Shown here in pieces: positions 1 through 64,000 of a DNA stretch of 64,000 bases (its first letter is position 1; every line of letters starts with the position of its first letter). The notes under the pieces are model-generated. The model did not search any database. It worked only from the letters and a program-made list of their open reading frames with translations, and was not told the origin of the DNA. The stretch is from Methyloversatilis sp. RAC08 (lineage in GTDB: Bacteria; Pseudomonadota; Gammaproteobacteria; Burkholderiales; Rhodocyclaceae): positions 1,736,001-1,800,000 of the forward strand of contig NZ_CP016448.1 in assembly GCF_001713355.1 (NCBI RefSeq), written 5' to 3'. Position numbers and translations under genes: made by a program.

Positions 1-343
1 GATTCGACGGCACCCGGCTCGGCAGGTAGTGCTGCAACACTTCCAGGCTGATCGACAGGCCGGTCGCCAGCACGATCGCCAGCAGCAGCGCGGGCGTGCG
101 GCGCAGCCCGGGTGCTGCTGCCGGTACCAGCAGGAAGCCGAGCGGCAGGTAACCCAGCGCATTGGCGACGACGTCGAAACGCGTCCAGTAGCGTGGCCAG
201 GGCGCCGTCAGGAAATCGAGCAGGCGGTCGCCGGCGTCGCGGAATTCGCCCAGCGGATGAAGGCTGGCATAGGCGATCAGCAGCGCCCACGCGATGGCGA
301 GATGGCGCGCCAGCTGAGTGATGTGCGGAGCGGAGCGGCTCAT
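1..343 (-). CDS. VanZ-like membrane protein (partial, runs off left edge)
   Basis: The first 114 residues are readable; the 3' end lies outside the window. Two features fit the VanZ-like family: N-A-L-G-Y-L-P-L-G-F at residues 61-70, and S-L-E-V-L-Q at 99-104 followed by L-P-S-R-V-P-S. Hydrophobic stretches near residues 14-27 and 84-100 look membrane-spanning. VanZ itself gives low-level teicoplanin resistance, but most chromosomal relatives have no proven role, so the name is structural only. The start ATG overlaps the stop of the upstream YqaA-like gene by 4 bases, which implies co-translation. Confidence 0.75.
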   Translation of the reverse strand, partial: MSRSAPHITQLARHLAIAWALLIAYASLHPLGEFRDAGDRLLDFLTAPWPRYWTRFDVVANALGYLPLGFLLVPAAAPGLRRTPALLLAIVLATGLSISLEVLQHYLPSRVPSN

Positions 344-750
344 GCCAGCAGCGCGGCCAGTGCCACGTAGCGCGCGCCCTTGCCCAGCGACATCATCAGC
401 GCGCTGCGCCACGGCGGCAGACGCAACCAGCCTGCGGCGACGCACAGCGCATCGCCGATGAACGGCGTCCACGACAGCAGCAGCACCGGTGTGCCGTGCC
501 GGCGCACGAATTCGAGCCGCTCCGGCAGCGCCCGGCCCGGAATCAGCCGCCCCATCCAGTAGCTCGCCATGCCACCGGCCGTATTGCCCACTGTGGCGAG
601 CAGCACGGCCGCCTCGCGCTGCTCCGGATGCGCCGTGACGACGGCCATGAACAGCGGCTCGGAGCCGCCCGGCAGTATCGTCGCTGAGAGGAAGCTGACG
701 ATGAACAGCCCCCCCAGGCTGACTTCGGCGCCGGGCATCCAGTCCGTCAT
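340..750 (-). CDS. YqaA/DedA-like inner-membrane protein
   Basis: A 136-residue protein with the SNARE-associated/DedA-like layout of the YqaA family: an N-terminal hydrophobic segment with L-P-G-G-S-E (residues 26-31), then G-N-T-A-G-G-M-A-S-Y-W-M-G-R (55-68), then a short hydrophobic C-terminal half. The family is small membrane proteins of unknown or lipid-transport-related role. I use the ATG at 750. The frame stays open for 26 more codons upstream, but that stretch is polar and unlike the family. It reads away from ilvA, and its stop overlaps the VanZ-like start. Confidence 0.82.
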   Translation of the reverse strand: MTDWMPGAEVSLGGLFIVSFLSATILPGGSEPLFMAVVTAHPEQREAAVLLATVGNTAGGMASYWMGRLIPGRALPERLEFVRRHGTPVLLLSWTPFIGDALCVAAGWLRLPPWRSALMMSLGKGARYVALAALLA

Positions 751-863
751 GGCGATGCCGGGCGCGCGCACGGCATTTGCCGGCAGAGCGCGCGCGCTGC
801 TAGGCTTGCGCCCCTGTGTGCCGGCCATTCCCGCGTCGGCGCGCGCAAGGCTGTATCCCCATC

Positions 864-2375
864 ATGCACATCGACTACCTCGAAAAGATCCTGAACGCGC
901 AAGTGTACGACGTGGCGATCGAAACGCCGCTCGACCTCGCCCCGAACCTGTCGCGGCGCATCGGCAACACCGTGCTGTTCAAGCGCGAAGACATGCAGCC
1001 GGTGTTCTCCTTCAAGCTGCGTGGCGCCTACAACAAGCTGGCCAACATGACGCCCGAGGCGCGCGCGCGCGGCGTCATCTGCGCCTCGGCCGGCAACCAC
1101 GCGCAGGGCGTGGCGCTGTCGGCGGCAAAGCTGGGCTGCCGCGCGGTCATCGTCATGCCGACCACGACGCCGCGCATCAAGGTCGATGCGGTTGCGGCGC
1201 GCGGTGGCGAGGTGGTGCTGGCGGGCGAATCCTACGACGAAGCCTACGCCCATGCGCGCACGCTCGAAGCGGAACAGGGCCTGACCTTCGTACACCCCTT
1301 CGACGATCCGGACGTGATCGCCGGCCAGGGCACGATAGGCGTCGAAATCCTGCGCCAGCATCCGAAGCCGATCGACGCGGTGTTCTGCTGCGTGGGCGGC
1401 GGCGGGCTGGTGGCCGGCGTCGCCGCATATATAAAGCGGCTGCGGCCGAACACCCGCATCATCGGCGTCGAAGCGTCGGACGCCGACGCGATGGCGCAGT
1501 CGCTGGCGGCCGGCCGGCGCATCCAGCTCGACAGCGTCGGGCTGTTCGCCGACGGCGCAGCGGTCAAGCTGGTCGGCGAGGAAACCTTCCGCCTGGCGCA
1601 GCAGTACGTGGATGAAATGGTGCTGGTCGACACCGACGCCATCTGCGCGGCGATCAAGGACGTGTTCGAAGACACGCGCTCGATCCTCGAACCGGCCGGC
1701 GCGCTCGCGGTGGCCGGCGCCAAGGCCTGGGTCGCGAAAAACAACGTGAAGGGCGCGACCCTGGTGGCGATCGCCTCCGGTGCCAACATGAACTTCGACC
1801 GCCTGCGCTTCGTCGCCGAGCGCGCCGAAATCGGCGAGTCGCGCGAAGCGGTGCTGGCGGTCACGCTGCCGGAGCGGCCGGGCGCCTACCGCGAACTGGT
1901 CGCACTGTTCGGGCGGCGCAACATCACCGAGCTGAACTACCGCTACAAGGACGCGAAAGAGGCGCACGCCTTCGTCGGCGTACAGGTGTCGGGGCGCGAC
2001 GAGGCCGCCGAACTGGTGCGTCATCTGGTGGCGAACGGCTATCCTGCGCTCGATCTGACCGATGATGAACTGGCCAAGCTGCACGTGCGCTACATGGTCG
2101 GCGGGCGCAGCCCGGAAGCCGGCCAGGAACAGGTGTACCGCTTCGAATTCCCGGAACGTCCGGGCGCGCTGATGAGATTCCTCGAAGCGATGAGCCGCGA
2201 CTGGAACATCAGCCTGTTCCATTACCGCAACCACGGTGCCGACTACGGCCGCGTGCTGGTCGGCATGCAGGTGCCGGCGGGCGATCGGGCGGCGTTGCAG
2301 ACCTTCCTCGACGCACTCGGCTACGCCTACCGCGACGAAACCGACAACCCGGCCTACAAGCTCTTCCTCGGATGA
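864..2375 (+). CDS. ilvA: Threonine ammonia-lyase, biosynthetic (IlvA)
   Basis: A PLP enzyme that deaminates threonine to 2-oxobutanoate, the first step committed to isoleucine. It has 503 residues, the long biosynthetic type (E. coli IlvA is about 514). The PLP lysine is K51 in S-F-K-L-R-G-A-Y-N. S-A-G-N-H-A-Q-G and a glycine-rich phosphate loop follow. From about residue 325 there are two ACT-like regulatory repeats, each opening with P-E-R-P-G-A, so feedback by isoleucine is expected. The ATG at 864 matches the family N-terminus; the frame extends 16 codons further without support. The stop overlaps the next start (ATGA). Confidence 0.96.
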   Translation: MHIDYLEKILNAQVYDVAIETPLDLAPNLSRRIGNTVLFKREDMQPVFSFKLRGAYNKLANMTPEARARGVICASAGNHAQGVALSAAKLGCRAVIVMPTTTPRIKVDAVAARGGEVVLAGESYDEAYAHARTLEAEQGLTFVHPFDDPDVIAGQGTIGVEILRQHPKPIDAVFCCVGGGGLVAGVAAYIKRLRPNTRIIGVEASDADAMAQSLAAGRRIQLDSVGLFADGAAVKLVGEETFRLAQQYVDEMVLVDTDAICAAIKDVFEDTRSILEPAGALAVAGAKAWVAKNNVKGATLVAIASGANMNFDRLRFVAERAEIGESREAVLAVTLPERPGAYRELVALFGRRNITELNYRYKDAKEAHAFVGVQVSGRDEAAELVRHLVANGYPALDLTDDELAKLHVRYMVGGRSPEAGQEQVYRFEFPERPGALMRFLEAMSRDWNISLFHYRNHGADYGRVLVGMQVPAGDRAALQTFLDALGYAYRDETDNPAYKLFLG

Positions 2376-3340
2376 AATACTCGCTGTTCGCAGGGCTGCT
2401 GGCGCTGATGTGCGGCGCACTGACCAGCGCCGTCGCACTGGCCGGTCCGCTCGCCTACATCACGAACCAGGGCTCGCACGACGTCAGCGTGGTCGACCTC
2501 GACACGTCGCGCGTGATCGCCGCGCTGCCGGCCGGCAAGTCACCCGCTGGCGTGTGGGTCAGTGAAGCGGCGGGCAAGGCCTTCATCAGCAGCCCGGACA
2601 GCGCCAGCATCACCGTCATCGATCTGGCGACGCGCCAGGTCGCCGGCAGCATTCCGGCCGGCAAGAGCCCGGTCGGCATCACGGTGACGCCGGACGGCCG
2701 ACGGCTGCTGGTGGCGGACTGGTTTTCGCACCGAGTGCTGGTGTTCGACGCCGCCACACATGCCGCACTGGGTGAAATCGCGGTCGGCAACGCGCCGGCC
2801 GGACTGGTCGCCTCGCCCGACAGCCGCACGGCCTGGGTGGCCAACCGCGACGACAACGCAGTCGGCGTGCTCGACCTCGCGAACATGAAGCAGGTGTCGA
2901 CGATTGCGGTCGGCAACCATCCGTTCGCGCTGGAACTGTCGGCCGACGGGCGCACGCTTTACGCACTGAACGTGTGGAGCAATGACGTATCGGTGGTGGA
3001 CATCGCCCAGCAGCGAAGCGTGGCGACGCTGCCGGTCGGCAAGGGGCCGTACGGCATCGCGTTTTCGGATGACGGCGCGCGCGCCTACGTGACCAATCAG
3101 CAGGGCGACAGCGTATCGGTCATCGACACCGCACAACGTCAGGTCATCGCGACCTGGCCTTCGGTCGTTTATCCCGAGGGCGTCGCTGTGACCGGCAATA
3201 CACTGCTGGTCGTCAGCTGGATGGATGATCTGGTCGGCGTGTTCGACGCGCACACCGGTGCGGCGCGCGGCACCATCGATCTGGGCCGCAACCCGCGCGG
3301 CTTCGGCCGCTTCATTCATCGCTCACCGCCCGCGCATTGA
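2372..3340 (+). CDS. Secreted YVTN-family beta-propeller protein
   Basis: A 322-residue protein with a signal peptide (hydrophobic residues about 4-23, Ala-rich cleavage region). The rest is about seven repeats of 40-42 residues of the type V-x-V-D/I-D-x-A...V-x-x-I-P-A-G-x-x-P-x-G, the YVTN/NHL-like blade pattern of a periplasmic beta-propeller. No catalytic residues are recognisable; such proteins usually act as binding scaffolds. It overlaps ilvA by 4 bases and is followed 68 bases later by the MxaD-like gene. In methylotrophs YVTN propellers often sit near alcohol dehydrogenase or cytochrome genes, so a periplasmic oxidation role is possible but unproven. Confidence 0.85.
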   Translation: MKYSLFAGLLALMCGALTSAVALAGPLAYITNQGSHDVSVVDLDTSRVIAALPAGKSPAGVWVSEAAGKAFISSPDSASITVIDLATRQVAGSIPAGKSPVGITVTPDGRRLLVADWFSHRVLVFDAATHAALGEIAVGNAPAGLVASPDSRTAWVANRDDNAVGVLDLANMKQVSTIAVGNHPFALELSADGRTLYALNVWSNDVSVVDIAQQRSVATLPVGKGPYGIAFSDDGARAYVTNQQGDSVSVIDTAQRQVIATWPSVVYPEGVAVTGNTLLVVSWMDDLVGVFDAHTGAARGTIDLGRNPRGFGRFIHRSPPAH

Positions 3341-3408
3341 TCGCTGCACCGCCTGCGGTTATCGTCGCGGCCACTGCAACAACCGTTTTTGACAACCGAG
3401 GAGACACC

Positions 3409-3936
3409 ATGCGCGCAGTTTCGGCGTTCATCATCATGTTGGCCGCATCCCTTGCAGCCACCTTCGCACACGCCCACGGCCCGACGCGCCAGAAAGCGTT
3501 CGAGTCGATCACGATCAAGGCCAGCCCGGAGGCCGTGTGGGACAAGGTCGGCGACTTCACGAAGTTGCATGGCTGGCATCCGGCGGTCGAAAGCAGCAGC
3601 GCCACCAATCGCAGCGAAGTCGGTTCGGTCCGCACCTTGAATCTGAAGGGCGGCGGTCAGGTCATCGAAACGCTGGAGTCCATCGATCCGGCCGCGAAGA
3701 AGTTTTCCTATCGCGCCAAGGATGGCGGCGCGCTGCCGGTGACCAACTACAGCTCAAACATGACAGTGAAGGCTGGTGAAGGCGGCACTGCAGTGGTGGA
3801 ATGGCGGGGCGCCTTCTACCGCAAGTACATGAACAATGATCCGCCGAAGGGCGAGGACGACGAAGCCGCACTGAGCGCCATCACCGGCGTCTACAAGAGC
3901 GGTCTGGAAAACCTGAAGGCCGTGATGGAAAAGTAG
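3409..3936 (+). CDS. MxaD-like periplasmic SRPBCC protein
   Basis: 175 residues with a cleavable signal peptide (about residues 1-22, ending A-H-A-H-G). A single START/polyketide-cyclase-like SRPBCC domain follows, with I-T-I-K-A-S-P-E-A-V-W-D near its start and W-H-P-A-V shortly after. The length, export signal and domain match MxaD, a periplasmic protein that helps methanol dehydrogenase pass electrons to cytochrome c. Other secreted SRPBCC proteins look similar, so the assignment is family level. The start is fixed by a GAGGAGA ribosome site just ahead of the ATG. A hairpin terminator follows. Confidence 0.82.
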   Translation: MRAVSAFIIMLAASLAATFAHAHGPTRQKAFESITIKASPEAVWDKVGDFTKLHGWHPAVESSSATNRSEVGSVRTLNLKGGGQVIETLESIDPAAKKFSYRAKDGGALPVTNYSSNMTVKAGEGGTAVVEWRGAFYRKYMNNDPPKGEDDEAALSAITGVYKSGLENLKAVMEK

Positions 3937-3956
3937 GCGGCCGGGATGACGCGAAG

Positions 3957-3982
3957 GCCGGCGCCTGCGCCGGCTTTTTTTC
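3957..3982 (+). terminator. Rho-independent terminator after the MxaD-like gene
   Basis: A GC-only stem (GCCGGCG against CGCCGGC, small loop) is followed directly by eight T residues. It lies 20 bases past the stop at 3936 and ends the ilvA/YVTN/MxaD-like run. Confidence 0.9.
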
Positions 3983-3991
3983 GCCCTTCGC

Positions 3992-4576
3992 TTATCGGTA
4001 GGGCCCGAACACGCCCGCTTCGGTGACGATCCAGTCCATCGGAATGTCGTGCGGCTGAGGGTCGAGATCGTCGAGTCGTCCGTCCTCGATGGCGATGCCG
4101 ACAGCGCGCGGCGCGGGCGTGAGCGCCGCCAGCGTGCGGTCGAAATGGCCGGCGCCGTAACCGAGCCGGAACCCGCGTGCGTCGAAACCGTTGCACGGAA
4201 TCAGCAGCAGCGCCGGCACCACCGATGGGCCATCCGCCGGGTAAGGAATGCCGTAGCGGTCGGCCGCCATCAGGCTTTCGGGTGTCCAGCGACGGAAGGT
4301 CATAGGCTGGCCTTTTTCCCCTACTACCGGCAGCGCGGCCCAGCGCACCGCATCGCCGGCCAGCCAGTCGCGCACGACGGCCAGCGCATCGAACTCGCCG
4401 CGGTAGGGCCAGGTGAAACCGATCGAGGCGGGTGCGAGCTGCGCCAGCAGCGCCTCCAGATGACAAGCGATGTCGGCATGCCAGGGAGCCAGCGCGGTCG
4501 CCGGCATGGCTTCACGCCGGCTGACCAGCGACAGGCGAAGTGCGCGCCGTCGGGCGCGATCGTCGGGAACATTCAC
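3992..4576 (-). CDS. ygfA: 5-formyltetrahydrofolate cyclo-ligase
   Basis: A 194-residue member of the 5-FCL family, which converts 5-formyl-THF to 5,10-methenyl-THF with ATP and rescues folate from an inhibitory storage form. The C-terminal signature is clear: G-F-D-A-R-G-F-R-L-G-Y-G-A-G-H-F-D-R around residues 130-147, with a basic N-terminus (R-A-R-R-R-A-L-R). It diverges from slt, with only 44 bases between the starts. In enterics this gene follows zapA and 6S RNA; here zapA-6S lies 32 kb away, so that linkage is broken. In a C1-using bacterium this enzyme would also serve folate C1 flow. Confidence 0.93.
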   Translation of the reverse strand: MNVPDDRARRRALRLSLVSRREAMPATALAPWHADIACHLEALLAQLAPASIGFTWPYRGEFDALAVVRDWLAGDAVRWAALPVVGEKGQPMTFRRWTPESLMAADRYGIPYPADGPSVVPALLLIPCNGFDARGFRLGYGAGHFDRTLAALTPAPRAVGIAIEDGRLDDLDPQPHDIPMDWIVTEAGVFGPYR

Positions 4577-4620
4577 GTGCGGGCGGTATCATGAGTATCA
4601 GCAAGCGAAAACGATAGCAG

Positions 4621-6594
4621 ATGCCCATGCACTTCCACCCCGGCGCGCACATCCGGCGCGCCCTACGACCCCTCATGCTGGCGCTTGTGCTGTTCGCACC
4701 TGCAGCGCACGCGAATGGTGACGCCGCCTTCATCGCGGCACGCGATGCATTTTCCGCCGGCAATCGGCAGGCTTTCGAGCGCCACGCCGCCGGACTGCAG
4801 TCGCACGTTCTGGCGTCCTATATCGACTATTACCGGCTGCGCCTCGATCTCGACCGCGCCTCGCCCGACCGCGTCGCCGCCTTCCTCGAACAGCACGCCG
4901 GCACGCTCGTGGCACAGCGCCTGCGTTCGGACTGGCTGCGCCAGCTCGCGAAAGCCGAACGGTGGAGCGACTATCGCGCCGAGTACGCGCTGCTGCCGCA
5001 AAGTTCGCCGACACCCGAAGCCGATCTGCGCTGTCACGCGTTGCGCGCCCGGCTCGATGCCGCCGAACAGGCCGCGCTCGCCGATGCCAAGCTGCTGTGG
5101 GCGACGATGGACGAGCCACCCTCGGCCTGCCTGCCCGTCTTTGCCGCCCTGTTCGACGCCGGCCGCCTGACGGAAGATGAAGTGTGGCTGCGCGCGCGCC
5201 GTCACATGGAGGTGCGCCGCCCCGGTCAGGCGCGCAGCACGCTTGCCTTGCTGCCGGCCGCCGCTCAGCCGCCGGCTGGCGCGCTGGACGACATCGTCGG
5301 CAATCCGACGCGCTGGCTCGATCGCCAGCCCGCCAATTTCTCGATCACCCGGCGCGGCCGCGAACTGGCGCTGATGGCCATTGCACGGCGTGCGCGCAGC
5401 GACGTGCGCGGCGCGGAACGAAGTCTGGAAGTCATCGCCGCCCGTTTCAGCGCGGAGGAGCGCGGATACGCCTTCGAACAGCTCGGCTGGCAGGGCGCGC
5501 AGCAGCACGATACGCGCGCGGTTCAGTGGTGCCGGTCGGCCGACGACGCGCTGCAGGGCGAGGACGCCCTGGCCTGGTGTGCGCGCGCCGCGCTGCGCGC
5601 GACGAACTGGAAAATGGTGCGCGACACCATCGGCCGCATGCCGCAGGCGCTGGCCGAAAAGCCCGAGTGGATCTACTGGGGCGGCCGGGCGCGCAGCGCG
5701 ACCGGCCACGTCGATCAGGCACACGCCGCGTGGCGGCGCATCGCCGGCGAACCGCACTTCTACGGTCTGCTGGCGGCCGAAGAGCTCGACCAGCCGCATC
5801 GCCTGCCGCCGCAGGCCACGGCGCCCTCCGTCGATGAAATCCGTCGCGCCGAGGCGACGCCGGCGATCGCGCGCGCGCTCAAGCTGTTCGAGCTCGACCT
5901 GCGCACCGAGGCGGTACGCGAATGGAACTGGGCCATCCGCGACGCCGATGACCGCGCCCTGCTCACCGCCGCGCACGTCGCGCTGCGCCACAAGTTGTGG
6001 GACCGCGCCATCAACAGTGCCGACCGCACGACGCTGGAGCACGACTACTCGCTGCGCTACCTCGCACCGATGCGCAGCGATGTCGAACCGCACGTGCATG
6101 CCCGCTCGCTCGACCTGAGCTGGGTGTATGGGCTGATGCGGCAGGAAAGCCGCTTCATCACGCGCGCGAAATCGTCGGCTGGCGCGCAGGGCCTGATGCA
6201 GGTGATGCCGGCGACCGGCCAGTGGGTGGCGAAGAAGATCGGCCTGAATGGCTACAAGCCTTCCCAGATCGCCGACCCGGACACGAACCTGCTGCTCGGC
6301 ACCAGCTATATGCGGCTGGTGCTGGACAGCCTCGACGACCATCCGGTGCTCGCCAGCGCCGGCTACAACGCCGGGCCCGGACGGGCCAAGAAGTGGCGCG
6401 CTGCCAGGCCGCTGGAAGGCGCGATCTACGCGGAAACCATCCCTTTCAACGAAACGCGCGACTATGTGAAGAAGGTGATGGCCAACGCCGTGCTGTACAG
6501 CCTGGTGTTCGGACAGCAGAACAGCCCCGCACTCAAGCAGCGCCTCGGTACGATACAGCCGGGCCCGGGCGCGCTGCCGGATGATCCGATATAA
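4621..6594 (+). CDS. slt: Soluble lytic murein transglycosylase
   Basis: A 657-residue periplasmic enzyme that cleaves the MurNAc-GlcNAc bond of peptidoglycan to give 1,6-anhydro ends. A signal peptide (about residues 1-31, A-A-H-A-N-G) is followed by a long helical superhelical (doughnut) region. The C-terminal catalytic domain has M-R-Q-E-S-R-F with catalytic Glu near residue 509, then G-A-Q-G-L-M-Q-V-M-P and later A-G-Y-N-A-G-P-G-R. Length and order match E. coli Slt70. No strong ribosome site precedes the ATG; M3 is an alternative start. Confidence 0.95.
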   Translation: MPMHFHPGAHIRRALRPLMLALVLFAPAAHANGDAAFIAARDAFSAGNRQAFERHAAGLQSHVLASYIDYYRLRLDLDRASPDRVAAFLEQHAGTLVAQRLRSDWLRQLAKAERWSDYRAEYALLPQSSPTPEADLRCHALRARLDAAEQAALADAKLLWATMDEPPSACLPVFAALFDAGRLTEDEVWLRARRHMEVRRPGQARSTLALLPAAAQPPAGALDDIVGNPTRWLDRQPANFSITRRGRELALMAIARRARSDVRGAERSLEVIAARFSAEERGYAFEQLGWQGAQQHDTRAVQWCRSADDALQGEDALAWCARAALRATNWKMVRDTIGRMPQALAEKPEWIYWGGRARSATGHVDQAHAAWRRIAGEPHFYGLLAAEELDQPHRLPPQATAPSVDEIRRAEATPAIARALKLFELDLRTEAVREWNWAIRDADDRALLTAAHVALRHKLWDRAINSADRTTLEHDYSLRYLAPMRSDVEPHVHARSLDLSWVYGLMRQESRFITRAKSSAGAQGLMQVMPATGQWVAKKIGLNGYKPSQIADPDTNLLLGTSYMRLVLDSLDDHPVLASAGYNAGPGRAKKWRAARPLEGAIYAETIPFNETRDYVKKVMANAVLYSLVFGQQNSPALKQRLGTIQPGPGALPDDPI

Positions 6595-6712
6595 GCGTGC
6601 GCCTGCGATGGATCGCGCCGGGATCGGCCGGCACACGCCTTGATCCCGGTCACGCTTCCCCCCGCAGCGGCGCTGGTAGCATGACCGCCGTTGTCCAACC
6701 AGAGTGAGCGCG

Positions 6713-7669
6713 ATGTCCCTTTCCACAGTTCTCCTGATCGGCGGCAGCGGTTTCATCGGCAGCCACGTTGCCCGCCTGCTTGCCGAGCGCAATATCCGCG
6801 TCATTGTGCCGACACGCCGGCGCGACCGCGCGAAGCCCCTCATCCTGCTGCCCACGGTCGATGTGGTCGAAGCCGACGTGCACGATGCCGCCTCGCTGAA
6901 CCGCCTGATGCAGGGCGCCGATGCCGTGGTGAATCTGGTCGGCATCCTGCATTCGCGCAGCGGCAGCCCGTGGGGTGCGGACTTCGAACGCGCGCATGTC
7001 GCATTGCCCCGTGCCGTCGCTGCTGCAGCCAAGGCGGCTGGCGTGCCGCGCATGGTGCAGGTCAGCGCACTGGGCGCGGCCGCAGACGCGCCGTCGGAGT
7101 ACCAGCGTTCGAAGGCGGCCGGTGAAGACGCCGTTCGTGCGAGCGGACTTGAATGGACGATATTCAGGCCGTCGCTGGTGTTCGGCGACGGTGAATGCTT
7201 CCTGCGCCTGTTCGCGGGGCTGCTGAAGCTGTTTCCGGTGATGCCGCTTGCCGGTGCCGACACGCGCTATCAGCCGGTGGACGTGCGCGACGTGGCGCGC
7301 TGCATCGTGCATGCGCTCGACAGCGACGACACCATCGGTCAGGTGTATCCGCTGTGCGGGCCCAGGGTCTACACGATGCGCGAACTGGTGCAGCTGACCG
7401 GCCGCACCATCGGCCGCGATCCGTGCGTCATCGGCCTGCCCGGGCCGCTGGCATCGCTGCAGGCGCTGGCGCTCGAACTGGCACCGGGCCCGACGCTGAT
7501 GTCGCGCGACAACCTGCGTTCGATGAGCGTCGACAACGTGTGCGACGCCGGCTGCACGCTGCCGTTCGGCTTCACGCCGGCGCTGCTGGAAAGCGAGATC
7601 GGTCGCTGCCTGGCCGACTTCACGCCGACCGACCGCTTCGAGCGCGCGCGCTCGAAGGCACGCAGATAG
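6713..7669 (+). CDS. Complex I NDUFA9-like NAD(P)-binding epimerase family protein
   Basis: 318 residues of an atypical extended SDR. It has a glycine motif at the N-terminus ([10 protein letters not shown]), then A-D-V-H-D, N-L-V-G-I-L and [10 protein letters not shown]. This matches the NDUFA9-like/epimerase proteins common in betaproteobacteria. The classical YxxxK is represented by Y-Q-R-S-K. The substrate is unknown; mitochondrial NDUFA9 is a complex I accessory subunit, but the bacterial role is open. The ATG at 6713 has a GAGTGAG site; a GTG at 6704 in frame is the alternative. Only one base separates it from cca, so they are probably co-transcribed. Confidence 0.85.
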
Positions 7670-7670
7670 C

Positions 7671-8915
7671 ATGCGCATCTACCGCGTCGGCGGCTCGGTT
7701 CGCGACGAGCTGATGCAACTGCCGGCCGGTGACCGCGACTGGGTCGTGGTGGGCGCCACACCGGACGACATGCGCGCCGCCGGCTACATGCCGGTCGGCC
7801 GCGACTTTCCGGTCTTCCTGCATCCCGATACGCACGAGGAATACGCACTGGCGCGCACCGAGCGCAAGACCGCGCCCGGCTACCGCGGCTTCGTGTTCCA
7901 CGCCGACGCGTCGGTCACGCTGGAAGAAGATCTGCAGCGGCGCGATCTGACGATCAATGCGATCGCGCGGGCCGACGATGGCACGCTGATCGATCCGTGC
8001 AACGGTCGGGCCGACATCGCGGCGCGCGTGCTGCGTCATGTCGGCCCCGCCTTTGCCGAAGACCCGGTACGCATCCTGCGGCTGGCCCGCTTCGCCGCCC
8101 GGTTCGACGGCTTCACCGTCGCGCCGGAAACGCGGGCGCTGATGCGTGGCATGGTGGACGCGGGTGAAGCGGGCGCCCTGGTTGCCGAGCGCGTGTGGCA
8201 GGAGCTGTCGCGCGGCCTGATGGAAGCACGACCGTCACGCATGATCGACGTGCTGCGCGAATGCGGTGCACTGGCTGTCGTGCTGCCCGAGGTCGATGCG
8301 CTGTTCGGCGTGCCGCAGCCGGAAAAGCACCATCCGGAGATCGATGCCGGCATCCATCTGCTGCAATGTCTGGACTGGGCCGCCGCCCACCATGCGTCAC
8401 TGGCGACGCGCTGGGCGCTGCTGGCGCACGATCTGGGCAAGGGCACGACACCGCGTGCAGAGTGGCCACGACACATCGCCCACGAGGCGCGCAGCGTGAA
8501 ACTGGCGCACGCGCTGGCCGAGCGCCTGCGCGTGCCGACCGACATTGCCGACATCGGCCGGCTGGTGGCGCAGGAGCACACCAACATCCACCGCGCCGCC
8601 GAACTGCGTGCCGACACGCTGGTGAAACTGCTGGAGCGGCTGGACGTGATGCGCAAACCGGAGCGGCTGACTGACATGCTGCTCGCCTGCGAAGCCGACC
8701 AGCGCAGCCGGCCCGGCTTCGATGCGGCTGGCTATCCACAGGCGGATATCGTACGCAGGGCAGCGGCCGCGTTCCGGGCGGTCGACGCCGGCGCGATCGC
8801 GCGATCAATGGCCACCAAGGGCAGGACGGGATCACCGGACAGCGGACCTGCCATCGCGCGCGAAGTGCAGGCAGCACGGGTCGCTGCCGTGGCAGCGCTG
8901 CGCGCGGCCGACTGA
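7671..8915 (+). CDS. cca: CCA-adding tRNA nucleotidyltransferase
   Basis: A 414-residue multifunctional Cca, close to the E. coli length of 412. It adds or repairs the 3' CCA end of tRNAs. The N-terminal nucleotidyltransferase domain has Y-R-V-G-G-S-V-R-D, then G-D-R-D-W-V-V-V-G with the metal-binding Asp pair. R-R-D-L-T-I-N-A-I and [12 protein letters not shown] follow. The C-terminal half holds an HD-type phosphohydrolase motif ([11 protein letters not shown] near residues 243-253). It converges on ruvB with a 4-base gap. Confidence 0.96.
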
Positions 8916-8919
8916 GCAC

Positions 8920-9990
8920 TCAGCCGGCGGGGTTCGCGTCGTCCCACAGCGACGCGATCGCCGGTGTGGGCGCGCCCAGGCCGAAGTGGCGGTAGATCGC
9001 CGCGGTGACGATGCGCCCGCGCGGCGTGCGCTGCAGATACCCCTGCTGGATCAGATACGGCTCGATCACGTCTTCTATCGTGTCGCGCGACTCGCCGACC
9101 GCGGCGGCGAGGTTGTCCACGCCGACCGGGCCACCATCGAACTTGTCGATGATGGCGCCGAGCAGTTTGCGGTCCATCATGTCCAGACCGAGGCTGTCCA
9201 CGTCGAGCATGGTCAGCGCCGCATCGGCCACGTCGCGTGAAATGGCGCCGTCGGCCTTCACCTGGGCGTAGTCGCGGCAACGTCGCAGCAGGCGATTGGC
9301 GATGCGCGGCGTGCCGCGCGAGCGGCGCGCGATTTCGACGCTGCCGGCGTCATCCATCGGGCAATCAAGCAAGCGCGCCGAGCGGCGCACGATCAGCGCC
9401 AGTTCGTCGGCGGTGTAGAACTCAAGCCGGGCGACGATGCCGAAGCGGTCGCGCAGCGGATTGGTCAGCATGCCGGCGCGCGTGGTGGCGCCGACCAGCG
9501 TGAACGGCGGCAGGTCGAGCTTGATCGAGCGCGCGGCCGGGCCTTCGCCGATCATGATGTCGATCTGGAAATCCTCCAGCGCCGGGTACAGGATTTCCTC
9601 CACCACCGGGCTCAGGCGGTGAATTTCATCGATGAACAGCACGTCGTTCGGTTCGAGGTTGCTGAGGATGGCCGCGAGGTCGCCGGCGCGTTCCAGCACC
9701 GGGCCCGAGGTCTGGCGCAGGCTCACGCCCATTTCGGCGGCGACGATGTGCGCCAGCGTGGTCTTGCCCAGACCGGGCGGGCCGAACAGCAGCACGTGAT
9801 CGAGCGGTTCGCGCCGTGCGCGCGCCGCGGCGACGAAAATGTCGAGCTGTTCCCGGATTTTGACCTGACCGATGTATTCGTCGAGCCGCTTCGGACGCAG
9901 CGCGCGCTCCAGCGCGTCTTCCCTGACGTCGGCCGGCGCGGCCGACACCAGACGTTCGGCGGCTGCCTGCAGCGGATCGGTATGGATCAT
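8920..9990 (-). CDS. ruvB: Holliday junction branch migration ATPase RuvB
   Basis: The 356-residue AAA+ motor that, with RuvA, drives branch migration of Holliday junctions in recombination repair. Walker A is G-P-P-G-L-G-K-T-T at residues 70-78, and Walker B is F-I-D-E-I-H at 119-124. A winged-helix C-terminus with R-T-P-R-G-R follows. It is slightly longer than E. coli RuvB (336), with the extra residues at the N-terminus. The frame stays open 75 codons upstream into the next gene, but the ATG at 9990 begins the conserved protein. ruvA and ruvC are not adjacent in this window. Confidence 0.96.
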
Positions 9991-9994
9991 GGCG

Positions 9995-10684
9995 TCACAC
10001 CTCGGCCGGATCGAACCAGCGCCACTCGCCGGGCGCCAGATCGGCCGGCAGTTCGAGCCGCCCGACGGCCACGCGATGCAGCGCCTCGACCCGGTTGCCG
10101 GCAGCGGCCACCATGCGCTTGACCTGGTGGTACTTGCCCTCGCCGATGGTGATGGCGATCCGGTGCTCGTCCAGCTGCTCGACCGCGTGCGCGGCGACCG
10201 ACACGTCGGGCGCATCGTTCAGCGCCACACCGCTGCCCAGCGCCTTGAGCATCGCATCATCCACCGCATGCTTCACGGTGGCGACATAGCGCTTGAGCAC
10301 ACCGTGCTTGGGCGACGTGAGCTTGTGGATCAGCTGGCCGTCGTCGGTCAGCAGCAGCAGGCCGGTGGTGTCTTCGTCGAGCCGGCCTACACACTGGATC
10401 GCGCGCACCACCAACGGTGACGGCAGCAGCGAAAACACCGCCGGATGGTGCTTGGGCTTCTGCGAACATTCGTGGCCGGCCGGCTTGTGCAGCATCACGT
10501 ATGACGGCTCGTGATAGCGCCAGGCTTCGCCGTCGACGGTGTAGTCAAGGTCAGCCGTGTCCACGTCGACGAAGGGGTCGTCGACCATTTCGCCGCGCAC
10601 GGTGACGCGTTCGAGGCGCACCAGGGCGCGACATTCGCGGCGGGTGCCGAAACCCTGGCTCTGCAGGATGCGTTCGAGCTGCAT
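9995..10684 (-). CDS. rsuA: RsuA-family rRNA pseudouridine synthase
   Basis: 229 residues with an N-terminal S4 RNA-binding domain (about 1-55) and a pseudouridine synthase domain. The catalytic Asp is D103 in [10 protein letters not shown], and K-Y-H-Q-V-K-R-M is the second signature. It most resembles RsuA (pseudouridine 516 of 16S rRNA); RluE or RluF specificity cannot be excluded. M-Q-L-E-R-I-L at 10684 is the natural family start, one base after the stop of the MBL-fold gene. A start five codons upstream would overlap that gene. Confidence 0.9.
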
Positions 10685-10685
10685 G

Positions 10686-11324
10686 TCAGCGTTGTCCAAC
10701 GTGTGGGTTGTATTGGCGTTCTTCGCCGAAGGTCGACATCGGGCCGTGGCCCGGAATGAAACGGATGTCGTCGCCCAGCGGAAACAGTTTTTCGCGGATC
10801 GAGCGGATCAGGTCGGCGTGGTTGCCGCGCGGGAAGTCGGTGCGGCCGATCGACCCGGCAAACAGCACGTCGCCGACCTGGGCCAGCCGGCCGACGCGAT
10901 CGACGAACACCACATGACCCGGCGTGTGGCCCGGGCAGTGCACGACGTCGAGTGTCACGTTGCCGACCGTCACGGTGTCGCCGTCGGCCAGCCAGCGCGT
11001 CGGCACGAAGGGCCGGCAAGGCGGAAAGCCGAACATCTGCGACTGTACGGGAAAGCCGTCGATCCAGAACTTGTCGTCCGGGTGCGGGCCTTCGATCGGC
11101 AGGTCGAACTGCTCGGCCAGATCCAGCGTGGCGCCGGCGTGATCGAGATGACCATGCGTGATCAGTATCTTCTCCAGCGTGACGCCCTGCCGTTCGACTT
11201 CGGCCAGCACCCGTTCGAGATTGCCGCCCGGATCGACCACGGCGCCCTTCATGGTTTCGTCGCACCACAGCAGGGTGCAGTTCTGTTCGAACGGGGTGAC
11301 CGGAATGATGGCGTGACGGAGCAT
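10686..11324 (-). CDS. MBL-fold metallo-hydrolase (glyoxalase II-like)
   Basis: 212 residues of the metallo-beta-lactamase fold. The metal-binding motif T-H-G-H-L-D-H-A-G puts the ligands at H57, H59, D61 and H62. Later ligands lie in C-P-G-H-T-P-G-H, G-D-V-L-F-A-G and P-G-H-G-P. It resembles the YcbL/glyoxalase II-like group, which hydrolyses thioesters such as S-D-lactoylglutathione, but it is shorter than true GloB, so the substrate is not assigned. The frame is open 22 codons further upstream; M-L-R-H-A-I-I-P-V-T at 11324 is the family-like start. Confidence 0.88.
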   Translation of the reverse strand: MLRHAIIPVTPFEQNCTLLWCDETMKGAVVDPGGNLERVLAEVERQGVTLEKILITHGHLDHAGATLDLAEQFDLPIEGPHPDDKFWIDGFPVQSQMFGFPPCRPFVPTRWLADGDTVTVGNVTLDVVHCPGHTPGHVVFVDRVGRLAQVGDVLFAGSIGRTDFPRGNHADLIRSIREKLFPLGDDIRFIPGHGPMSTFGEERQYNPHVGQR

Positions 11325-11438
11325 GCGGCGAACGGAAAAAGGCAACGACCATACATTGTACGTGGTGGGTGCGCGAGGCATCCGCCACATGCGGCGTGAG
11401 ATGCGACTGGCGCGCGTTGCGGGCAGCGGTTACGGTCG

Positions 11439-12182
11439 ATGAACGTGACCTCAGCGGGGCAGCACATCGTGATCGACCTTCATTTCTGGCCAACGCCGAA
11501 CGGCTACAAAGTGTTGATGTTCCTCGAAGAATCCGGCATCGAACACCGCATCGTGCCGGTGAACATCGGCGCCGGGGAGCAGTTCCGGCCGGAGTTTCTG
11601 GCCATTTCGCCGAACAACCGCATGCCGGCCATCGTCGACCATGCGCCGGCGGACGGCGGCGCGCCGCTGCCGGTGTTCGAGTCGGGCGCCATACTGCTCT
11701 ATCTGGCGGAAAAGACCGGTCAGTTCATGCCGGCCGGACTGCGTCAGCGCGTCCAGACGCTGGAGTGGCTGTTCTGGCAGGTCGGCGGGCTCGGACCGAT
11801 GGCCGGCCAGAACCACCATTTCGTACAGTACGCGCCCGAGCCGATCGCCTATGCGATCCGCCGCTACGTCGACGAAACTTCGCGCCTGTACGGCGTGCTG
11901 AACAAGCATCTGGCCGATCGCGACTTCATCGCCGGCGGTGAGTACGGCATCGCCGACATGGCGAGCTACCCCTGGACCGTGCCGCACAAGCGCCAGCAGA
12001 TGAATCTGGATGACTTTCCGCATCTGAAGCGCTGGCATGAAAGCATCCGCGACCGTGCAGCCACCGTGCGGGCGTATCTGCGGGGCGTGCAGGTCAGCGA
12101 CAAACCGGTGGTCGACGAGCTCTCCAGCAAGCTGCTGTTCGGGCAGAACGCCGACACCGTGGGCAAGGCTCAGGGCGCCTGA
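11439..12182 (+). CDS. Glutathione S-transferase, YfcG/Ure2-like
   Basis: A 247-residue cytosolic GST. The N-terminal thioredoxin-like half has W-P-T-P-N-G-Y-K-V, then the cis-proline motif N-N-R-M-P-A-I-V and the glutathione-binding E-S-G-A-I-L-L-Y-L-A-E-K. The C-terminal half is all helical, with I-A-D-M-A-S-Y-P-W. The pattern matches YfcG and YghU, which act as disulfide reductases on glutathione or small disulfides rather than classical transferases. Starts at 11439 (ATG) or 11469 (GTG) are both possible. It is divergent from the MBL-fold gene. Confidence 0.9.
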   Translation: MNVTSAGQHIVIDLHFWPTPNGYKVLMFLEESGIEHRIVPVNIGAGEQFRPEFLAISPNNRMPAIVDHAPADGGAPLPVFESGAILLYLAEKTGQFMPAGLRQRVQTLEWLFWQVGGLGPMAGQNHHFVQYAPEPIAYAIRRYVDETSRLYGVLNKHLADRDFIAGGEYGIADMASYPWTVPHKRQQMNLDDFPHLKRWHESIRDRAATVRAYLRGVQVSDKPVVDELSSKLLFGQNADTVGKAQGA

Positions 12183-12239
12183 CGCCGTAACGCTGCGCAA
12201 CGTGTTCGACGCGCTGCACGATGAAGCGCGGATCGGCCT

Positions 12240-12258
12240 GTGCTAGGCTTTCTAGCAC
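12240..12258. other. Small perfect hairpin between the GST and the acidic protein
   Basis: A 7-bp perfect stem (GTGCTAG / CTAGCAC) with a 5-base loop sits 40 bases ahead of the acidic-protein start. No T-run follows, so it is not a standard terminator. It could be a leader structure or an operator. Confidence 0.4.
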
Positions 12259-12297
12259 TGCGCCATGCGCATCTGTCCAGTCCTTCGGGAGAAAGCA

Positions 12298-12504
12298 ATG
12301 AGTGCCGAAAAGCTGATTCACGACGCCGCCGACGAGTGCGAATGGGATCCGGATACCGTCGTCAGCATCCTTGCCGAGTTCATCGACGAATTCACCGACC
12401 CGGATGATTTCAAGGCTTTCCTTGAAGCCCGCGTGGCGGAAGAGGCGGTCGATGACTACGACGAGGACGAAGAAGAAGAAAGCGCTGGCGCTGACGACTA
12501 CTGA
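12298..12504 (+). CDS. Small acidic protein of unknown function
   Basis: 68 residues. The first 45 look like a compact helical domain (I-H-D-A-A-D-E-C-E-W-D followed by V-V-S-I-L-A-E-F-I-D-E-F). The tail from residue 48 is very acidic, with a run of Asp and Glu and few other residues. I do not recognise a family. Support for it being real: a GGGAGAAAG ribosome site 3 bases ahead of the ATG, a sensible start, and the absence of a competing gene on either strand. Confidence 0.72.
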   Translation: MSAEKLIHDAADECEWDPDTVVSILAEFIDEFTDPDDFKAFLEARVAEEAVDDYDEDEEEESAGADDY

Positions 12505-12540
12505 GCCGGCCACCGTTGGTGGTGCATTCGGCAAGGTGAA

Positions 12541-12915
12541 TCAGGCCACGAAGTCGCCGTCCAGGTAGAACCAGCGACCGTTCTCGCGCACGAAGCGGCT
12601 CGTTTCATGCAGCCGGTGCGCGCGTCCGCCCAGCTTGCTGCGGGCGACGAATTCCACCGTGCCGTGATCGGTGTCCTGCATCGCGCAGCGACGCACATCC
12701 AGCCCCAGCCACTTCAACCCGGCCTCATCGGGCATCAAGGCAGCCGGACGGGTCGTCGGGTGCCAGGTGGCGAGCAGGTAATCGGTCAGACCGAGCACGT
12801 AGGCGCTGTAGCGCGAGCGCATCAGTGCTTCGGGAGTAGCAGCCGGTTCACCGGCGTGATGCCGTGCGCAGCAGTCGGCCGCTGGACGACCGCTGCCGCA
12901 CAGGCACAGGCTCAT
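12541..12915 (-). CDS. YchJ-family (UPF0225) SEC-C-like protein
   Basis: 124 residues. The N-terminal C-L-C-G-S-G-R-P-A-A-D-C-C is a zinc-binding Cys cluster of the SEC-C type. R-S-R-Y-S-A-Y-V and L-L-A-T-W-H-P, both typical of YchJ/UPF0225 proteins, come next, and the C-terminus is an NTF2-like fold (H-R-L-H-E-T-S-R-F). The function is unknown. The ATG overlaps the stop of the lipoprotein gene (ATGA), so translation is probably coupled. A longer open frame upstream belongs to the neighbouring gene's region and is not used. Confidence 0.88.
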   Translation of the reverse strand: MSLCLCGSGRPAADCCARHHAGEPAATPEALMRSRYSAYVLGLTDYLLATWHPTTRPAALMPDEAGLKWLGLDVRRCAMQDTDHGTVEFVARSKLGGRAHRLHETSRFVRENGRWFYLDGDFVA

Positions 12916-13355
12916 TGCGCGCGCGTCACCCGGGTGTTGCCGCTGGCGCCGACCAGGCGAACGCGCTCGCCGATCGCGAACTTCTCGTCGCCCTCCTGCA
13001 CCACCGCGATCACATTGCCGGTGTCGAGCCGTATCGTGATTTCCTGCCCCTTGCGGCGGGTCGCACCTTCCTCGATGAATGCGCCGGCCACACCGCCGAC
13101 CACGGCGCCGGCGATGGCGCCGGCAGTGGATCCCTGACCGCCGGCCAGGCCGCCCACCGCTGCGCCTGCAGCGGTGCCGATGTTCGACTTCGTGCCCTCG
13201 ATCGTGATGGCGCGGACGCTTTCGACCGTTCCCTGGCGGACCGACATTTCGCGCCGCGCCTGTTCGCGCGAATAGGTGTCTCCCGACAGGCTGGACTGGC
13301 AACCTGCGAGAACGATGCCGGCCAGCAACAGGGCGGGCAATGCGATGCGATTCAT
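12912..13355 (-). CDS. Glycine-zipper 2TM lipoprotein (SlyB-like)
   Basis: 147 residues. A lipoprotein signal ends L-L-A-G-I-V-L-A-G-C, so C19 is the expected lipidated residue. A Gly/Ala-rich double zipper from about residue 60 to 92 (G-A-A-V-G-G-L-A-G-G, then G-A-V-V-G-G-V-A-G) is followed by a small beta-rich domain (I-T-I-R-L-D-T-G-N-V). This is the SlyB/Pcp-type outer-membrane lipoprotein pattern, linked to envelope stability. The lipobox decides the start; the frame is open for 94 codons upstream but those residues are not protein-like. Confidence 0.9.
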   Translation of the reverse strand: MNRIALPALLLAGIVLAGCQSSLSGDTYSREQARREMSVRQGTVESVRAITIEGTKSNIGTAAGAAVGGLAGGQGSTAGAIAGAVVGGVAGAFIEEGATRRKGQEITIRLDTGNVIAVVQEGDEKFAIGERVRLVGASGNTRVTRAQ

Positions 13356-13476
13356 GATGCTTCTCCGTATGCGGCCGCGACATCGCGGCCATGCTGACCT
13401 TTTACCGCGCGCCGCACGGCGCGTCAGCCGACCAATGGTGAGCGCATGTTTCGGCTCCCGATTCGCGGCCCGGCGC

Positions 13477-14415
13477 TCAGAATGCCAGCGCAGTGCCGAA
13501 AGCAGCGCGATGGCGCGCGGCGATGTCCTCACGCGTCGGCAGGTGATTCTGCCCGCCCCGGCTGGCGATCTTGATCGATCCCATGACCGACGCCAGACGC
13601 GCCGAAGCGACGATGTCGGCGCCGCGCGACAGGCCATACAGCAGGCCGCCGCGGTAGGCGTCGCCGCAACCGGTCGGGTCGGCCAGCGTATCGGCCGGCA
13701 CGCAGGCCACTTCGGTCACCGAACCGCCGGTGTAGACGCGCGAGCCTTCTGCGCCGCGGGTCACGATCAGCGCCTCGACCCTTTCCGCGATCTGCGCTTC
13801 GGTCAGACCGGTGCGCTCGCACAGCAGGCGGGCTTCATAGTCATTGACCGTGCACCAGCGCGCAAGATCCAGGAAATTCAGCAGATCGTCGCCGCCGAAC
13901 ATCGGCAGGCCCTGACCCGGATCGAACACGAACGGGATGCCGGCGTCGGCAAACTGGCGCGCGTGCGAAATCATGCCGTCCCGACCATCCGGCGCAATGA
14001 TGCCCAGCTTGACGCCGGTGGCGTCGGACACGCTGTTCTCGTGCGACACATTCATCGCGCCCGGGTGGAAGGCGGTGATCTGGTTGTCGTCGAGATCGGT
14101 CGTGATGAAGGCCTGCGCGGTGAAGGCGGTATCGATCCGTCGCACATGGGTGGCCGGAATGGCGAGCGATGCGAGGCGGTCCATGTAGGGGCCGGCGTCA
14201 TGGCCGACCGTGGCCATGATGAGCGGCTCGCCGCCCAGCAGCTTCAGGTTGTAGGCAATATTGCCGGCACAGCCCCCGAATTCGCGCCGCATGTCCGGTA
14301 CGAGGAAGGCCACGTTCAGGATGTGTATCTGGTCGGGCAGGATGTGTTGCTTGAAACGATCGGGAAACACCATGATCGTGTCGTAGGCAATGGAGCCGCA
14401 GATGAGGACGGACAT
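13477..14415 (-). CDS. PfkB-family carbohydrate/nucleoside kinase
   Basis: 312 residues of the ribokinase fold. The N-terminus has G-S-I-A-Y-D-T-I, then E-F-G-G-C-A-G-N-I-A-Y-N, the first PfkB signature. The second signature near the C-terminus is D-P-T-G-C-G-D-A-Y-R-G-G, whose Asp is the catalytic base. Database relatives in betaproteobacteria are often called adenosine kinase, but the substrate cannot be decided from sequence. It lies 51 bases downstream of the glycosyltransferase on the same strand and may share its transcript. Confidence 0.88.
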   Translation of the reverse strand: MSVLICGSIAYDTIMVFPDRFKQHILPDQIHILNVAFLVPDMRREFGGCAGNIAYNLKLLGGEPLIMATVGHDAGPYMDRLASLAIPATHVRRIDTAFTAQAFITTDLDDNQITAFHPGAMNVSHENSVSDATGVKLGIIAPDGRDGMISHARQFADAGIPFVFDPGQGLPMFGGDDLLNFLDLARWCTVNDYEARLLCERTGLTEAQIAERVEALIVTRGAEGSRVYTGGSVTEVACVPADTLADPTGCGDAYRGGLLYGLSRGADIVASARLASVMGSIKIASRGGQNHLPTREDIAARHRAAFGTALAF

Positions 14416-14466
14416 GAAGGCAGACCGGTGGCGAAAGCCGCGAGTATACGGGCTTCCGCCGTCGTT

Positions 14467-15699
14467 TCAGCGTCGCGAGCGTGCGCTGCGCAGTGCTTCG
14501 GCATTGAGCACGGTGGCGCGCAGCCGGGCGGCGAAGGCGTCAACCACGCTGTCCCAGCCCAGCTGTTCGACGCTCGCGCGCGCGCGCTTCGCCATGCCGG
14601 CGCGCAGATCGTCATCGAGCCCGGCGCGCACCGCCTGCGCGATGAAGGTGTTTTCGTCGCCCGGCTGGGCAAGCAGCCCGTTGTGCTCCGGCACCACCAG
14701 TTCGGCCGCGGCCGCCTGCTTGTAGCTCACCACCGGCAGTCCGCTGGCCAGCGCTTCGGTCAGCACGTTGCCGAAGGTTTCGGTCAGGCTGCCGAACAGG
14801 AACAGATCCGCGCTGGCGTAATGGGTGGCCAGATCGTCGCCGCTGCGCATGCCTGCAAACAGGTGATGCGGATACTGCCGCGCCAGTGATTCACGTGCCG
14901 GGCCATCACCCACCCACAGCATGCGGGCCTGCGGCCGTTGCGCGCGCAGCGCCTCGAAGGCGCGCGCAACGAGGTCGAGATTCTTTTCCGGCGCCAGCCG
15001 GCTGACGAATGCCACCACCGGGTCGCGCTCGCCGACACCCCAGGCGGTGCGCAGTGCCGCGCTGCGCCGCTGCGGCGAAAACAGCCGCGTATCGACGCCG
15101 CGCGCCACCACTTCGACATTGCGGTAGCCGCAGTCGATCAGCTGCGTCTGCATGGCACGGGTCGGCACGAAGGTTTCGTGGCCCATGTTGTGAAAGCGGC
15201 GCAGGTAGGCGGAAATCGGGCGCTTGAGCCAGCGGATGCCGTAGTGCGCGCTGTAGGCGTCGAAATTGGTGCGGAAGTCGCTGGTCACCGGCAGCTTCAA
15301 CTTGCGCGCGCCGGCCATGGCGGACCAGCCGAGCGGGCCTTCGGTGACCAGGTGCACCAGATCCGGCCGCTCGACCGCCCACAGCCGGGCCAGCTTCTGC
15401 TTCGCCGGCAGGCCGACGCGCAGCGTACCGTAGCGCGGGATGGGCATGCCGCGCGCCAGCACTTCATGCAGCGCGCCCGACTGCATCGCGGTATCGTCCG
15501 CATGCTGGCGCGGCCGGATCAGCTGGATGCGGTGGCCGCGCGCCAGCAGGCCGTCGAGCATGCGCTTGAGGCTCATCGCGACGCCATTGATTTCCGGCGG
15601 ATAGGTTTCGGTCACCACGGCGATGCGCAGCGGCTCGTCTGCCGCGTGCAGTCGTTCCACGGTGAAGGCGAGTTCGTCGTCGGCGTCGTCCGGTCGCAT
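14467..15699 (-). CDS. GT4-family glycosyltransferase
   Basis: 410 residues with the two-domain GT-B fold. The N-terminal domain has V-V-T-E-T-Y-P-P-E-I-N-G-V, a typical GT4 start. The C-terminal domain has S-R-L-A-P-E-K-N, then G-D-G-P and S-L-T-E-T-F-G-N-V-L-T-E-A with the nucleotide-sugar-binding E-x7-E. It resembles mannosyl- and sulfoquinovosyl-type transferases (PimB/SqdX group), which act on lipids; the acceptor is not known. The start is uncertain: M at 15699, or 19 codons upstream at 15756. It is divergent from the TlpA-like gene. Confidence 0.88.
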   Translation of the reverse strand: MRPDDADDELAFTVERLHAADEPLRIAVVTETYPPEINGVAMSLKRMLDGLLARGHRIQLIRPRQHADDTAMQSGALHEVLARGMPIPRYGTLRVGLPAKQKLARLWAVERPDLVHLVTEGPLGWSAMAGARKLKLPVTSDFRTNFDAYSAHYGIRWLKRPISAYLRRFHNMGHETFVPTRAMQTQLIDCGYRNVEVVARGVDTRLFSPQRRSAALRTAWGVGERDPVVAFVSRLAPEKNLDLVARAFEALRAQRPQARMLWVGDGPARESLARQYPHHLFAGMRSGDDLATHYASADLFLFGSLTETFGNVLTEALASGLPVVSYKQAAAAELVVPEHNGLLAQPGDENTFIAQAVRAGLDDDLRAGMAKRARASVEQLGWDSVVDAFAARLRATVLNAEALRSARSRR

Positions 15700-15825
15700 T
15701 CGCGCAGTGTCGCGACCGGCCAATGCAGCAACATGACGGCGCGGTGACGCAACCATGACAGCCACTTGATGTCCACGTGCGCAACGAACACCGGCAGTCG
15801 AACAAAAGGGAAGACGAAAACTTCG

Positions 15826-16350
15826 ATGTGGGCGACACTCCACTGCGCTGCAAAGGGCGCGCTGCCATCCTTTCTGTTCTGGCTTGCCCTGTGCGGCCAG
15901 GCGTCTGCCGCCGGTCTGGTGGCCGGATTGGTCACCGAAGCGCCGGCTGCGGTCCCGGTAGGAGACGATGCGCGGCTTGCGCAGCAACTCGCCCGCCATG
16001 CCGGACAGCCGCTGGTGATCAATTTCTGGGCCTCCTGGTGCGAGCCCTGCCGCGACGAAATGCCTGCGCTGGCGCGCCTTCCGGCCAGGCTGACTGGCAC
16101 CGGTGTGGTCGTGCTGACCGTGGCGGTGGCCGACCGCGAAGCCGACGCGGCGCTGTTCATGCAGCGCGCGCAGCTTGCGCTGCCGGTGCTGCATGACCGC
16201 GACCAGCGCCTGAGCAGGCTGTGGGGCGCGCGTCTGCTGCCCTACACGGTGATTCTCGACCGGCAGCATCGCATCGTGGCGCGTGCTCAGGGCGTGATCG
16301 AATGGGAGGACGACGCGGTGCTGGATCGGCTGCGGCGTCTGCTGAAATAG
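15826..16350 (+). CDS. TlpA/ResA-like thioredoxin-fold protein
   Basis: 174 residues with an N-terminal hydrophobic signal or anchor (about 12-28). A thioredoxin-fold domain follows, with F-W-A-S-W-C-E-P-C, active-site cysteines C72 and C75. The cis-proline is in L-L-P-Y-T-V-I-L-D. Such exported TlpA/ResA proteins reduce disulfides in the periplasm, often for cytochrome c maturation. The frame is open 20 codons upstream, but M at 15826 begins the signal sequence. The Tat-exported transglutaminase gene follows 25 bases later. Confidence 0.85.
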   Translation: MWATLHCAAKGALPSFLFWLALCGQASAAGLVAGLVTEAPAAVPVGDDARLAQQLARHAGQPLVINFWASWCEPCRDEMPALARLPARLTGTGVVVLTVAVADREADAALFMQRAQLALPVLHDRDQRLSRLWGARLLPYTVILDRQHRIVARAQGVIEWEDDAVLDRLRRLLK

Positions 16351-16375
16351 CTGTTGAATCAATCGGAGTGTCATC

Positions 16376-17473
16376 ATGGATCGTCGTCGTTTCATCCAGT
16401 CTTCCGCGTTGGCCGGCCTGTCCGGCATGCTGCCGCTGTCCGGCTCCGCCGCGCAGCCCGCCTTCAATCCGTCGCCGACTGCCGGCTGGCGCACTTTCGA
16501 GGTGACCACCGTCATCACGCCTGTCACGCGCGGCGAAGCGGCCACGGCGTGGATTCCGCTGCCGTCGATCGACAATCCGGAATGGATCAGGCCGCTGGCC
16601 AGTGACTGGCAGGGCAACGCAGCGCGCGCCGGCATCGCGGAAGACACCGTGTATGGCACCAAGATGCTGGTGGCGCAGTGGCGCGCCGGTCAGGAGGCAC
16701 CGGTGATCGAACTGGTGAACCGCTTCGCCACACGCGACCGCGCGGTCGATTTGACCCAGCCGGGCGCCGTCGCGCCACTCGACGCACCGTCGCACAAGCT
16801 CTTCACGCAGGCCACCGAGCTGCTGCCGACCGATGGCGTCGTGCGCGACACCGCGCTGAAGATCACCCAGGGTGCAGGCACCGATCTGGAACGCGCGCGG
16901 GCGATCTACGAGTGGATCTGCGACAACACCGAACGCAACCCGAAAACCCGCGGCTGCGGTCTGGGCGACATCCGCAGCATGCTGGAGAGCGGCAACCTGA
17001 GCGGCAAGTGTGCCGACCTGAATGCGCTGTTCGTCGGTCTGGCCCGCGCCGCCGGTCTGCCGGCGCGTGACGTGTACGGTGTGCGCGTGGCCGATTCGAA
17101 GTTCGGCTACAAGAGCCTGGGCAAGGCGGGCGACATCACGAAGGCGCAGCACTGTCGCGCCGAAGTATGGCTGGCCGGTTTCGGCTGGGTGCCGGTCGAT
17201 CCGGCCGACGTGCGCAAGGTGGTTCTGGAAGAGCGCCCCGGCCTGACGCTGAAGGACGACGTGGTGGTGGCGGCACGCAAGGCGCTGTTCGGATCGTGGG
17301 AAATGAACTGGCTCGCCTACAACGTGGCGCACGACCTGAAGCTGCCGGAAGCGACCGGGCCGGCCATTCCCTTCCTGATGTATCCGCAGCTGGAAACCGC
17401 CGCCGGGCGCGCAGACAGTCTCGATGCGCCCAGCTTCGTCTACACCCTCTCGTCGAAGGAAGTGACCGCCTGA
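16376..17473 (+). CDS. Tat-exported transglutaminase-like protein
   Basis: 365 residues. M-D-R-R-R-F-I-Q followed by a mild hydrophobic segment is a Tat signal, so export of a folded protein is expected. The transglutaminase-like core has the catalytic triad candidates C212 (S-G-K-C-A-D-L-N), H259 (A-Q-H-C-R-A-E-V-W) and D275 (V-P-V-D-P-A-D). This fold includes cysteine proteases and amide hydrolases as well as true cross-linkers, so the reaction is not assigned. It sits between the TlpA-like gene and an ABC exporter. Confidence 0.88.
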   Translation: MDRRRFIQSSALAGLSGMLPLSGSAAQPAFNPSPTAGWRTFEVTTVITPVTRGEAATAWIPLPSIDNPEWIRPLASDWQGNAARAGIAEDTVYGTKMLVAQWRAGQEAPVIELVNRFATRDRAVDLTQPGAVAPLDAPSHKLFTQATELLPTDGVVRDTALKITQGAGTDLERARAIYEWICDNTERNPKTRGCGLGDIRSMLESGNLSGKCADLNALFVGLARAAGLPARDVYGVRVADSKFGYKSLGKAGDITKAQHCRAEVWLAGFGWVPVDPADVRKVVLEERPGLTLKDDVVVAARKALFGSWEMNWLAYNVAHDLKLPEATGPAIPFLMYPQLETAAGRADSLDAPSFVYTLSSKEVTA

Positions 17474-17487
17474 GCCTGACCGCATCC

Positions 17488-17514
17488 ACCGGCGCGGCCG
17501 TCCGGCGCGCCGGT
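17488..17514 (+). promoter_or_regulatory. Intercistronic hairpin just ahead of the ABC exporter start
   Basis: A perfect 9-bp GC stem (ACCGGCGCG / CGCGCCGGT) with a 9-base loop. It ends 8 bases before the GTG start of the exporter and is not followed by T residues. It may limit or couple translation, or stabilise the upstream message. Confidence 0.5.
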
Positions 17515-17522
17515 CCGTCAAC

Positions 17523-19235
17523 GTGACCGACTCCCACCGCCTGCCCGCCGACGCGCACTTCCGCCTGACCGACGTCCCGCGCGCCATCCGGTTCTTTCTG
17601 GACACGGACCGGCGGCGCTATCTGCTGTTCATCTGCGTACTCGGCGTGGTGCAGTTCTACCCCATGCTGCCGCCCTTCCTGATCGGCCAGGTCGCTGACT
17701 TCCTGATCGGCTGGCAGCGCGGCGACAGCCTGAAGCCGATGTACACGCTGATCGCCACGCTGGGCGTGGCGCACGCGGTGGTCGCGCTGGTGCGGCTGTC
17801 GACCAAGCGGGTGATCGGCCGCATGTCGATCGATGCGCGCATGCGCGCCAAGGTGTGGGGCTTCGAGCGCCTGCTCGGCTTTTCGCTCGGCTGGCACCAG
17901 AAGGAAAGCACCGGCAACAAGGCTCAGCGGGTGCTGACCGGCGCCGACGCGGTGCGCGACTGGACCAGCGAACTGGTCAATGCCCTGCTCACGGCATCCG
18001 GTGCCTTCTTCGGCGCGCTGATCGCCTGCATGCTGCTGCACCCGGCCACGGTGTTCTTCTTTCTGTACTACTGCGGCGTACTCGGCTTCATCGAGTGGTA
18101 CTTCTACCGGCGCATCGCGAAGCTGTCGGACCAGATCAACGCATCGATGGAAAACGCCAGCGGCAGCTTCGTCGAAAGCGCTGCCAACATCCTGTCGGTG
18201 AAGGCGATGAATGCCGGCGCCGACATGACGGCGCGGGTCGCCGCACGCGAACAGGCGGCGCGCGACTTCGCCTACCGCCGGCTGCGCCTGACCAACACCA
18301 AGTGGATGCTGTTCCAGCTGCATACCGCGCTGGCATGGTCGCTCTATATCCTGGGCGTGGCCTGGGGCGTGATGGAAGGCGGACTGTCGGTCGGACTGGT
18401 GCTCACCTACACCGCCTACTTCAACACGCTGCGTGAAGCGTCGATGGACATGACCGACCGCGTGCAGACCATGATCGAGCGCACCTCCAACCTCGGCCGC
18501 ATGATGCCGCTGTTCGCGCCGCAGACCGCGCAGCACGGCACGCTGGACTGGCCGGCCGACTGGCAGGTGCTGCACGCCGACGCACTCACCTTTGCGCACG
18601 ACGGCCGGCGCGTGCTCGGCCCGCTCGATTTCACGATTCGGCGCGGCGAGCACATCGGCATCGCCGGGCGTTCGGGCTCCGGCAAGAGCACGCTGGTCAA
18701 GCTGCTGCTCGCGCTGTACCCGCCGGAGTCGGGACGACTGGCGGTCGACGACGTGCCGCTGTCCGATATCCGGCACGAGGCGCTGCTGCACCAGATCGCC
18801 GTGGTGCCGCAGGAAACCGAACTGTTCAGCCTGTCGCTGCGCGACAACCTGACGCTCGGCCGCGACGTGAGTGAAGTCGACCTGCTGAACGCCTGCCGCA
18901 TCGCGCAGCTCGACGACGTGATCGCGCTGCTGCCCGACGGCCTCGACAGTCCGGTCGGCGAGAAAGGACACAGCCTGTCGGGCGGCCAGCGACAGCGCGT
19001 CGGCCTCGCGCGCGCCGTGCTGCGCGACGCGCCCGTGCTGCTGCTCGACGAAGCCACGTCGGCGCTCGACGCCGATACCGAAGCGCGCGTGATCGACGCG
19101 CTGATGAGCGATCACGCGCCCGGCCGCACGGTGATCCTGATCGCGCACCGACCGCGCGCCTTCGAGCGCATGGGTCGCGTGCTCACGATGGACGCCGGGC
19201 GCTTCGTCGACCTCGCCGCGGCGATTCCGGCCTGA
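17523..19235 (+). CDS. ABC-type exporter, fused permease and ATPase
   Basis: 570 residues: an N-terminal type I exporter membrane domain (six helices, about residues 35-320) and a C-terminal ATPase. Walker A is G-R-S-G-S-G-K-S-T near 382-390, the signature is L-S-G-G-Q near 485-489, and Walker B is V-L-L-L-D-E-A-T-S-A-L-D. Half-transporters of this kind dimerise. The substrate is unknown; a link to the upstream TlpA-like and transglutaminase genes is only positional. It uses a GTG start and no clear ribosome site is visible. Confidence 0.9.
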   Translation: MTDSHRLPADAHFRLTDVPRAIRFFLDTDRRRYLLFICVLGVVQFYPMLPPFLIGQVADFLIGWQRGDSLKPMYTLIATLGVAHAVVALVRLSTKRVIGRMSIDARMRAKVWGFERLLGFSLGWHQKESTGNKAQRVLTGADAVRDWTSELVNALLTASGAFFGALIACMLLHPATVFFFLYYCGVLGFIEWYFYRRIAKLSDQINASMENASGSFVESAANILSVKAMNAGADMTARVAAREQAARDFAYRRLRLTNTKWMLFQLHTALAWSLYILGVAWGVMEGGLSVGLVLTYTAYFNTLREASMDMTDRVQTMIERTSNLGRMMPLFAPQTAQHGTLDWPADWQVLHADALTFAHDGRRVLGPLDFTIRRGEHIGIAGRSGSGKSTLVKLLLALYPPESGRLAVDDVPLSDIRHEALLHQIAVVPQETELFSLSLRDNLTLGRDVSEVDLLNACRIAQLDDVIALLPDGLDSPVGEKGHSLSGGQRQRVGLARAVLRDAPVLLLDEATSALDADTEARVIDALMSDHAPGRTVILIAHRPRAFERMGRVLTMDAGRFVDLAAAIPA

Positions 19236-19287
19236 TAAGGCTCGCGGCGGCACGGGGGAGGATGCAGCGGTCCTTTGCGCAGCGTGG

Positions 19288-19439
19288 TGTTGGGCATCGC
19301 TGCGCTCACCCCAACCTACGTCGGATGCCACGCCCGGGCGGGTACCTCCACCGGGGTATTGCGGCGAGTGGGCGGGACAGCGGATGCTGCATACCGCTGC
19401 GGTAACAGTAGGTTGGGGTGAGCGCAGCGACGCCCAACA
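19288..19439. repeat. REP-like paired inverted repeat, copy 1
   Basis: Two 32-base arms at 19288-19319 and 19408-19439 face each other and differ at one base; 88 bases lie between. Each arm reads GTAGGTTGGGGTGAGCGCAG onward to CCCAACA on one strand. A second pair lies at 25290-25418, and its left arm is identical to the left arm here. The arrangement (two inverted units around a short spacer) resembles a REP doublet or BIME, not an IS. The right arm ends 24 bases before the globin start. Confidence 0.88.
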
Positions 19440-19462
19440 AGCCGCCCCGTCAAGGAGACCCG

Positions 19463-19867
19463 ATGACCAGCGGCGCGACCCGACCGCCCAGCATGTTCCA
19501 GCAGATCGGTGGCGAAGCGCCGTTGCGCCGGCTGGTCAATGCCTTCTACGACATCGTCGAAACCCATCCGGACGGGGCGCCGGTACACGCGCTGCACCAG
19601 CACGGTTTCGGCGTCGCCCACCTGCGCGAGGCGCAGTTCGAGTTCCTGTGCGGCTTTCTCGGCGGCCCGCGCTATTACGCCGAACGCATGGGCCATGCCA
19701 ACCTGCGGCAGATGCATGCGCACGTCGCCATCAGCCAGGAGGAAATCGTGTCCTGGCTGCGCTGCATGGTGCATGCCATCGAGGCGACCGACATTCCGAT
19801 GGACGTCGCCCCGAAGCTGATGCAGCACCTGACCCGCGCGGCCGAGGCGCTGAAGAACAGGCCATGA
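19463..19867 (+). CDS. Group II truncated hemoglobin
   Basis: 134 residues with the 2-on-2 globin layout of the trHbO class. The B-helix has A-F-Y-D (Tyr29 likely B10), and the proximal His is H85 in L-R-Q-M-H-A-H-V-A-I. A Trp in the G helix (W98) is typical of group II. Roles in this class include oxygen or NO chemistry and protection from nitrosative stress. An AAGGAG site 5 bases ahead fixes the ATG at 19463; an upstream in-frame start would begin inside the repeat. The promoter region therefore contains the REP-like pair. Confidence 0.9.
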   Translation: MTSGATRPPSMFQQIGGEAPLRRLVNAFYDIVETHPDGAPVHALHQHGFGVAHLREAQFEFLCGFLGGPRYYAERMGHANLRQMHAHVAISQEEIVSWLRCMVHAIEATDIPMDVAPKLMQHLTRAAEALKNRP

Positions 19868-19901
19868 GGACACCCGTGCCCCCACATTCGGGACGTGAAC
19901 G

Positions 19902-19926
19902 AAAAAGGGGCAGCCGAAGCTGCCCC
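19902..19926 (-). terminator. Terminator for the PEP-CTERM gene
   Basis: An 8-bp stem (GGGGCAGC / GCTGCCCC) with a CGAA tetraloop. On the minus strand five T residues follow the stem. It lies 51 bases past the stop of the PEP-CTERM gene and 35 bases past the converging globin gene. Confidence 0.85.
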
Positions 19927-19976
19927 AAGGCGAAAGTACGTCGAGCAGACGGTAGTCGAACCCGTGCGTCGCCGAC

Positions 19977-20798
19977 TCAGGCCATGCGGCGGCGCATGAA
20001 CGCCATGCCGGCCAGGCCGAGGCCCAGCAAACCCAGTACGCCCGGTTCCGGGATCGGCTGACCGATCGCTTCACGGAAGGTGGTTGCCAGCACAACGCGG
20101 TCGATCAGGACGTTGTCCCCCTGATCGAGGTTCGCGGTACGGATGCCGACGCGCGTGATCTGGTTGATGCCCGAATTGCCGACGAAGCTCGCATCGGGCG
20201 TGCCCAGATCACCCGCAGTCGGGTTCAGCCAGGCGTCGAAGTTGGTGTAGTTGCCGGCCGCGTTGCGGTACAGGTGACCGACGATCTGATAGGTCTGACC
20301 GAGCATCACGTTGCTGGATGCGAGAAAGCTGCCATTGCTGCCGGTCGTGCGCACGAACAGGTCGTTGCGCGACGCATCGTTGGTCACCTCGTTGCCCTTC
20401 AGGCCGAGCGTCGGGCGGTTCGATCCTTCGTTGGCGGCGCCGTTCTGCAGCCACAACCCCAGGAAGTCGTTGTTGCCGATGTCGGAACCGGTCGCGACCT
20501 GAATGAAGAAGCTGACGAACACGCTGTCACCGGTAAAGGCCGACGACAGGGCGCGGTGTGCGGCGTTGCCGGCGTTCGAGGTGAAGGAGGCCGCTCGGTT
20601 GCCGTCCAGATCGACCACCGGATCGCTGACCGATGCCGCGCCGGTGGCGCTCCAGCCGCCGTTCCAGCCCGTGCCGCCGTTGGCGCCGTTGAGTGCGCCC
20701 GTTGCGTAGGAAAAATCATCCGAGGCGATGATGGCCGCAGAGGCGTGGCTGGCCGAGGCAGCGAGTGCAAGTGCCAGAGCGATTTTTGCAAGTTTCAT
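19977..20798 (-). CDS. PEP-CTERM sorted surface protein
   Basis: 273 residues. The signal peptide (about 1-22) is followed by a long Asn-, Gly- and Ser-rich region of beta type with almost no Lys or Cys, and the C-terminus is a canonical PEP-CTERM: P-E-P at 250-252, a Gly/Leu transmembrane stretch, then M-R-R-R. Such proteins are cut by an exosortase (EpsH family) and placed in the matrix or at the surface, usually in exopolysaccharide-forming bacteria. The exosortase is not in this window. The start is set by the signal peptide; the frame is open 48 codons upstream. Confidence 0.92.
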   Translation of the reverse strand: MKLAKIALALALAASASHASAAIIASDDFSYATGALNGANGGTGWNGGWSATGAASVSDPVVDLDGNRAASFTSNAGNAAHRALSSAFTGDSVFVSFFIQVATGSDIGNNDFLGLWLQNGAANEGSNRPTLGLKGNEVTNDASRNDLFVRTTGSNGSFLASSNVMLGQTYQIVGHLYRNAAGNYTNFDAWLNPTAGDLGTPDASFVGNSGINQITRVGIRTANLDQGDNVLIDRVVLATTFREAIGQPIPEPGVLGLLGLGLAGMAFMRRRMA

Positions 20799-21094
20799 GG
20801 TGGTATCCCGATCGTGGCGGGCAAACAGCCGAAGCGCGCCCGCATCATCTTTGTGTGGCGACTCGACGTCCATTACTTCGAGTCTGACGATGTCTTGTTT
20901 AGCAATCGCCGTGCCACAGCCCGCTCTTTTGTTTATTTTCATGCACTTGCAATTGCAAACAACTGCGCACGCTAACTATCGGAAGGCGCTGTAAAGCCTC
21001 CCGACAGCGTCTGCAGGCCGGTACACTGCGCACCTTGCTCACCCGCTTCAACCCTGTTCAGGCCCGCCGCTGCCAGCCACGCGGGCACCCCACA

Positions 21095-22111
21095 ATGATT
21101 CCGACCGACCCCGCCAGCCACCGGCTGCAGCCTTCCCTGCGACGCATCGCGGCGCCGGCCTGCGTCAGCATCGTCATCCCCGCCTACAACGAAGCAGGCG
21201 CGCTGACCGCCACGCTGGACACGATTGCCGGCCACCTGTCGGCGCTGACGCCACGTTTCGAACTGGTGGTGGTCGATGACGGCAGCCGCGACGCGACGGC
21301 GCAGATCGCCTGCGATTGCGCGGCTCGCCTGCCCGTCACGCTGGTGCGCTTTTCGCGCAACTTCGGCAAGGAAGCCGCGATTTCCGCCGGTCTGCAGCAC
21401 GCGCGCGGTGACGTGGTGGTCTGCATGGACGCCGACGGTCAGCATTCGGCCGAACTGCTGGGCGACATGCTCGCGCGCTGGCGCGACGGCTACGATATGG
21501 TCTATGCCGTGCGCGCCGATCGCGGCGAGCAGGGTCTGTTCAACCGGCTCGGCTCCAGAGTGTTCTATGGTCTGATGAATATCGGTGGCCGGCTGGACAT
21601 TCCGCCCAATGCCGGCGACTTCCGTCTGATGGACCGCTGCGTGGTCGACGCCCTGCTGGCGCTGCCGGAACGTCAGCGCTTCATGAAGGGCATGTACGCC
21701 TGGGTCGGCTTCCGTTCGATCGGCATTCCGTACACGCCGCTGCCTCGTGCGGCCGGGGTCACCACGTTCAACCGGCTCAACCTGATGCGGCTGGCGTGGA
21801 CCGGTCTGACCAGCTTTTCGGTACTGCCTCTGCGCATGGCCAGTCTGACCGGGCTGCTGCTGTCGACGCTGGCCTTTGGCTACGGCCTGTATGAAGTGAT
21901 CGAAAAGCTGGTGTTCGGCATCGACCTCCCGGGCTGGCCGACCGTGGTGGTCAGCATCATGTTCTTCTCCGGCGTGCAGCTGCTGTTCATCGGCATCCTC
22001 GGCGAATACCTGGCGCGCGTTTACGAAGAGGTGAAGGGCCGGCCGCCGTATGTCGTGGCGGAACTCGTGCGGCGCGATCCGGTGCCGCACGCAGACCGGA
22101 TCGAAGACTGA
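21095..22111 (+). CDS. Polyprenyl-phosphate glycosyltransferase (GT2, GtrB/ArnC/LgmA-like)
   Basis: 338 residues. A GT2 GT-A domain opens with V-S-I-V-I-P-A-Y-N-E, with the nucleotide-binding D61-D62-G and the D-x-D motif D112-A-D114. The C-terminus has two transmembrane helices (about 248-270 and 283-305). This is the DPM1/GtrB/ArnC type that moves a sugar from a nucleotide to undecaprenyl phosphate on the cytoplasmic face. The next genes encode a GtrA-like protein, a YdjC-type deacetylase and an ArnT-like transferase, so it probably opens a four-gene pathway. Confidence 0.93.
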   Translation: MIPTDPASHRLQPSLRRIAAPACVSIVIPAYNEAGALTATLDTIAGHLSALTPRFELVVVDDGSRDATAQIACDCAARLPVTLVRFSRNFGKEAAISAGLQHARGDVVVCMDADGQHSAELLGDMLARWRDGYDMVYAVRADRGEQGLFNRLGSRVFYGLMNIGGRLDIPPNAGDFRLMDRCVVDALLALPERQRFMKGMYAWVGFRSIGIPYTPLPRAAGVTTFNRLNLMRLAWTGLTSFSVLPLRMASLTGLLLSTLAFGYGLYEVIEKLVFGIDLPGWPTVVVSIMFFSGVQLLFIGILGEYLARVYEEVKGRPPYVVAELVRRDPVPHADRIED

Positions 22112-22113
22112 AC

Positions 22114-22497
22114 ATGCGCGCCTCCGTGCTGCTGTTCCTCATCGTCGGCGGCTGCGCCGCCGGCGTGCACTATCTGGTCACGCTGGCGGCAGATGCCGCG
22201 ACCGGCATGGACCCGGCGTGGTCCAACCTGATCGGTTTCCTGTGCGCCTTTCCGGTCAGCTACCTCGGCCACCGGCGCTTTTCGTTCGCCGGCACGCGAG
22301 CCAGTCACCGACAGGCGCTGCCACGGCTGCTGGCGGTGTCGTGCACCGCCTTCGTCGGCAACCAGCTGATGCTGGCCGCGCTGCTGCGTTATACGCCGCT
22401 GCCGCTGTGGATCGCGCTGGCCATCGTGCTGGTGTGCGTCGCCATCAGCACCTGGGTGCTCGGCCGCTACTGGGCGTTCGCACACCACACGGCATGA
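22114..22497 (+). CDS. GtrA-family small membrane protein (putative flippase)
   Basis: 127 residues with four predicted transmembrane helices and the GtrA-type motif S-Y-L-G-H-R-R-F-S-F between helices two and three. GtrA proteins are thought to flip polyprenyl-phosphate sugars across the inner membrane. The start is two bases after the GT2 stop, and its own stop overlaps the deacetylase start (ATGA). That tight packing supports one functional unit. Confidence 0.9.
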   Translation: MRASVLLFLIVGGCAAGVHYLVTLAADAATGMDPAWSNLIGFLCAFPVSYLGHRRFSFAGTRASHRQALPRLLAVSCTAFVGNQLMLAALLRYTPLPLWIALAIVLVCVAISTWVLGRYWAFAHHTA

Positions 22498-23273
22498 AGA
22501 CGGTCTTTCTGACGGCCGACGACTATGGCTGTCACCCGGCGGTCGACGCCGCGGTGCTCGATCTGATCGATGCCGGGCGTCTCAGCGGTGCGGCCTGCAT
22601 GACCCGCGCGCCGGGCTGGACTGCAGCTGCCGCGCACATCGCCACCCGCCACGGCGGTGCCGGTTTTGGCCTGCACCTGGATTTCACCGAGTTTTCTCCG
22701 GCTCGCCGCGATCTGTGGCCGTTGATTGCCCTCAGCAATGGCCGCCAATTGAACCTGACGCAGGTGCGCGACGAAATCGCCACCCAGTGCGCGCGGTTCG
22801 AGGACGCGACCGGCCACGCGCCGGACTACATCGACGGCCATCAGCACGTGCACCAGCTGCCGCAGATCCGCGACGCGCTGATCGAGGTGCTGCTGACGCG
22901 CTACGACAGCCGGCTGCCCTGGCTGCGCATCAGCGGTGCGCGTCCGGGCGACGGCTTCAAGCCGCGCTTCATTGCCGCGCTCGGTGCGCCAGCGCTGTTG
23001 CGCCGTGCTGGCGCCGCAGGTTTCCGCGTGATGCCGCGCCTGCTGGGCGCCTACGGCTTCGACTGCGACGCCGCCGGCTACCGCCGCCGGCTGGCGCACT
23101 GGTTCGCCACGGCCGATGACGGCGACGCCGTGATGTGTCATCCGGCGACGCAGGCCGTGCCGGGCGATCCGATCGCGCGCGCGCGCACAGTCGAACATGG
23201 CGTGCTTGCCGGGGACGATTTCCACGACCTGCTCGCGGCATCCGGCATTCAGATCGGGCAGCTGCGGCCGTGA
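22494..23273 (+). CDS. YdjC/ChbG/HpnK-family sugar deacetylase (NaxD/LgmC-like)
   Basis: 259 residues. Metal- and substrate-binding motifs of the YdjC/ChbG family are present: T-A-D-D-Y-G (7-12), H61 in G-L-H-L-D-F, and D-G-H-Q-H-V-H (114-120). The family removes acetyl groups from N-acetylhexosamines. Members include ChbG (chito-oligosaccharides), HpnK (hopanoids) and NaxD, which deacetylates undecaprenyl-phosphate GalNAc for lipid A in Francisella. The polyprenyl GT next door favours the NaxD type. No hopanoid or chitobiose genes are nearby. Confidence 0.9.
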   Translation: MKTVFLTADDYGCHPAVDAAVLDLIDAGRLSGAACMTRAPGWTAAAAHIATRHGGAGFGLHLDFTEFSPARRDLWPLIALSNGRQLNLTQVRDEIATQCARFEDATGHAPDYIDGHQHVHQLPQIRDALIEVLLTRYDSRLPWLRISGARPGDGFKPRFIAALGAPALLRRAGAAGFRVMPRLLGAYGFDCDAAGYRRRLAHWFATADDGDAVMCHPATQAVPGDPIARARTVEHGVLAGDDFHDLLAASGIQIGQLRP

Positions 23274-23394
23274 ACAGCGGGCATCCGGCGTTTCATGCTG
23301 CCCACCCTGTTTCCACCCGATTTGGCGACGGCATTGTCAGCGCGCCCGCATGTAGCGCGTTAAACCTCCGCACGTTTTCCTCCCGCCGCTCTCC

Positions 23395-25032
23395 ATGCAC
23401 CCTGTGACACCGACCGCTACAACGTTTCACCCTGCAACGCGCAGCCTCCCGCGCCTGACAGCGTATGGCACCGGACTGGCGCTGTTCGCGCTCATCGCGC
23501 TGCACATCGCATTGACCTTCGGCCAGCACGGCATCAGCAACGACGAGTGGGTGCAGCACACCTACGGCCGGCTGCTGCTCGACTACTACGCGTCCGGGCT
23601 GACCGACATGTCGGCCTTCCACTACAAGGACCTGTATCTGTATGGCGGACTGTTCGACCTGATCGCTGCGGCGCTCGAACGCGTGCTGCCGATGAATGTG
23701 TGGGACATGCGCCACCTGCTGTCGGCGGCGTTCGGCTTTGCCGGCATGGTCGCCGTGTATCGACTGGCGCGGCACCTGCTTGACGACACCGCCGCCTGCA
23801 TCGCGGTGGCGCTGCTGATGCTCACCGGTGCCTGGAGCGGCGCGCTGTTCACCCACACGAAGGACATTCCGTTTGCCGCCTGCATGGCATGGGTGACCTG
23901 GTACACGACGCTCATCGTGGCGCGCCTGCCGGCACCGCCACTCGGGCTGGTGCTGAAGCTGGGCATGGCGATCGGCTTCGCCTTCGGGCTGCGCGTCGGT
24001 GCGGTATTCGGCATCATGGTGCTCGGGCTCGGCGTACTCGCATCGATGGCGCTGGTCGACGGCAACTGGCGCGCCCGCCTCGCGCACCTGGGTCGCTCGC
24101 TGCGTGCGCTGCTGCCTGCCATGCCGGTCGCGCTGGCGCTGATCGCGCTGTTCTGGCCGTGGGCCGCACAGGCACCGGGCAATCTGATCAAGGCGCTGAC
24201 CACCTTCTCGCATGTCACCTTCGCGATCCAGACCGTGCTTGACGGCCAGGTCATGGCGATCACCGAGGTGCCGCGCAGCTATCTGCCGATCTATCTTGCC
24301 GTGCGTCTGCCGGAACTGGCGCTGGCCGGACTCGTTGCCGCGCTGGGTATGGCGCTCTCCGCGGCGCTGGCAGGACCGCGCCACACGTGGCGAACGCAGC
24401 TGCCGTGGCTGACGGTCATTCTGGCGGCGCTGCTGCCGCTGGCGCTGGCCATCGCGACCCGGCCGGCGCTGTACAACGGCATCCGTCACTTCACCTTCCT
24501 GCTGCCACCGCTTGCGGTGATCGCCGCCGCCGGGTTGCATGCCCTGTGGCGGCACACGCGCGGCTCGGGCAGCCTGGTAGCTGCGTTCAGCGCGCTGTGC
24601 CTGATCGGCGCGCTCGATCCGCTGGTCGCGCTGGCGCGACTGCATCCCTATCACTACGTCAATTACAACCGGCTGGCCGGCGGCTTCGAAGCTGCGGTCG
24701 CCGGGCGCTGGGAGGCCGATTACTGGTCGGACGGCGTGCGCGAAGCCACCGGCCTGCTGCGCGACCATCTGAAGGGCACGACCCGGCCAGCCGCGCCCTG
24801 GCAGGTCGCGGTGTGCGCCGACCCGGTCGAAGCCGACGCCTGGCTCGGGCCCGAGTTCGTCATCACCCGCGACTGGGTAAGCGCCGACTTCTTCATTTCG
24901 ACCACGCACATGGACTGCGACAGCGTGCTGGCCGGCCGCGTCATCGGCCAGGTGGCACGCGAAGGCCTGCCGCTGACGATCCTGAAGGACCGGCGCATGC
25001 TGACGGCGGAACAGCGCCGGCTGCTGCGCTAG
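23395..25032 (+). CDS. GT-C membrane glycosyltransferase (ArnT/PMT-like)
   Basis: 545 residues, about ten to twelve hydrophobic helices. The first periplasmic loop carries the acidic GT-C motif: D50-E51 in S-N-D-E-W. Further conserved pieces are H-T-K-D-I-P and N-G-I-R-H-F-T-F-L-L-P-P. Such enzymes use polyprenyl-phosphate sugars at the periplasmic face. The acceptor could be lipid A, as with ArnT, or a protein, as with PMT. It follows the deacetylase by 121 bases on the same strand; that gap has no gene. Confidence 0.88.
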   Translation: MHPVTPTATTFHPATRSLPRLTAYGTGLALFALIALHIALTFGQHGISNDEWVQHTYGRLLLDYYASGLTDMSAFHYKDLYLYGGLFDLIAAALERVLPMNVWDMRHLLSAAFGFAGMVAVYRLARHLLDDTAACIAVALLMLTGAWSGALFTHTKDIPFAACMAWVTWYTTLIVARLPAPPLGLVLKLGMAIGFAFGLRVGAVFGIMVLGLGVLASMALVDGNWRARLAHLGRSLRALLPAMPVALALIALFWPWAAQAPGNLIKALTTFSHVTFAIQTVLDGQVMAITEVPRSYLPIYLAVRLPELALAGLVAALGMALSAALAGPRHTWRTQLPWLTVILAALLPLALAIATRPALYNGIRHFTFLLPPLAVIAAAGLHALWRHTRGSGSLVAAFSALCLIGALDPLVALARLHPYHYVNYNRLAGGFEAAVAGRWEADYWSDGVREATGLLRDHLKGTTRPAAPWQVAVCADPVEADAWLGPEFVITRDWVSADFFISTTHMDCDSVLAGRVIGQVAREGLPLTILKDRRMLTAEQRRLLR

Positions 25033-25055
25033 GGTCTCTTGCCACTGAATCGCCC

Positions 25056-25400
25056 ATGAGCCGCACCGATCCGCCGATCGCCCGACATTTCCGCCAGATC
25101 CTGATGTGGCCGCTACGGCTGATGCCGCTGCGCAGCGGTGATCAGGTGCAGCGCCACCCGCAGGCCCTGGCCGCCATCACCGACGGCAATCCCTGGCGCG
25201 AACAGCGCGACGAATTCACCGGTTCGCCGGTCGACTTCCACGAACGGCACTACCGCGAATTCGTCACCTTCCTGCCGGTGACGGGATCTTGTTGGGCATC
25301 GCTGCGCTCACCCCAACCTACGCAGGTGCCGCGACCTCAGAGCCGCGAATGCGCGCGCGACCAACCACCCCGCAAATCAATCACCCGCAGGTTGGGGTAA
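25056..25400 (+). pseudogene. 5' fragment of a larger conserved gene, cut off at a REP-like repeat
   Basis: An ATG at 25056 opens a clean reading frame whose first 76 residues look like real protein (R-H-F-R-Q-I-L-M-W-P-L, N-P-W-R-E-Q-R-D-E-F, E-R-H-Y-R-E-F-V-T-F-L-P). From memory these resemble the start of a large uncharacterised protein of Burkholderiales, several hundred residues long. At about 25290 the frame runs into the repeat and stops at 25400; no continuation is found on either strand before the next gene. I read it as a truncated gene, with the repeat at the break point. The family name is not known to me. Confidence 0.65.
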
Positions 25401-25418
25401 GCGCAGCGATGCCCAACG
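25290..25418. repeat. REP-like paired inverted repeat, copy 2
   Basis: Left arm 25290-25321 is identical over 32 bases to the left arm of the copy near 19.3 kb. The right arm, 25387-25418, is its inverted partner with three mismatches. The 65-base spacer has no clear likeness to the spacer of copy 1. The pair sits exactly at the point where the upstream gene fragment loses its protein-like character. Confidence 0.86.
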
Positions 25419-25485
25419 GACGAACAGCGCGACAGCGCATGGCCGCAAGATGCTTCGCGACGATTGCAGTGCCTGCAAAAACTGC

Positions 25486-27498
25486 TTAATCCGCTTCGCC
25501 GCTTTCCGGCGCAGCCACCGGCAGTTCCGGCACCGGCGCGTCTGCCGCCGGCGTCTCGGGCGGCAGTTCCGCCTCGGCAATTTCTTCCGCCAGCTCTTCC
25601 TCGGACACCTGGGCCGCACCGGCCAGTGCGGCCAGATCGCCGACCCAGCGGGCACGCGCGTCGTTGTCGAGCAGGTTGAGCTGGTCGATCTCGACCTCGA
25701 CGCGCGAACGCGGATCGCGCGCCGGCAGGCTGGGCGAACGCAGCACCAGCGGCACATGTTCCAGCCGCACCAGGGACTCGCGCAGCACGATGGCCGGCCA
25801 CACTGTATTGCCTTCGCGCGCCTGCTGGCGCAGCCAGCGCAGGCACCAGTAACGCTCCATGCCGCGCTGGAAGTCGGCGTAGGCCGCATAGGCCAGTTCG
25901 AAATCGCGCAGCGCCGACAGCAGCGCCTCCGACTTCGGCGGGAACACCGGCTCTTCGCCGCGCAGCAGCGAAATCATCTGCCACTGATTCACCAGATCGA
26001 CGTAGCGGCGCAGCGGCGAGGTTGACCAGGCATAGCAATCGACGCCCAGGCCCTCGTGCGGCGCAGCCACCGTGGTCATGCGCACCTTGCCGGCGCCCTG
26101 GGCGCGGTACAGCGCCGGAATGCCGGCATCGCGCAGGTCGCTGCCCCAGGTGTTGTTGGCGACGATCATCAGTTCGGCGACCAGCTTGTCGAGCGGGCTG
26201 CCGCGCGCGCGGCGCTGGATGTCGATGCGGCCTTCGCCGTCTTCGGTCGTCTGCGCCCAGTCGACGTAGAAATTGAAGTCCATCTGCCCGGCGTTGGCCG
26301 ACGGCTTGCCGCGGCCGGCTTCCAGCACTTCGGCCAGACGCCACAGCAGCAGCAGTTCGTCACGCCACTCGAATTCGGGCAAGTCGCCGCCGGTGATGGT
26401 GTCTTCGTTGAACAGCGGCTCGATTTCGTGGTGGCGCAGATTGGCGGCCACGGCGACCTGTTCGATGCGGCTTTCCTTCGCCGTGACGCGCAGGTCGGTT
26501 TCGACATCGAGGTAGAGCGACAGGGCTGGACAGCTGCGGCCGGCCTGCAGCGTGTAGGTATCGACCGCCTCGTCCGGCAGCATGGTGATCTTGCGGCCGG
26601 GGAAGTACACGGTGGACAGCCGGCTGCGCGCGATGTCGCCGAGCGGCGTGCCCGGCTGGATGCCGAGCGACGGCGCCGCAATATGTATACCGATGCGCCA
26701 GCCACCGCCGGCCTTCGGCTGCACCGAAAAGGCGTCGTCGATTTCGGTCGTGGTGGCGTCGTCGATCGAAAAGGCGCGCACGCCGGCATCGGGCAGATCG
26801 CCGGCTGGCGGCACCTCATGCGTCGGAAAGTCGGTGCCGCGCGGGAAGTATTCGAACAGGAAGCGCCCAAGGTGGTACTCATGGCTGGACGCAAAAGCGC
26901 CCGCCTTGGCCATCAGGCCGACCACCGACAGGCCGGCCGATGCGGCGGCGGCTTCGACGGCCTTGGTTTCGAGCCGGTTGCGGTCCGGCTTGTAGAGGAT
27001 CTGCGCGCTGCAGGCCGCGATGTCCGGCGGCGTGCGCCCGGCGAGCAACTCGGCGACCCAGCCATCGACCTGCTCCTGCTGCAGCCGCTTCTTTTCCAGC
27101 CCGGCCAGTGCGGCTTTCAGGATGTCGGGCGGCGCCTTGCGGAAGCGGCCCTTGCCCTTGCGGTGGAAATACACCGGTGCGGCGTGCAGGCACAGCAGGA
27201 TGGCGGCCGCCTGTTCGGCCGTCGGCGCGGCGCCGTGATATTCGCGCGCCAGTTCCTCGAACGGGAATTCGTCGTCGCCGCACACGTCCCACAGGAAGGT
27301 GGCATCGAGATCGGTCGCCTGCACTTCTGCTGCAGCCAGCAGTGCAGCCGGGTCGGGACTGGCGAAACGCAGCAGCACATTGGCCGCCTTCACCTTGGAA
27401 CGCTTGCCGCTCGGCAGTTCGACCTGCAGCGAGGACACGCTGTCGGTCATCACGGAGCCGGCACGGAAGTGGCCGTCCTCTTCGAAAAGAACATTCAT
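25486..27498 (-). CDS. RNase II/R-family exoribonuclease (RNB domain)
   Basis: 670 residues. The RNB catalytic core has the acidic cluster S-I-D-D-A-T-T-T-E-I-D-D-A-F (D246, D254, D255), which binds the magnesium ions for 3'-to-5' RNA hydrolysis. Further on are Y-F-P-G-R-K-I-T-M-L-P and W-S-T-S-P-L-R-R-Y-V-D-L. The last 40 residues are rich in Glu, Ala and Pro and are probably disordered. A standard C-terminal S1 domain is not obvious, so this is the RNB-only type common in betaproteobacteria rather than classical RNase R. It is divergent from mgtE. Confidence 0.9.
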   Translation of the reverse strand: MNVLFEEDGHFRAGSVMTDSVSSLQVELPSGKRSKVKAANVLLRFASPDPAALLAAAEVQATDLDATFLWDVCGDDEFPFEELAREYHGAAPTAEQAAAILLCLHAAPVYFHRKGKGRFRKAPPDILKAALAGLEKKRLQQEQVDGWVAELLAGRTPPDIAACSAQILYKPDRNRLETKAVEAAAASAGLSVVGLMAKAGAFASSHEYHLGRFLFEYFPRGTDFPTHEVPPAGDLPDAGVRAFSIDDATTTEIDDAFSVQPKAGGGWRIGIHIAAPSLGIQPGTPLGDIARSRLSTVYFPGRKITMLPDEAVDTYTLQAGRSCPALSLYLDVETDLRVTAKESRIEQVAVAANLRHHEIEPLFNEDTITGGDLPEFEWRDELLLLWRLAEVLEAGRGKPSANAGQMDFNFYVDWAQTTEDGEGRIDIQRRARGSPLDKLVAELMIVANNTWGSDLRDAGIPALYRAQGAGKVRMTTVAAPHEGLGVDCYAWSTSPLRRYVDLVNQWQMISLLRGEEPVFPPKSEALLSALRDFELAYAAYADFQRGMERYWCLRWLRQQAREGNTVWPAIVLRESLVRLEHVPLVLRSPSLPARDPRSRVEVEIDQLNLLDNDARARWVGDLAALAGAAQVSEEELAEEIAEAELPPETPAADAPVPELPVAAPESGEAD

Positions 27499-27659
27499 GA
27501 AGCGGGTACGGAAGAACTCGGACCGCGATTATCGCGGATAAGCGCCGCCCGGGGTCCGCGCGTTGTCGCATTGCGGCAAAAACCCGGAGGCGGCGGACAG
27601 TCGACGGCTACAATCGCCTGCCAGCCGCTGCACCGATCACCCTGCCCGAACGGCACCCT

Positions 27660-29102
27660 GTGGACGAACACGACGAAATTCTGCCGCTTGATGCAATGCA
27701 CCGTCGCCTGAAAGAGGTGAGGTCGCTGCTCGACCGTCAGAAACGCGTCGAAAGCCTGTTGCACCGTCAGGAAATGCCGCGTCACGACCTGGTGGAAACG
27801 CTGGTCGCCAAGCAGCACCACAGCGAGCTGACGAAGAAGCTCGACACGATGCACCCGGCCGACATTGCCTACATCCTGGAGGCGCTGCCGCCGGAAGACC
27901 GGCTGCTGGTGTGGGATCTGGTGCGCGCCGACCGCGACGGCGAAATCCTGCTCGAAGTGTCGGACGCGGTACGCGAATCGCTGATCGACGCGATGGAGCC
28001 GAAGGAACTGGTGGCCGCGGTCGAACAGCTGGACGCCGACGAACTGGCCGATCTCGCGCCGGACCTGCCGACCGAGGTCATGCAGGACGTATTCAGCGCG
28101 CTCGACGTCGAAGAGCGCGAACAGCTGCGTTCCGCGATGTCCTACCCGGACGATTCGGTCGGCGCGCTGATGGATTTCGACATGGTCACCGTGCGCGAGG
28201 ACGTGACGCTCGAAGTGGTGTTGCGCTATCTGCGTCGCTTCGATGAACTGCCCGACCACACCGACCAGATCTTCGTCGTCGACCGCGAAGAAAAACTGCG
28301 CGGCGTGCTGTCGCTGAGCACCCTGCTGATCAACGACGGCGATGTCGAAGTGGCGGCCGTGATGCGCGAGCACCCGCTGGTGCTGCACGCCTCGGACGAC
28401 GCCGAATCGGCCGCCCAGGCGTTCGAGCGCTACGACCTCGTGTCGGCGCCGGTGATCGATCACCACGATCAGCTGATCGGCCGGCTGACGGTGAACGAGG
28501 TGATGGACTTCATCCGCGAACAGTCGGAAGAAGAGTTGCTGGCCCAGGCCGGCCTGCGCGAGGAGGAAGACATATTCGCGCCCATCATGGATTCGGTGCG
28601 CAACCGCTGGGCCTGGCTGGCGATCAATCTGGGCACCGCCTTCTTCGCCTCGCGCGTCATCGGCGCCTTCGAAGGCTCGATCGAGAAACTGGTCGCGCTG
28701 GCCGCGTTGATGCCCATCGTGGCCGGCATCGGCGGCAATTCGGGCAACCAGACCATCACGATGATCGTGCGTGCGATCGCGCTCGGCCAGATCGCACCCG
28801 ATGCGGCACGCCGGCTCTACCGCAAGGAAATGGGCGTTGCCCTGATTAACGGCATCGTCTGGGGCGGCCTGCTCGGCCTGCTGGCCGCCTGGCTGTACGA
28901 CTCGTGGGCGCTGGGCGCCGTCATGAGCGCGGCGATGACGCTGAACCTGCTGCTGGCCGCCTTCATCGGCGTGACGGTGCCTATCGTGTTGGCGCGGCTC
29001 GGCCGCGACCCGGCTGTCGGCGGTTCGGTGCTGATCACCGCGGTCACCGACTCGGGCGGCTTCTTCATCTTTCTCGGGCTGGCCACCCTGGTTTTGCTCT
29101 GA
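27660..29102 (+). CDS. mgtE: Magnesium transporter MgtE
   Basis: 480 residues in the MgtE order: an N-terminal helical domain with H-P-A-D-I-A-Y-I-L-E-A-L, a pair of CBS domains (about residues 145-270), a plug helix, then five transmembrane helices from about residue 318. The pore region has G-G-N-S-G-N-Q and the last helices have T-D-S-G-G-F-F. Cytosolic magnesium binding to the N and CBS domains gates the channel. It uses a GTG start; an ATG 12 codons later is an alternative. A TACAAT hexamer lies 46 bases upstream but has no good -35 partner. Confidence 0.94.
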   Translation: MDEHDEILPLDAMHRRLKEVRSLLDRQKRVESLLHRQEMPRHDLVETLVAKQHHSELTKKLDTMHPADIAYILEALPPEDRLLVWDLVRADRDGEILLEVSDAVRESLIDAMEPKELVAAVEQLDADELADLAPDLPTEVMQDVFSALDVEEREQLRSAMSYPDDSVGALMDFDMVTVREDVTLEVVLRYLRRFDELPDHTDQIFVVDREEKLRGVLSLSTLLINDGDVEVAAVMREHPLVLHASDDAESAAQAFERYDLVSAPVIDHHDQLIGRLTVNEVMDFIREQSEEELLAQAGLREEEDIFAPIMDSVRNRWAWLAINLGTAFFASRVIGAFEGSIEKLVALAALMPIVAGIGGNSGNQTITMIVRAIALGQIAPDAARRLYRKEMGVALINGIVWGGLLGLLAAWLYDSWALGAVMSAAMTLNLLLAAFIGVTVPIVLARLGRDPAVGGSVLITAVTDSGGFFIFLGLATLVLL

Positions 29103-29114
29103 TCGGGACCGACA

Positions 29115-29642
29115 ATGCGCATCCGGTTATTCACTGCCAGCCTTGCCCTGATGATCGCCGGCGCCAGCGCCGAAGCGGCCGACCGCGCGCTGACCGTCAC
29201 CTGCGCCGAAGCGGGCGCGCTGGAACTGAGCGTGCCGGACACCTGGTCGGTCGAGGAAAGCCGGCACGATGTGCGCATGCCGCCGACCGTGACCGTGTCG
29301 GCACCGGATGGCAAGGCACAGTGGGTGGTGACCGCAGTGTGGAAGGCGGCCGATCGCAAGCCGCCGTCAACGCTGGAGGAAATCCGCACCCGCGTGGCGC
29401 GCACCGCCCAGACCGTCGGTGCGGCCGATGCACCGCTGCAACCGCTGCCGGCAAGCGCACCCGCCGGCTACTTCTTCGACGCCGGTGGCGACATCACGCC
29501 GGAGCCGTTCTCCATGCTGCGTCAGGGCATGCTGAAGGTGGGCGAGCTGACAGTGAGCTTCACGGCCATGGGTGCGGCAGGCCGCAGCGCCGATCAGGAC
29601 GCGCTGGTGGAGCGGCTGGCCCGGGCCAGCCACCGCCGCTGA
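29115..29642 (+). CDS. Exported protein of unknown function
   Basis: 175 residues with a clear signal peptide (about 1-22, A-E-A-A-D). The mature part contains a single Cys, has no membrane segment and looks beta-rich (T-V-T-V-S-A-P-D-G-K, W-V-V-T-A-V-W). I do not recognise a family. It starts 13 bases after mgtE and probably shares its message; it converges on the TauE/SafE gene with a 13-base gap. Confidence 0.72.
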   Translation: MRIRLFTASLALMIAGASAEAADRALTVTCAEAGALELSVPDTWSVEESRHDVRMPPTVTVSAPDGKAQWVVTAVWKAADRKPPSTLEEIRTRVARTAQTVGAADAPLQPLPASAPAGYFFDAGGDITPEPFSMLRQGMLKVGELTVSFTAMGAAGRSADQDALVERLARASHRR

Positions 29643-29655
29643 CGCCCGGCGCGGA

Positions 29656-30474
29656 TCAGGCGTTCCACAGCTTCCACAGCATGCGCACGGCCAGCGCGAC
29701 CAGCAGCAGCGAAAACAGCCGCTTGATCAGCGGCACCGGCAGCCGGTGTGCGGCGCGCGCGCCGAGCTGTGTCGTGAACAGGCTGCCCGCGACGATGGCG
29801 GCCAGCGCCGGCAGGTGCACATAGCCCAGCACCTGCGGCGGCATGTCCGGCACGCCCCAGCCATTGAAGATGTAGCCGGCCGTGCCGCCAAGCGCGATCG
29901 GCAGGCCGAGCGCGGCAGAGGTGCCGATGGCCTGACGGATGTCGCGGTTGCACCAGGTCAGGAAGGGCACCGTCAGCGCGCCGCCGCCGATGGCGACCAG
30001 CGCCGACACCACGCCTATGCCGCTACCGGCCACGATCAAACCGCCTGCTCCGGGCAACTGACGGGCAGGCTTGGGCTTGAAACCGATCAGCATGGTCAGT
30101 GCGACGTAGCCGATGAACACCGCGAAGATCAGTGACAGCACCTGGGTCGACACTTCGCGCGCGATGAAGGTGCCGAACAGGGTGCCGATCAGCACGCCTA
30201 TGGTCATCGTGCGCACGGTTGGCCAGTCGACCGCGCCGTGCGCATGGTGGGTGCGCAGGCTGATCGCGGCCGACGCGACGATGGCCGCCATCGAGGTGCC
30301 GAGCGCCAGATGCAGGATGTGGTCGGGCGTGACGTGCAGCCGTTCGAACAGGCTGACCAGAATCGGCACCAGCAGAGCGCCACCGCCGATGCCCAGCAAT
30401 CCGGCCAGGAAGCCTGTGACGGTGCCCAGCAACAGGCAGGCGAGCACGAACTCGGTATCGGGGAAGAAAATCAT
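29656..30474 (-). CDS. TauE/SafE (TSUP) family anion permease
   Basis: 272 residues with about eight transmembrane helices in two related halves, each with a Gly-rich motif: L-L-G-I-G-G-G-A-L-L-V-P (26-37) and V-A-I-G-G-G-A-L-T-V-P-F (160-171). This repeat is the hallmark of TSUP proteins, which export sulfite, sulfoacetate or other small organic anions. No sulfur genes are adjacent. It follows the oxalate-type cluster on the same strand but is separated by a hairpin. Confidence 0.88.
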   Translation of the reverse strand: MIFFPDTEFVLACLLLGTVTGFLAGLLGIGGGALLVPILVSLFERLHVTPDHILHLALGTSMAAIVASAAISLRTHHAHGAVDWPTVRTMTIGVLIGTLFGTFIAREVSTQVLSLIFAVFIGYVALTMLIGFKPKPARQLPGAGGLIVAGSGIGVVSALVAIGGGALTVPFLTWCNRDIRQAIGTSAALGLPIALGGTAGYIFNGWGVPDMPPQVLGYVHLPALAAIVAGSLFTTQLGARAAHRLPVPLIKRLFSLLLVALAVRMLWKLWNA

Positions 30475-30559
30475 GGTGCGGACATCATGGTGCGCTGCAA
30501 AAACCGCTATCTGAACACAGGCCGCAGTGCGACCGCAAAGCCTGCGTTGCGCAGAAACA

Positions 30560-30585
30560 CACAGGGCACCCTCAGGTGCCCTGTG
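30560..30585 (-). terminator. Strong hairpin after the PanE/ApbA reductase
   Basis: An 11-bp perfect stem (CACAGGGCACC / GGTGCCCTGTG) with a CTCA loop, 22 bases past the reductase stop. The T-run on the minus strand is weak (TGTTTC), so termination may be partial. It is the likely end of the ligase-tctCBA-reductase unit. Confidence 0.68.
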
Positions 30586-30607
30586 ACGGCAACGGCTGCG
30601 CGGTGGG

Positions 30608-31612
30608 TCAACCGGCGATGGCCAGCTTGCCGCGCTTGTCCGACAGCGTGCGCGCCAGCAGCGACACCAGCGCATACACCGCATCGATGTTCGGCGTCGG
30701 GATGCCGGTGATGCGGCCCAGTTCACGCACCGAGCCGACCAGCGCCTCGAATTCGAGCGGCCGGCCGGCTTCGACGTCCTGCAGCATCGAGGTCTTGTGC
30801 GCGCCGACCGCTTCGGCACCGGCGATGCGCTTGTCGAGCGCGATCTTGAATTCAACGCCCAGCTTCTCGCCGACCGATTGCGCCTCGCGCATCATGTTGG
30901 CCGCCAGTTCGCGGGTCAGCGGGAAGCGGCAGATGTCTTCCAGCGTGGCATGCGTCAGCGCCGAAATCGGGTTGAAGCTCAGATTGCCCCACAGCTTCAC
31001 CCACATTTCGGAGCGGATGTCCTTCGACACCGGCGATTTGAAGCCGGCGGCGATCATGGCCTGCGACAGCGCCTCGATGCGCGGCGAGCGCGAACCGTCG
31101 AGTTCGCCCAGCGTGAAGCGATTGCCTTCGATCAGCTTGATGACGCCCGGCTCGACCAGTTCGGACGCCGGATACACCACGCTGCCGATGACCCGCTCGA
31201 CTTCGATGTTCGCGGCGACGATGCCGTCCGGGTCCACCGAAGTGACCGGCGTGCCCTCGTAATCGCCGGCCAGCTTGTGGAAGTACCACCACGGAATGCC
31301 GTTCTGCATCGTCACGACCATCGTGTCCGGGCCGAACAGCGCCCGCATGTCGGCCGCGACATCCTTCACCTGATGCGCCTTGAGCGTCAGCAGGATCACG
31401 TCCTGCACGCCGGCGTCCGTCATCTTCTGCACGCCGCGGATGTCCGGCGCGTGCTCGACCGTGCCGTCTTCCAGCATCAGCGACATGCCCTTCGCCTGGA
31501 TGGCGGCGAGGTTGGGGCCACGCGCGATGCAGGTGACTTCATTGCCGGCACGCGACAGCTTCACGGCCAGATAACCACCGATGGCGCCTGCGCCAACGAC
31601 TGCAATCTTCAT
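30608..31612 (-). CDS. PanE/ApbA-family 2-oxoacid reductase (candidate oxalyl-CoA reductase)
   Basis: 334 residues. The N-terminal Rossmann motif G-A-G-A-I-G-G-Y (7-14) binds NADPH. A lysine in T-L-K-A-H and the M-W-V-K-L-W-G-N-L-S-F-N-P block with Lys and Asn fit ketopantoate reductases. A housekeeping panE would usually stand near pantothenate genes; here it is last in a cluster with a CoA ligase and a tricarboxylate-type transporter. In Methylobacterium extorquens a PanE homologue (PanE2) reduces oxalyl-CoA to glyoxylate, which fits this context better. A GGGAGATG ribosome site precedes the start. Confidence 0.85.
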   Translation of the reverse strand: MKIAVVGAGAIGGYLAVKLSRAGNEVTCIARGPNLAAIQAKGMSLMLEDGTVEHAPDIRGVQKMTDAGVQDVILLTLKAHQVKDVAADMRALFGPDTMVVTMQNGIPWWYFHKLAGDYEGTPVTSVDPDGIVAANIEVERVIGSVVYPASELVEPGVIKLIEGNRFTLGELDGSRSPRIEALSQAMIAAGFKSPVSKDIRSEMWVKLWGNLSFNPISALTHATLEDICRFPLTRELAANMMREAQSVGEKLGVEFKIALDKRIAGAEAVGAHKTSMLQDVEAGRPLEFEALVGSVRELGRITGIPTPNIDAVYALVSLLARTLSDKRGKLAIAG

Positions 31613-31711
31613 CTTTTCATCTCCCTCGAGAGCGCGGCGGCGCGCCGGACACCGGTCACGCCGCCGCCGGCCGCGCCCGGCCGTCGTGCGGCGGGCGCAG
31701 CGGGTTTCAGA

Positions 31712-33208
31712 TCAAGTGCGGCGGCGCAGCTGGTGCTTCAGCACCGGCACTATGGGCCACAGCAGCATCACGAACGACAAGGCCATCAGGCCGCCGACCA
31801 GCGGATTCGCCCAGAAGATGTCCAGACTGCCCTGCGACAGCAGCATCGACTGGCGGAAGCTAGACTCGGCCATGTCGCCCAGCACCAGCGCGAGCACCAG
31901 AGGCGCGAGCGGATAGCGCAGCTTCTTGAACAGGTAACCGAACACGCCGAACACCAGCATCATCACCACGTCGAAGATCGAGCTGTGCACCGTGTAGGCG
32001 CCGATCGCGCAGATGACGATGATGATCGGGCCGATGACCGAGAACGGAATGCGCAGGATGGCTGCCCACCACGGCACGGTGGTCAGCACGATGATCAGGC
32101 CGACGATGTTGCCCAGATACATCGAGGCGATCAGGCCCCATACGAAGTCCGGTTTTTCGGTGAACAGCAGCGGACCCGGCTGCAGGCCCCAGATCAGCAG
32201 GCCGCCCAGCAGCACGGCGGCGGTCGGCGAACCCGGAATGCCCAGCGTCAGCATCGGCAGCAGGGCCGACGTGCCGGCTGCGTGCGCCGCGGTTTCCGGC
32301 GCCACCACGCCTTCGATGTTGCCCTTGCCGAACGAATCCTTGTCCTTTGCACCGCGACGGGCCAGGCCGTAGGCCATGAAGGAGGCCGGCGTGGCACCGC
32401 CCGGCGTGACGCCCATCCAGCAGCCGACCAGTACCGAGCGGATCGAGGTTTTCCAGTAGCGCAGCAGTTCAGCCCAGGTCTTCAGCACCACGTCGAGCTG
32501 GATCTTCGCGCTCTTGCCCTTGAAAGCCAGGCCTTCTTCCATCGTCAGCAGGATTTCGCCGATGCCGAACAGGCCGATCACCGCGATCAGGAAGTCGAAA
32601 CCCTTCAGCAGTTCGGTCACGCCATAGGTCATGCGCAACGTGCCGGTCACCGTGTCCATGCCGACCGCGGCCAGCGCGAAACCCAGTGCCATCACGGCCA
32701 GCGTCTTGGCCGGTGGCTCCTTGCTCATGCCGACAAACGAACAGAAGGTGAGCATCTGCACCGCGAACATTTCCGCCGCACCGAATTTCAGCGCGAACCT
32801 CGCCACCAGGGGAGCGAGGAAGGTGATCAGCAGCACGGCGAAGAACGCACCGACGAAGGACGACGTGAACGCCGCGGTCAGCGCGGCACCCGCGCGTCCC
32901 TGCTGCGCCATCGGATAGCCGTCGAACGTGGTCGCGACAGACCACGGCTCACCCGGAATGTTGAACAGGATCGACGTGATCGCGCCACCGAACAATGCGC
33001 CCCAGTAGATGCAGGACAGCATGATGATGGCCGAGGTCTGGTCCATCGAAAAGGTCAGCGGCAGCAGGATGGCGATGCCGTTGGCACCGCCCAGACCGGG
33101 CAGCACGCCGATCAGGATGCCCAGCGTGACGCCGAGCACCATGAAGCCCAGGTTGGGCAGCGTCATCGCGACGCTGAACCCGTGCATGAGGTTATTGAGT
33201 TCGTCCAT
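31712..33208 (-). CDS. tctA: Tripartite tricarboxylate transporter, large subunit TctA
   Basis: 498 residues, about ten to twelve transmembrane helices. Family motifs are visible: G-V-L-P-G-L-G-G-A-N-G (residues about 34-44), P-G-E-P-W-S-V-A-T-T-F-D-G-Y-P-M-A-Q-Q-G-R-A-G and G-V-T-P-G-G-A-T-P-A-S-F-M-A-Y. TctA carries the solute, driven by an ion gradient, after delivery by the periplasmic TctC. It lies 30 bases after tctB and 99 bases ahead of the reductase gene. Confidence 0.94.
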   Translation of the reverse strand: MDELNNLMHGFSVAMTLPNLGFMVLGVTLGILIGVLPGLGGANGIAILLPLTFSMDQTSAIIMLSCIYWGALFGGAITSILFNIPGEPWSVATTFDGYPMAQQGRAGAALTAAFTSSFVGAFFAVLLITFLAPLVARFALKFGAAEMFAVQMLTFCSFVGMSKEPPAKTLAVMALGFALAAVGMDTVTGTLRMTYGVTELLKGFDFLIAVIGLFGIGEILLTMEEGLAFKGKSAKIQLDVVLKTWAELLRYWKTSIRSVLVGCWMGVTPGGATPASFMAYGLARRGAKDKDSFGKGNIEGVVAPETAAHAAGTSALLPMLTLGIPGSPTAAVLLGGLLIWGLQPGPLLFTEKPDFVWGLIASMYLGNIVGLIIVLTTVPWWAAILRIPFSVIGPIIIVICAIGAYTVHSSIFDVVMMLVFGVFGYLFKKLRYPLAPLVLALVLGDMAESSFRQSMLLSQGSLDIFWANPLVGGLMALSFVMLLWPIVPVLKHQLRRRT

Positions 33209-33238
33209 CTCGGTCTCGGAGGATGAGTTCTTGTGGTG

Positions 33239-33751
33239 TCACAGACCGAGCATCAGCTCGATCGGACCTTTTGGAAGCGGCACGAGAAACCAGCGCTCGA
33301 ACAGCAGGAAGGCGCCCAGCGGCACGCCGATCGAGGTGATCGCCGTGGCCAGCCAGCCGAATTTGCCGTGCACCTTCATGAAGAAGGCGATCAGCACCAG
33401 CGAAGACACGTAAATGCCCAGGAACACCACTGCCGCCACATAGATGGTCAGCGGCACCAGCATCTGCATCACCGAGCGCAGTTCAGTCCAGCTGGCGAAC
33501 TGCGGCTGCGCGCGCCTGAACTTCATCAGCGCGGTGATCAGGATCCAGCCGCTTGACGCCAGCAGGATGCAGCCGATGTAGAACGGGAAGTAGCCGGCGC
33601 GCGGGCCTTCGCCCTCTTCCCAGCCGATGCCGACGCGGATGCTGTCGATGACCGCGATGATTCCCATGACGAACAGGAACAGCGCGACCAGTAGTTCCGG
33701 CCAGCGGTTGGACAAGCCGGCTTCAGCGGCTTCCTCGGATCGCTCCATCAC
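33239..33751 (-). CDS. tctB: Tripartite tricarboxylate transporter, small subunit TctB
   Basis: 170 residues with four hydrophobic helices, the usual TctB design. It starts with a short acidic N-terminus (M-E-R-S-E-E-A-A-E-A) and has G-E-G-P-R-A-G-Y-F-P-F-Y-I-G after the first helix, a family motif. TGGAGA ahead of the ATG is the ribosome site. TctB is needed for TctA function; it has no catalytic role of its own. It is separated from tctC by a strong hairpin. Confidence 0.9.
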   Translation of the reverse strand: MMERSEEAAEAGLSNRWPELLVALFLFVMGIIAVIDSIRVGIGWEEGEGPRAGYFPFYIGCILLASSGWILITALMKFRRAQPQFASWTELRSVMQMLVPLTIYVAAVVFLGIYVSSLVLIAFFMKVHGKFGWLATAITSIGVPLGAFLLFERWFLVPLPKGPIELMLGL

Positions 33752-33806
33752 GAATCTCCAGAATGAAAACAGGGCGCATGCATCTTTGCGGCGGGCGATT
33801 AAATGA

Positions 33807-33832
33807 ACACGGGCGGGATGACCCGCCCGTGT
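33807..33832 (-). promoter_or_regulatory. Intercistronic hairpin between tctC and tctB
   Basis: A perfect 11-bp stem (ACACGGGCGGG / CCCGCCCGTGT) with an ATGA loop, 21 bases past the tctC stop. The minus-strand sequence after it (TCATTTAATCG) is not a proper T-run. Such a hairpin can protect the upstream message and lower downstream expression, giving more binding protein than permease. Confidence 0.7.
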
Positions 33833-33853
33833 GACTGACTTGCTTGAGGCGGA

Positions 33854-34858
33854 TTACTTGGCGAGGAAGCCGGCGTCCTTCATCAGGCCGTAGTGCATCG
33901 CTTCGGTCTTGCCCACCCAGTCGGCGAATTCCTTGCCGCTCATGAAGGTCTGCTTGAAAGCGCCCTTCTTCATGAAATCGGCCCATTCCGGTGTTTCACG
34001 CACCTTCTTGAACAGATTGACGTAGAAGTCCACCTGTTCCTGCGTGACGCCCGGGGCGAGGAAAATGCCGCGCAGCATCAGGTACTCGATCGGCACGCCG
34101 GCGCTCTTGCAGGTCGGAATGTCGGCCCAGGACTGCGTATCCGTCACCTTTTCGGTGTAGGTCAGCTTTTCGGTGTCCATGATGCACAGCGGGCGCAGCT
34201 TGCCGCCACGCCAGTGGGCTTCGGCTTCGATCGGGTTGTTGACGGTCGAATTGACATGACCGCCGACCAGTTGCACCGCCACATCGCCGCCGCCCTTGAA
34301 CGGCACGTAAATCATCTTCTTGCCGGTGGCCTTGTCGATCATCGCGGTGATGATCTGGTCTTCCTGCTTCGAGCCGGTACCGGCCATCTTGAACGTGCTG
34401 GCCGGCTTGGCCTTGATGTCGTCGATGTATTCCTTGGCCGTCTTGTACGGCGCGTCGGCATTCACCCACAACACGAACTGGTCGAGTGCGAGCATCGCGC
34501 CCGGCGTCAGGTCACGCCAGTTGAACGGGACACCGGTCGCCAGCGGCGTGGTGAACAGATTCGACAGCGTGATGATGATCTTGTGCGGATTGCCCTTGGC
34601 ACCCTTCACCTCGAGGAATCCTTCGGCTCCGGCGCCACCCGACTTGTTGACGACGACGAGCGGTTGCTCCATCAACTTGTTCTTGGCCACGATGCCCTGG
34701 ATGAAACGGGCCATCTGGTCGGCGCCGCCGCCGGTGCCGGCCGGCACGACGAACTCGACCGGCTTGGTCGGTTCCCACGCATGTGCAGCACCGGTCAGGC
34801 CGATCGCTGCAACCGCAGATACCAGGGCTCTTGCGGCCCAGTTCTTGAACTCGATCAT
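33854..34858 (-). CDS. tctC: TctC/Bug-family periplasmic solute-binding protein
   Basis: 334 residues. Signal peptide about 1-27 (A-A-H-A-W). The mature protein has P-V-E-F-V-V-P-A-G-T-G-G-G-A-D-Q at its start and V-P-F-K-G-G-G-D-V-A-V-Q-L-V-G-G-H in the middle, both Bug/TctC signatures for binding carboxylates. The ligand cannot be read from sequence. GAGGAGAG lies 5 bases ahead of the ATG, a strong ribosome site fitting high expression. The CoA ligase gene is immediately upstream, 54 bases away. Confidence 0.92.
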   Translation of the reverse strand: MIEFKNWAARALVSAVAAIGLTGAAHAWEPTKPVEFVVPAGTGGGADQMARFIQGIVAKNKLMEQPLVVVNKSGGAGAEGFLEVKGAKGNPHKIIITLSNLFTTPLATGVPFNWRDLTPGAMLALDQFVLWVNADAPYKTAKEYIDDIKAKPASTFKMAGTGSKQEDQIITAMIDKATGKKMIYVPFKGGGDVAVQLVGGHVNSTVNNPIEAEAHWRGGKLRPLCIMDTEKLTYTEKVTDTQSWADIPTCKSAGVPIEYLMLRGIFLAPGVTQEQVDFYVNLFKKVRETPEWADFMKKGAFKQTFMSGKEFADWVGKTEAMHYGLMKDAGFLAK

Positions 34859-34912
34859 TGCACTCTCCTCAGTGGATATTGTTGATGACAGTACTGCGGA
34901 AAAGGTCGTGGA

Positions 34913-36439
34913 TCAGGTACCCAGACCCAGCTTCTGTGCCAGCCCGATACGTTGCAGCTTGCCGGTTGCACCCTTGGGAATTTCGTCCATGAACAGAATC
35001 TTGCGCGGCACCTTGAAGTCGGCGAGCTTCGTCGCGGCAAACGCCTGGATTTCCTTGTCGGTCGCGCTCTGGCCTTCGCGCAGCACGACGACTGCGCCGA
35101 CTTCCTCGCCCAGCTTCGGGTGCGGAATGCCGAACGTCACGACCTGGGAGACCGCAGGGTGATCCATCAACACTTCGTCGACCTCGCGCGGCGAAATCTT
35201 CTCGCCACCGCGGTTGATGATTTCCTTCAGGCGACCGGTCAGCGACAGATAGCCCTCGGCGTCCTTGCTGCCCTGATCACCGGTGCGGAACCAGCCGTGC
35301 GTGAAACCTTCCTTGTTCGCCTTCTCGTTGTTTTCGTAGCCAGGCGTCACGTTGGCGCCGCGGATGACGATTTCGCCGATCTCGCCAGCCGGCAGGATGT
35401 TGCCGTCGTCGTCCATGATTTCCACTTCGGGACCGGCCGCCAGTCCGACGGCACCCGGCTTGCGCGGACGCGGCGGCAGCGGGTTGGACGCCATCTGGTG
35501 CGAAGCTTCCGTCATGCCGTATGCCTCGATCAGCGGTGCCCCGAACACCTCTTCCAGTTCGCGGATGACCTGCGGCGGAATCGACGACGACGACGAGCGC
35601 AGGAAGCGCAGCGGGTTGCGGGCAATCGTTTCCTTGTTGCGCGATGCGCGTGACAGGATGGCCTGGTGCATCGTCGGCACCGCGGTGTACCAGGTCGGAC
35701 GCGCTTCATCCATCCAGGAGAAGAACTTCAGTGCGTCGAAGCCCGGCGTGCAGAACACCGATGCGCCGGCGGACAGCGGCGCCATGATGCCGGCGATCAG
35801 GCCATGGATATGGAACAGCGGCATGATGTTCAGGCCGCGATCCTTTTCGGTGAAGGCAAGCGTTGCGCAGATGTTCTGCGCCGAAGCGCACACGTTGCGC
35901 TGGGTCAGCGGCACGATCTTCGGGCGTGAGGTCGTGCCCGAGGTGTGCAGCACGAGTGCCACATCGTCCGGCTGGGCATTGCCCGGGTGCGCCGGCGCAG
36001 ACACGTCGGCCGCCTCGCGCGGCTCCAGCGTGAAATCTCCAGCGGCGTCCTGCGCCACCAGATCGATGACGCGAACACCCAGCTTCTTCGCCACCTCGAT
36101 GGCCGGCGACACGCTGCCGCGGTCGACCACGAGCGCCCGGGCGTTCAGGTCGGAAAGATAGAACTCGAATTCTTCCGCACGATAGCCGGCGTTGAGCGGC
36201 GCAGCCGTGGCGCCGGCGGCGATGCTGATGAATGCGCTGGCCATGTCCGGGCCGTTCGGCAGCACGATGGCGACGCGATCATTGCGGCCGATGCCGAGCG
36301 CGTTCAGGCGTGCGATGGTGCGTGCCATCAGGGCACGCAGCTGACCGAAGCTCAGGTCCGAACGCGCCGGCGCAGACAGCGCGACGGATGCATCGGCTCC
36401 AGTGGAAAACAGCTCGATCAGCGTAGAGGTGGCCGACAT
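34913..36439 (-). CDS. Acyl-CoA synthetase, oxalyl-CoA synthetase (AAE3/Pcs60)-like
   Basis: 508 residues of the ANL superfamily. The AMP-binding P-loop is H-T-S-G-T-T-S-R-P-K. F-H-I-H-G-L-I-A-G, W-Y-T-A-V-P-T-M-H-Q, Y-G-M-T-E-A-S-H-Q-M-A-S-N-P and I-N-R-G-G-E-K-I-S-P-R-E-V-D are all close to the plant AAE3 and yeast Pcs60 oxalyl-CoA synthetases as I remember them. The catalytic Lys is in K-G-A-T-G-K-L-Q-R. An ACGGAG site 5 bases ahead fixes the ATG at 36439; 14 codons of open frame upstream are ignored. It is first in a unit with tctCBA and a PanE-type reductase. Confidence 0.87.
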   Translation of the reverse strand: MSATSTLIELFSTGADASVALSAPARSDLSFGQLRALMARTIARLNALGIGRNDRVAIVLPNGPDMASAFISIAAGATAAPLNAGYRAEEFEFYLSDLNARALVVDRGSVSPAIEVAKKLGVRVIDLVAQDAAGDFTLEPREAADVSAPAHPGNAQPDDVALVLHTSGTTSRPKIVPLTQRNVCASAQNICATLAFTEKDRGLNIMPLFHIHGLIAGIMAPLSAGASVFCTPGFDALKFFSWMDEARPTWYTAVPTMHQAILSRASRNKETIARNPLRFLRSSSSSIPPQVIRELEEVFGAPLIEAYGMTEASHQMASNPLPPRPRKPGAVGLAAGPEVEIMDDDGNILPAGEIGEIVIRGANVTPGYENNEKANKEGFTHGWFRTGDQGSKDAEGYLSLTGRLKEIINRGGEKISPREVDEVLMDHPAVSQVVTFGIPHPKLGEEVGAVVVLREGQSATDKEIQAFAATKLADFKVPRKILFMDEIPKGATGKLQRIGLAQKLGLGT

Positions 36440-36772
36440 ACAGACTCCGTAAGACAGTTTGAAATTCAAGAAGCCGCCCATCGCGTGCTTCGGGGTTCCG
36501 CAGACGCAAGCCGACAGGTCTCCGCGGACAACCGCTGTTCCGCAAAAGCAAAACGATGGGGGGTGTGAGTGTCGTCCATAACGAACGATCGTTCAAGCCA
36601 TGCCCGCACCAAGCGATCAGCTTATGCAAAACTTTGCTGCAAAGACACTGAGTTGGAACAGTCTGTGGCAGATAAGCCACAAGACAATGGCTGCGATGTG
36701 TCTCATCGCCAACCAGAGGCGGTCACCTCGGTGACCGTACCGCGCGCCCGGGGTGGTGGGCTGTCGGTAGGG
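36440..36772. other. Intergenic region upstream of the CoA ligase cluster
   Basis: No gene is seen here on either strand. It holds the ligase leader, a 12-bp palindrome at 36583-36594, and a small perfect 7-bp hairpin at 36721-36736 just past the 6S RNA. Short open frames on the plus strand lack ribosome sites and family likeness. Confidence 0.7.
36583..36594. promoter_or_regulatory. Perfect 12-bp palindrome, candidate operator
   Basis: GAACGATCGTTC is a perfect palindrome 144 bases ahead of the CoA ligase start. On the minus strand it overlaps a possible -35 hexamer (TTGAAC) with a weak -10 (GACACT) 17 bases on. Size and symmetry suit a TetR-type repressor site. No regulator gene is next to it in this window. 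Confidence 0.5.
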
Positions 36773-36953
36773 GGACCCCCGCGCATGTCGCTAGGCCGGC
36801 ATCCTGAACCGAGGGTTCAGAGCGGCTGCGTTCCTGCCGCATCAGGCCAGCCCGTGAAGGGCCGGCACAACAGCGGCGTCCTAGGTTCGCAACCTCATGC
36901 CAATCAACATTGGTTCAAGGAATCTATGACCTTGGCGAACACCGCAGGGGATT
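36773..36953 (-). ncRNA. ssrS: 6S RNA
   Basis: About 181 nt, reading from 36953 down. The 5' arm CCCCTGCGGTGTTCGC (36950-36935) pairs with the 3' arm GCGACATGCGCGGGG (36791-36777) with small bulges, closing a long rod. Inside are ATTCCTTGAACC and a distal CTGAACC / GGTTCAG hairpin, features shared with 6S RNAs. Size is close to E. coli 6S (184 nt), and the place, 37 bases downstream of zapA on the same strand, is the classical one. 6S RNA binds sigma-70 RNA polymerase in stationary phase. Ends are approximate. Confidence 0.85.
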
Positions 36954-36989
36954 GGTGCTCAGGGCGTTCAACCCTGACGCAAACGGCAT

Positions 36990-37307
36990 CTAGAACAGCT
37001 TTTCCTGACTGGAAAGCACCTCTTCGATACGCGATTGCATGGAATTGATTCTACGCCGCAGCGGCACCAAATCAACACCGCCGGTCGCCTGCATCTGAAA
37101 AATTTCGTGTGCAAGATTGAGCGCGCACATCACCGCAAGCCGTTCTCCCGATGCGCGCGTCGTTTCCGCCAGATCACGCATGCGGCGCTCGACCAGTTCG
37201 ACCGAGGCATTCAGTGCGTCGCGATCACCTTCCCGGCATTGCACCCGGTACTCGCGTCCGAGGATCGTGATTTCAGTGGTTTCCGCCTGCGCGGGTTCGC
37301 GGCTCAT
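36990..37307 (-). CDS. zapA: Cell division protein ZapA
   Basis: 105 residues. ZapA stabilises FtsZ protofilaments at the division ring. The N-terminal half has I-T-I-L-G-R-E-Y-R-V-Q-C and the region V-M-C-A-L-N-L-A-H-E-I, both typical; the C-terminal half is a coiled coil. Length matches the family (about 100). The start overlaps the stop of the upstream coiled-coil gene by 4 bases, and 6S RNA follows its stop. Confidence 0.94.
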   Translation of the reverse strand: MSREPAQAETTEITILGREYRVQCREGDRDALNASVELVERRMRDLAETTRASGERLAVMCALNLAHEIFQMQATGGVDLVPLRRRINSMQSRIEEVLSSQEKLF

Positions 37308-37498
37308 TCCTGTGGCAACCTTTCGAGCAGACTGCTCACCTTCTCGCGCGCCGCTTCGACCTTGTCGCCGAGCACCCTGTTCTCGCCTTCCAGCGCCGCC
37401 ACGCGGTTGCGCAGCACGATGTTTTCATCGTGCAGCGCCCCGAATCGACCGAGCAGGATGTCGAGACGGTCGCCCAATTGATTGATATCGTGATCCAT
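37304..37498 (-). CDS. ZapB-like coiled-coil protein (TIGR02449 type)
   Basis: 64 residues, almost entirely a heptad coiled coil (L-G-D-R-L-D-I-L-L, E-N-I-V-L-R-N-R-V, L-E-G-E-N-R-V-L). Small coiled-coil proteins of this kind stand directly before zapA in many beta- and gammaproteobacteria and are thought to act with it at the septum. The 4-base overlap with zapA supports joint function. M-D-H-D at 37498 is the family start; a longer open frame upstream is not used. Confidence 0.85.
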   Translation of the reverse strand: MDHDINQLGDRLDILLGRFGALHDENIVLRNRVAALEGENRVLGDKVEAAREKVSSLLERLPQE

Positions 37499-37563
37499 CG
37501 GCGAACTATAGGGGGGCGCCCATCGGGCGGTCAAGACAAGTACCGGCCGGGCGGCGGCACAAA

Positions 37564-37593
37564 AGAAAAAGCCACTCGCGGGAGTGGCTTTTT
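37564..37593. terminator. Terminator with T-runs on both strands
   Basis: A 7-bp stem (GCCACTC / GAGTGGC) with a GCGG loop. It has seven A residues in a near run on the left and five T on the right. On the minus strand it lies 38 bases past the small exported protein gene, which it most likely terminates, insulating the zap genes. Confidence 0.88.
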
Positions 37594-37631
37594 CAGGTGA
37601 GCGGCGGAGGCAAACCCGCCGGGTCGTGCGA

Positions 37632-37886
37632 TCAACGCGCCAGTTCGGCCGTATCGATACGCTTTTCGGCGGACGTTTCGGCAACCTGGCCGCCACCCAC
37701 CTTGCGGGTGAACACCCAGCGTGACGGCGTACGCACGAAGGCGTAACCGGTCTTGGCATCGATGAACACCTTGTAGTCTTCGGGGTGTCCGACCGCCTTC
37801 GACGATTCGGCGGCATCGGCAGACACCGCAAAAGCCGAAAGTGAAAGGCTCGCAGCAAGCAAGATACGCAGTGCAGTGGTTTTCAT
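37632..37886 (-). CDS. Small exported protein of unknown function
   Basis: 84 residues with a signal peptide (about 1-25, A-D-A-A-E). The 59-residue mature part has K-V-F-I-D-A-K-T-G-Y-A-F-V-R-T and W-V-F-T-R-K-V-G-G-G, probably a small beta structure. No Cys remains. I do not recognise the family. It has its own terminator, and an 8-bp inverted repeat (AGTTGTTG / CAACAACT at 37914-37921 and 37941-37948) lies 28 bases ahead of the start, a possible operator. Confidence 0.75.
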   Translation of the reverse strand: MKTTALRILLAASLSLSAFAVSADAAESSKAVGHPEDYKVFIDAKTGYAFVRTPSRWVFTRKVGGGQVAETSAEKRIDTAELAR

Positions 37887-38100
37887 GATGAAGCTCCCAG
37901 CAAGTTAAAAAGCAGTTGTTGGATTGAATGTAGTGCACTGCAACAACTCTTTCAACCCCGCACCAGTAATGGATTGTGACGAAACTCGTAGTTTATTTTT
38001 GCGGCGCAGCACAGTGGGTCGCAAGCTCAGCACAGTGTGTCAGGGCTGCGACTCGGGCTGGTGCGCCGGCCTGTTCGCGTGATGTCACAGGCGGCACACC

Positions 38101-38682
38101 ATGAGCGGAATGTTCCGTTTGAGTGATCCGCTCCACCTCTATCTGGTGCGCCATCCGAAGCCCGCCGTGGCGCCGGGACTCTGTTACGGCGTGACGGACC
38201 TCGACGTCGCCGAAGATCCGGTGGCCTGTGCCGACCGTCTGCGCCCGCTTCTGCCGGCCGATGCGCGCACCGTCAGCAGCCCGCTGCAGCGCGCGCGATT
38301 GCTGGCACACGCCCTCGATCCGGCGGTCGAGACGGACGAGCGGTTGCGCGAACTCGACTTCGGAGAGTGGGAAATGAAGCCGTTCAGCGACATTCCGTCG
38401 CATGGCTTCGACACCTGGGGCAATGCGCTGATCGACTTCCGGGCGCCGGCCGGCGAGCTGTACGCCGACATGGCGGCACGCGTCTGGACCGCGTTCGAGA
38501 CGCACCGGCACGGCACCGATGCGCTCGTGCTGGTCGGCCACAACGGGCCGATGCGCGCGCTGACCGGCACGCTGCTCGGGCTGCCACCCGAGCGCTGGCT
38601 GAATCTGGAATTCGACTTCGGCCACCTGACGCATCTGACGATCGGTCCGCTCGGCGCCAAACTGCGCGCATTCAACCGCTGA
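38101..38682 (+). CDS. Histidine phosphatase family protein (CobC/PhoE-like)
   Basis: 193 residues. Active-site motif L-V-R-H-P-K puts the phosphorylated His at H18; the third position is Pro rather than the usual Gly, a variant seen in CobC-like members. R-E-L-D-F-G-E-W-E and the second catalytic His in L-V-G-H-N-G follow. It may be alpha-ribazole phosphatase of cobalamin synthesis, but no cob genes are near, so a general phosphatase is equally likely. The msbA promoter lies across its 3' end. Confidence 0.85.
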   Translation: MSGMFRLSDPLHLYLVRHPKPAVAPGLCYGVTDLDVAEDPVACADRLRPLLPADARTVSSPLQRARLLAHALDPAVETDERLRELDFGEWEMKPFSDIPSHGFDTWGNALIDFRAPAGELYADMAARVWTAFETHRHGTDALVLVGHNGPMRALTGTLLGLPPERWLNLEFDFGHLTHLTIGPLGAKLRAFNR

Positions 38683-38700
38683 GCGCGCTGCACCTATAAT
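38671..38700 (+). promoter_or_regulatory. Candidate sigma-70 promoter for msbA
   Basis: A perfect -10 (TATAAT, 38695-38700) with a weak -35 (TTCAAC, 38671-38676) at 18-base spacing. It starts inside the end of the histidine phosphatase gene and lies 26 bases ahead of the msbA ATG. Confidence 0.55.
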
Positions 38701-38726
38701 CCGCGCTTCTCCGCACCTGACCCGCC

Positions 38727-40475
38727 ATGACTTCAGTCCAGGTTTCCAGCCGCGCGATCTACGTGCGCCTGCTCGGTTATGTGCGCCCATACTGGGTGGC
38801 CTTTGCCGTCGCACTGCTCTGCATGGCGCTCACGGCGGCCGCCGAACCGGTGTTTCCGGCCATCATGAAATCGCTGCTCGACGGCGGCTTCGGCGGCGGT
38901 GATCCGGATGCCGTATGGTTCTATCCGGTGCTCATCGTCGCGCTGTTCGCCGCGCGCGGCATTTTCGGCTTCATCGCCGACTACGCTTTCGCCTGGGCCG
39001 CCAACAACGTCGTGCTCGATCTGCGTCGCGCCATGTTCGGACGCCTGCTCGCGCTGCCGACCGATTTCTTCGACAACCACAACTCCGGCGCGCTGATTTC
39101 CAAGGTCGCCTACGACGTGCAGGGCGTGACGCAGGCGGCGACCAATGTCATCACCGTGTTCGTGCGCGACACGCTGACCGTGGCCGGGCTGCTGGCCTGG
39201 CTGCTGTGGCTGGACTGGAAGCTCACGCTAATCGTGCTGGGCATGCTGCCGTTGATCGCCATCGTGGTGCGCCTCAGTTCGCGCCGCATCCGCGAATCGG
39301 CGCGCGGTGCGCAGACCGCCATGGGCAGCATCGCGCACACGCTGGAAGAAACAATCGAAGCGCACAAGGTGGTCAAGATATTCGGCGGCCAGGACTATGA
39401 GATGGGCCGTTTCGATGCCGCCTGTCGCAAGCAGCGGCGGCAGAACATGCGCAACATCGTCGCCGCATCGCTGGTGTCGCCGATGACCCAGGTGCTGACC
39501 GCGATGGCGCTGGGCATCGTCATCGCCGTGGCGCTACACGACTCGGCGAGCAATCGCACGACGGTCGGCAGCTTCATGGGCTTCGTCACCGCCATGCTGA
39601 TGCTGCTGGCGCCGTTGAAGCGCCTGACCGACGTCAATGCGCCGCTGCAGCGCGGGCTGGCTGCGGCGGAAAGCGTGTTCCAGCTGATCGACGAACAGGC
39701 CGAGCGTGACACCGGGACGGTCGAGATCGAACGCGCGCGCGGCCGCATCGACTTCGACCAGCTCGGCTTCGGCTATCCGGGGCGCGACGAACGCGTGCTG
39801 CAGCACATCGATCTGGCCATCGCACCGGGCGAGACGGTCGCGCTGGTCGGCGCATCCGGCTCCGGCAAGACCACGCTGGCCCATCTGCTGGCGCGCTTCT
39901 ACACGCCGGGCAGCGGGCGCATCCTGCTCGACGGTCACGACATCCAGAACATCCGGCTGTCCAGCCTGCGCGCGAACATGGCGCTCGTGAGCCAGGACGT
40001 GGTGCTGTTCAACGACACCGTGGCAGCGAACATCGCCTACGGTGCGCTGCGCGACACCGATCGCGGCGACATCGAAGCCGCCGCGCGCGCGGCCTACGCG
40101 CTCGACTTCATCCAGGCCATGCCGGAAGGCTTCGACACGCTGATCGGCGAGAATGGCGTCAAGCTGTCCGGCGGTCAGCGCCAGCGGCTGGCGATCGCGC
40201 GCGCGCTGCTGAAGGATGCTCCGGTACTCATCCTCGACGAAGCGACGTCGGCGCTCGACACCGAATCGGAGCGACAGGTGCAGGCGGCGCTCGAAGTGCT
40301 GATGAAGAATCGCACCACGCTGGTCATCGCGCACCGGTTGTCCACGATCGAGCGAGCCGACCGCATCGTCGTGATGGACCGCGGCCGCATCGCCGAGATC
40401 GGCCGACACGCAGAGCTGCTGGCGGCCGGCGGCATGTACGCCAACCTCTACCATTCGCAGCTCGGCGGCGACTGA
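38727..40475 (+). CDS. msbA: Lipid A export ABC transporter MsbA
   Basis: 582 residues, the same as E. coli MsbA. Six transmembrane helices (about 20-310), then an ATPase with G-A-S-G-S-G-K-T-T (Walker A), L-S-G-G-Q-R-Q-R (signature) and V-L-I-L-D-E-A-T-S-A-L-D (Walker B). The N-terminal pattern and the Y-D-V-Q-G-V-T-Q-A region fit MsbA rather than drug exporters. It flips core-lipid A across the inner membrane. A second ABC exporter at 17.5 kb is more distant. Confidence 0.92.
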   Translation: MTSVQVSSRAIYVRLLGYVRPYWVAFAVALLCMALTAAAEPVFPAIMKSLLDGGFGGGDPDAVWFYPVLIVALFAARGIFGFIADYAFAWAANNVVLDLRRAMFGRLLALPTDFFDNHNSGALISKVAYDVQGVTQAATNVITVFVRDTLTVAGLLAWLLWLDWKLTLIVLGMLPLIAIVVRLSSRRIRESARGAQTAMGSIAHTLEETIEAHKVVKIFGGQDYEMGRFDAACRKQRRQNMRNIVAASLVSPMTQVLTAMALGIVIAVALHDSASNRTTVGSFMGFVTAMLMLLAPLKRLTDVNAPLQRGLAAAESVFQLIDEQAERDTGTVEIERARGRIDFDQLGFGYPGRDERVLQHIDLAIAPGETVALVGASGSGKTTLAHLLARFYTPGSGRILLDGHDIQNIRLSSLRANMALVSQDVVLFNDTVAANIAYGALRDTDRGDIEAAARAAYALDFIQAMPEGFDTLIGENGVKLSGGQRQRLAIARALLKDAPVLILDEATSALDTESERQVQAALEVLMKNRTTLVIAHRLSTIERADRIVVMDRGRIAEIGRHAELLAAGGMYANLYHSQLGGD

Positions 40476-40573
40476 GCCGCATCCGTCATTCCCCGCCGCG
40501 AGGTCGCATCGGCTTATAGTGATCGGGCTGAGCCGTGCGCCCACTGCGCCGGCGGCACTCGAAAGGTCACACC

Positions 40574-40705
40574 ATGAGCAAGGAACGAAACAGCGTGAAG
40601 GCGACGAAGAAACAGCCGGCGTCGACACCGAAAGAAAAGAAGGCCGCCAAGCAGGCGAAGAAAAATGCGTCCGAACTGATGCAGCCGCTGATCAAGCCGC
40701 ACTGA
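40574..40705 (+). CDS. Small Lys-rich basic protein
   Basis: 43 residues, about one third Lys, with Ala, Gln and Ser filling the middle (K-K-A-A-K-Q-A-K-K-N) and a hydrophobic end (L-M-Q-P-L-I-K-P-H). No family known to me. It has an AAAGGT ribosome site and a TATAGT hexamer 53 bases upstream, and no competing gene on either strand. Likely disordered; nucleic-acid binding is a guess from charge only. Confidence 0.6.
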   Translation: MSKERNSVKATKKQPASTPKEKKAAKQAKKNASELMQPLIKPH

Positions 40706-40714
40706 GCGGGACGT

Positions 40715-41212
40715 TCACTCGACCCGGATCGCGCGGATGCCGAGCGAGAAAGTGCCCGCCTGACGGTCTGCGATCATCAGGCCGATCTGCCGTGCGCGTG
40801 AAGGATCGAGCGGTGGTGCACCCAACACGTTGCGGCCGCGGAAGGTGGCGCGAAACGCCGCCACCGGCAGATGCACGGTGGCCCACTGACCGGCCGGCGG
40901 TTCGAAGCTGATCTGGTGACTCAAGCCGTCGAAATCGTCGTCGCAGCGCAGGCTGAGCTTGTAGCGCTTGCCGTCTCCGAACACCACGAGTGCATAGTGG
41001 GTCGCGCCCGGTTCGGAGATATTGCCTGGCTGCGCGCGCACCGACGCGAAGCCGCCGTTGCGTTCCAGCGACACGATGCCTTCGAACACCGCGTGTCCGG
41101 CAGGGTCGGGGCGCAGCCTGCTGCGCGACATGCCGCCCATCACGCCATCATCGATCGGCGACCAGTCATTGACTGTATCGGCCTTGCCAAAATCAAATAG
41201 TTTGCGCGCCAT
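40715..41212 (-). CDS. CIA30-domain protein
   Basis: 165 residues of the CIA30 (NDUFAF1-like) beta-sandwich: D-F-G-K-A-D-T-V-N-D-W-S-P-I-D-D-G-V-M-G-G at the start, then R-L-R-P... and G-L-M-I-A-D-R-Q-A-G near the end. In mitochondria CIA30 helps assemble complex I; the bacterial members have no established role and may bind carbohydrate. M at 41212 starts the domain directly. It follows the FtsX-type permease on the same strand. Confidence 0.83.
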   Translation of the reverse strand: MARKLFDFGKADTVNDWSPIDDGVMGGMSRSRLRPDPAGHAVFEGIVSLERNGGFASVRAQPGNISEPGATHYALVVFGDGKRYKLSLRCDDDFDGLSHQISFEPPAGQWATVHLPVAAFRATFRGRNVLGAPPLDPSRARQIGLMIADRQAGTFSLGIRAIRVE

Positions 41213-41282
41213 GAACGCATTGTAAGGGGCTTGGCCCGGCGGACAATCGTCGCGACCCGCGACGTCCTGCCCGATCATCTGC

Positions 41283-43757
41283 TCAATCGTCCAGCTTCAC
41301 CGCCCGCACCGCCGCCACACCGAGCGCACCGCGCGCGCCCAGTATCGCTGCGAACGTCGACGCCGCCAGCATGGCGAGCACGATGCCGGCAAGCCAGCCC
41401 CAGGGCACCACCCAGTCCATGCTCCAGTGGAAGGACTGGCGGTTCACCACTTCGATCAGCAGCGCACTCATCGCAAATCCGGCGACCAGGCCCAGCAGCA
41501 GGCCGGGCAGCGCAGACAGCAGACCTTCAGCGGCCAGCTGGACGGCGATCTGCCTGCGCGTGCAGCCGAGGTGGCGCAACAGCCCGAATTCGCGCGCCCG
41601 CGCACTGGCCGATGCGGCAAACGCCGCGGCGATCCCGGCCAGGCCGATCAGCGCCGACGCCGCTTCCAGCGCGTAGGTCGCGGCGAAGGTGCGGTCGAAC
41701 ACGCCGAGCGACAGGCGGCGCACCTCGTCGCTCGACGTCAGTTCCAGCGCCTCGCCCTTGCCGCTGGCATCGCGCAGCGCGCGCGAGACGTCCTCTTCCC
41801 CGGACCCCGCATCGAGCCACAGCCCGAAATCGTCGGACGCCGTGTCGCCGGTCAACGCCCGGTAGAGCGCCAGATCGATCACCACCGCACCGTGCTGGCG
41901 CGCGTAGTCGCGCCACAGACCGGCCACCTGCACGCGCAGTGCCTGCCCGGCGATCGGCAGTTCGACTTCGCGTCCGGGCTGCCAGCCATAAAGATCCGCC
42001 ATCGCCTCGGACGCCCACACCTGCGGCAGCGTGCCCGGCGCCACCGATGCACCGACGCGCGGCAGTACGCGACCGGCGTCATCCGGCAGTGGGCGGGCAA
42101 TCAGCGCCACGGCCGGCAGGTCGGCACTCAGCAGCATGCTCTGATGGCGAATGGCTTCCAGCCGCTCGACACCCGGCACTGCCGCCAGTCGCGCTTCGAT
42201 GTCGTCCGGCCACGATCGATCGCGATCTCCGCGCAGGTACAGCTCGGCCGGCAGCACATCGGTCAGCCAACGATCGACCGAGCTGCGGAAGGACGACACC
42301 ATCACGGCCATCGCGACGATCAGCGCCGTGGCGGCGAGCACACCGGCCGCACTGCGCGATGCAAATCCGGGCTCGGCCATCAGTCGCGCCCGGGCCAGAT
42401 CCAGCGGTACGGCTGCAAACATCGGCAAGCTGCGCGCCAGCGTCCGCGCCAGTGGTGGCACCGCGAGCACGGCGGCGACCAGCACGCAGGCGATTGCCGC
42501 ATAGCCCCCGAGCGGCAGGCCGACCAGCGGCGGCAGCAGTGCAGCAAAGACACCCAGCAGCAGCGCGGCCAGTACCGCCACGGTGCGACGATCATTTCCC
42601 AGCGTGCGCAGCGGCGGACCGAAGTGTCCGGCCCGCAGCGCCTGTGCCGGCGCAATCATCAGCGCATCGCGCGCCGGCCAGGCGGCGCCGGCGGCCGCGC
42701 TGGCGACGCCGAGCAGGCCGAAGCCCGCGCTGGCCGCGATGTCGAACGACAGTGCCGGCGCCACGCCGGACACCAGACCGGCGCCCAGATCGGCACCGAT
42801 CAGCGTCAGCGCGAGCGCCGCCAGTGCGTGACCGAGCGCGATGCCCAGCAGCGCGCCGCATGCGCCCAGCAGCGCTCCCTCGCCGATCAGCATCCGGAAC
42901 AGCTGCGCGCGGGTGAGCCCGGCGGCCCGCAGGAAGGCGACTTCGGCCGTGCGCCGCGCAATCGCTGCCGCCTGCGTCGCGGCCACCAGAAAGCTGCCGA
43001 CCGCGAGCGCGATCAGCGCCAGCAGACCCAGATTGACGCGATAGGCACGCGACAGCCGGTCTGCCCGTTCCAGTGCCTGCGCGGGCGTCTGCCAGTGCGC
43101 GCCCGGGGGCAGCACGGCCGCGATGCGCGCGGTCGCGTCGGCGCGATTCACGCCTTCGCGCAGGCGCAGCGCGACGCGGCTGATCTGGCCGATGGTAGTC
43201 AGCCGCGACTGCGCCTCGCCGATATCCATCACCGCGAGCACGGCGCCGCTGCCGGCCGACGGCAGCCAGCCGGCGATGGTGAACGACGTGCCGTCACGCC
43301 CGAGTGCCAGCGTCTGTCCCGGCTGCACGCCGAGCGTCTGTCCGGCGGCATGACTCAGAAAGATCGCGCCCGGCTCCATCAGCCGTCCGATGTCGCCGGC
43401 CGGCGGCAGCAAGGTCGGCTGCACCGCCACCGCGCGAAAGGCATCGATGCCGATGACGCGCAGCTTCAGCGTGCGCGCGCCGACCGCAACGTCGAGCTCG
43501 CGCTCGACCAGCGGGCTGGCGTGCGCCACGTCGGGCAGGCGGGCGAGCAAGGGATAGACCGATTCCTCCATGCCGCGCGCCGCCACCACTTCCAGATCGG
43601 CCGAGCCCGATACCGCACGCAGGCCGGATTCGAACTCGTCGAGTGCTGCCCGGTGAATGGCGGATACCGCGACGCCAAGCGCCACCCCGAGCGCGATGGC
43701 CAGCAGCGCAAGCCGGCTCGCGCCGCGCCAGGCCGAGCGGCACAGCAGCTCAAGCAT
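41283..43757 (-). CDS. ABC transporter permease with two FtsX domains
   Basis: 824 residues. Two FtsX-type membrane regions, each of three to four helices, with a large periplasmic region between them and an N-terminal helix about 13-33. This is the long duplicated permease form seen in lipoprotein- or peptide-related ABC systems (LolCE/MacB-like group) with unknown substrate. Its start overlaps the ATPase stop by 8 bases, so the two make one transporter. Confidence 0.88.
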   Translation of the reverse strand: MLELLCRSAWRGASRLALLAIALGVALGVAVSAIHRAALDEFESGLRAVSGSADLEVVAARGMEESVYPLLARLPDVAHASPLVERELDVAVGARTLKLRVIGIDAFRAVAVQPTLLPPAGDIGRLMEPGAIFLSHAAGQTLGVQPGQTLALGRDGTSFTIAGWLPSAGSGAVLAVMDIGEAQSRLTTIGQISRVALRLREGVNRADATARIAAVLPPGAHWQTPAQALERADRLSRAYRVNLGLLALIALAVGSFLVAATQAAAIARRTAEVAFLRAAGLTRAQLFRMLIGEGALLGACGALLGIALGHALAALALTLIGADLGAGLVSGVAPALSFDIAASAGFGLLGVASAAAGAAWPARDALMIAPAQALRAGHFGPPLRTLGNDRRTVAVLAALLLGVFAALLPPLVGLPLGGYAAIACVLVAAVLAVPPLARTLARSLPMFAAVPLDLARARLMAEPGFASRSAAGVLAATALIVAMAVMVSSFRSSVDRWLTDVLPAELYLRGDRDRSWPDDIEARLAAVPGVERLEAIRHQSMLLSADLPAVALIARPLPDDAGRVLPRVGASVAPGTLPQVWASEAMADLYGWQPGREVELPIAGQALRVQVAGLWRDYARQHGAVVIDLALYRALTGDTASDDFGLWLDAGSGEEDVSRALRDASGKGEALELTSSDEVRRLSLGVFDRTFAATYALEAASALIGLAGIAAAFAASASARAREFGLLRHLGCTRRQIAVQLAAEGLLSALPGLLLGLVAGFAMSALLIEVVNRQSFHWSMDWVVPWGWLAGIVLAMLAASTFAAILGARGALGVAAVRAVKLDD

Positions 43758-44436
43758 CGACGTGCGTGTCGGCCGGATGCAGGCGGCCGTCGCGGCCCAG
43801 CCTGAGCACGCGGTCAGCGGTGGACGCGACGGCGGCCGAATGGGTGACCAGCAGGCCGCAGGCAGCGCCCGACTTCACGGCATCGCGCAGCAACGCTGCG
43901 ATCCGCTCGGCGTTGTCGGCATCCAGATTGCCGGTCGGCTCATCTGCCAGCAGCAGGCGCGGCTGGTGCACCAGCGCGCGCGCGATCGCCACACGCTGTA
44001 GCTCGCCGCCGGACAACTGCGTCGGGCTGTCGTCGGCGCGTATCGCAAGCCCGACCGTGGCCAGTTGCGCGAGCGCCCGCTCGCGGCGCTCGCGCAGCGA
44101 CACACCCGCCAGCGCCAGCGGCAGCGCCACGTTGTCGCGCAGACTGAGCCAGGGCAGAACGTGAAAGGCCTGGAACACGAAGCCGACCCGGGTGCGCCGC
44201 CACACGGTGGCGGCGTCATCGTCCAGCGCCGACACCTCGACGCCGTCGAAACGCACAGAACCCGCATCCGGGCGATCGAGTGCCGCCACGACGTTGAGCA
44301 GCGTGGATTTGCCGGAGCCGGATTCGCCGATCACCGCCACGTATTCGCCGGCAGCGATATCGAGATCGAGCGCGTGCAGCAGCACACGCGGCGGCGTGCC
44401 GGGCAGGGTCTTGTCGAGGGCAATCAGGGAAAGCAC
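43750..44436 (-). CDS. ABC transporter ATPase (LolD/MacB-like)
   Basis: 228 residues. Walker A is G-E-S-G-S-G-K-S-T (37-45), signature L-S-G-G-E-L-Q-R-V, Walker B L-L-L-A-D-E-P-T-G-N-L-D. The E-P-T-G-N-L-D form is typical of the LolD/FtsE/MacB branch that drives FtsX-type permeases. It overlaps the permease gene by 8 bases. Confidence 0.92.
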   Translation of the reverse strand: MLSLIALDKTLPGTPPRVLLHALDLDIAAGEYVAVIGESGSGKSTLLNVVAALDRPDAGSVRFDGVEVSALDDDAATVWRRTRVGFVFQAFHVLPWLSLRDNVALPLALAGVSLRERRERALAQLATVGLAIRADDSPTQLSGGELQRVAIARALVHQPRLLLADEPTGNLDADNAERIAALLRDAVKSGAACGLLVTHSAAVASTADRVLRLGRDGRLHPADTHVDA

Positions 44437-44466
44437 GGCGGATGGACTGCGCGCCGCGCCGTACGT

Positions 44467-46023
44467 TCAGGCACGCGTGGCGAGGAACTGACGGAATTCG
44501 GCGGCATCCATCGGCCGCGCGTACAGGAAGCCTTGCGCAATCTGCACGCCCTGCTCGCGCAGATAGGTCGCCTGCTGTTCCGTCTCGACCCCCTCCGCCA
44601 CCATCTGCAACTTGCGTGAGCGGGCAATCTCGGCGATGTGCGGCACCAGCGGTGCGTGCGGCGAATCGGCGCCGATGGTGCCGACGAAGGCGCGGTCGAT
44701 CTTGAGCGCGTCAACCGGCAGGTCATGCAGGTAGGACAGGCTGGAGTAGCCGGTCCCGAAATCGTCGAGCAGCACCTTGTGGCCGGCTTCGCGCAGCTGC
44801 GCGAGCACGAGACCGGCTGATCCGGCCTGGATCAGGTTGCGTTCGGTCAGTTCGAGTTCGATCTGGCTGCGCCGGATGCCGTTGCCGTCGAGCACGTCGG
44901 ACAACAGTTCGCTCAGGCCGCCGCTTTCCAGATCGTGCGACGCCACGTTCAGCGACACCGTCAGTTCGGGCCGGCGCTGCAGCAGGTCGCCGATCTCGGC
45001 AATCGCGGTACGCAGCACGCGCGAGGTGATTTCATGTTCGAAGCCGGAGTGCTCTGCAAGATGCACCAGATCGTCGGTGCTCATGACCGGCTCGTTCTGG
45101 TCGGGCCAGCGCACCAGCAGTTCGGCGCCGACGCAGCGGCCATCGGACAGGCGTATCTGCGGATGGTAGGCCACCCGCAATTCGCCGCGCCGGATGGCCG
45201 CCAGCAGCGCCGTGGCCGGCGAGAAGAACTGGCGCGTGAAACGGCGCACCGCCCACACCATCAGCGTACTGACGAGGACACCGAACAGTGTGGTCATCAC
45301 CAGCGGCTCGGTCCATGCCGCGAGCAGCTGGGCGCGCGATTGGGCCGCCACCGCGACGATGGGCAGCTGGCCGGACTGCGCGACGGCATACAGGCGATCG
45401 CCCTGGATATGCTCACGGCCCGTCATCGCGGTATCGATCATGCTCGACACGAGCGGCTCGTCGACCACGGCGAGCGGCAGCCAGTCGGTGATGCTCAGCA
45501 CGACCAGCCGGGTGTCGGCGATGCTGCGTATCTGAAAATGGCTGGCGTGGATCAGCGCCAGGTGCGGACCGCGACCGATGGCGACGGACGGTCGTGCGTC
45601 GTCGAGCGGGTGCGTCAGCCGGAACCATATCTGGCGTCCCTTGCCATCGGTCCAGTCTGCAGCGGGCAGCGAACGGACGCCGTTTTCTTCGCCAGAACCC
45701 ATGCTGCTGCACTGTATGCGGCCATCGCGGATGTAGGCGATTTCGCGCACGAAGGGCGTGCAGTAGGCGATCTGGCGCATGCGCTCGATGTGGGCCGGCG
45801 AGCACGGCGTGTCCGGAACCGTGTCGAGGCCATGCAGCTCGGACTGCGCCTCGTCGAACACCTGCTCGGCGCGCAGCAGGGCCTGCTGCGCCAGCGCGTC
45901 AAGGTGCAGCGTTTCGACCCTGAGCGTGTAGGTCCAGGAAAAATAGAGCGCTGCAGCAAGCGGCAGCAGCCCGGCAAACAGGGCAGCGACCGTCAGCAGC
46001 GTGATGAATGCGCGGCGTCGCAT
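44467..46023 (-). CDS. Cyclic-di-GMP phosphodiesterase with CSS-motif sensor
   Basis: 518 residues. TM1 (about 5-29), a periplasmic domain with the CSS motif C105-S-S107 and other Cys at 74 and 88, TM2 (about 241-262), then an EAL domain. The signature is E-L-L rather than E-A-L (E301-L-L-V-R-W). The other catalytic and metal residues remain: N359, E391, D420-D421 in L-L-D-D-F-G-T-G-Y, K441. It should therefore still hydrolyse c-di-GMP. In this family a disulfide at CSS holds the enzyme silent, so activity would depend on periplasmic redox (DsbA/DsbB). Confidence 0.92.
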   Translation of the reverse strand: MRRRAFITLLTVAALFAGLLPLAAALYFSWTYTLRVETLHLDALAQQALLRAEQVFDEAQSELHGLDTVPDTPCSPAHIERMRQIAYCTPFVREIAYIRDGRIQCSSMGSGEENGVRSLPAADWTDGKGRQIWFRLTHPLDDARPSVAIGRGPHLALIHASHFQIRSIADTRLVVLSITDWLPLAVVDEPLVSSMIDTAMTGREHIQGDRLYAVAQSGQLPIVAVAAQSRAQLLAAWTEPLVMTTLFGVLVSTLMVWAVRRFTRQFFSPATALLAAIRRGELRVAYHPQIRLSDGRCVGAELLVRWPDQNEPVMSTDDLVHLAEHSGFEHEITSRVLRTAIAEIGDLLQRRPELTVSLNVASHDLESGGLSELLSDVLDGNGIRRSQIELELTERNLIQAGSAGLVLAQLREAGHKVLLDDFGTGYSSLSYLHDLPVDALKIDRAFVGTIGADSPHAPLVPHIAEIARSRKLQMVAEGVETEQQATYLREQGVQIAQGFLYARPMDAAEFRQFLATRA

Positions 46024-46092
46024 CAGGGCGTTGTTCGATCAGCAGTCGCTTGGGCGACTTTATTGTGTATGTGCACGATGTCGAAGTGTAAG

Positions 46093-46140
46093 CGCATCGT
46101 GCCGTTTCACTTACATGGGCTGCGTGAAATTCACGATGCG
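46093..46140. promoter_or_regulatory. Interrupted inverted repeat between asparaginase and EAL genes
   Basis: Outer arms CGCATCGTG (46093-46101) and CACGATGCG (46132-46140), inner arms TTTCAC (46104-46109) and GTGAAA (46124-46129), with a 14-base centre. No T-run follows on the minus strand. It is 70 bases ahead of the EAL start and could be a leader structure or a repressor site. Confidence 0.5.
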
Positions 46141-46188
46141 TCGTGACAGGCGAACGTACGTCCATTGCGGCAGCCCCGCCGCGGCGCG

Positions 46189-47103
46189 TTACATCAACCG
46201 CAACATCAACTCGACGCGCGCCTGCACCGGCGTGAGCGCACCGGCGCCCGGCAACACAGCGCCGGGGGTGTCGATGACACTGCCACGCGCAGTCCGGCTG
46301 GCGCGCAGCACGGCGACGCCGCCTGCCTGCGCACGCAGCAGCGCCGCCTCGAGTGGCACGCCGAGGGTGCCATTGCCGGTGCCCGCCGCGACGATGCCGC
46401 GCACACCCAGCGCGCACAGCGCATCGACCAGCGCGCCGTCGGCGCCGGCATGGTTCAGCACGATGTCGACGCGCGGCCAGTCCTCGCGCAGAACATGCGC
46501 AAGACCCAGTGCGTCGCCGCGCGGCCAGTCGCGCAGACGGCGCAGCACGCCCTCTTCGAGGTAGGCGAGCGGACCGGCATCACCGGAATCGAAGGCGTCG
46601 ACACGATACGGATGCGCCTTGCGCACCTCGCAGCCGGCATGAACGGTGCCCGCCATGCAGACCAGTACGCCGCTCGCTTCGGGCGACGCGGCCAGGCGCA
46701 CGGCGTCGAGCAGGTTCTGCGGTCCGTCGGCGGCCAGCGCACCCGCCGGGCGCATCGCGCCGGTCAGCACGACGGGTCTGGCCGGCGCCAGCACGCGATG
46801 CAGGAAGTAGGCGGTTTCTTCCAGTGTATCGGTGCCGTGGGTGATGACGATGCCTGCGACATCCTTGCGTGCAAGGTGATGCGCAACCCGCTGCGCCAGT
46901 GAACGCCAGATGGCGAAAGTCATATCCTTGCTGTCGGTCTGCGCAACCTGCTCGGCATCGATCGCAAACGCCGCCAGCGGGGGCACGGCAGCGATCAGAT
47001 CCGCAACGGCGATCGTGCCGGCGACATAGCCGGTGTTGTCGGCGGCGCTGCGCGCCTGGCCGGCGATGGTTCCACCGGTGCCGAGGATGACGATGCGTTT
47101 CAT
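46189..47103 (-). CDS. L-asparaginase (type I/II fold)
   Basis: 304 residues. The nucleophile Thr is T12 in G-T-G-G-T-I-A-G; the second catalytic pair is T91-D92 in T-H-G-T-D-T-L-E-E-T. L-T-G-A-M-R-P and N-L-L-D-A-V-R follow. The C-terminal domain is slightly short against E. coli AnsA (338). No signal peptide is present, so a cytosolic enzyme is likely. The ATG at 47103 begins M-K-R-I-V-I-L-G; the frame is open 24 codons upstream without support. Confidence 0.9.
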   Translation of the reverse strand: MKRIVILGTGGTIAGQARSAADNTGYVAGTIAVADLIAAVPPLAAFAIDAEQVAQTDSKDMTFAIWRSLAQRVAHHLARKDVAGIVITHGTDTLEETAYFLHRVLAPARPVVLTGAMRPAGALAADGPQNLLDAVRLAASPEASGVLVCMAGTVHAGCEVRKAHPYRVDAFDSGDAGPLAYLEEGVLRRLRDWPRGDALGLAHVLREDWPRVDIVLNHAGADGALVDALCALGVRGIVAAGTGNGTLGVPLEAALLRAQAGGVAVLRASRTARGSVIDTPGAVLPGAGALTPVQARVELMLRLM

Positions 47104-47197
47104 CGGGTCGCTACCTGTCGGATGCTGTCGGCGCATTCTGGTGGAGCGGCGCGCCACGGCGCAAGGGCGACGCACGTGCCAGTCTGGCGCGGGCCCT

Positions 47198-47203
47198 TAT
47201 AAT
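47198..47203 (+). promoter_or_regulatory. -10 hexamer directly before the dbpA start
   Basis: A perfect TATAAT ends 5 bases before the ATG at 47209, so a transcript from it would begin at about the A of the start codon. No clear -35 and no ribosome site are present. A leaderless message is possible. Confidence 0.5.
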
Positions 47204-47208
47204 CGCGC

Positions 47209-48651
47209 ATGACTGAATCAATCTCTTCCGAACCCAGCTCGCCCGACCTTGCGCCGCAGGCGGTGACCGAGACCGCTTTCGACACCTTGCCGCTGGCGCC
47301 CGAAACGCTTGCCAACCTGACCACGCTCGGCTATCTCGCGATGACGCCGGTACAGGCAGCGACGCTGCCGCTGGCGCTGGCAGGGCGCGACCTGATCGCG
47401 CAGGCGAAAACCGGCAGCGGCAAGACGGCGGCGTTCGCGTTGCCCTTGCTGGCCAAGCTCAACCCGCGCTGGTTTTCGCCGCAGGCGCTGGTGCTGTGCC
47501 CGACGCGCGAGCTGGCCGATCAGGTCGCGAAGGAAATTCGCCGACTGGCGCGCGCCACCGACAACATCAAGGTGGTGACGCTGTGCGGCGGCGCGAAGAT
47601 GGGGCCGCAGATCGGCAGTCTTGAGCACGGTGCGCATGTGGCCGTCGGCACGCCTGGCCGCATCATGGATCACCTGGAACGCGGCACGCTGGATATGCGT
47701 GGCCTGAACATGCTGGTGCTCGATGAAGCCGACCGCATGCTCGACATGGGCTTCTTCGACGACATCGTATGGATCGCGCAACAGTGCCCGGCCGCGCGCC
47801 AGACCCTGCTGTTTTCGGCCACCTTCCCGCCCGGCATCGAAAAGCTGGCGGCGCAGTTCCTGCGCGAGCCCGAACGGGTGCAGGTCGCGACGCAGCATGC
47901 GGCCGGCAAGATCCGCCAGCGCTTCTACGAAATCGACAACACCGAACGGCTCGACGCCGTGGCGCAACTGCTGCGCCACTTCCGGCCGGTCAGCACGCTG
48001 GCTTTCTGCAACACCAAGGCACGCTGCCGCGAACTGGCGGACCGCCTGAGTGCACAGGGTTTCGAGGCGCTGGCGCTGTATGGCGACATGGAACAGCGCG
48101 AGCGCGACCAGGTGCTGGTGCGCTTCGCACACCGCAGCGCATCGGTGCTGGTGGCGACCGACGTGGCAGCGCGCGGACTCGACATCGACAAACTCGAAGC
48201 GGTGATCAACGTCGACGTGACGCCCGACCCCGAGGTGCACGTGCACCGCATCGGACGCACCGGGCGCGGTGACGCCGAGGGCTGGGCACTCAGTCTGGTC
48301 AGCCGCAACGAGATGGGTCGGGCGCTGCGCATCGAGAAGGCGCAGGGCGTGGCGCTCGAATGGCAGCCGCTGGCGGAACTGGAGCCGGCCGGTCATGCGC
48401 CGCTGGTGCCGCCGATGGCCACCTTGCAGATACTGGGCGGGCGCAAGGAAAAGATCCGGCCGGGCGACGTGCTGGGCGCGCTGACCGGCGAAGCCGGCTT
48501 CACCCGCGAGCAGGTGGGCCGGATCGACGTAACCGAATACCTGACCTATGTGGCGGTGGAACGGAAAATTGCCGACGAGGTGGTGCGCCGGCTGGACGGC
48601 GGGCGAGTAAAGGGGCGCGACGTCAAGGTGAAGCGGCTCGGCTCCGACTGA
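47209..48651 (+). CDS. dbpA: ATP-dependent RNA helicase DbpA
   Basis: 480 residues. Q motif F/Y-L-A-M-T-P-V-Q, motif I A-K-T-G-S-G-K-T, P-T-R-E-L-A, D-E-A-D (motif II), S-A-T, then H-R-I-G-R-T-G-R. The C-terminal 75 residues match the DbpA RNA-binding domain, which targets hairpin 92 of 23S rRNA during 50S assembly. The first 22 residues are an extra, acidic and Pro-rich extension relative to E. coli DbpA. Its stop abuts the stop of the patatin gene (TGATCA). Confidence 0.94.
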   Translation: MTESISSEPSSPDLAPQAVTETAFDTLPLAPETLANLTTLGYLAMTPVQAATLPLALAGRDLIAQAKTGSGKTAAFALPLLAKLNPRWFSPQALVLCPTRELADQVAKEIRRLARATDNIKVVTLCGGAKMGPQIGSLEHGAHVAVGTPGRIMDHLERGTLDMRGLNMLVLDEADRMLDMGFFDDIVWIAQQCPAARQTLLFSATFPPGIEKLAAQFLREPERVQVATQHAAGKIRQRFYEIDNTERLDAVAQLLRHFRPVSTLAFCNTKARCRELADRLSAQGFEALALYGDMEQRERDQVLVRFAHRSASVLVATDVAARGLDIDKLEAVINVDVTPDPEVHVHRIGRTGRGDAEGWALSLVSRNEMGRALRIEKAQGVALEWQPLAELEPAGHAPLVPPMATLQILGGRKEKIRPGDVLGALTGEAGFTREQVGRIDVTEYLTYVAVERKIADEVVRRLDGGRVKGRDVKVKRLGSD

Positions 48652-49563
48652 TCAGGGCGACGGCGGCCCGCCGCGCGCGCCGGACGACGCCTCCAGCCGG
48701 TCCAGCGCGTCGACGGCGAGACGGCGGCCATACTCGATCAGCGGCGACGCCAGATGGAATTCATGAAACCGGCAGGTGTTCTTCGGCACGCTGATGACCA
48801 CATCGGGCCAGAACACCGCGAGGTTGCGACGCGTCAGCGCAGCCTGCATGGTTTCCAGCGAACGCATCAGCACATCCGACATGGCCAGCCCTGATTCGGC
48901 GACCTTCACCGCGCCGTTTCCGTTGCCACCGGGCAGGTAGCTGCGCAGCCGCGCCAGCAGGCCGGGATCCGCGTCGGTGTGCAGAGGCGGCGGCACGACG
49001 GCTTCACCATTCAGATCGACGATGACCGTCAGATCGGTCAGTGTGCGCAGGGTCGGCGCCACCGGCACCGGATTCAGCAGGCCGCCGTCGACCAGCAGGC
49101 GGCCGCGGTAGGCGTGTGGCGTAAACACCGATGGCACGGCCATCGAGGCACGGATGGCTTCGAACAGCGAGCCGTCCGACAGCCACACCTCGCGACCGCG
49201 TTCGATGTCGACGGCGACCGCAGTGTAGTCGAGCGGCAGATCCTCGATATTGCATTCTCCGACCAGCTCGCGCAGGCGCTGGATCAATACCTCGCCACGG
49301 ATCAGGCCGCCGCCGGACAGCGTTAGGTCGAGCAGGCGGAGCATGTCGGACTGCCCGAGCGCGGTCACCCACTTTTCGTAGGCGTCGAGTCCGCCCAGCG
49401 CGTGAATGCCACCCACCAGCGCGCCCATCGACGAGCCCGAAATCGCGCGGATGTCATAGCCGCGCGAATCCAGCTCGCGGATGACGCCGATGTGCGCCAG
49501 CCCGCGCGCGCCGCCGGAACCGAGCACCAGCGAGACGGTAGGTCGGTTGCCCTTCGGATTCAT
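48652..49563 (-). CDS. Patatin-like phospholipase (RssA-type)
   Basis: 303 residues. Oxyanion loop G-S-G-G-A-R-G (15-21), nucleophile motif G-S-S-M-G (43-47, Ser45) and the dyad Asp in V-D-G-G. This matches bacterial patatin-like acyl hydrolases such as RssA. The natural lipid is unknown. The start overlaps the stop of the YgjP-like gene (ATGA). Five further codons upstream are open but are not needed. Confidence 0.9.
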   Translation of the reverse strand: MNPKGNRPTVSLVLGSGGARGLAHIGVIRELDSRGYDIRAISGSSMGALVGGIHALGGLDAYEKWVTALGQSDMLRLLDLTLSGGGLIRGEVLIQRLRELVGECNIEDLPLDYTAVAVDIERGREVWLSDGSLFEAIRASMAVPSVFTPHAYRGRLLVDGGLLNPVPVAPTLRTLTDLTVIVDLNGEAVVPPPLHTDADPGLLARLRSYLPGGNGNGAVKVAESGLAMSDVLMRSLETMQAALTRRNLAVFWPDVVISVPKNTCRFHEFHLASPLIEYGRRLAVDALDRLEASSGARGGPPSP

Positions 49564-50063
49564 GCGGGCCCGCCGCACAGGTCAAGCTGCGTCAGGTGCA
49601 GGCGCAGATCGAATTCATACTGGTGGTACTGCGGTTCCATATGTGTACATAACTGGTAGAACGCCTTGTCGTGCTCGCGCGACTTCAGGTGGGCCAGTTC
49701 GTGTACGACGATCATCTTCAGGAATTCCGGTGGCGCGTCGCGGAACAGCGTGGCGACCCGTATTTCGTGCTTGGCCTTCAGCTTGCCGCCCTGCACACGC
49801 GACACCGTGGTGTGCGTGCCGAGCGCCCGGGCGACCAGACCGAGGCTGCTGTCGTACATGACCTTGTTGATCTGCGCGCCATTGCGAAGATGGCGCTGCT
49901 TCAGCGCCATCACGTAATCGTACAGTGCGCCGTCGCTGCGCACCGCATGCGTGTCGGGATAACGCGCCTTCAGTGTTTCGGCGAGCCGACCCTGCTCGAT
50001 CAGCGCGCACACCTGATCCTGGATGTGCGCCGGGTAGCCGGCCAGGTACTTCAGCGTGTCCAT
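49560..50063 (-). CDS. YgjP-like zinc metallopeptidase domain protein
   Basis: 167 residues of the YgjP/DUF45 group. The zinc motif is H121-E-L-A-H125, with a third likely ligand at H131 (K-S-R-E-H-D). It has the minigluzincin-like layout; the substrate is not known and some members may be inactive. It is co-directional with the patatin gene, with a 4-base overlap, and follows the two YceI genes on the same strand. Confidence 0.88.
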   Translation of the reverse strand: MDTLKYLAGYPAHIQDQVCALIEQGRLAETLKARYPDTHAVRSDGALYDYVMALKQRHLRNGAQINKVMYDSSLGLVARALGTHTTVSRVQGGKLKAKHEIRVATLFRDAPPEFLKMIVVHELAHLKSREHDKAFYQLCTHMEPQYHQYEFDLRLHLTQLDLCGGPA

Positions 50064-50112
50064 TGCGCCCGGGCGGAGGGGGCGGATTGCGTCCGCTCCC
50101 CTTCCGCTGCAC

Positions 50113-50685
50113 TCAGTCGCGGAAGGCCTCGACCGGAATCTCGATGTAGACGATGTCGCTGATGCCCGGCAGGTACTTGGTCATGCCGAAGTCGGAGCGC
50201 TTGATCGTGGTCGAAATGTCAGCGCCGCACAGTGGCTTCTTGTTGATCGGGTGCGTACCGCAGGCAAAGCCCTTCACGTCCAGCGTGACCGGCTTGGTCA
50301 CCCCGAGCAGCGTCAGGTCGCCCTCGGCACCGACCAGCTTGTCACCATCGAACATGAGCTTCGTGGATTTGAAGGTCATGGCGGGAAACTGCTCGGAATT
50401 GAAGAAGTCCTCGCCGCGCATGTGCTTGTCCCACGCTTCAAGACCCATGTCGATCGAGGCGGTATCGATCTTCACCTCGATGCTGCCGCTGTTCTGCGAC
50501 GGCACCAGCATGATCTTGCCGCTGGTACTGTTGAAGCGGCCGCGCTGGGTTGAAAAGCCGAGGTGGTTGATTTCGAAGGTCGGGAAGGTGTGACGGGAAT
50601 CGATGGTGTAGCTGTCGGCCGCCATTGCACCGGTAGTCAGCGAGGCGCCCATCAACAGGCCGAACAGAGCGGGAGTGAGTTTCAT
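50113..50685 (-). CDS. YceI-family periplasmic protein (1)
   Basis: 190 residues. Signal peptide (about 1-23, A-M-A-A-D), then the lipocalin-like YceI domain: T-F-P-T-F-E-I-N-H-L-G-F-S-T at the start, D-K-H-M-R-G-E-D-F-F in the middle and G-V-T-K-P-V-T-L-D-V. YceI proteins bind long isoprenoids or amides such as polyprenyl-quinones. Two Cys remain in the mature protein (A-C-G-T-H-P, L-C-G-A). The ATG at 50685 starts the signal; the second YceI gene is 41 bases upstream. Confidence 0.92.
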   Translation of the reverse strand: MKLTPALFGLLMGASLTTGAMAADSYTIDSRHTFPTFEINHLGFSTQRGRFNSTSGKIMLVPSQNSGSIEVKIDTASIDMGLEAWDKHMRGEDFFNSEQFPAMTFKSTKLMFDGDKLVGAEGDLTLLGVTKPVTLDVKGFACGTHPINKKPLCGADISTTIKRSDFGMTKYLPGISDIVYIEIPVEAFRD

Positions 50686-50726
50686 GTGGGTTCCAGAATC
50701 TTGTTGAATGAAGACCAACGCACGGC

Positions 50727-51311
50727 CTACTTGCCTGCGACGGCCAGCTTGAAACGGATCTGCACCTCGTCGGCAACGACCGAGGTATCGCCCCAGGCGC
50801 CCGTGCCGACGCCAAACTCTAGGCGCTTGATCGGAAAACTGCCTTCCAGCAGCGCGCCGCTGCCGTCAGGCTTGAGCGTGAAGGGGGCCGCGACTTCGCG
50901 TGTCTTGCCCTTGATGCTCATCTGGCCGCGCACTTCGTAACGGTTGTTGCCAAGCGGCTTGACCGAACTGGACACGAAGCGCGCCGTCGGATGCTGCTTC
51001 ACATCGAACCAGTTCTTGCCCTTGACCTCATCGTTCGCTTCCGGACCGCCGGCATCGATCGACGCCAGTTCGATGTCGAGCGTGGCGCTGCCGGCTTCCG
51101 GCTTCGCCAGGTCGAAGTCCAGCGTGGCCGAAAATCGGGTAAACCGGCCATCGACCGACACGCCCATCTGCTGGGACACGAAGGCCAGCGAGCTTTTCTC
51201 CGGCAAGACTCGCGAATAGCTGCCTGCCGCGTGCACTGCGGACGACAGCAGCGCGAGGCCCGCGCCCAACGCCAGCACACGGCGCGCAAGCGGCGAAATT
51301 CCCTGCATCAT
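50727..51311 (-). CDS. YceI-family periplasmic protein (2)
   Basis: 194 residues with a signal peptide (about 1-28) and one YceI domain (L-A-F-V-S-Q-Q-M-G-V, N-W-F-D-V-K-Q-H-P-T-A-R-F). It is clearly diverged from its neighbour and has no Cys in the mature part. Paired YceI genes often accompany cytochrome b561 genes; none is seen here. GGAG 6 bases ahead supports the first of two adjacent ATG codons. Confidence 0.9.
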   Translation of the reverse strand: MMQGISPLARRVLALGAGLALLSSAVHAAGSYSRVLPEKSSLAFVSQQMGVSVDGRFTRFSATLDFDLAKPEAGSATLDIELASIDAGGPEANDEVKGKNWFDVKQHPTARFVSSSVKPLGNNRYEVRGQMSIKGKTREVAAPFTLKPDGSGALLEGSFPIKRLEFGVGTGAWGDTSVVADEVQIRFKLAVAGK

Positions 51312-51401
51312 CGACGGCTCCAGACTGTGAAAGACACCGGTGTGATGTCAGCGGAGCCAAAAAATTCCGCTGCAGGATCCGGCCGCCACGCGGCCGGGCG
51401 A

Positions 51402-51650
51402 TCAGCCGGCACGCGCTGCAATCTGCTTTTCGAGCTCGGACACCCGCGCTTCCAGCCCTTCGAGCTGCGCCCGGGTGCGCGCCAGCACATCCTTCTGCAC
51501 ATCGAATTCTTCGCGCGTGACCAGGTCGAGGCGCGAAAACATGGCGCTTGCCATCGCCTTGGCGTTTTTCTCCAGATCCCTGGCCGGGCTGGCGGCAAGC
51601 AGTTCGGAAAAGCGCGACGACAGTTCTTCCAGCATCTTGGGATTCAGCAT
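51402..51650 (-). CDS. ubiK: Ubiquinone biosynthesis accessory factor UbiK
   Basis: 82 residues of the YqiC/BMFP family. An amphipathic N-terminal helix (L-E-E-L-S-S-R-F-S-E-L-L) is followed by F-S-R-L-D-L-V-T-R-E-E-F-D-V-Q and a C-terminal coiled coil (L-E-A-R-V-S-E-L-E). UbiK binds UbiJ and lipids and helps aerobic ubiquinone synthesis. ubiB lies 7 kb to the right in the same direction. It diverges from the nitrogen-control locus. Confidence 0.9.
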   Translation of the reverse strand: MLNPKMLEELSSRFSELLAASPARDLEKNAKAMASAMFSRLDLVTREEFDVQKDVLARTRAQLEGLEARVSELEKQIAARAG

Positions 51651-51836
51651 AGGTTTCTCTCCAGGCTATGGCCGGTACAACGCAGCACATCCGGTCTTCG
51701 CCGACCGCGAAGCCCCGCATTGTGCCGTCGCGCAGCGGAACGCGCGATCCCGGCGTGACGGAATTCACGACAAATGATTGCCGAGGCGGTGTGCGAGGCA
51801 CCGATTGTGCACAAAGCAGCGCCGTTCGCCCGGGAA

Positions 51837-51853
51837 TGCACCGTGTTGGTGCA
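51837..51853. promoter_or_regulatory. NtrC (NRI) enhancer site
   Basis: TGCACC-GTGTT-GGTGCA matches the NtrC consensus (TGCACC-N5-GGTGCA) at all twelve defined positions. Its centre is about 115 bases ahead of the -24 element of the sigma-54 promoter, the usual enhancer distance. A weak half-site (TGTGCA) lies 42 bases further upstream. Confidence 0.9.
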
Positions 51854-51958
51854 AGACCATATTGCAGTGCGTGCATTTGGGGCGGGGGATCCCCTCGGAC
51901 CGTCCCGGATATTCGCCGTACTGCATCAAACCATTGAAAAACAAGGAGTAACAACGTC

Positions 51959-51974
51959 TGGCACGTTCTGTGCA
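51959..51974 (+). promoter_or_regulatory. Sigma-54 promoter (-24/-12)
   Basis: TGGCACG-TTCT-GTGCA: the -24 GG (51960-51961) and -12 GC (51972-51973) have the exact 10-base spacing; one position differs from the consensus. The predicted start is near 51985, about 30 bases ahead of the porin ATG. Confidence 0.88.
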
Positions 51975-52015
51975 AGACAAGCCGGGCAGTTTCCCTAAAT
52001 CAAGGAGTGAACCCA

Positions 52016-53190
<1,175 letters not shown>

Positions 53191-53203
53191 GGGAGAACAC
53201 AAG

Positions 53204-54631
53204 ATGAAACGTTTCCTGGGCATCCTGTGCGCAACCTTGGCTATCGGCCTGGCTGCGCCTGTCATGGCAGAAGATCCCCCGGCAGCTCCGGCTGTCGTTA
53301 CCGAAGAAGCAGCGGCCGCTCCGGCAGATGCGGCAGTTGAAGCACCGATGGCGGCGGAAGCTGCACCTGCCGAGGCTGCACCGGCTGAAGAAGTGAAGGC
53401 GGAGGTCCACAAGGGCGACATCGCCTGGATGCTGGTTGCCACCATCATCGTGCTGTTCATGGCCCTGCCCGGCCTGGCGCTGTTCTATGGCGGCATGGTT
53501 CGCGCCAAGAACATGCTGTCGGTGCTGATGCAGGTCATGGTCGTCTTCTCGTTGATCGGCATCCTGTGGATCGTCTATGGCTACAGCCTGGCCTTCACCG
53601 AAGCGACGCCATTCATCGGCTCGCTGGACAAGATGTTCCTCAGCGGCGTGACGGTTGATTCCCTTTCCGACACATTCAGTGCCGACGTGAAGATTCCGGA
53701 ATATCTGTTCGTCATGTTCCAGCTGACCTTCGCCGGCATCACCGCTGCGCTGATCGTCGGATCGTTCGCCGAGCGGGTGAAGTTCTCCGCAGTGCTGCTG
53801 TTCAGCGTGCTGTGGTTCACCTTCTCGTACATCCCCATCGCTCACATGGTGTGGGGCGCCGGCGGTTACCTGCTGGGTCACGGTGCGCTGGACTTCGCGG
53901 GCGGCACGGTGGTGCACATCAACGCCGGTGTGGCCGGTCTGGTGGGTGCCTACATGGTCGGCAAGCGCATCGGCTACGGCAAGGAATCGATGGCGCCGCA
54001 CTCGCTGGTGCTGACGATGGTTGGTGCGTCCATGCTGTGGGTGGGCTGGTTCGGTTTCAACGCCGGCTCCAACCTCGAAGCGAATGCCGGCACGGTGCTC
54101 GCTGCACTCAACACCATGGTTGCCGCTGCAGCGGGCATCGTGGCGTGGGTCGCCGCGGAAGCCGTGTTCAAGGGCAAGCCGTCGATGCTCGGTGCGGCAT
54201 CGGGCTCGATCGCCGGTCTGGTGGCAATCACACCGGCCTGCGGTACGGTCGGACCGATCGGCGCGCTGGTCATCGGCCTGCTGGCTGGCGTGATCTGCCT
54301 GTGGGGTGTCAATGGCCTCAAGCACATGCTTGGCGCAGATGATTCGCTCGACGTGTTCGGCGTCCATGGCGTCGGCGGTATCGTCGGTGCGATTCTGACC
54401 GGCGTGTTCACGGCTCCTTCACTGGGCGGCACCGGCGCCGATGATTTCTCGATCGGTTCGCAGGTCACCGTCCAGGTGATGAGCGTCGTGATCACGATCA
54501 TCTGGTCCGCCGTCGTGTCCTTCATCGCCTTCAAGCTGGTCGACATCTTCATCGGCCTGCGTGTGCCGGAAGATGAAGAGCGCGAAGGTCTGGACGTGAC
54601 CGCGCACGGCGAAACAGCCTACCGCATCTGA
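53204..54631 (+). CDS. amtB: Ammonium transporter AmtB
   Basis: 475 residues. A signal peptide (about 1-22) is followed by an unusual 45-residue Ala/Pro/Glu-rich stretch, then eleven transmembrane helices. Pore residues are in place: Asp in G-A-L-D-F-A-G-G, the twin His in V-V-H-I-N-A-G-V-A-G and F-G-V-H-G-V-G-G-I. The C-terminal tail (G-L-R-V-P-E-D-E-E-R-E-G-L-D) is the part GlnK senses. GGGAG 9 bases ahead of the ATG is the ribosome site. A strong terminator follows. Confidence 0.96.
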   Translation: MKRFLGILCATLAIGLAAPVMAEDPPAAPAVVTEEAAAAPADAAVEAPMAAEAAPAEAAPAEEVKAEVHKGDIAWMLVATIIVLFMALPGLALFYGGMVRAKNMLSVLMQVMVVFSLIGILWIVYGYSLAFTEATPFIGSLDKMFLSGVTVDSLSDTFSADVKIPEYLFVMFQLTFAGITAALIVGSFAERVKFSAVLLFSVLWFTFSYIPIAHMVWGAGGYLLGHGALDFAGGTVVHINAGVAGLVGAYMVGKRIGYGKESMAPHSLVLTMVGASMLWVGWFGFNAGSNLEANAGTVLAALNTMVAAAAGIVAWVAAEAVFKGKPSMLGAASGSIAGLVAITPACGTVGPIGALVIGLLAGVICLWGVNGLKHMLGADDSLDVFGVHGVGGIVGAILTGVFTAPSLGGTGADDFSIGSQVTVQVMSVVITIIWSAVVSFIAFKLVDIFIGLRVPEDEEREGLDVTAHGETAYRI

Positions 54632-54655
54632 AGCAACGCTCTCCTCTGCAAAGTT

Positions 54656-54684
54656 CGGGCACCTTCGGGTGCCCGTTTTTTTTT
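54656..54684 (+). terminator. Rho-independent terminator after amtB
   Basis: An 8-bp stem (CGGGCACC / GGTGCCCG) with a TTCG tetraloop and nine T residues, 24 bases past the amtB stop. Confidence 0.95.
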
Positions 54685-54835
54685 CTTTGCGACCTGTGTC
54701 ACGGACTGTCAGAGCGACACAGCGGGCAGTGTTCGAAATCGCACGGAATGCCGGGGAATCGCGGCGATATTCTGGACTTCGCCCGTGGGTAAATCCCGTG
54801 AAACTCAGCACCTGATGCGTTTGAGGAAAATCACC

Positions 54836-55024
54836 ATGCCGACTCCAGTCAACCGATTCCTGCACGCCGGTCGCCGGTCTGCAACCCGACAGGCCACGCC
54901 GTTGTGTGCAGTGGCTGCCGCGGCATCCATGGCAGCCGGCCTGCCGACCGGCATCACGCTGGCGCTGGGCGGGCTGGCGATCGTCGGCTATGTGCTGCGA
55001 CCGGCGCCGACCGTGCAGATCTGA
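54836..55024 (+). CDS. Small protein with one membrane segment, unknown
   Basis: 62 residues: a basic N-terminus (R-F-L-H-A-G-R-R-S-A-T-R) and a long Ala/Gly/Leu helix (about 24-52) ending G-Y-V-L-R-P. GAGGA 8 bases ahead of the ATG supports it. There is an in-frame GTG 17 codons upstream without a ribosome site. No family known. It could be a small membrane protein, or a chance frame in GC-rich DNA. Confidence 0.45.
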   Translation: MPTPVNRFLHAGRRSATRQATPLCAVAAAASMAAGLPTGITLALGGLAIVGYVLRPAPTVQI

Positions 55025-55204
55025 AAGCCCTGCCACGCGCCGTCCGTCGGCCCAGGCCCCCTTGAAGACACATCCTGTCCATCGACGCCCGTCCTGATGC
55101 GTTGAGTCCCCTTTGCATGTCGAACGTCTGCACGCCGGGTTAGCATCTCGGCGGATGGACAGCACGGCGCCACTCGGCGTCGAAGTTCAAGGATGAGGAC
55201 GCAC

Positions 55205-55933
55205 GTGAACACTTTTGCCGCACACCTGCTGGCGGGACTGATTGCCCTGACGGCAAGCGGTCTGGCTGCGGCTGGCTCCGCAGTCGCCACCGACACCACC
55301 GCAGCGGAAGCCGATGCCTTTCCGGCCGAAGAGCGCGACCGGCTCCGCAAGCGTGCCAGCGATCTGAAGGATCAGGCACGCGAATTGCGGCGCAAGGCGG
55401 ATGCCGACCGGGCGGCCGCGGACGCGCTCTGCTGGCAGCGCACGCTGGTGTCGTCGTGCATCGAAGAAGCGGACGAAACCCTGCGTCTGCGCGTCACTGA
55501 AGTGCGCAAGCTCGAACTAGAGGCGCGCGACATCGAACGTGACGTGCGCACGCGATCCGCGCAGGCACGCCGCGCGGAGAAGCAGCGGACAGCCGATGAG
55601 CGCCGGCTGAAGTCGATCGAAATGAGCGTGAAGACGCGTGAATCCGAGCAGGCGCTGTCACGGCAACGCGAGCAGGATGCCCGCGAGCGCGCGCAGAAAG
55701 ACGCCGAGGCGGAAGCACGCGCACGGCTCAAGGCACAGGAAACCGCCCGGAAGGATGCCGAACAGGCCGCCGGACGGCAACGCGAGGACGCCCGCGCAGC
55801 CCAGCGTGCGGCAGACCAGCAGCGCCACGCCGACAAGATCGACGAACGGGTGCGCCGGAAGGAAGCGCAGCGCCTGCAGCGCGAAGCCGAAGCGGCCGCC
55901 AAGGCCGCGGCGCAGCCTCAGCCCGCGCAGTAG
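55205..55933 (+). CDS. Exported coiled-coil protein, unknown
   Basis: 242 residues. A signal peptide (about 1-23) is followed by a nearly continuous Arg/Glu/Ala coiled coil, with two Cys (in L-C-W-Q-R and S-C-I-E-E). The tail is Ala/Gln/Pro-rich. No family recognised; long periplasmic coiled coils of this sort are common in betaproteobacteria. GAGGA 5 bases ahead favours the GTG at 55205; an ATG at 55193 is in frame and would add 4 residues. It converges on the symporter gene, 3 bases between the stops. Confidence 0.7.
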   Translation: MNTFAAHLLAGLIALTASGLAAAGSAVATDTTAAEADAFPAEERDRLRKRASDLKDQARELRRKADADRAAADALCWQRTLVSSCIEEADETLRLRVTEVRKLELEARDIERDVRTRSAQARRAEKQRTADERRLKSIEMSVKTRESEQALSRQREQDARERAQKDAEAEARARLKAQETARKDAEQAAGRQREDARAAQRAADQQRHADKIDERVRRKEAQRLQREAEAAAKAAAQPQPAQ

Positions 55934-55936
55934 CGA

Positions 55937-57439
55937 TCAGCGCGGCGGCGGGGTGTGACCGGTGGCGGCGTGATGCGTGCCGGCGGCGGCATGGTGATGC
56001 AGCGCCGCGTGGTCCGGCTCGTGCGGCAGACGATGACCCACCCACTGAGGCAGCAGCGAGCCGACGATCATGCCGGTGGCACTGACCGCCAGCCCGATCA
56101 GCTGGGCCGGCACCGCACTGGCCTCGCCGACCAGTATCTCGACCAGCAACCATGAGCCCAGGCCGCCAATGATTGCGGCCAGCGCGCCCTGGGTTGTCGC
56201 GCGCTTCCAGAACGCCCCGAAGAACAGTGGTACGAAGGCGCCGGCCAGCGTCACCTTGTAGGCGTTCTCGACCATTTCGAAAATGCCCGCTTCGGAATTC
56301 AGCGCCACCACCAGCACGATGCTGGCGAAACCGACGATGGCACTGCGCATCACAAGCAGCAGCTGGCGATCGCCCATGCGCGGGTAGAAGCCCTTGACGA
56401 TGTTCTCGGCGAAGGTGACCGACGGCGCCAGCAGCGTGGCCGACGAACAGCTCATGATGGCAGACAGCACCGCACCGAAGAACAGGATCTGCGCGATGAG
56501 CGGCGTGTGCTGCATGACCAGCGTGGGCAGCACACGCTGCGAATCCTCCTCGATCAGCGCATTGAAGGTGCCGGGGTCGATCAGCGTCGCCGAATAGGCG
56601 ATGAACATCGGCACGAAGCAGAAGCAGAAGTAGATCGATGCACCCAGCACCGAGCCGCCGATCGCGACCTTCGCGCTCTTCGCCGACGTGATGCGCTGGA
56701 ACACGTCCTGCTGCGGGACGGAGCCCAGCATCATGGTCAGCCAGGCTCCGAGGAAGGTGATCCACAGCCACGGATCCGCCGGCGGAAAGAAATCGAGCTT
56801 GCCGGCCGCCGACGCGTGGTCGATGACCGGCGCCACACCGCCGGTCAGGCCGCTGATGACGTAGGCGATGTAGAGCAGGCCGCCCATCGACACCGCCATC
56901 TGCACGAAATCCAGGATGGCAACCGAGAACATGCCGCCGAACGTGGTGTAGGTCAGCACGATGAGGGCACCGAGCACCATGCCGGTTTCCTGACTGACCG
57001 CGCCGTCGGTCACCATGAAGAAGATGAGGCCCATGGCTTTGATCTGCGCCGCCACCCAGCCCAGATACGACACGACGATGCACAGCGACGTGATGACTTC
57101 GACGGTACGGTTGTAGCGCAGGCGATAGTAGTCGCCGACGGTCATGATGTTCAGCTTGTACAGCTTGGTCGAATAGAAGATGCCCGCGATGATCAGGCAC
57201 ATCGATGCGCCGAAAGGATCGGCGACCACACCGCCGAGGCCCTCGGTGACGAACTGTGCGGACACCCCGAACACCGCCTCGGCGCCGAACCAGGTGGCGA
57301 ATACGGTGGCCGTCACCACCGGCAGCGGCAGGCTGCGGCCGGCAACGGCGAAATCCCTGGCGTTGTGGACCCGTGTCGCGGCGTACAGACCGATGCCGAC
57401 CGACACCATCAGATAGAGCACTACGAACCAGATCAGCAT
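55937..57439 (-). CDS. Sodium:solute symporter (SSS) with His-rich C-terminal tail
   Basis: 500 residues, about thirteen transmembrane helices in the SSS/LeuT-like order. F-A-V-A-G-R-S-L-P near residue 30-38, A-T-W-F-G-A-E-A and the Q-R-I-T-S-A-K-S loop are typical. The last 30 residues hold seven His among Ala, Pro and Gly (D-H-A-A-L-H-H-H, T-H-H-A-A-T-G-H), an unusual cytosolic or periplasmic tail that could bind metal. The solute is unknown. Start chosen at M-L-I-W-F-V-V; the frame is open 12 codons upstream. Confidence 0.88.
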   Translation of the reverse strand: MLIWFVVLYLMVSVGIGLYAATRVHNARDFAVAGRSLPLPVVTATVFATWFGAEAVFGVSAQFVTEGLGGVVADPFGASMCLIIAGIFYSTKLYKLNIMTVGDYYRLRYNRTVEVITSLCIVVSYLGWVAAQIKAMGLIFFMVTDGAVSQETGMVLGALIVLTYTTFGGMFSVAILDFVQMAVSMGGLLYIAYVISGLTGGVAPVIDHASAAGKLDFFPPADPWLWITFLGAWLTMMLGSVPQQDVFQRITSAKSAKVAIGGSVLGASIYFCFCFVPMFIAYSATLIDPGTFNALIEEDSQRVLPTLVMQHTPLIAQILFFGAVLSAIMSCSSATLLAPSVTFAENIVKGFYPRMGDRQLLLVMRSAIVGFASIVLVVALNSEAGIFEMVENAYKVTLAGAFVPLFFGAFWKRATTQGALAAIIGGLGSWLLVEILVGEASAVPAQLIGLAVSATGMIVGSLLPQWVGHRLPHEPDHAALHHHAAAGTHHAATGHTPPPR

Positions 57440-57540
57440 GCACGCCCCGAAGCAACATTTCACGGCGCGGAACAACGCCGCGCAGGCTCAATGATAACGG
57501 CGCACAAGCCTTGCGGGCACTGGATTTGCGGGGTTTTCGA

Positions 57541-58137
57541 TCAGGCGTCCAGGCGCCGCGGCGGCAACATGGGCAGCCCGGCGAGGGCGGTCATTTCGAG
57601 CACCACCAGTCCATCGACGCGCAGGCCCGACAGATGCATGCGCAGATGGGTCACCAGCGCGCAGCGTACGGATTCATCCATGCCGAACGGCCGATCAGGT
57701 ACCGACAGCGTGACGCGCGCCTGCGACGCCTCGATGTGCCAACCGAGCGCTCCGGCCAGCACACCGGAGCAGGCGTCGATGACGATGTTGCCGACTTCGG
57801 CCAGAGCGTCCTGCTCCAGTTCTCCCGGCTCGGCAATGTCACCCGGCAGACCGAGCATGCGCCTCACCAGCGCCAGGCCGCCGATCTGCGGCAGCACCAG
57901 CATGGCTTCGGCGCTGCAGCCCTCGGTGGTGCGCATGCGCTGGGCCACGCCGCACAGGCAGCTGTCGAGGCTGGCCATGCAGATGTCGAGGCGGGCGCGG
58001 TCGGCCATTTCGACATGCGAAACCGACATGCCCACCTGCTCGGACACGATCTGCGTGAAGGTGGACGCGGCGCCATGCACCGAGCTGCTCATCGAGCCGG
58101 CCAGTTCGCCGAATGCCTTCATGTGTGGAGGAATCAT
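57541..58137 (-). CDS. CheC-like phosphatase-fold protein
   Basis: 198 residues. E-L-E-Q-D-A-L-A-E-V-G-N-I-V-I with Glu and Asn in the spacing of the CheC/CheX active site (E-x-x-N type) suggests a CheY-P phosphatase-like role. A second such site, as in full CheC, is not clear. No chemotaxis gene is adjacent in this window. Two Cys (S-C-L-C-G) are notable. It follows ubiB on the same strand after 130 bases. Confidence 0.7.
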   Translation of the reverse strand: MIPPHMKAFGELAGSMSSSVHGAASTFTQIVSEQVGMSVSHVEMADRARLDICMASLDSCLCGVAQRMRTTEGCSAEAMLVLPQIGGLALVRRMLGLPGDIAEPGELEQDALAEVGNIVIDACSGVLAGALGWHIEASQARVTLSVPDRPFGMDESVRCALVTHLRMHLSGLRVDGLVVLEMTALAGLPMLPPRRLDA

Positions 58138-58267
58138 TGCCCAGCCCCCGCGTTATCCCTTGCATGCCCCGCTACCGTGGTCATATTCATCGTCGGCATC
58201 TCCCGGTATGAACAGGGGCTAACGACTTTCGTGGCGACATCTTTAGGGACGGTGTCCCGAGCGCAAC

Positions 58268-59791
58268 TCAGGCGAAGGCGTGCCACACCTCGAAGCCGAT
58301 CAGCAGCGCGACCAGCAGGCACAGGAACTGAATCCAGCGCAGCTGCCGGCGGCTGCGCTGTTCGAGGTCGACCGCCTCCTGCCGCACATCCTGCGCCGCG
58401 GACTGGCTCAGTATCTTGTGCGCCAGCCGGGGTAGCTCCGGCATCATCATCGCCCAGGCCGGCGCCTCGTCGAGCAGCTTGCGGCGCAGCGCGCGCCAGC
58501 CGACCTGTTCGCTCATCCAGCGTTCAAGAAAGGGCTTGGCGGTCTTCCACAGATCGAGTTCCGGGTCGAGCTGACGACCGAGGCCTTCGATGTTGAGCAG
58601 GGTTTTCTGCAGCAGCACGAGTTGCGGCTGGATTTCGACGTTGAACCGGCGCGACACCTGGAACAGCCGCAGCAGCGTGCGGCCGAACTCGATTTCCTTC
58701 AGTGGCTTGTCGAAGATCGGCTCGCACACGGCGCGGATCGACGCCTCGAATTCATCGACGCGGGTGCCGCGCGGCACCCAGCCCGCATCGACGTGCGCCT
58801 GCGCCACCCGCTTGTAGTCGCGCTGGAAGAAGGCGAGGAAGTTCTGCGCCAGGTAGTTCTTGTCGACGTCGGTCAGCGTACCCATGATGCCGAAGTCGAG
58901 CGCAATGTACTGGCCGTCGGGCGCGACGAAAATGTTGCCCGGGTGCATGTCGGCGTGGAAGAAACCGTCGCGGAATACCTGGGTGAAGAAGATTTCGACA
59001 CCGGCGCGCGACAGCGCCGCCATGTCGACGCCCTGGGCGCGCAACGCATCGGTATGCGATATCGGCAGGCCGTACATGCGCTCCATCACCATGGCCGTCG
59101 GGCCGCAGAAGTCCCAATACACCTCGGGCACGGCGAGCAGTGGCGAATCGCGGAAGTTGCGGCGCAACTGCGAACAGTTCGACGCCTCGCGCATCAGGTC
59201 GAGTTCGTCGCCCAGATGCTTGGAAAATTCGGCCACCACCTCGCGCGCCTTCAGCCGGCGCCCTTCCGACCACACCCGCTCCAGCAGACCGGCGGCGGTT
59301 TCCATCAGCAGGATGTCGTTGGCGATGATGTGTTCGATACCGGGGCGCAGCACCTTGACCGCGACATCCTCACCATTCGGCAGCACCGCGAAATGCACCT
59401 GCGCCACCGATGCGGACGCCACCGGTCGGGTTTCAAAGCTGCGGAACACCTGGTCAAGCGATTTGCCGTAGAAGGTTTCGAGCCGGGCAATTGCCTGCTC
59501 CGACGGGAACGGCGGCACGCGGTCCTGCAGCTTGGCCAGTTCGTCGGCGATGTCCGGCGGCAGCAGATCGCGCCGGGTGGACAGCATCTGGCCGAACTTG
59601 ACGAAGATCGGGCCCAGCGCCTCCAGCGCTTCGCGCAGCCTGACGGCGCGCGGGTCGGTGAAGCGCCGGCCCAGCCGGGTGACGCGCAGCAGGCCGGCAA
59701 AGCGCAGCTTGCTGCCGGCATCGAGCAGCATCTGGTCCAGCCCGAAGCGCAGGCTCACCGTGAGGATCTTGAGCAGTCGCAGCCAGCGCAT
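58268..59791 (-). CDS. ubiB: Ubiquinone biosynthesis kinase-like UbiB
   Basis: 507 residues of the ABC1/ADCK/UbiB family. The hallmark K-F-G-Q lies at 65-68 ([10 protein letters not shown]), the Ala-rich nucleotide loop is A-S-A-S-V-A-Q-V, then V-A-V-K-V-L-R-P-G and [10 protein letters not shown]. One C-terminal transmembrane helix (about 483-502). UbiB supports coenzyme Q synthesis, probably as an ATPase that extracts lipid precursors. The start M-R-W-L-R-L-L fits the family; the frame is open 34 codons upstream. It is divergent from argS. Confidence 0.94.
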
Positions 59792-60002
59792 GCGGCTCAG
59801 CCCTCGGCCGCACTTAGCGGGGAAGGGACAGACGGTCTGGGGGGTTGAAACCTCATGTTGCGGGGACTCGACAGCGGCGTGCGGAGCGCGCACTGTACAA
59901 GAAGCACCGTCACGCCGGAAGCGGCTTTCCGGGCTGTCTGCGGGCTCGCGCTATACTTCGCGGTCTCCAAATGCACTTGCGCATCGCGCTTCCGTTTCAC
60001 TC

Positions 60003-61745
60003 ATGACCCCCGAACTGCGCCGAGAACTGACCCGTCTGCTGCATGCCGCACTGGCCAGCGTGGCGCCCGACATCGCGCCACCCGACATCCTTCTTGATCG
60101 TCCGAAGCAGGCTTCGCACGGCGATCTCGCCTGCAACGTCGCGCTGCAGCTGGCCAAGGCACTGAAACAGAACCCTCGCGTCATCGCCGAACGCATCGTG
60201 CGAGAACTGCCGCCATCGCGCATCGTCGAGCGCGCCGAAGTGGCAGGCGCCGGTTTCATCAATTTCTTCTTCAGCGCCTCGGTCAAGCAGGCCATCGTCG
60301 GCCGCATCCTGAACGAAGGCGAGCGTTACGGTTGCTCCGACACCGGTGCCGGCAAAAAGGTGCAGGTCGAATTCGTGTCGGCCAACCCGACCGGGCCGCT
60401 GCACGTCGGCCACGGTCGCGGCGCCGCCTACGGCTCTGCGCTGTGCAACCTGCTCGACGCCGCCGGCTACGCGGTGACGCGCGAGTTCTACGTCAATGAC
60501 GCCGGTCGCCAGCTGGACATCCTCGCCGTGTCGGTATGGCTGCGCTATATGGAAACGCAGGGCGCGGCGGTGAAATTCCCGGCCGACGGCTACCGCGGCG
60601 ACTATGTGCGCGACATCGGGGCGGAACTGTTCATCCAGCAGGGCACCCGACTGAACCGGCACACGGCCGATCTGCCCGACGCCTCGGTCGCCGGCGATAC
60701 CGCCGACGCCATGCTCGACGCACTGATCGCCCATGCCAAGACCACGCTGGGCGAAGACTGGTGGACGGTGCACCGCTACGCGCTCGATGCCATGCTGGCC
60801 GACCAGCGCAATGATCTGGGTGAGTTCCGCGTGCATTACGACGTGTGGTATTCGGAACAGTCGCTGCACAGCAACGGCGCGGTGGATCGCGCGGTGAAAC
60901 GCCTGCAGGACGGCGGCCACCTGTACGAACAGGACGGCGCGCTGTGGTTTCGGTCGACCCGCTTCGGCGACGAGAAGGATCGCGTCGTGCGCCGCGAAAA
61001 TGGCGCGTATACGTATTTCGCGTCCGACATCGCCTATCACGCGGAGAAGTTCGCGCGCGGCTTCGACCTCGTCATCGACGTGTGGGGTGCCGACCATCAT
61101 GGATACATCCCGCGCGTGAAGGGTGCGCTGGCCGCACTGGGCGAAAACCCGGACAAGCTCGAAATCGCGCTGGTGCAATTCGCCGTGTTGTACCGCGGCG
61201 GTGAGAAGGCGGCGATGGGCAAGCGTTCGGGCGACTTCGTCACGCTGCGCGACCTGCGTGCCGAAGTCGGCAACGACGCGGCGCGCTTCTTCTACGTGCT
61301 GCGCAAGAGCGACCAGCATCTTGATTTCGACCTCGATCTCGCCAAATCCGAGTCGAACGACAATCCGGTCTATTACATCCAGTATGCGCACGCCCGCATC
61401 TGCTCGGTGCTGCGCGAGGCAGTGGCCAATCACGCGCTCGACCTGTCGCTGCTGCCCGGCATCCCGTTCGATTCGCTGACCGGCGAGCGCGAACTGCTGC
61501 TGGCCCAACGCCTGGCCGAGTTCCCGGATGTGATCACCCAGGCGGTGGCCGAGCGCGCACCGCACTCGGTCGCCTTCTACCTGCGCGACGTGGCATCCGA
61601 TTTCCACGCCTTCTACAACGCTTCGCGCATGCTGGTCGACGATCTGGCGGTGCGCGAAGCCCGTCTTGCACTGGCCGCCGCAACGCGGCAGGTCATCGCC
61701 AACGGGCTGTCGCTGCTCGGCGTGTCCGCACCGGAATCGATGTAA
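60003..61745 (+). CDS. argS: Arginyl-tRNA synthetase
   Basis: 580 residues, class Ia. The HIGH-type motif is H134-V-G-H in P-T-G-P-L-H-V-G-H-G, and a KMSKS-like M-G-K-R-S-G-D lies near residue 405. Y-V-N-D-A-G-R-Q and Y-I-Q-Y-A-H-A-R are ArgRS signatures, with a C-terminal helical anticodon domain. The frame is open far upstream, but M-T-P-E-L-R at 60003 starts the protein. The stop TAA overlaps the start of the SPOR gene by one base. Confidence 0.97.
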   Translation: MTPELRRELTRLLHAALASVAPDIAPPDILLDRPKQASHGDLACNVALQLAKALKQNPRVIAERIVRELPPSRIVERAEVAGAGFINFFFSASVKQAIVGRILNEGERYGCSDTGAGKKVQVEFVSANPTGPLHVGHGRGAAYGSALCNLLDAAGYAVTREFYVNDAGRQLDILAVSVWLRYMETQGAAVKFPADGYRGDYVRDIGAELFIQQGTRLNRHTADLPDASVAGDTADAMLDALIAHAKTTLGEDWWTVHRYALDAMLADQRNDLGEFRVHYDVWYSEQSLHSNGAVDRAVKRLQDGGHLYEQDGALWFRSTRFGDEKDRVVRRENGAYTYFASDIAYHAEKFARGFDLVIDVWGADHHGYIPRVKGALAALGENPDKLEIALVQFAVLYRGGEKAAMGKRSGDFVTLRDLRAEVGNDAARFFYVLRKSDQHLDFDLDLAKSESNDNPVYYIQYAHARICSVLREAVANHALDLSLLPGIPFDSLTGERELLLAQRLAEFPDVITQAVAERAPHSVAFYLRDVASDFHAFYNASRMLVDDLAVREARLALAAATRQVIANGLSLLGVSAPESM

Positions 61746-62344
61746 TGGCCAAAGCTGCGCAAAAAAAGGCGCCCGCGCGCAAGCATCGCGGCGGCACGGT
61801 GGTCGGCATCTTCATCGGCCTGGTACTGGGCGTGGTGCTGTGCGCCGGCGTCATGTGGTACATCAACGGCTCGGCGCTGCCGCTGCAGTTGCGTGAAGCG
61901 GCGCCAGCGGCGGCTGCACCGGGGAGCGAACCGGTCGCACTGCCCGGCAAACCGGGTGACAAGCCGCCCGCCAAGCCGCGCTTCGACTTCTATGAAATCC
62001 TGCCCGGTAACCAGAGTGCGCAACCCGCACCTGCCCGGACGCCGCCTGCGGCAGCACCGACGACTCCGGAAGACAGCCCGGCACCTGCGGTCACGCCGGC
62101 GCCTGCCGCTGCGCCTGAATCGCTGGTCCTGCAGGCCGGCGCCTTCTCGTCGGAAGAAGAAGCGGACAACCTGCGAGCCCGTCTTGCGTTGATGGGTCTG
62201 GAGTCGAACGTTCAGACCCATGCCGTCGCCGGCAAGGGCACGCTTTACCGCGTACGGCTAGGCCCGTTCGCCAGCCCGGACGACATGAGCCGGGTCCGCG
62301 CCGAACTGGCCCAGAACGGGATCGATACTTCGCTTGTCCGATGA
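61745..62344 (+). CDS. SPOR-domain membrane protein (FtsN/DedD-like)
   Basis: 199 residues: a short basic N-terminus, one transmembrane helix (about 17-40), a Pro/Ala-rich linker (about 55-125) and a C-terminal SPOR domain (L-Q-A-G-A-F-S-S-E-E-E-A to the end). SPOR domains bind denuded peptidoglycan at the septum. The layout and the position behind argS match the FtsN-type protein of many betaproteobacteria. Overlaps argS by 1 base and precedes dsbA by 31 bases. Confidence 0.92.
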   Translation: MAKAAQKKAPARKHRGGTVVGIFIGLVLGVVLCAGVMWYINGSALPLQLREAAPAAAAPGSEPVALPGKPGDKPPAKPRFDFYEILPGNQSAQPAPARTPPAAAPTTPEDSPAPAVTPAPAAAPESLVLQAGAFSSEEEADNLRARLALMGLESNVQTHAVAGKGTLYRVRLGPFASPDDMSRVRAELAQNGIDTSLVR

Positions 62345-62375
62345 CCGGACTTGCCGTGCATACACAGGAGACAGC

Positions 62376-63014
62376 ATGAAATTCGGATTCAAGCAGATCG
62401 CCGCGCTGGCTTTTGCCGGCTTCATGGCCAGTGGCGTCGCTGCCGCCCCGTTGAATGAAAAGGACTTTCGCGAGATCAAGCCGGCGCAGTCGGTCGAACC
62501 GGGCCCCAAGGTCGAGGTGATCGAGTTCTTCTGGTATGGCTGCCCGCACTGCTTCGAGCTCGAGCCGTCACTGAAGAAGTGGCTCGACCGCAAGCCGGAC
62601 GACGTGACCTTCAAGCGGGTACCGGCCATCTTCCGTCAGTCCTGGGTGGCTGGCGCGCAGACCTACTACACGCTGGAAACCCTCGGCGAGCTCGACCGCA
62701 TGCACAGCAAGGTGTTCGACGCCATCCACATGGAGCGCCAGGCGTTCAACGACATGGCAACCATCAGCAGCTGGATGGGCAAGAACGGCATCGACGCGAA
62801 GAAGTTCGAAGACACGGCCAAGTCCTTCGCCGTGTCGGGCAAGGTGCAGCGTGCACAGCAGATGAGCGCCGCCTATCAGCTGACCGGCGTGCCGGCGCTG
62901 GTGGTCGATGGCAAGTACATCGCGCTCGGCAACAGTTACGACGGCATGCTTGCCATCGTCGACCAGCTGATCGAGCGCGCGCGCGGCGAGCGCGCAGCGG
63001 CCGCCAAGAAGTAA
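62376..63014 (+). CDS. dsbA: Thiol:disulfide interchange protein DsbA
   Basis: 212 residues. Signal peptide about 1-23 (V-A-A-A-P). The active site is C56-P-H-C59 in F-F-W-Y-G-C-P-H-C-F, and the cis-Pro is in T-G-V-P-A-L-V. It introduces disulfides into exported proteins, with DsbB to reoxidise it (not in this window). An AGGAGA site precedes the ATG. It may serve the CSS-type phosphodiesterase at 44-46 kb. Confidence 0.95.
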   Translation: MKFGFKQIAALAFAGFMASGVAAAPLNEKDFREIKPAQSVEPGPKVEVIEFFWYGCPHCFELEPSLKKWLDRKPDDVTFKRVPAIFRQSWVAGAQTYYTLETLGELDRMHSKVFDAIHMERQAFNDMATISSWMGKNGIDAKKFEDTAKSFAVSGKVQRAQQMSAAYQLTGVPALVVDGKYIALGNSYDGMLAIVDQLIERARGERAAAAKK

Positions 63015-63019
63015 ACCGC

Positions 63020-63820
63020 ATGGACGCCACGCGTCCGGCAGCAACGGGTGCCCGCGCGGCACCCGTTGTCTTTCTGACCGGTGCATCGAGCGGCATCGGC
63101 GAAGCACTGGCCCGCCATTACGCCGCCGAGGGCGCCACACTCGGCCTGGTGGCGCGGCGGGCGGTCCAGCTCGAAGCACTGGCTGCCAGCCTGCCGGGGC
63201 AACATTTCATCTTTCCCGCCGACGTACGCGACGCCGCCGCACTGCAGGCTGCCGCAGAATCCTTCATGCAGCAGGCCGGCGTGCCGGATATCGTCATCGG
63301 CAATGCCGGTGTATCGGTCGGGACATTGACCGGCGAGCAGGAAGACCTGCCGGCGTTCGAAACCGTGTTCGACATCAATGTGCTGGGGCTGGTGCGCACC
63401 TTCGCACCTTTCGTGAAACCGATGCAGGCACGGCGCAGCGGCGCACTGGTCGGCATCGCCTCGGTCGCCGGCATCCGCGGCCTGCCGGGTGCCGGCGCCT
63501 ATTGCGCCTCGAAATCGGCGGCGATCACCTATCTGGAAAGCCTGCGGGTGGAACTGCGCGGCAGCGGCGTGAAAGTGCAGACGATCTGCCCCGGCTACAT
63601 CGACACGCCGATGACCGCCATCAATCCCTACCCGATGCCCTTTCTGCTCAGCGCCGACGAAGCCGCCCCGCGTTTCGCCCGCGTCATTGCTCGCGGCACG
63701 TCCTACGCAGTCGTGCCCTGGCAGATGGGCGTGGTGGCCAAGCTGCTGCGCCTGCTGCCCGGCCCGGTATTCGACGTCGCTTTCGCGAAGGCCGGGCGCA
63801 AGCCGCGCGGTACGTTGTAG
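63020..63820 (+). CDS. Short-chain dehydrogenase/reductase
   Basis: 266 residues. Cofactor loop T-G-A-S-S-G-I-G (20-27), N-A-G-V (95-98), active-site S148, Y161 and K165 in Y-C-A-S-K. C-P-G-Y-I-D-T-P-M fits classical SDRs. Arg after the loop region favours NADPH. The substrate is unknown. It starts 5 bases after dsbA and is probably in the same transcript. Confidence 0.92.
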   Translation: MDATRPAATGARAAPVVFLTGASSGIGEALARHYAAEGATLGLVARRAVQLEALAASLPGQHFIFPADVRDAAALQAAAESFMQQAGVPDIVIGNAGVSVGTLTGEQEDLPAFETVFDINVLGLVRTFAPFVKPMQARRSGALVGIASVAGIRGLPGAGAYCASKSAAITYLESLRVELRGSGVKVQTICPGYIDTPMTAINPYPMPFLLSADEAAPRFARVIARGTSYAVVPWQMGVVAKLLRLLPGPVFDVAFAKAGRKPRGTL

Positions 63821-63895
63821 GGCAGATGCAAGTTGCAAGATTCAGTATGCAAGTGAGCGTCGCCCCTCCTTGCACCTTGAATCCTGTCTATTCCG

Positions 63896-64000
63896 TCAGG
63901 CCTTCGCGAACGCGGCCTTCGCCCGCGCCAGCGTCTGCGCCACGTCGTCCTCGCTGTGCGCGCCCGACACGAAGCCCGCTTCAAACGCCGACGGCGCGAG
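63896..64000 (-). CDS. hemL: Glutamate-1-semialdehyde aminomutase (3' end, partial)
   Basis: Only the last 34 residues lie in the window: L-A-P-S-A-F-E-A-G-F-V-S-G-A-H-S, then a final amphipathic helix. This block is the C-terminal signature of HemL, the PLP enzyme making 5-aminolevulinate for heme. It converges on the SDR; the 75 bases between contain short direct and inverted repeats but no gene. Confidence 0.85.
   Translation of the reverse strand, partial: LAPSAFEAGFVSGAHSEDDVAQTLARAKAAFAKA

Follow-up and report, generated by a model that had tools for sequence, protein, structure and literature searches.

Oxalate degradation of the Frc-Oxc-OxlT type relies on an antiporter, a CoA transferase that yields oxalyl-CoA, and a decarboxylation, with formate as the product. 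AMP-forming oxalate-CoA ligases of the AAE3/Pcs60 type are described from Arabidopsis, Lathyrus and yeast, and for plant enzymes Km values for oxalate of 105 and 224 uM have been reported (PMC7700444, PMC9301600); in plants, the step after AAE3 is performed by an oxalyl-CoA decarboxylase (PMC8004701, PMC9090294). PanE2 of Methylobacterium extorquens, characterised as an oxalyl-CoA reductase (PMC8411744), and ApbA2 of Cupriavidus necator (EC 1.2.1.17) are members of the PanE family that stand apart from the housekeeping PanE and are presumed to convert oxalyl-CoA to glyoxylate. In C. necator, apbA2 lies near frc-oxc, its product is 51% identical to M. extorquens PanE2, and after its deletion cells growing on oxalate doubled in 10 h instead of 6.5 h (PMC7486775). 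For the tripartite (TTT) transporters of the Bug/TctABC type, oxalate appears in a long list of acids proposed as possible ligands of Bug receptors (PMC2864759).

The window analysed here is a 64,000-nt stretch of the methanol-using bacterium Methyloversatilis sp. RAC08 (NZ_CP016448.1, positions 1,736,001-1,800,000), and coordinates are given within it. It holds five intact genes in the order ligase, TctC, TctB, TctA and PanE, with intergenic gaps of 54, 102, 30 and 99 bases. All five lie on the minus strand and are supported by Pfam, which bears out the five co-directional genes of the initial annotation. The same order was kept in all seven Methyloversatilis loci compared (L011-L017). The features of the operon and its flanks are:

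34913..36439, minus strand: predicted AMP-forming oxalate-CoA ligase (oxalyl-CoA synthetase, AAE3/Pcs60 type), 508 aa; PDB and Pfam matches
33854..34858, minus strand: TctC/Bug periplasmic binding protein, 334 aa; Pfam TctC and 4x9t
33239..33751, minus strand: TctB small membrane subunit, 170 aa; Pfam TctB
31712..33208, minus strand: TctA large membrane subunit, 498 aa; Pfam TctA
30608..31612, minus strand: PanE/ApbA-type reductase, putative oxalyl-CoA reductase (PanE2/ApbA2-like), 334 aa; Pfam, tree and conserved residues
30560..30585, minus strand: terminator-like hairpin just 3' of PanE, 11-pair stem; consensus match only
29656..30480, minus strand: TauE/SafE permease in the downstream flank, probably a neighbouring gene rather than part of the unit; Pfam TauE, 181 bits
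36772..36953, minus strand: 6S RNA (ssrS) in the upstream flank, outside the operon; Rfam RF00013, 50.2 bits (gathering score 46.4)
36990..37307, minus strand: zapA in the upstream flank, outside the operon; Pfam ZapA, 72.7 bits

The TauE/SafE gene was considered as a sixth member. It recurs near the ligase-PanE pair, but zapA is present in 16 of the 17 TauE loci; it is also set off from PanE by the hairpin. The hairpin itself is weak evidence, as the terminator scan gave three such sites against a shuffle mean of 5.1. The 6S RNA was found in four of eight loci scanned (L014, L019, L022 and L048; not in L018, L047, L059 and L078). The oxalate genes look as if they had been inserted into a conserved zapA-ssrS-EVE-TauE neighbourhood.

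The longest ligase frame begins at 36481; the ATG at 36439 fits better as the start, since ACGGAG lies a few bases 5' of it. The protein contains the AMP-binding (258 bits) and AMP-binding_C (65.5 bits) domains. In the PDB, it matched the solved oxalate-CoA ligases 5ie0 (469 bits), 6qjz (presumably the Lathyrus enzyme; 445 bits) and 8aff (387 bits), whereas malonyl-CoA synthetase reached 222 bits and other acyl ligases scored no higher. The margin over malonyl-CoA synthetase thus exceeds 220 bits for the two plant oxalate ligases and is 164 bits for Pcs60. In the alignment, the RAC08 ligase and both plant enzymes have the stretch HTSGTTSRPK, with HTSGTTSTPK in Pcs60; its MTEASHQM is identical in Pcs60, and the malonyl-CoA synthetase chimera differs there. 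No curated NCBIfam model named the ligase: the best, a FadD7-type model, gave 428 bits against a cut-off of 650, and the malonyl-CoA synthase model 311 against 558. The best reading of these comparisons is an oxalate-CoA ligase (an activity that we take to be EC 6.2.1.8) rather than one of the malonate type. By counting back from the chain end, K523, the C-terminal lysine of Pcs60 (PMC8099913), was placed opposite the lysine of GATGKLQR in the RAC08 protein. The RAC08 ligase is of the AAE3/Pcs60 kind, but it is bacterial, and its gene shares an operon with transporter and reductase genes.

As in other Bug/TctABC transporters, all three subunits are present: Pfam gave 87 bits for TctC, 68 for TctB and 505 for TctA. 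TctC matched 4x9t with 109 bits, and by eye its N-terminus is signal-like.

The reductase contains the ApbA (94 bits) and ApbA_C (105 bits) domains. Its K206 and E287, which we take to be the catalytic Lys/Glu pair, are conserved in an alignment of 76 ligase-adjacent rows, one of which (L040) is no true pair member, its sole PanE match being 27% identical and at the other contig end. The RAC08 genome holds a second PanE, 28% identical to the operon reductase, so the latter is not the only PanE there; had it been the sole ketopantoate reductase of the genome, this would have spoken against the proposal of the initial annotation. The tree was built from 56 of 95 PanE proteins, a set that excludes the partial frames of L030, L039 and L056 and has no entry for M. 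extorquens PanE2 itself. The operon PanE joined the ligase-adjacent Methylobacterium PanE at 99/95, far from the other PanE of the genome. The latter shares a long starred branch with the PanE of two Methylobacterium genomes, and we infer that it is the housekeeping ketopantoate reductase. The ligase-adjacent label requires three changes on the tree, not one: L085, L069 and L100 do not group with the main set. Long branches are seen for several of the more distant PanE rows. In the genomes compared, the next-best PanE was 28-42% identical; four Methylobacterium genomes had no further homologue of the reductase above 36%. The operon reductase scored 462 on NF005089 (2-dehydropantoate 2-reductase; cut-off 223), and a C. 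metallidurans relative, 51% identical and located near Frc, also passed with 534, so that the model name cannot separate the two. C. necator apbA2 lies near frc-oxc (PMC7486775), whereas no Frc or Oxc was found in RAC08, where CoA would be loaded by an ATP-dependent ligase.

The initial annotation had seen no oxc or frc, and this extends to the genome. Over the whole RAC08 genome, the Frc model reached at best 158 bits (cut-off 504), the Oxc model TIGR03254 259 (cut-off 739) and the glyoxylate carboligase (Gcl) model 314 (cut-off 711), and the OxdC model stayed below its curated cut-off. In C. metallidurans, a decarboxylase-like protein beside Frc (624 bits) reached no more than 226 bits with TIGR03254; it is not named by any NCBIfam model, and its Pfam matches are confined to thiamine-diphosphate domains. 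By analogy, from its Frc neighbour and the C. necator operon (PMC7486775), this protein is probably an Oxc. Given its low score, a single Oxc model was insufficient, and absence was re-tested with this Cupriavidus-type protein as the query, which gave no match in the RAC08 genome at 1e-60. The standard Oxc model passed in 4 of 39 genomes (RAC08 and the genomes behind 38 of the 80 loci described below); the Frc and OxdC models were run on the RAC08 genome only. Compared with Frc-Oxc-OxlT oxalotrophy, in which oxalate likewise enters and becomes oxalyl-CoA, the RAC08 operon has no CoA transferase, decarboxylation or antiporter, and it would pay in ATP and yield glyoxylate instead of formate.

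The ligase has at least 569 confirmed relatives, and locus counts refer to the best 80 of them, which are close kin (ligase 68-98% identical). In 75 of the 80, the ligase is paired on the same strand with a PanE at least 51% identical, which follows the ligase in 52 loci and precedes it in 23; the gap is at most 3,417 bases and falls below 250 in 40 loci. Every one of the 43 loci that span 19 kb or more contains the pair. The suggestion that the unit is unusual therefore did not hold, as it is common among close relatives. TTT genes occur in 39 of the 80 loci and an MFS (OxlT-like) antiporter in 11, never both; neither was present in 30, a figure that counts the DNA at hand for each locus and is 15 of 43 among the long ones. 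Eight of the 11 antiporters were scanned, and all eight exceeded the oxalate/formate antiporter model TIGR04259 (598-651 bits, cut-off 335). The L-lactate MFS model was also passed by seven of them, with 328-353 bits (cut-off 320), far under the oxalate/formate scores. This exchange of TTT for an oxalate/formate antiporter is the strongest evidence for oxalate. In four Methylobacterium loci (L079, L081, L088 and L090), a related ligase (69-73%) and reductase (61-63%) adjoin each other, the antiporter replaces TTT, and Oxc is above cut-off elsewhere in all four genomes. We did not count as swaps the TRAP transporter of L055 (DctP 256, DctM 393 bits), which adjoins the pair and is followed by a frame that is aspartase-like by eye, or the branched-chain-type ABC genes (permease domain) of L089. 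In L100, a Rhodobacteraceae plasmid, ABC genes with an NMT1-like binding protein lie directly upstream of the ligase and PanE and may represent a third transporter type, as a single case.

Judging from sequence kinship and gene context, the operon probably imports oxalate and converts it to glyoxylate. TctC would take oxalate in the periplasm and TctAB would bring it into the cell; the ligase would convert oxalate, ATP and CoA to oxalyl-CoA, AMP and pyrophosphate; and the PanE-type enzyme would reduce oxalyl-CoA with NAD(P)H to glyoxylate, releasing CoA. Domains encoded in the RAC08 genome include that of malate synthase and MOFRL, the latter known from glycerate 2-kinases. Glyoxylate would probably enter the serine cycle, through serine-glyoxylate aminotransferase, or pass to malate synthase. 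In Methyloversatilis universalis FAM5, genes of the serine cycle and the glyoxylate shunt are expressed, Sga among them (PMC5023235). Since activation by the ligase costs ATP and no more than two electrons are gained from oxalate, we infer co-assimilation and not growth on oxalate alone: oxalate would supplement carbon while another substrate, such as methanol, provides energy.

The same layout could serve a small acid other than oxalate (malonate, tartronate, mesoxalate, oxamate or a glycolate-like acid), with the reductase acting on its CoA ester, which we regard as unlikely. Substrates of the AMP-forming ligase and TTT families span many acids, a FAH-family hydrolase present in 29 of the 80 loci has no role under the oxalate model, and most scanned antiporters also passed the L-lactate model. 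Against this stand the ligase margins over malonyl-CoA synthetase, the failed malonyl-CoA synthase model and the replacement of TTT by antiporters of the oxalate/formate model. Less probable still is the reverse direction, in which glyoxylate would be oxidised to oxalyl-CoA and shed as oxalate, with the pair acting as a glyoxylate relief valve. Pyrophosphate hydrolysis pulls AMP-forming ligases towards the thioester, a binding-protein transporter implies import, Oxc to consume oxalyl-CoA was not found in the RAC08 genome, and the decarboxylase-like gene and frc that lie near the C. metallidurans reductase relative are missing from the RAC08 unit. Oxidation by ApbA2 has, for its part, been proposed in C. 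necator during glycolate growth (PMC7486775). It is equally improbable that the operon merely clears oxalate entering the cell, as detoxification or chelator removal with incidental carbon gain: plant AAE3 does act in oxalate catabolism (PMC8004701), and genes and chemistry would be identical with the role alone differing, but a transporter within the same operon speaks for active scavenging. The route first proposed, in which uptake is followed by ATP-dependent activation and then by reduction to glyoxylate, remains the best reading, given the PDB matches of the ligase, the second PanE, the antiporter swap and the failed Oxc and Frc models.

The enzymes all belong to known kinds, and the arrangement is common in close relatives. 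A limited literature search found neither a demonstrated oxalate TTT nor an oxc/frc-free layout like that of RAC08; should TctABC bind oxalate, it would represent an oxalate importer that depends on a binding protein. A genomic survey of oxalate use took oxc, frc, oxdC and oxlT as its basis (PMC10192776), and a survey from 2026, which covered 19 enzymes and one transporter, has in its main text no word that starts with "ligase" or "synthetase", nor "6.2.1.8" (PMC12927642). None of oxc, frc, oxdC and oxlT is in the RAC08 operon, and the models of the first three fail genome-wide, so organisms like RAC08 could be scored as non-users. Whether this amounts to a widespread, unrecognised use of oxalate is, in our estimate, evenly poised: binding-protein import, ATP activation and reduction to glyoxylate, independent of Oxc, Frc and OxdC, would supplement carbon while energy comes from another substrate, and would form an oxalate sink missed by surveys of oxc, frc, oxdC and oxlT. 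If the energy argument is true, oxalate would be co-consumed with methanol but would by itself support little growth or none.

The five genes of the operon, which the initial annotation described as co-directional, form intact, consecutive and Pfam-supported frames on the minus strand, coding for an AMP-forming ligase, TctC, TctB, TctA and a PanE-type reductase. The genome is a single contig of 3.94 Mb (99.96% complete), and its nearest named relatives by ligase identity are Methyloversatilis. The ligase is 98% identical in three MAGs and 88–92% identical in M. universalis EHg5, an M. discipulorum MAG, M. thermotolerans and one further MAG. The five-gene order was maintained in all seven Methyloversatilis loci fetched. 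The operon and its flanks comprise:

36990–37307, zapA, upstream of the operon (Pfam, 72.7 bits)
36772–36953, 6S RNA, upstream of the operon
34913–36439, minus strand, AMP-forming ligase, followed by TctC, TctB and TctA
30608–31612, minus strand, PanE-type reductase
30585–30560, terminator-like hairpin between the 3′ end of the operon and a TauE/SafE gene
downstream, beyond the hairpin, the TauE/SafE gene

Oxalate genes lay near zapA in several lineages, with 6S RNA as well in four of the eight loci scanned, and may have used one insertion site repeatedly.

The AAE3/Pcs60-like character proposed for the ligase was borne out by the PDB search, in which the top three proteins were all oxalate-CoA ligases: 5ie0, which we take to be Arabidopsis AAE3 (469 bits), 6qjz, named oxalyl CoA-synthetase (445 bits), and the oxalate-CoA ligase 8aff, presumably yeast Pcs60 (387 bits). 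A malonyl-CoA synthetase came next, with 222 bits. In the alignment, the ligase shares HTSGTTSRPK with both plant enzymes (Pcs60 has STPK in place of SRPK) and PLFH-I/V-HGL with all three oxalate-CoA ligases. Its MTEASHQM is identical to that of Pcs60, the plant enzymes having MTEATHLM and MTEASHLM. The malonyl-CoA synthetase chimera deviates from the ligase at all three stretches. It counts against the oxalate-CoA ligase assignment that no curated NCBIfam model claims the protein; the best was a FadD7-type model (428 bits, cut-off 650), and the malonyl-CoA synthase model gave 311 bits, below its cut-off of 558.

At least 569 relatives of the ligase were confirmed, and the following counts refer to the loci of the best 80 (68–98% identical). 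PanE at 50% identity or more (observed 51–100%) was found in 75 loci, always on the strand of the ligase, downstream of it in 52 and upstream in 23, with a gap of at most 3,417 bases. The five loci without PanE are 4.7–7.9 kb long, and each of the 43 loci that span 19 kb or more has PanE. TctC or TctA (at least 50% identity) was found in 39 of the 80; ligase, TctC, TctA and PanE occurred together in 34, in 29 of them in the order of the window. A homologue of the MFS transporters in two fetched loci, L019 and L081, was present in 11 of the 80 and absent from all 39 TTT loci; neither transporter was found in 30 of the 80, including 15 of the 43 long loci. All eight MFS proteins scanned, out of the 11, exceeded the curated oxalate/formate antiporter model TIGR04259 (598–651 bits, cut-off 335), and seven also exceeded an L-lactate MFS model (328–353 bits, cut-off 320). 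Four Methylobacterium loci have the order MFS, FAH, PanE, ligase; one of them, L088, has just the MFS end. The FAH (fumarylacetoacetate hydrolase)-family protein (L081:7106–7876, Pfam 178 bits) was found in 29 of the 80 loci, and the operon in the window has no such gene. On a Rhodobacteraceae plasmid, the ligase-PanE pair is preceded by ABC transporter genes. The strongest sign that the acid would be oxalate is this exchange, in which the TTT gives way to a likely oxalate transporter near the same two enzymes.

Each enzyme of the unit belongs to a known kind. The ligase-TTT-PanE unit was not found described in the titles and abstract openings of the papers listed in searches of mostly open-access literature. 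That a TTT might serve oxalate has been raised before as speculation, since a 2010 genome paper counts oxalate among the possible ligands of Bug/TTT receptors (PMC2864759); the word "oxalate" is absent from a TTT review (PMC5812351).

The reductase passed NCBIfam subfamily NF005089 (2-dehydropantoate 2-reductase; 462 bits, cut-off 223), but this name settles nothing, because its Cupriavidus metallidurans relative passes as well (534 bits). Nor is it the only ketopantoate reductase of the genome, a case raised by the initial annotation, as a second clear PanE, 28% identical, is encoded. In a tree of 56 of the 95 proteins collected, the reductase fell within a set of 25 ligase-adjacent reductases that includes Methylobacterium (99/95), and the second PanE grouped, on a long branch, with PanE of two Methylobacterium genomes. 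All 13 genomes compared have one homologue at least 61% identical to the reductase, the next-best being 28–42%. K206 and E287 are retained. Y110, F166, G265 and H272 are conserved in 76 ligase-adjacent and six oxc/pnt-adjacent rows, each being present in no more than 15% of 13 other PanE. The proposed oxalyl-CoA reductase function rests on published relatives. PanE2 of Methylobacterium extorquens, named as such in the initial annotation, was characterised and employed in vitro as an oxalyl-CoA reductase (PMC8411744). According to PMC7486775, C. necator ApbA2 was found with PanE2 as query (51% identical) and is encoded close to frc-oxc. In the same study, cells deleted for apbA2 needed 10 h instead of 6.5 h to double on oxalate, and those deleted for frc-oxc no longer grew on it. 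The Methylobacterium bullatum PanE adjoining the ligase (locus L099) shows this figure of 51% identity to its C. metallidurans relative, too, which fits, and does not prove, PanE2 orthology of the ligase-adjacent reductases.

The reported lack of oxc and frc extends to the whole genome, where the best scores were 158 bits for Frc (cut-off 504) and 259 bits for Oxc (TIGR03254, cut-off 739), the latter from a weak Oxc-like frame with one TAA reported (G000:C1:2348176–2349777). The genome gave no match to the OxdC model and 314 bits to that of glyoxylate carboligase (cut-off 711). None of 13 genomes of the genus passed the Oxc model; of 39 genomes (this one and the genomes behind 38 of the 80 loci), four did, all Methylobacterium, and Vineibacter and an alphaproteobacterial MAG remained below the cut-off as borderline cases with 503 and 490 bits. 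Since a decarboxylase-like protein encoded next to Frc in C. metallidurans (L102:12534–14285) scores only 226 bits on TIGR03254, the search was repeated with it as query; at 1e-60 it had no match in the window's own genome and matches in 18 of 45 genomes, none above 35% identity. As this protein is 26–27% identical to Methylobacterium Oxc and fails TIGR03254, an entire class of Oxc may escape the standard models.

SucCD-like CoA ligase pairs lie near PanE2/ApbA2-like reductases in C. metallidurans (L102:10053–12198, beside the decarboxylase-like gene and Frc) and Phyllobacterium zundukense (L105:11205–12918), and could represent another type of oxalyl-CoA synthetase that costs less energy. An NADPH supply for oxalyl-CoA reduction is suggested by genes for NAD(P) transhydrogenase subunits in the vicinity of PanE2-like reductases in Phyllobacterium (L105:7052–10261) and Skermanella (L101:8669–11561). 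In the Phyllobacterium locus, gcl, hyi and the 2-hydroxy-3-oxopropionate reductase gene are on the opposite side of the PanE2-like reductase.

For the fate of glyoxylate, the genome encodes a malate synthase domain (348 bits) and a MOFRL domain (123 bits), which occurs in glycerate 2-kinases. In M. universalis FAM5, genes of the serine cycle and the glyoxylate shunt are expressed, Sga among them (PMC5023235). When fully oxidised, oxalate gives up two electrons, worth about 2.5 ATP via NADH; its activation by the AMP-forming ligase consumes two ATP equivalents and oxalyl-CoA reduction one NAD(P)H. On this balance, the ligase-reductase route would hardly pay for growth, which fits the need of C. 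necator for frc-oxc to grow on oxalate. Oxalate would thus be expected to be co-assimilated with methanol or another energy source.
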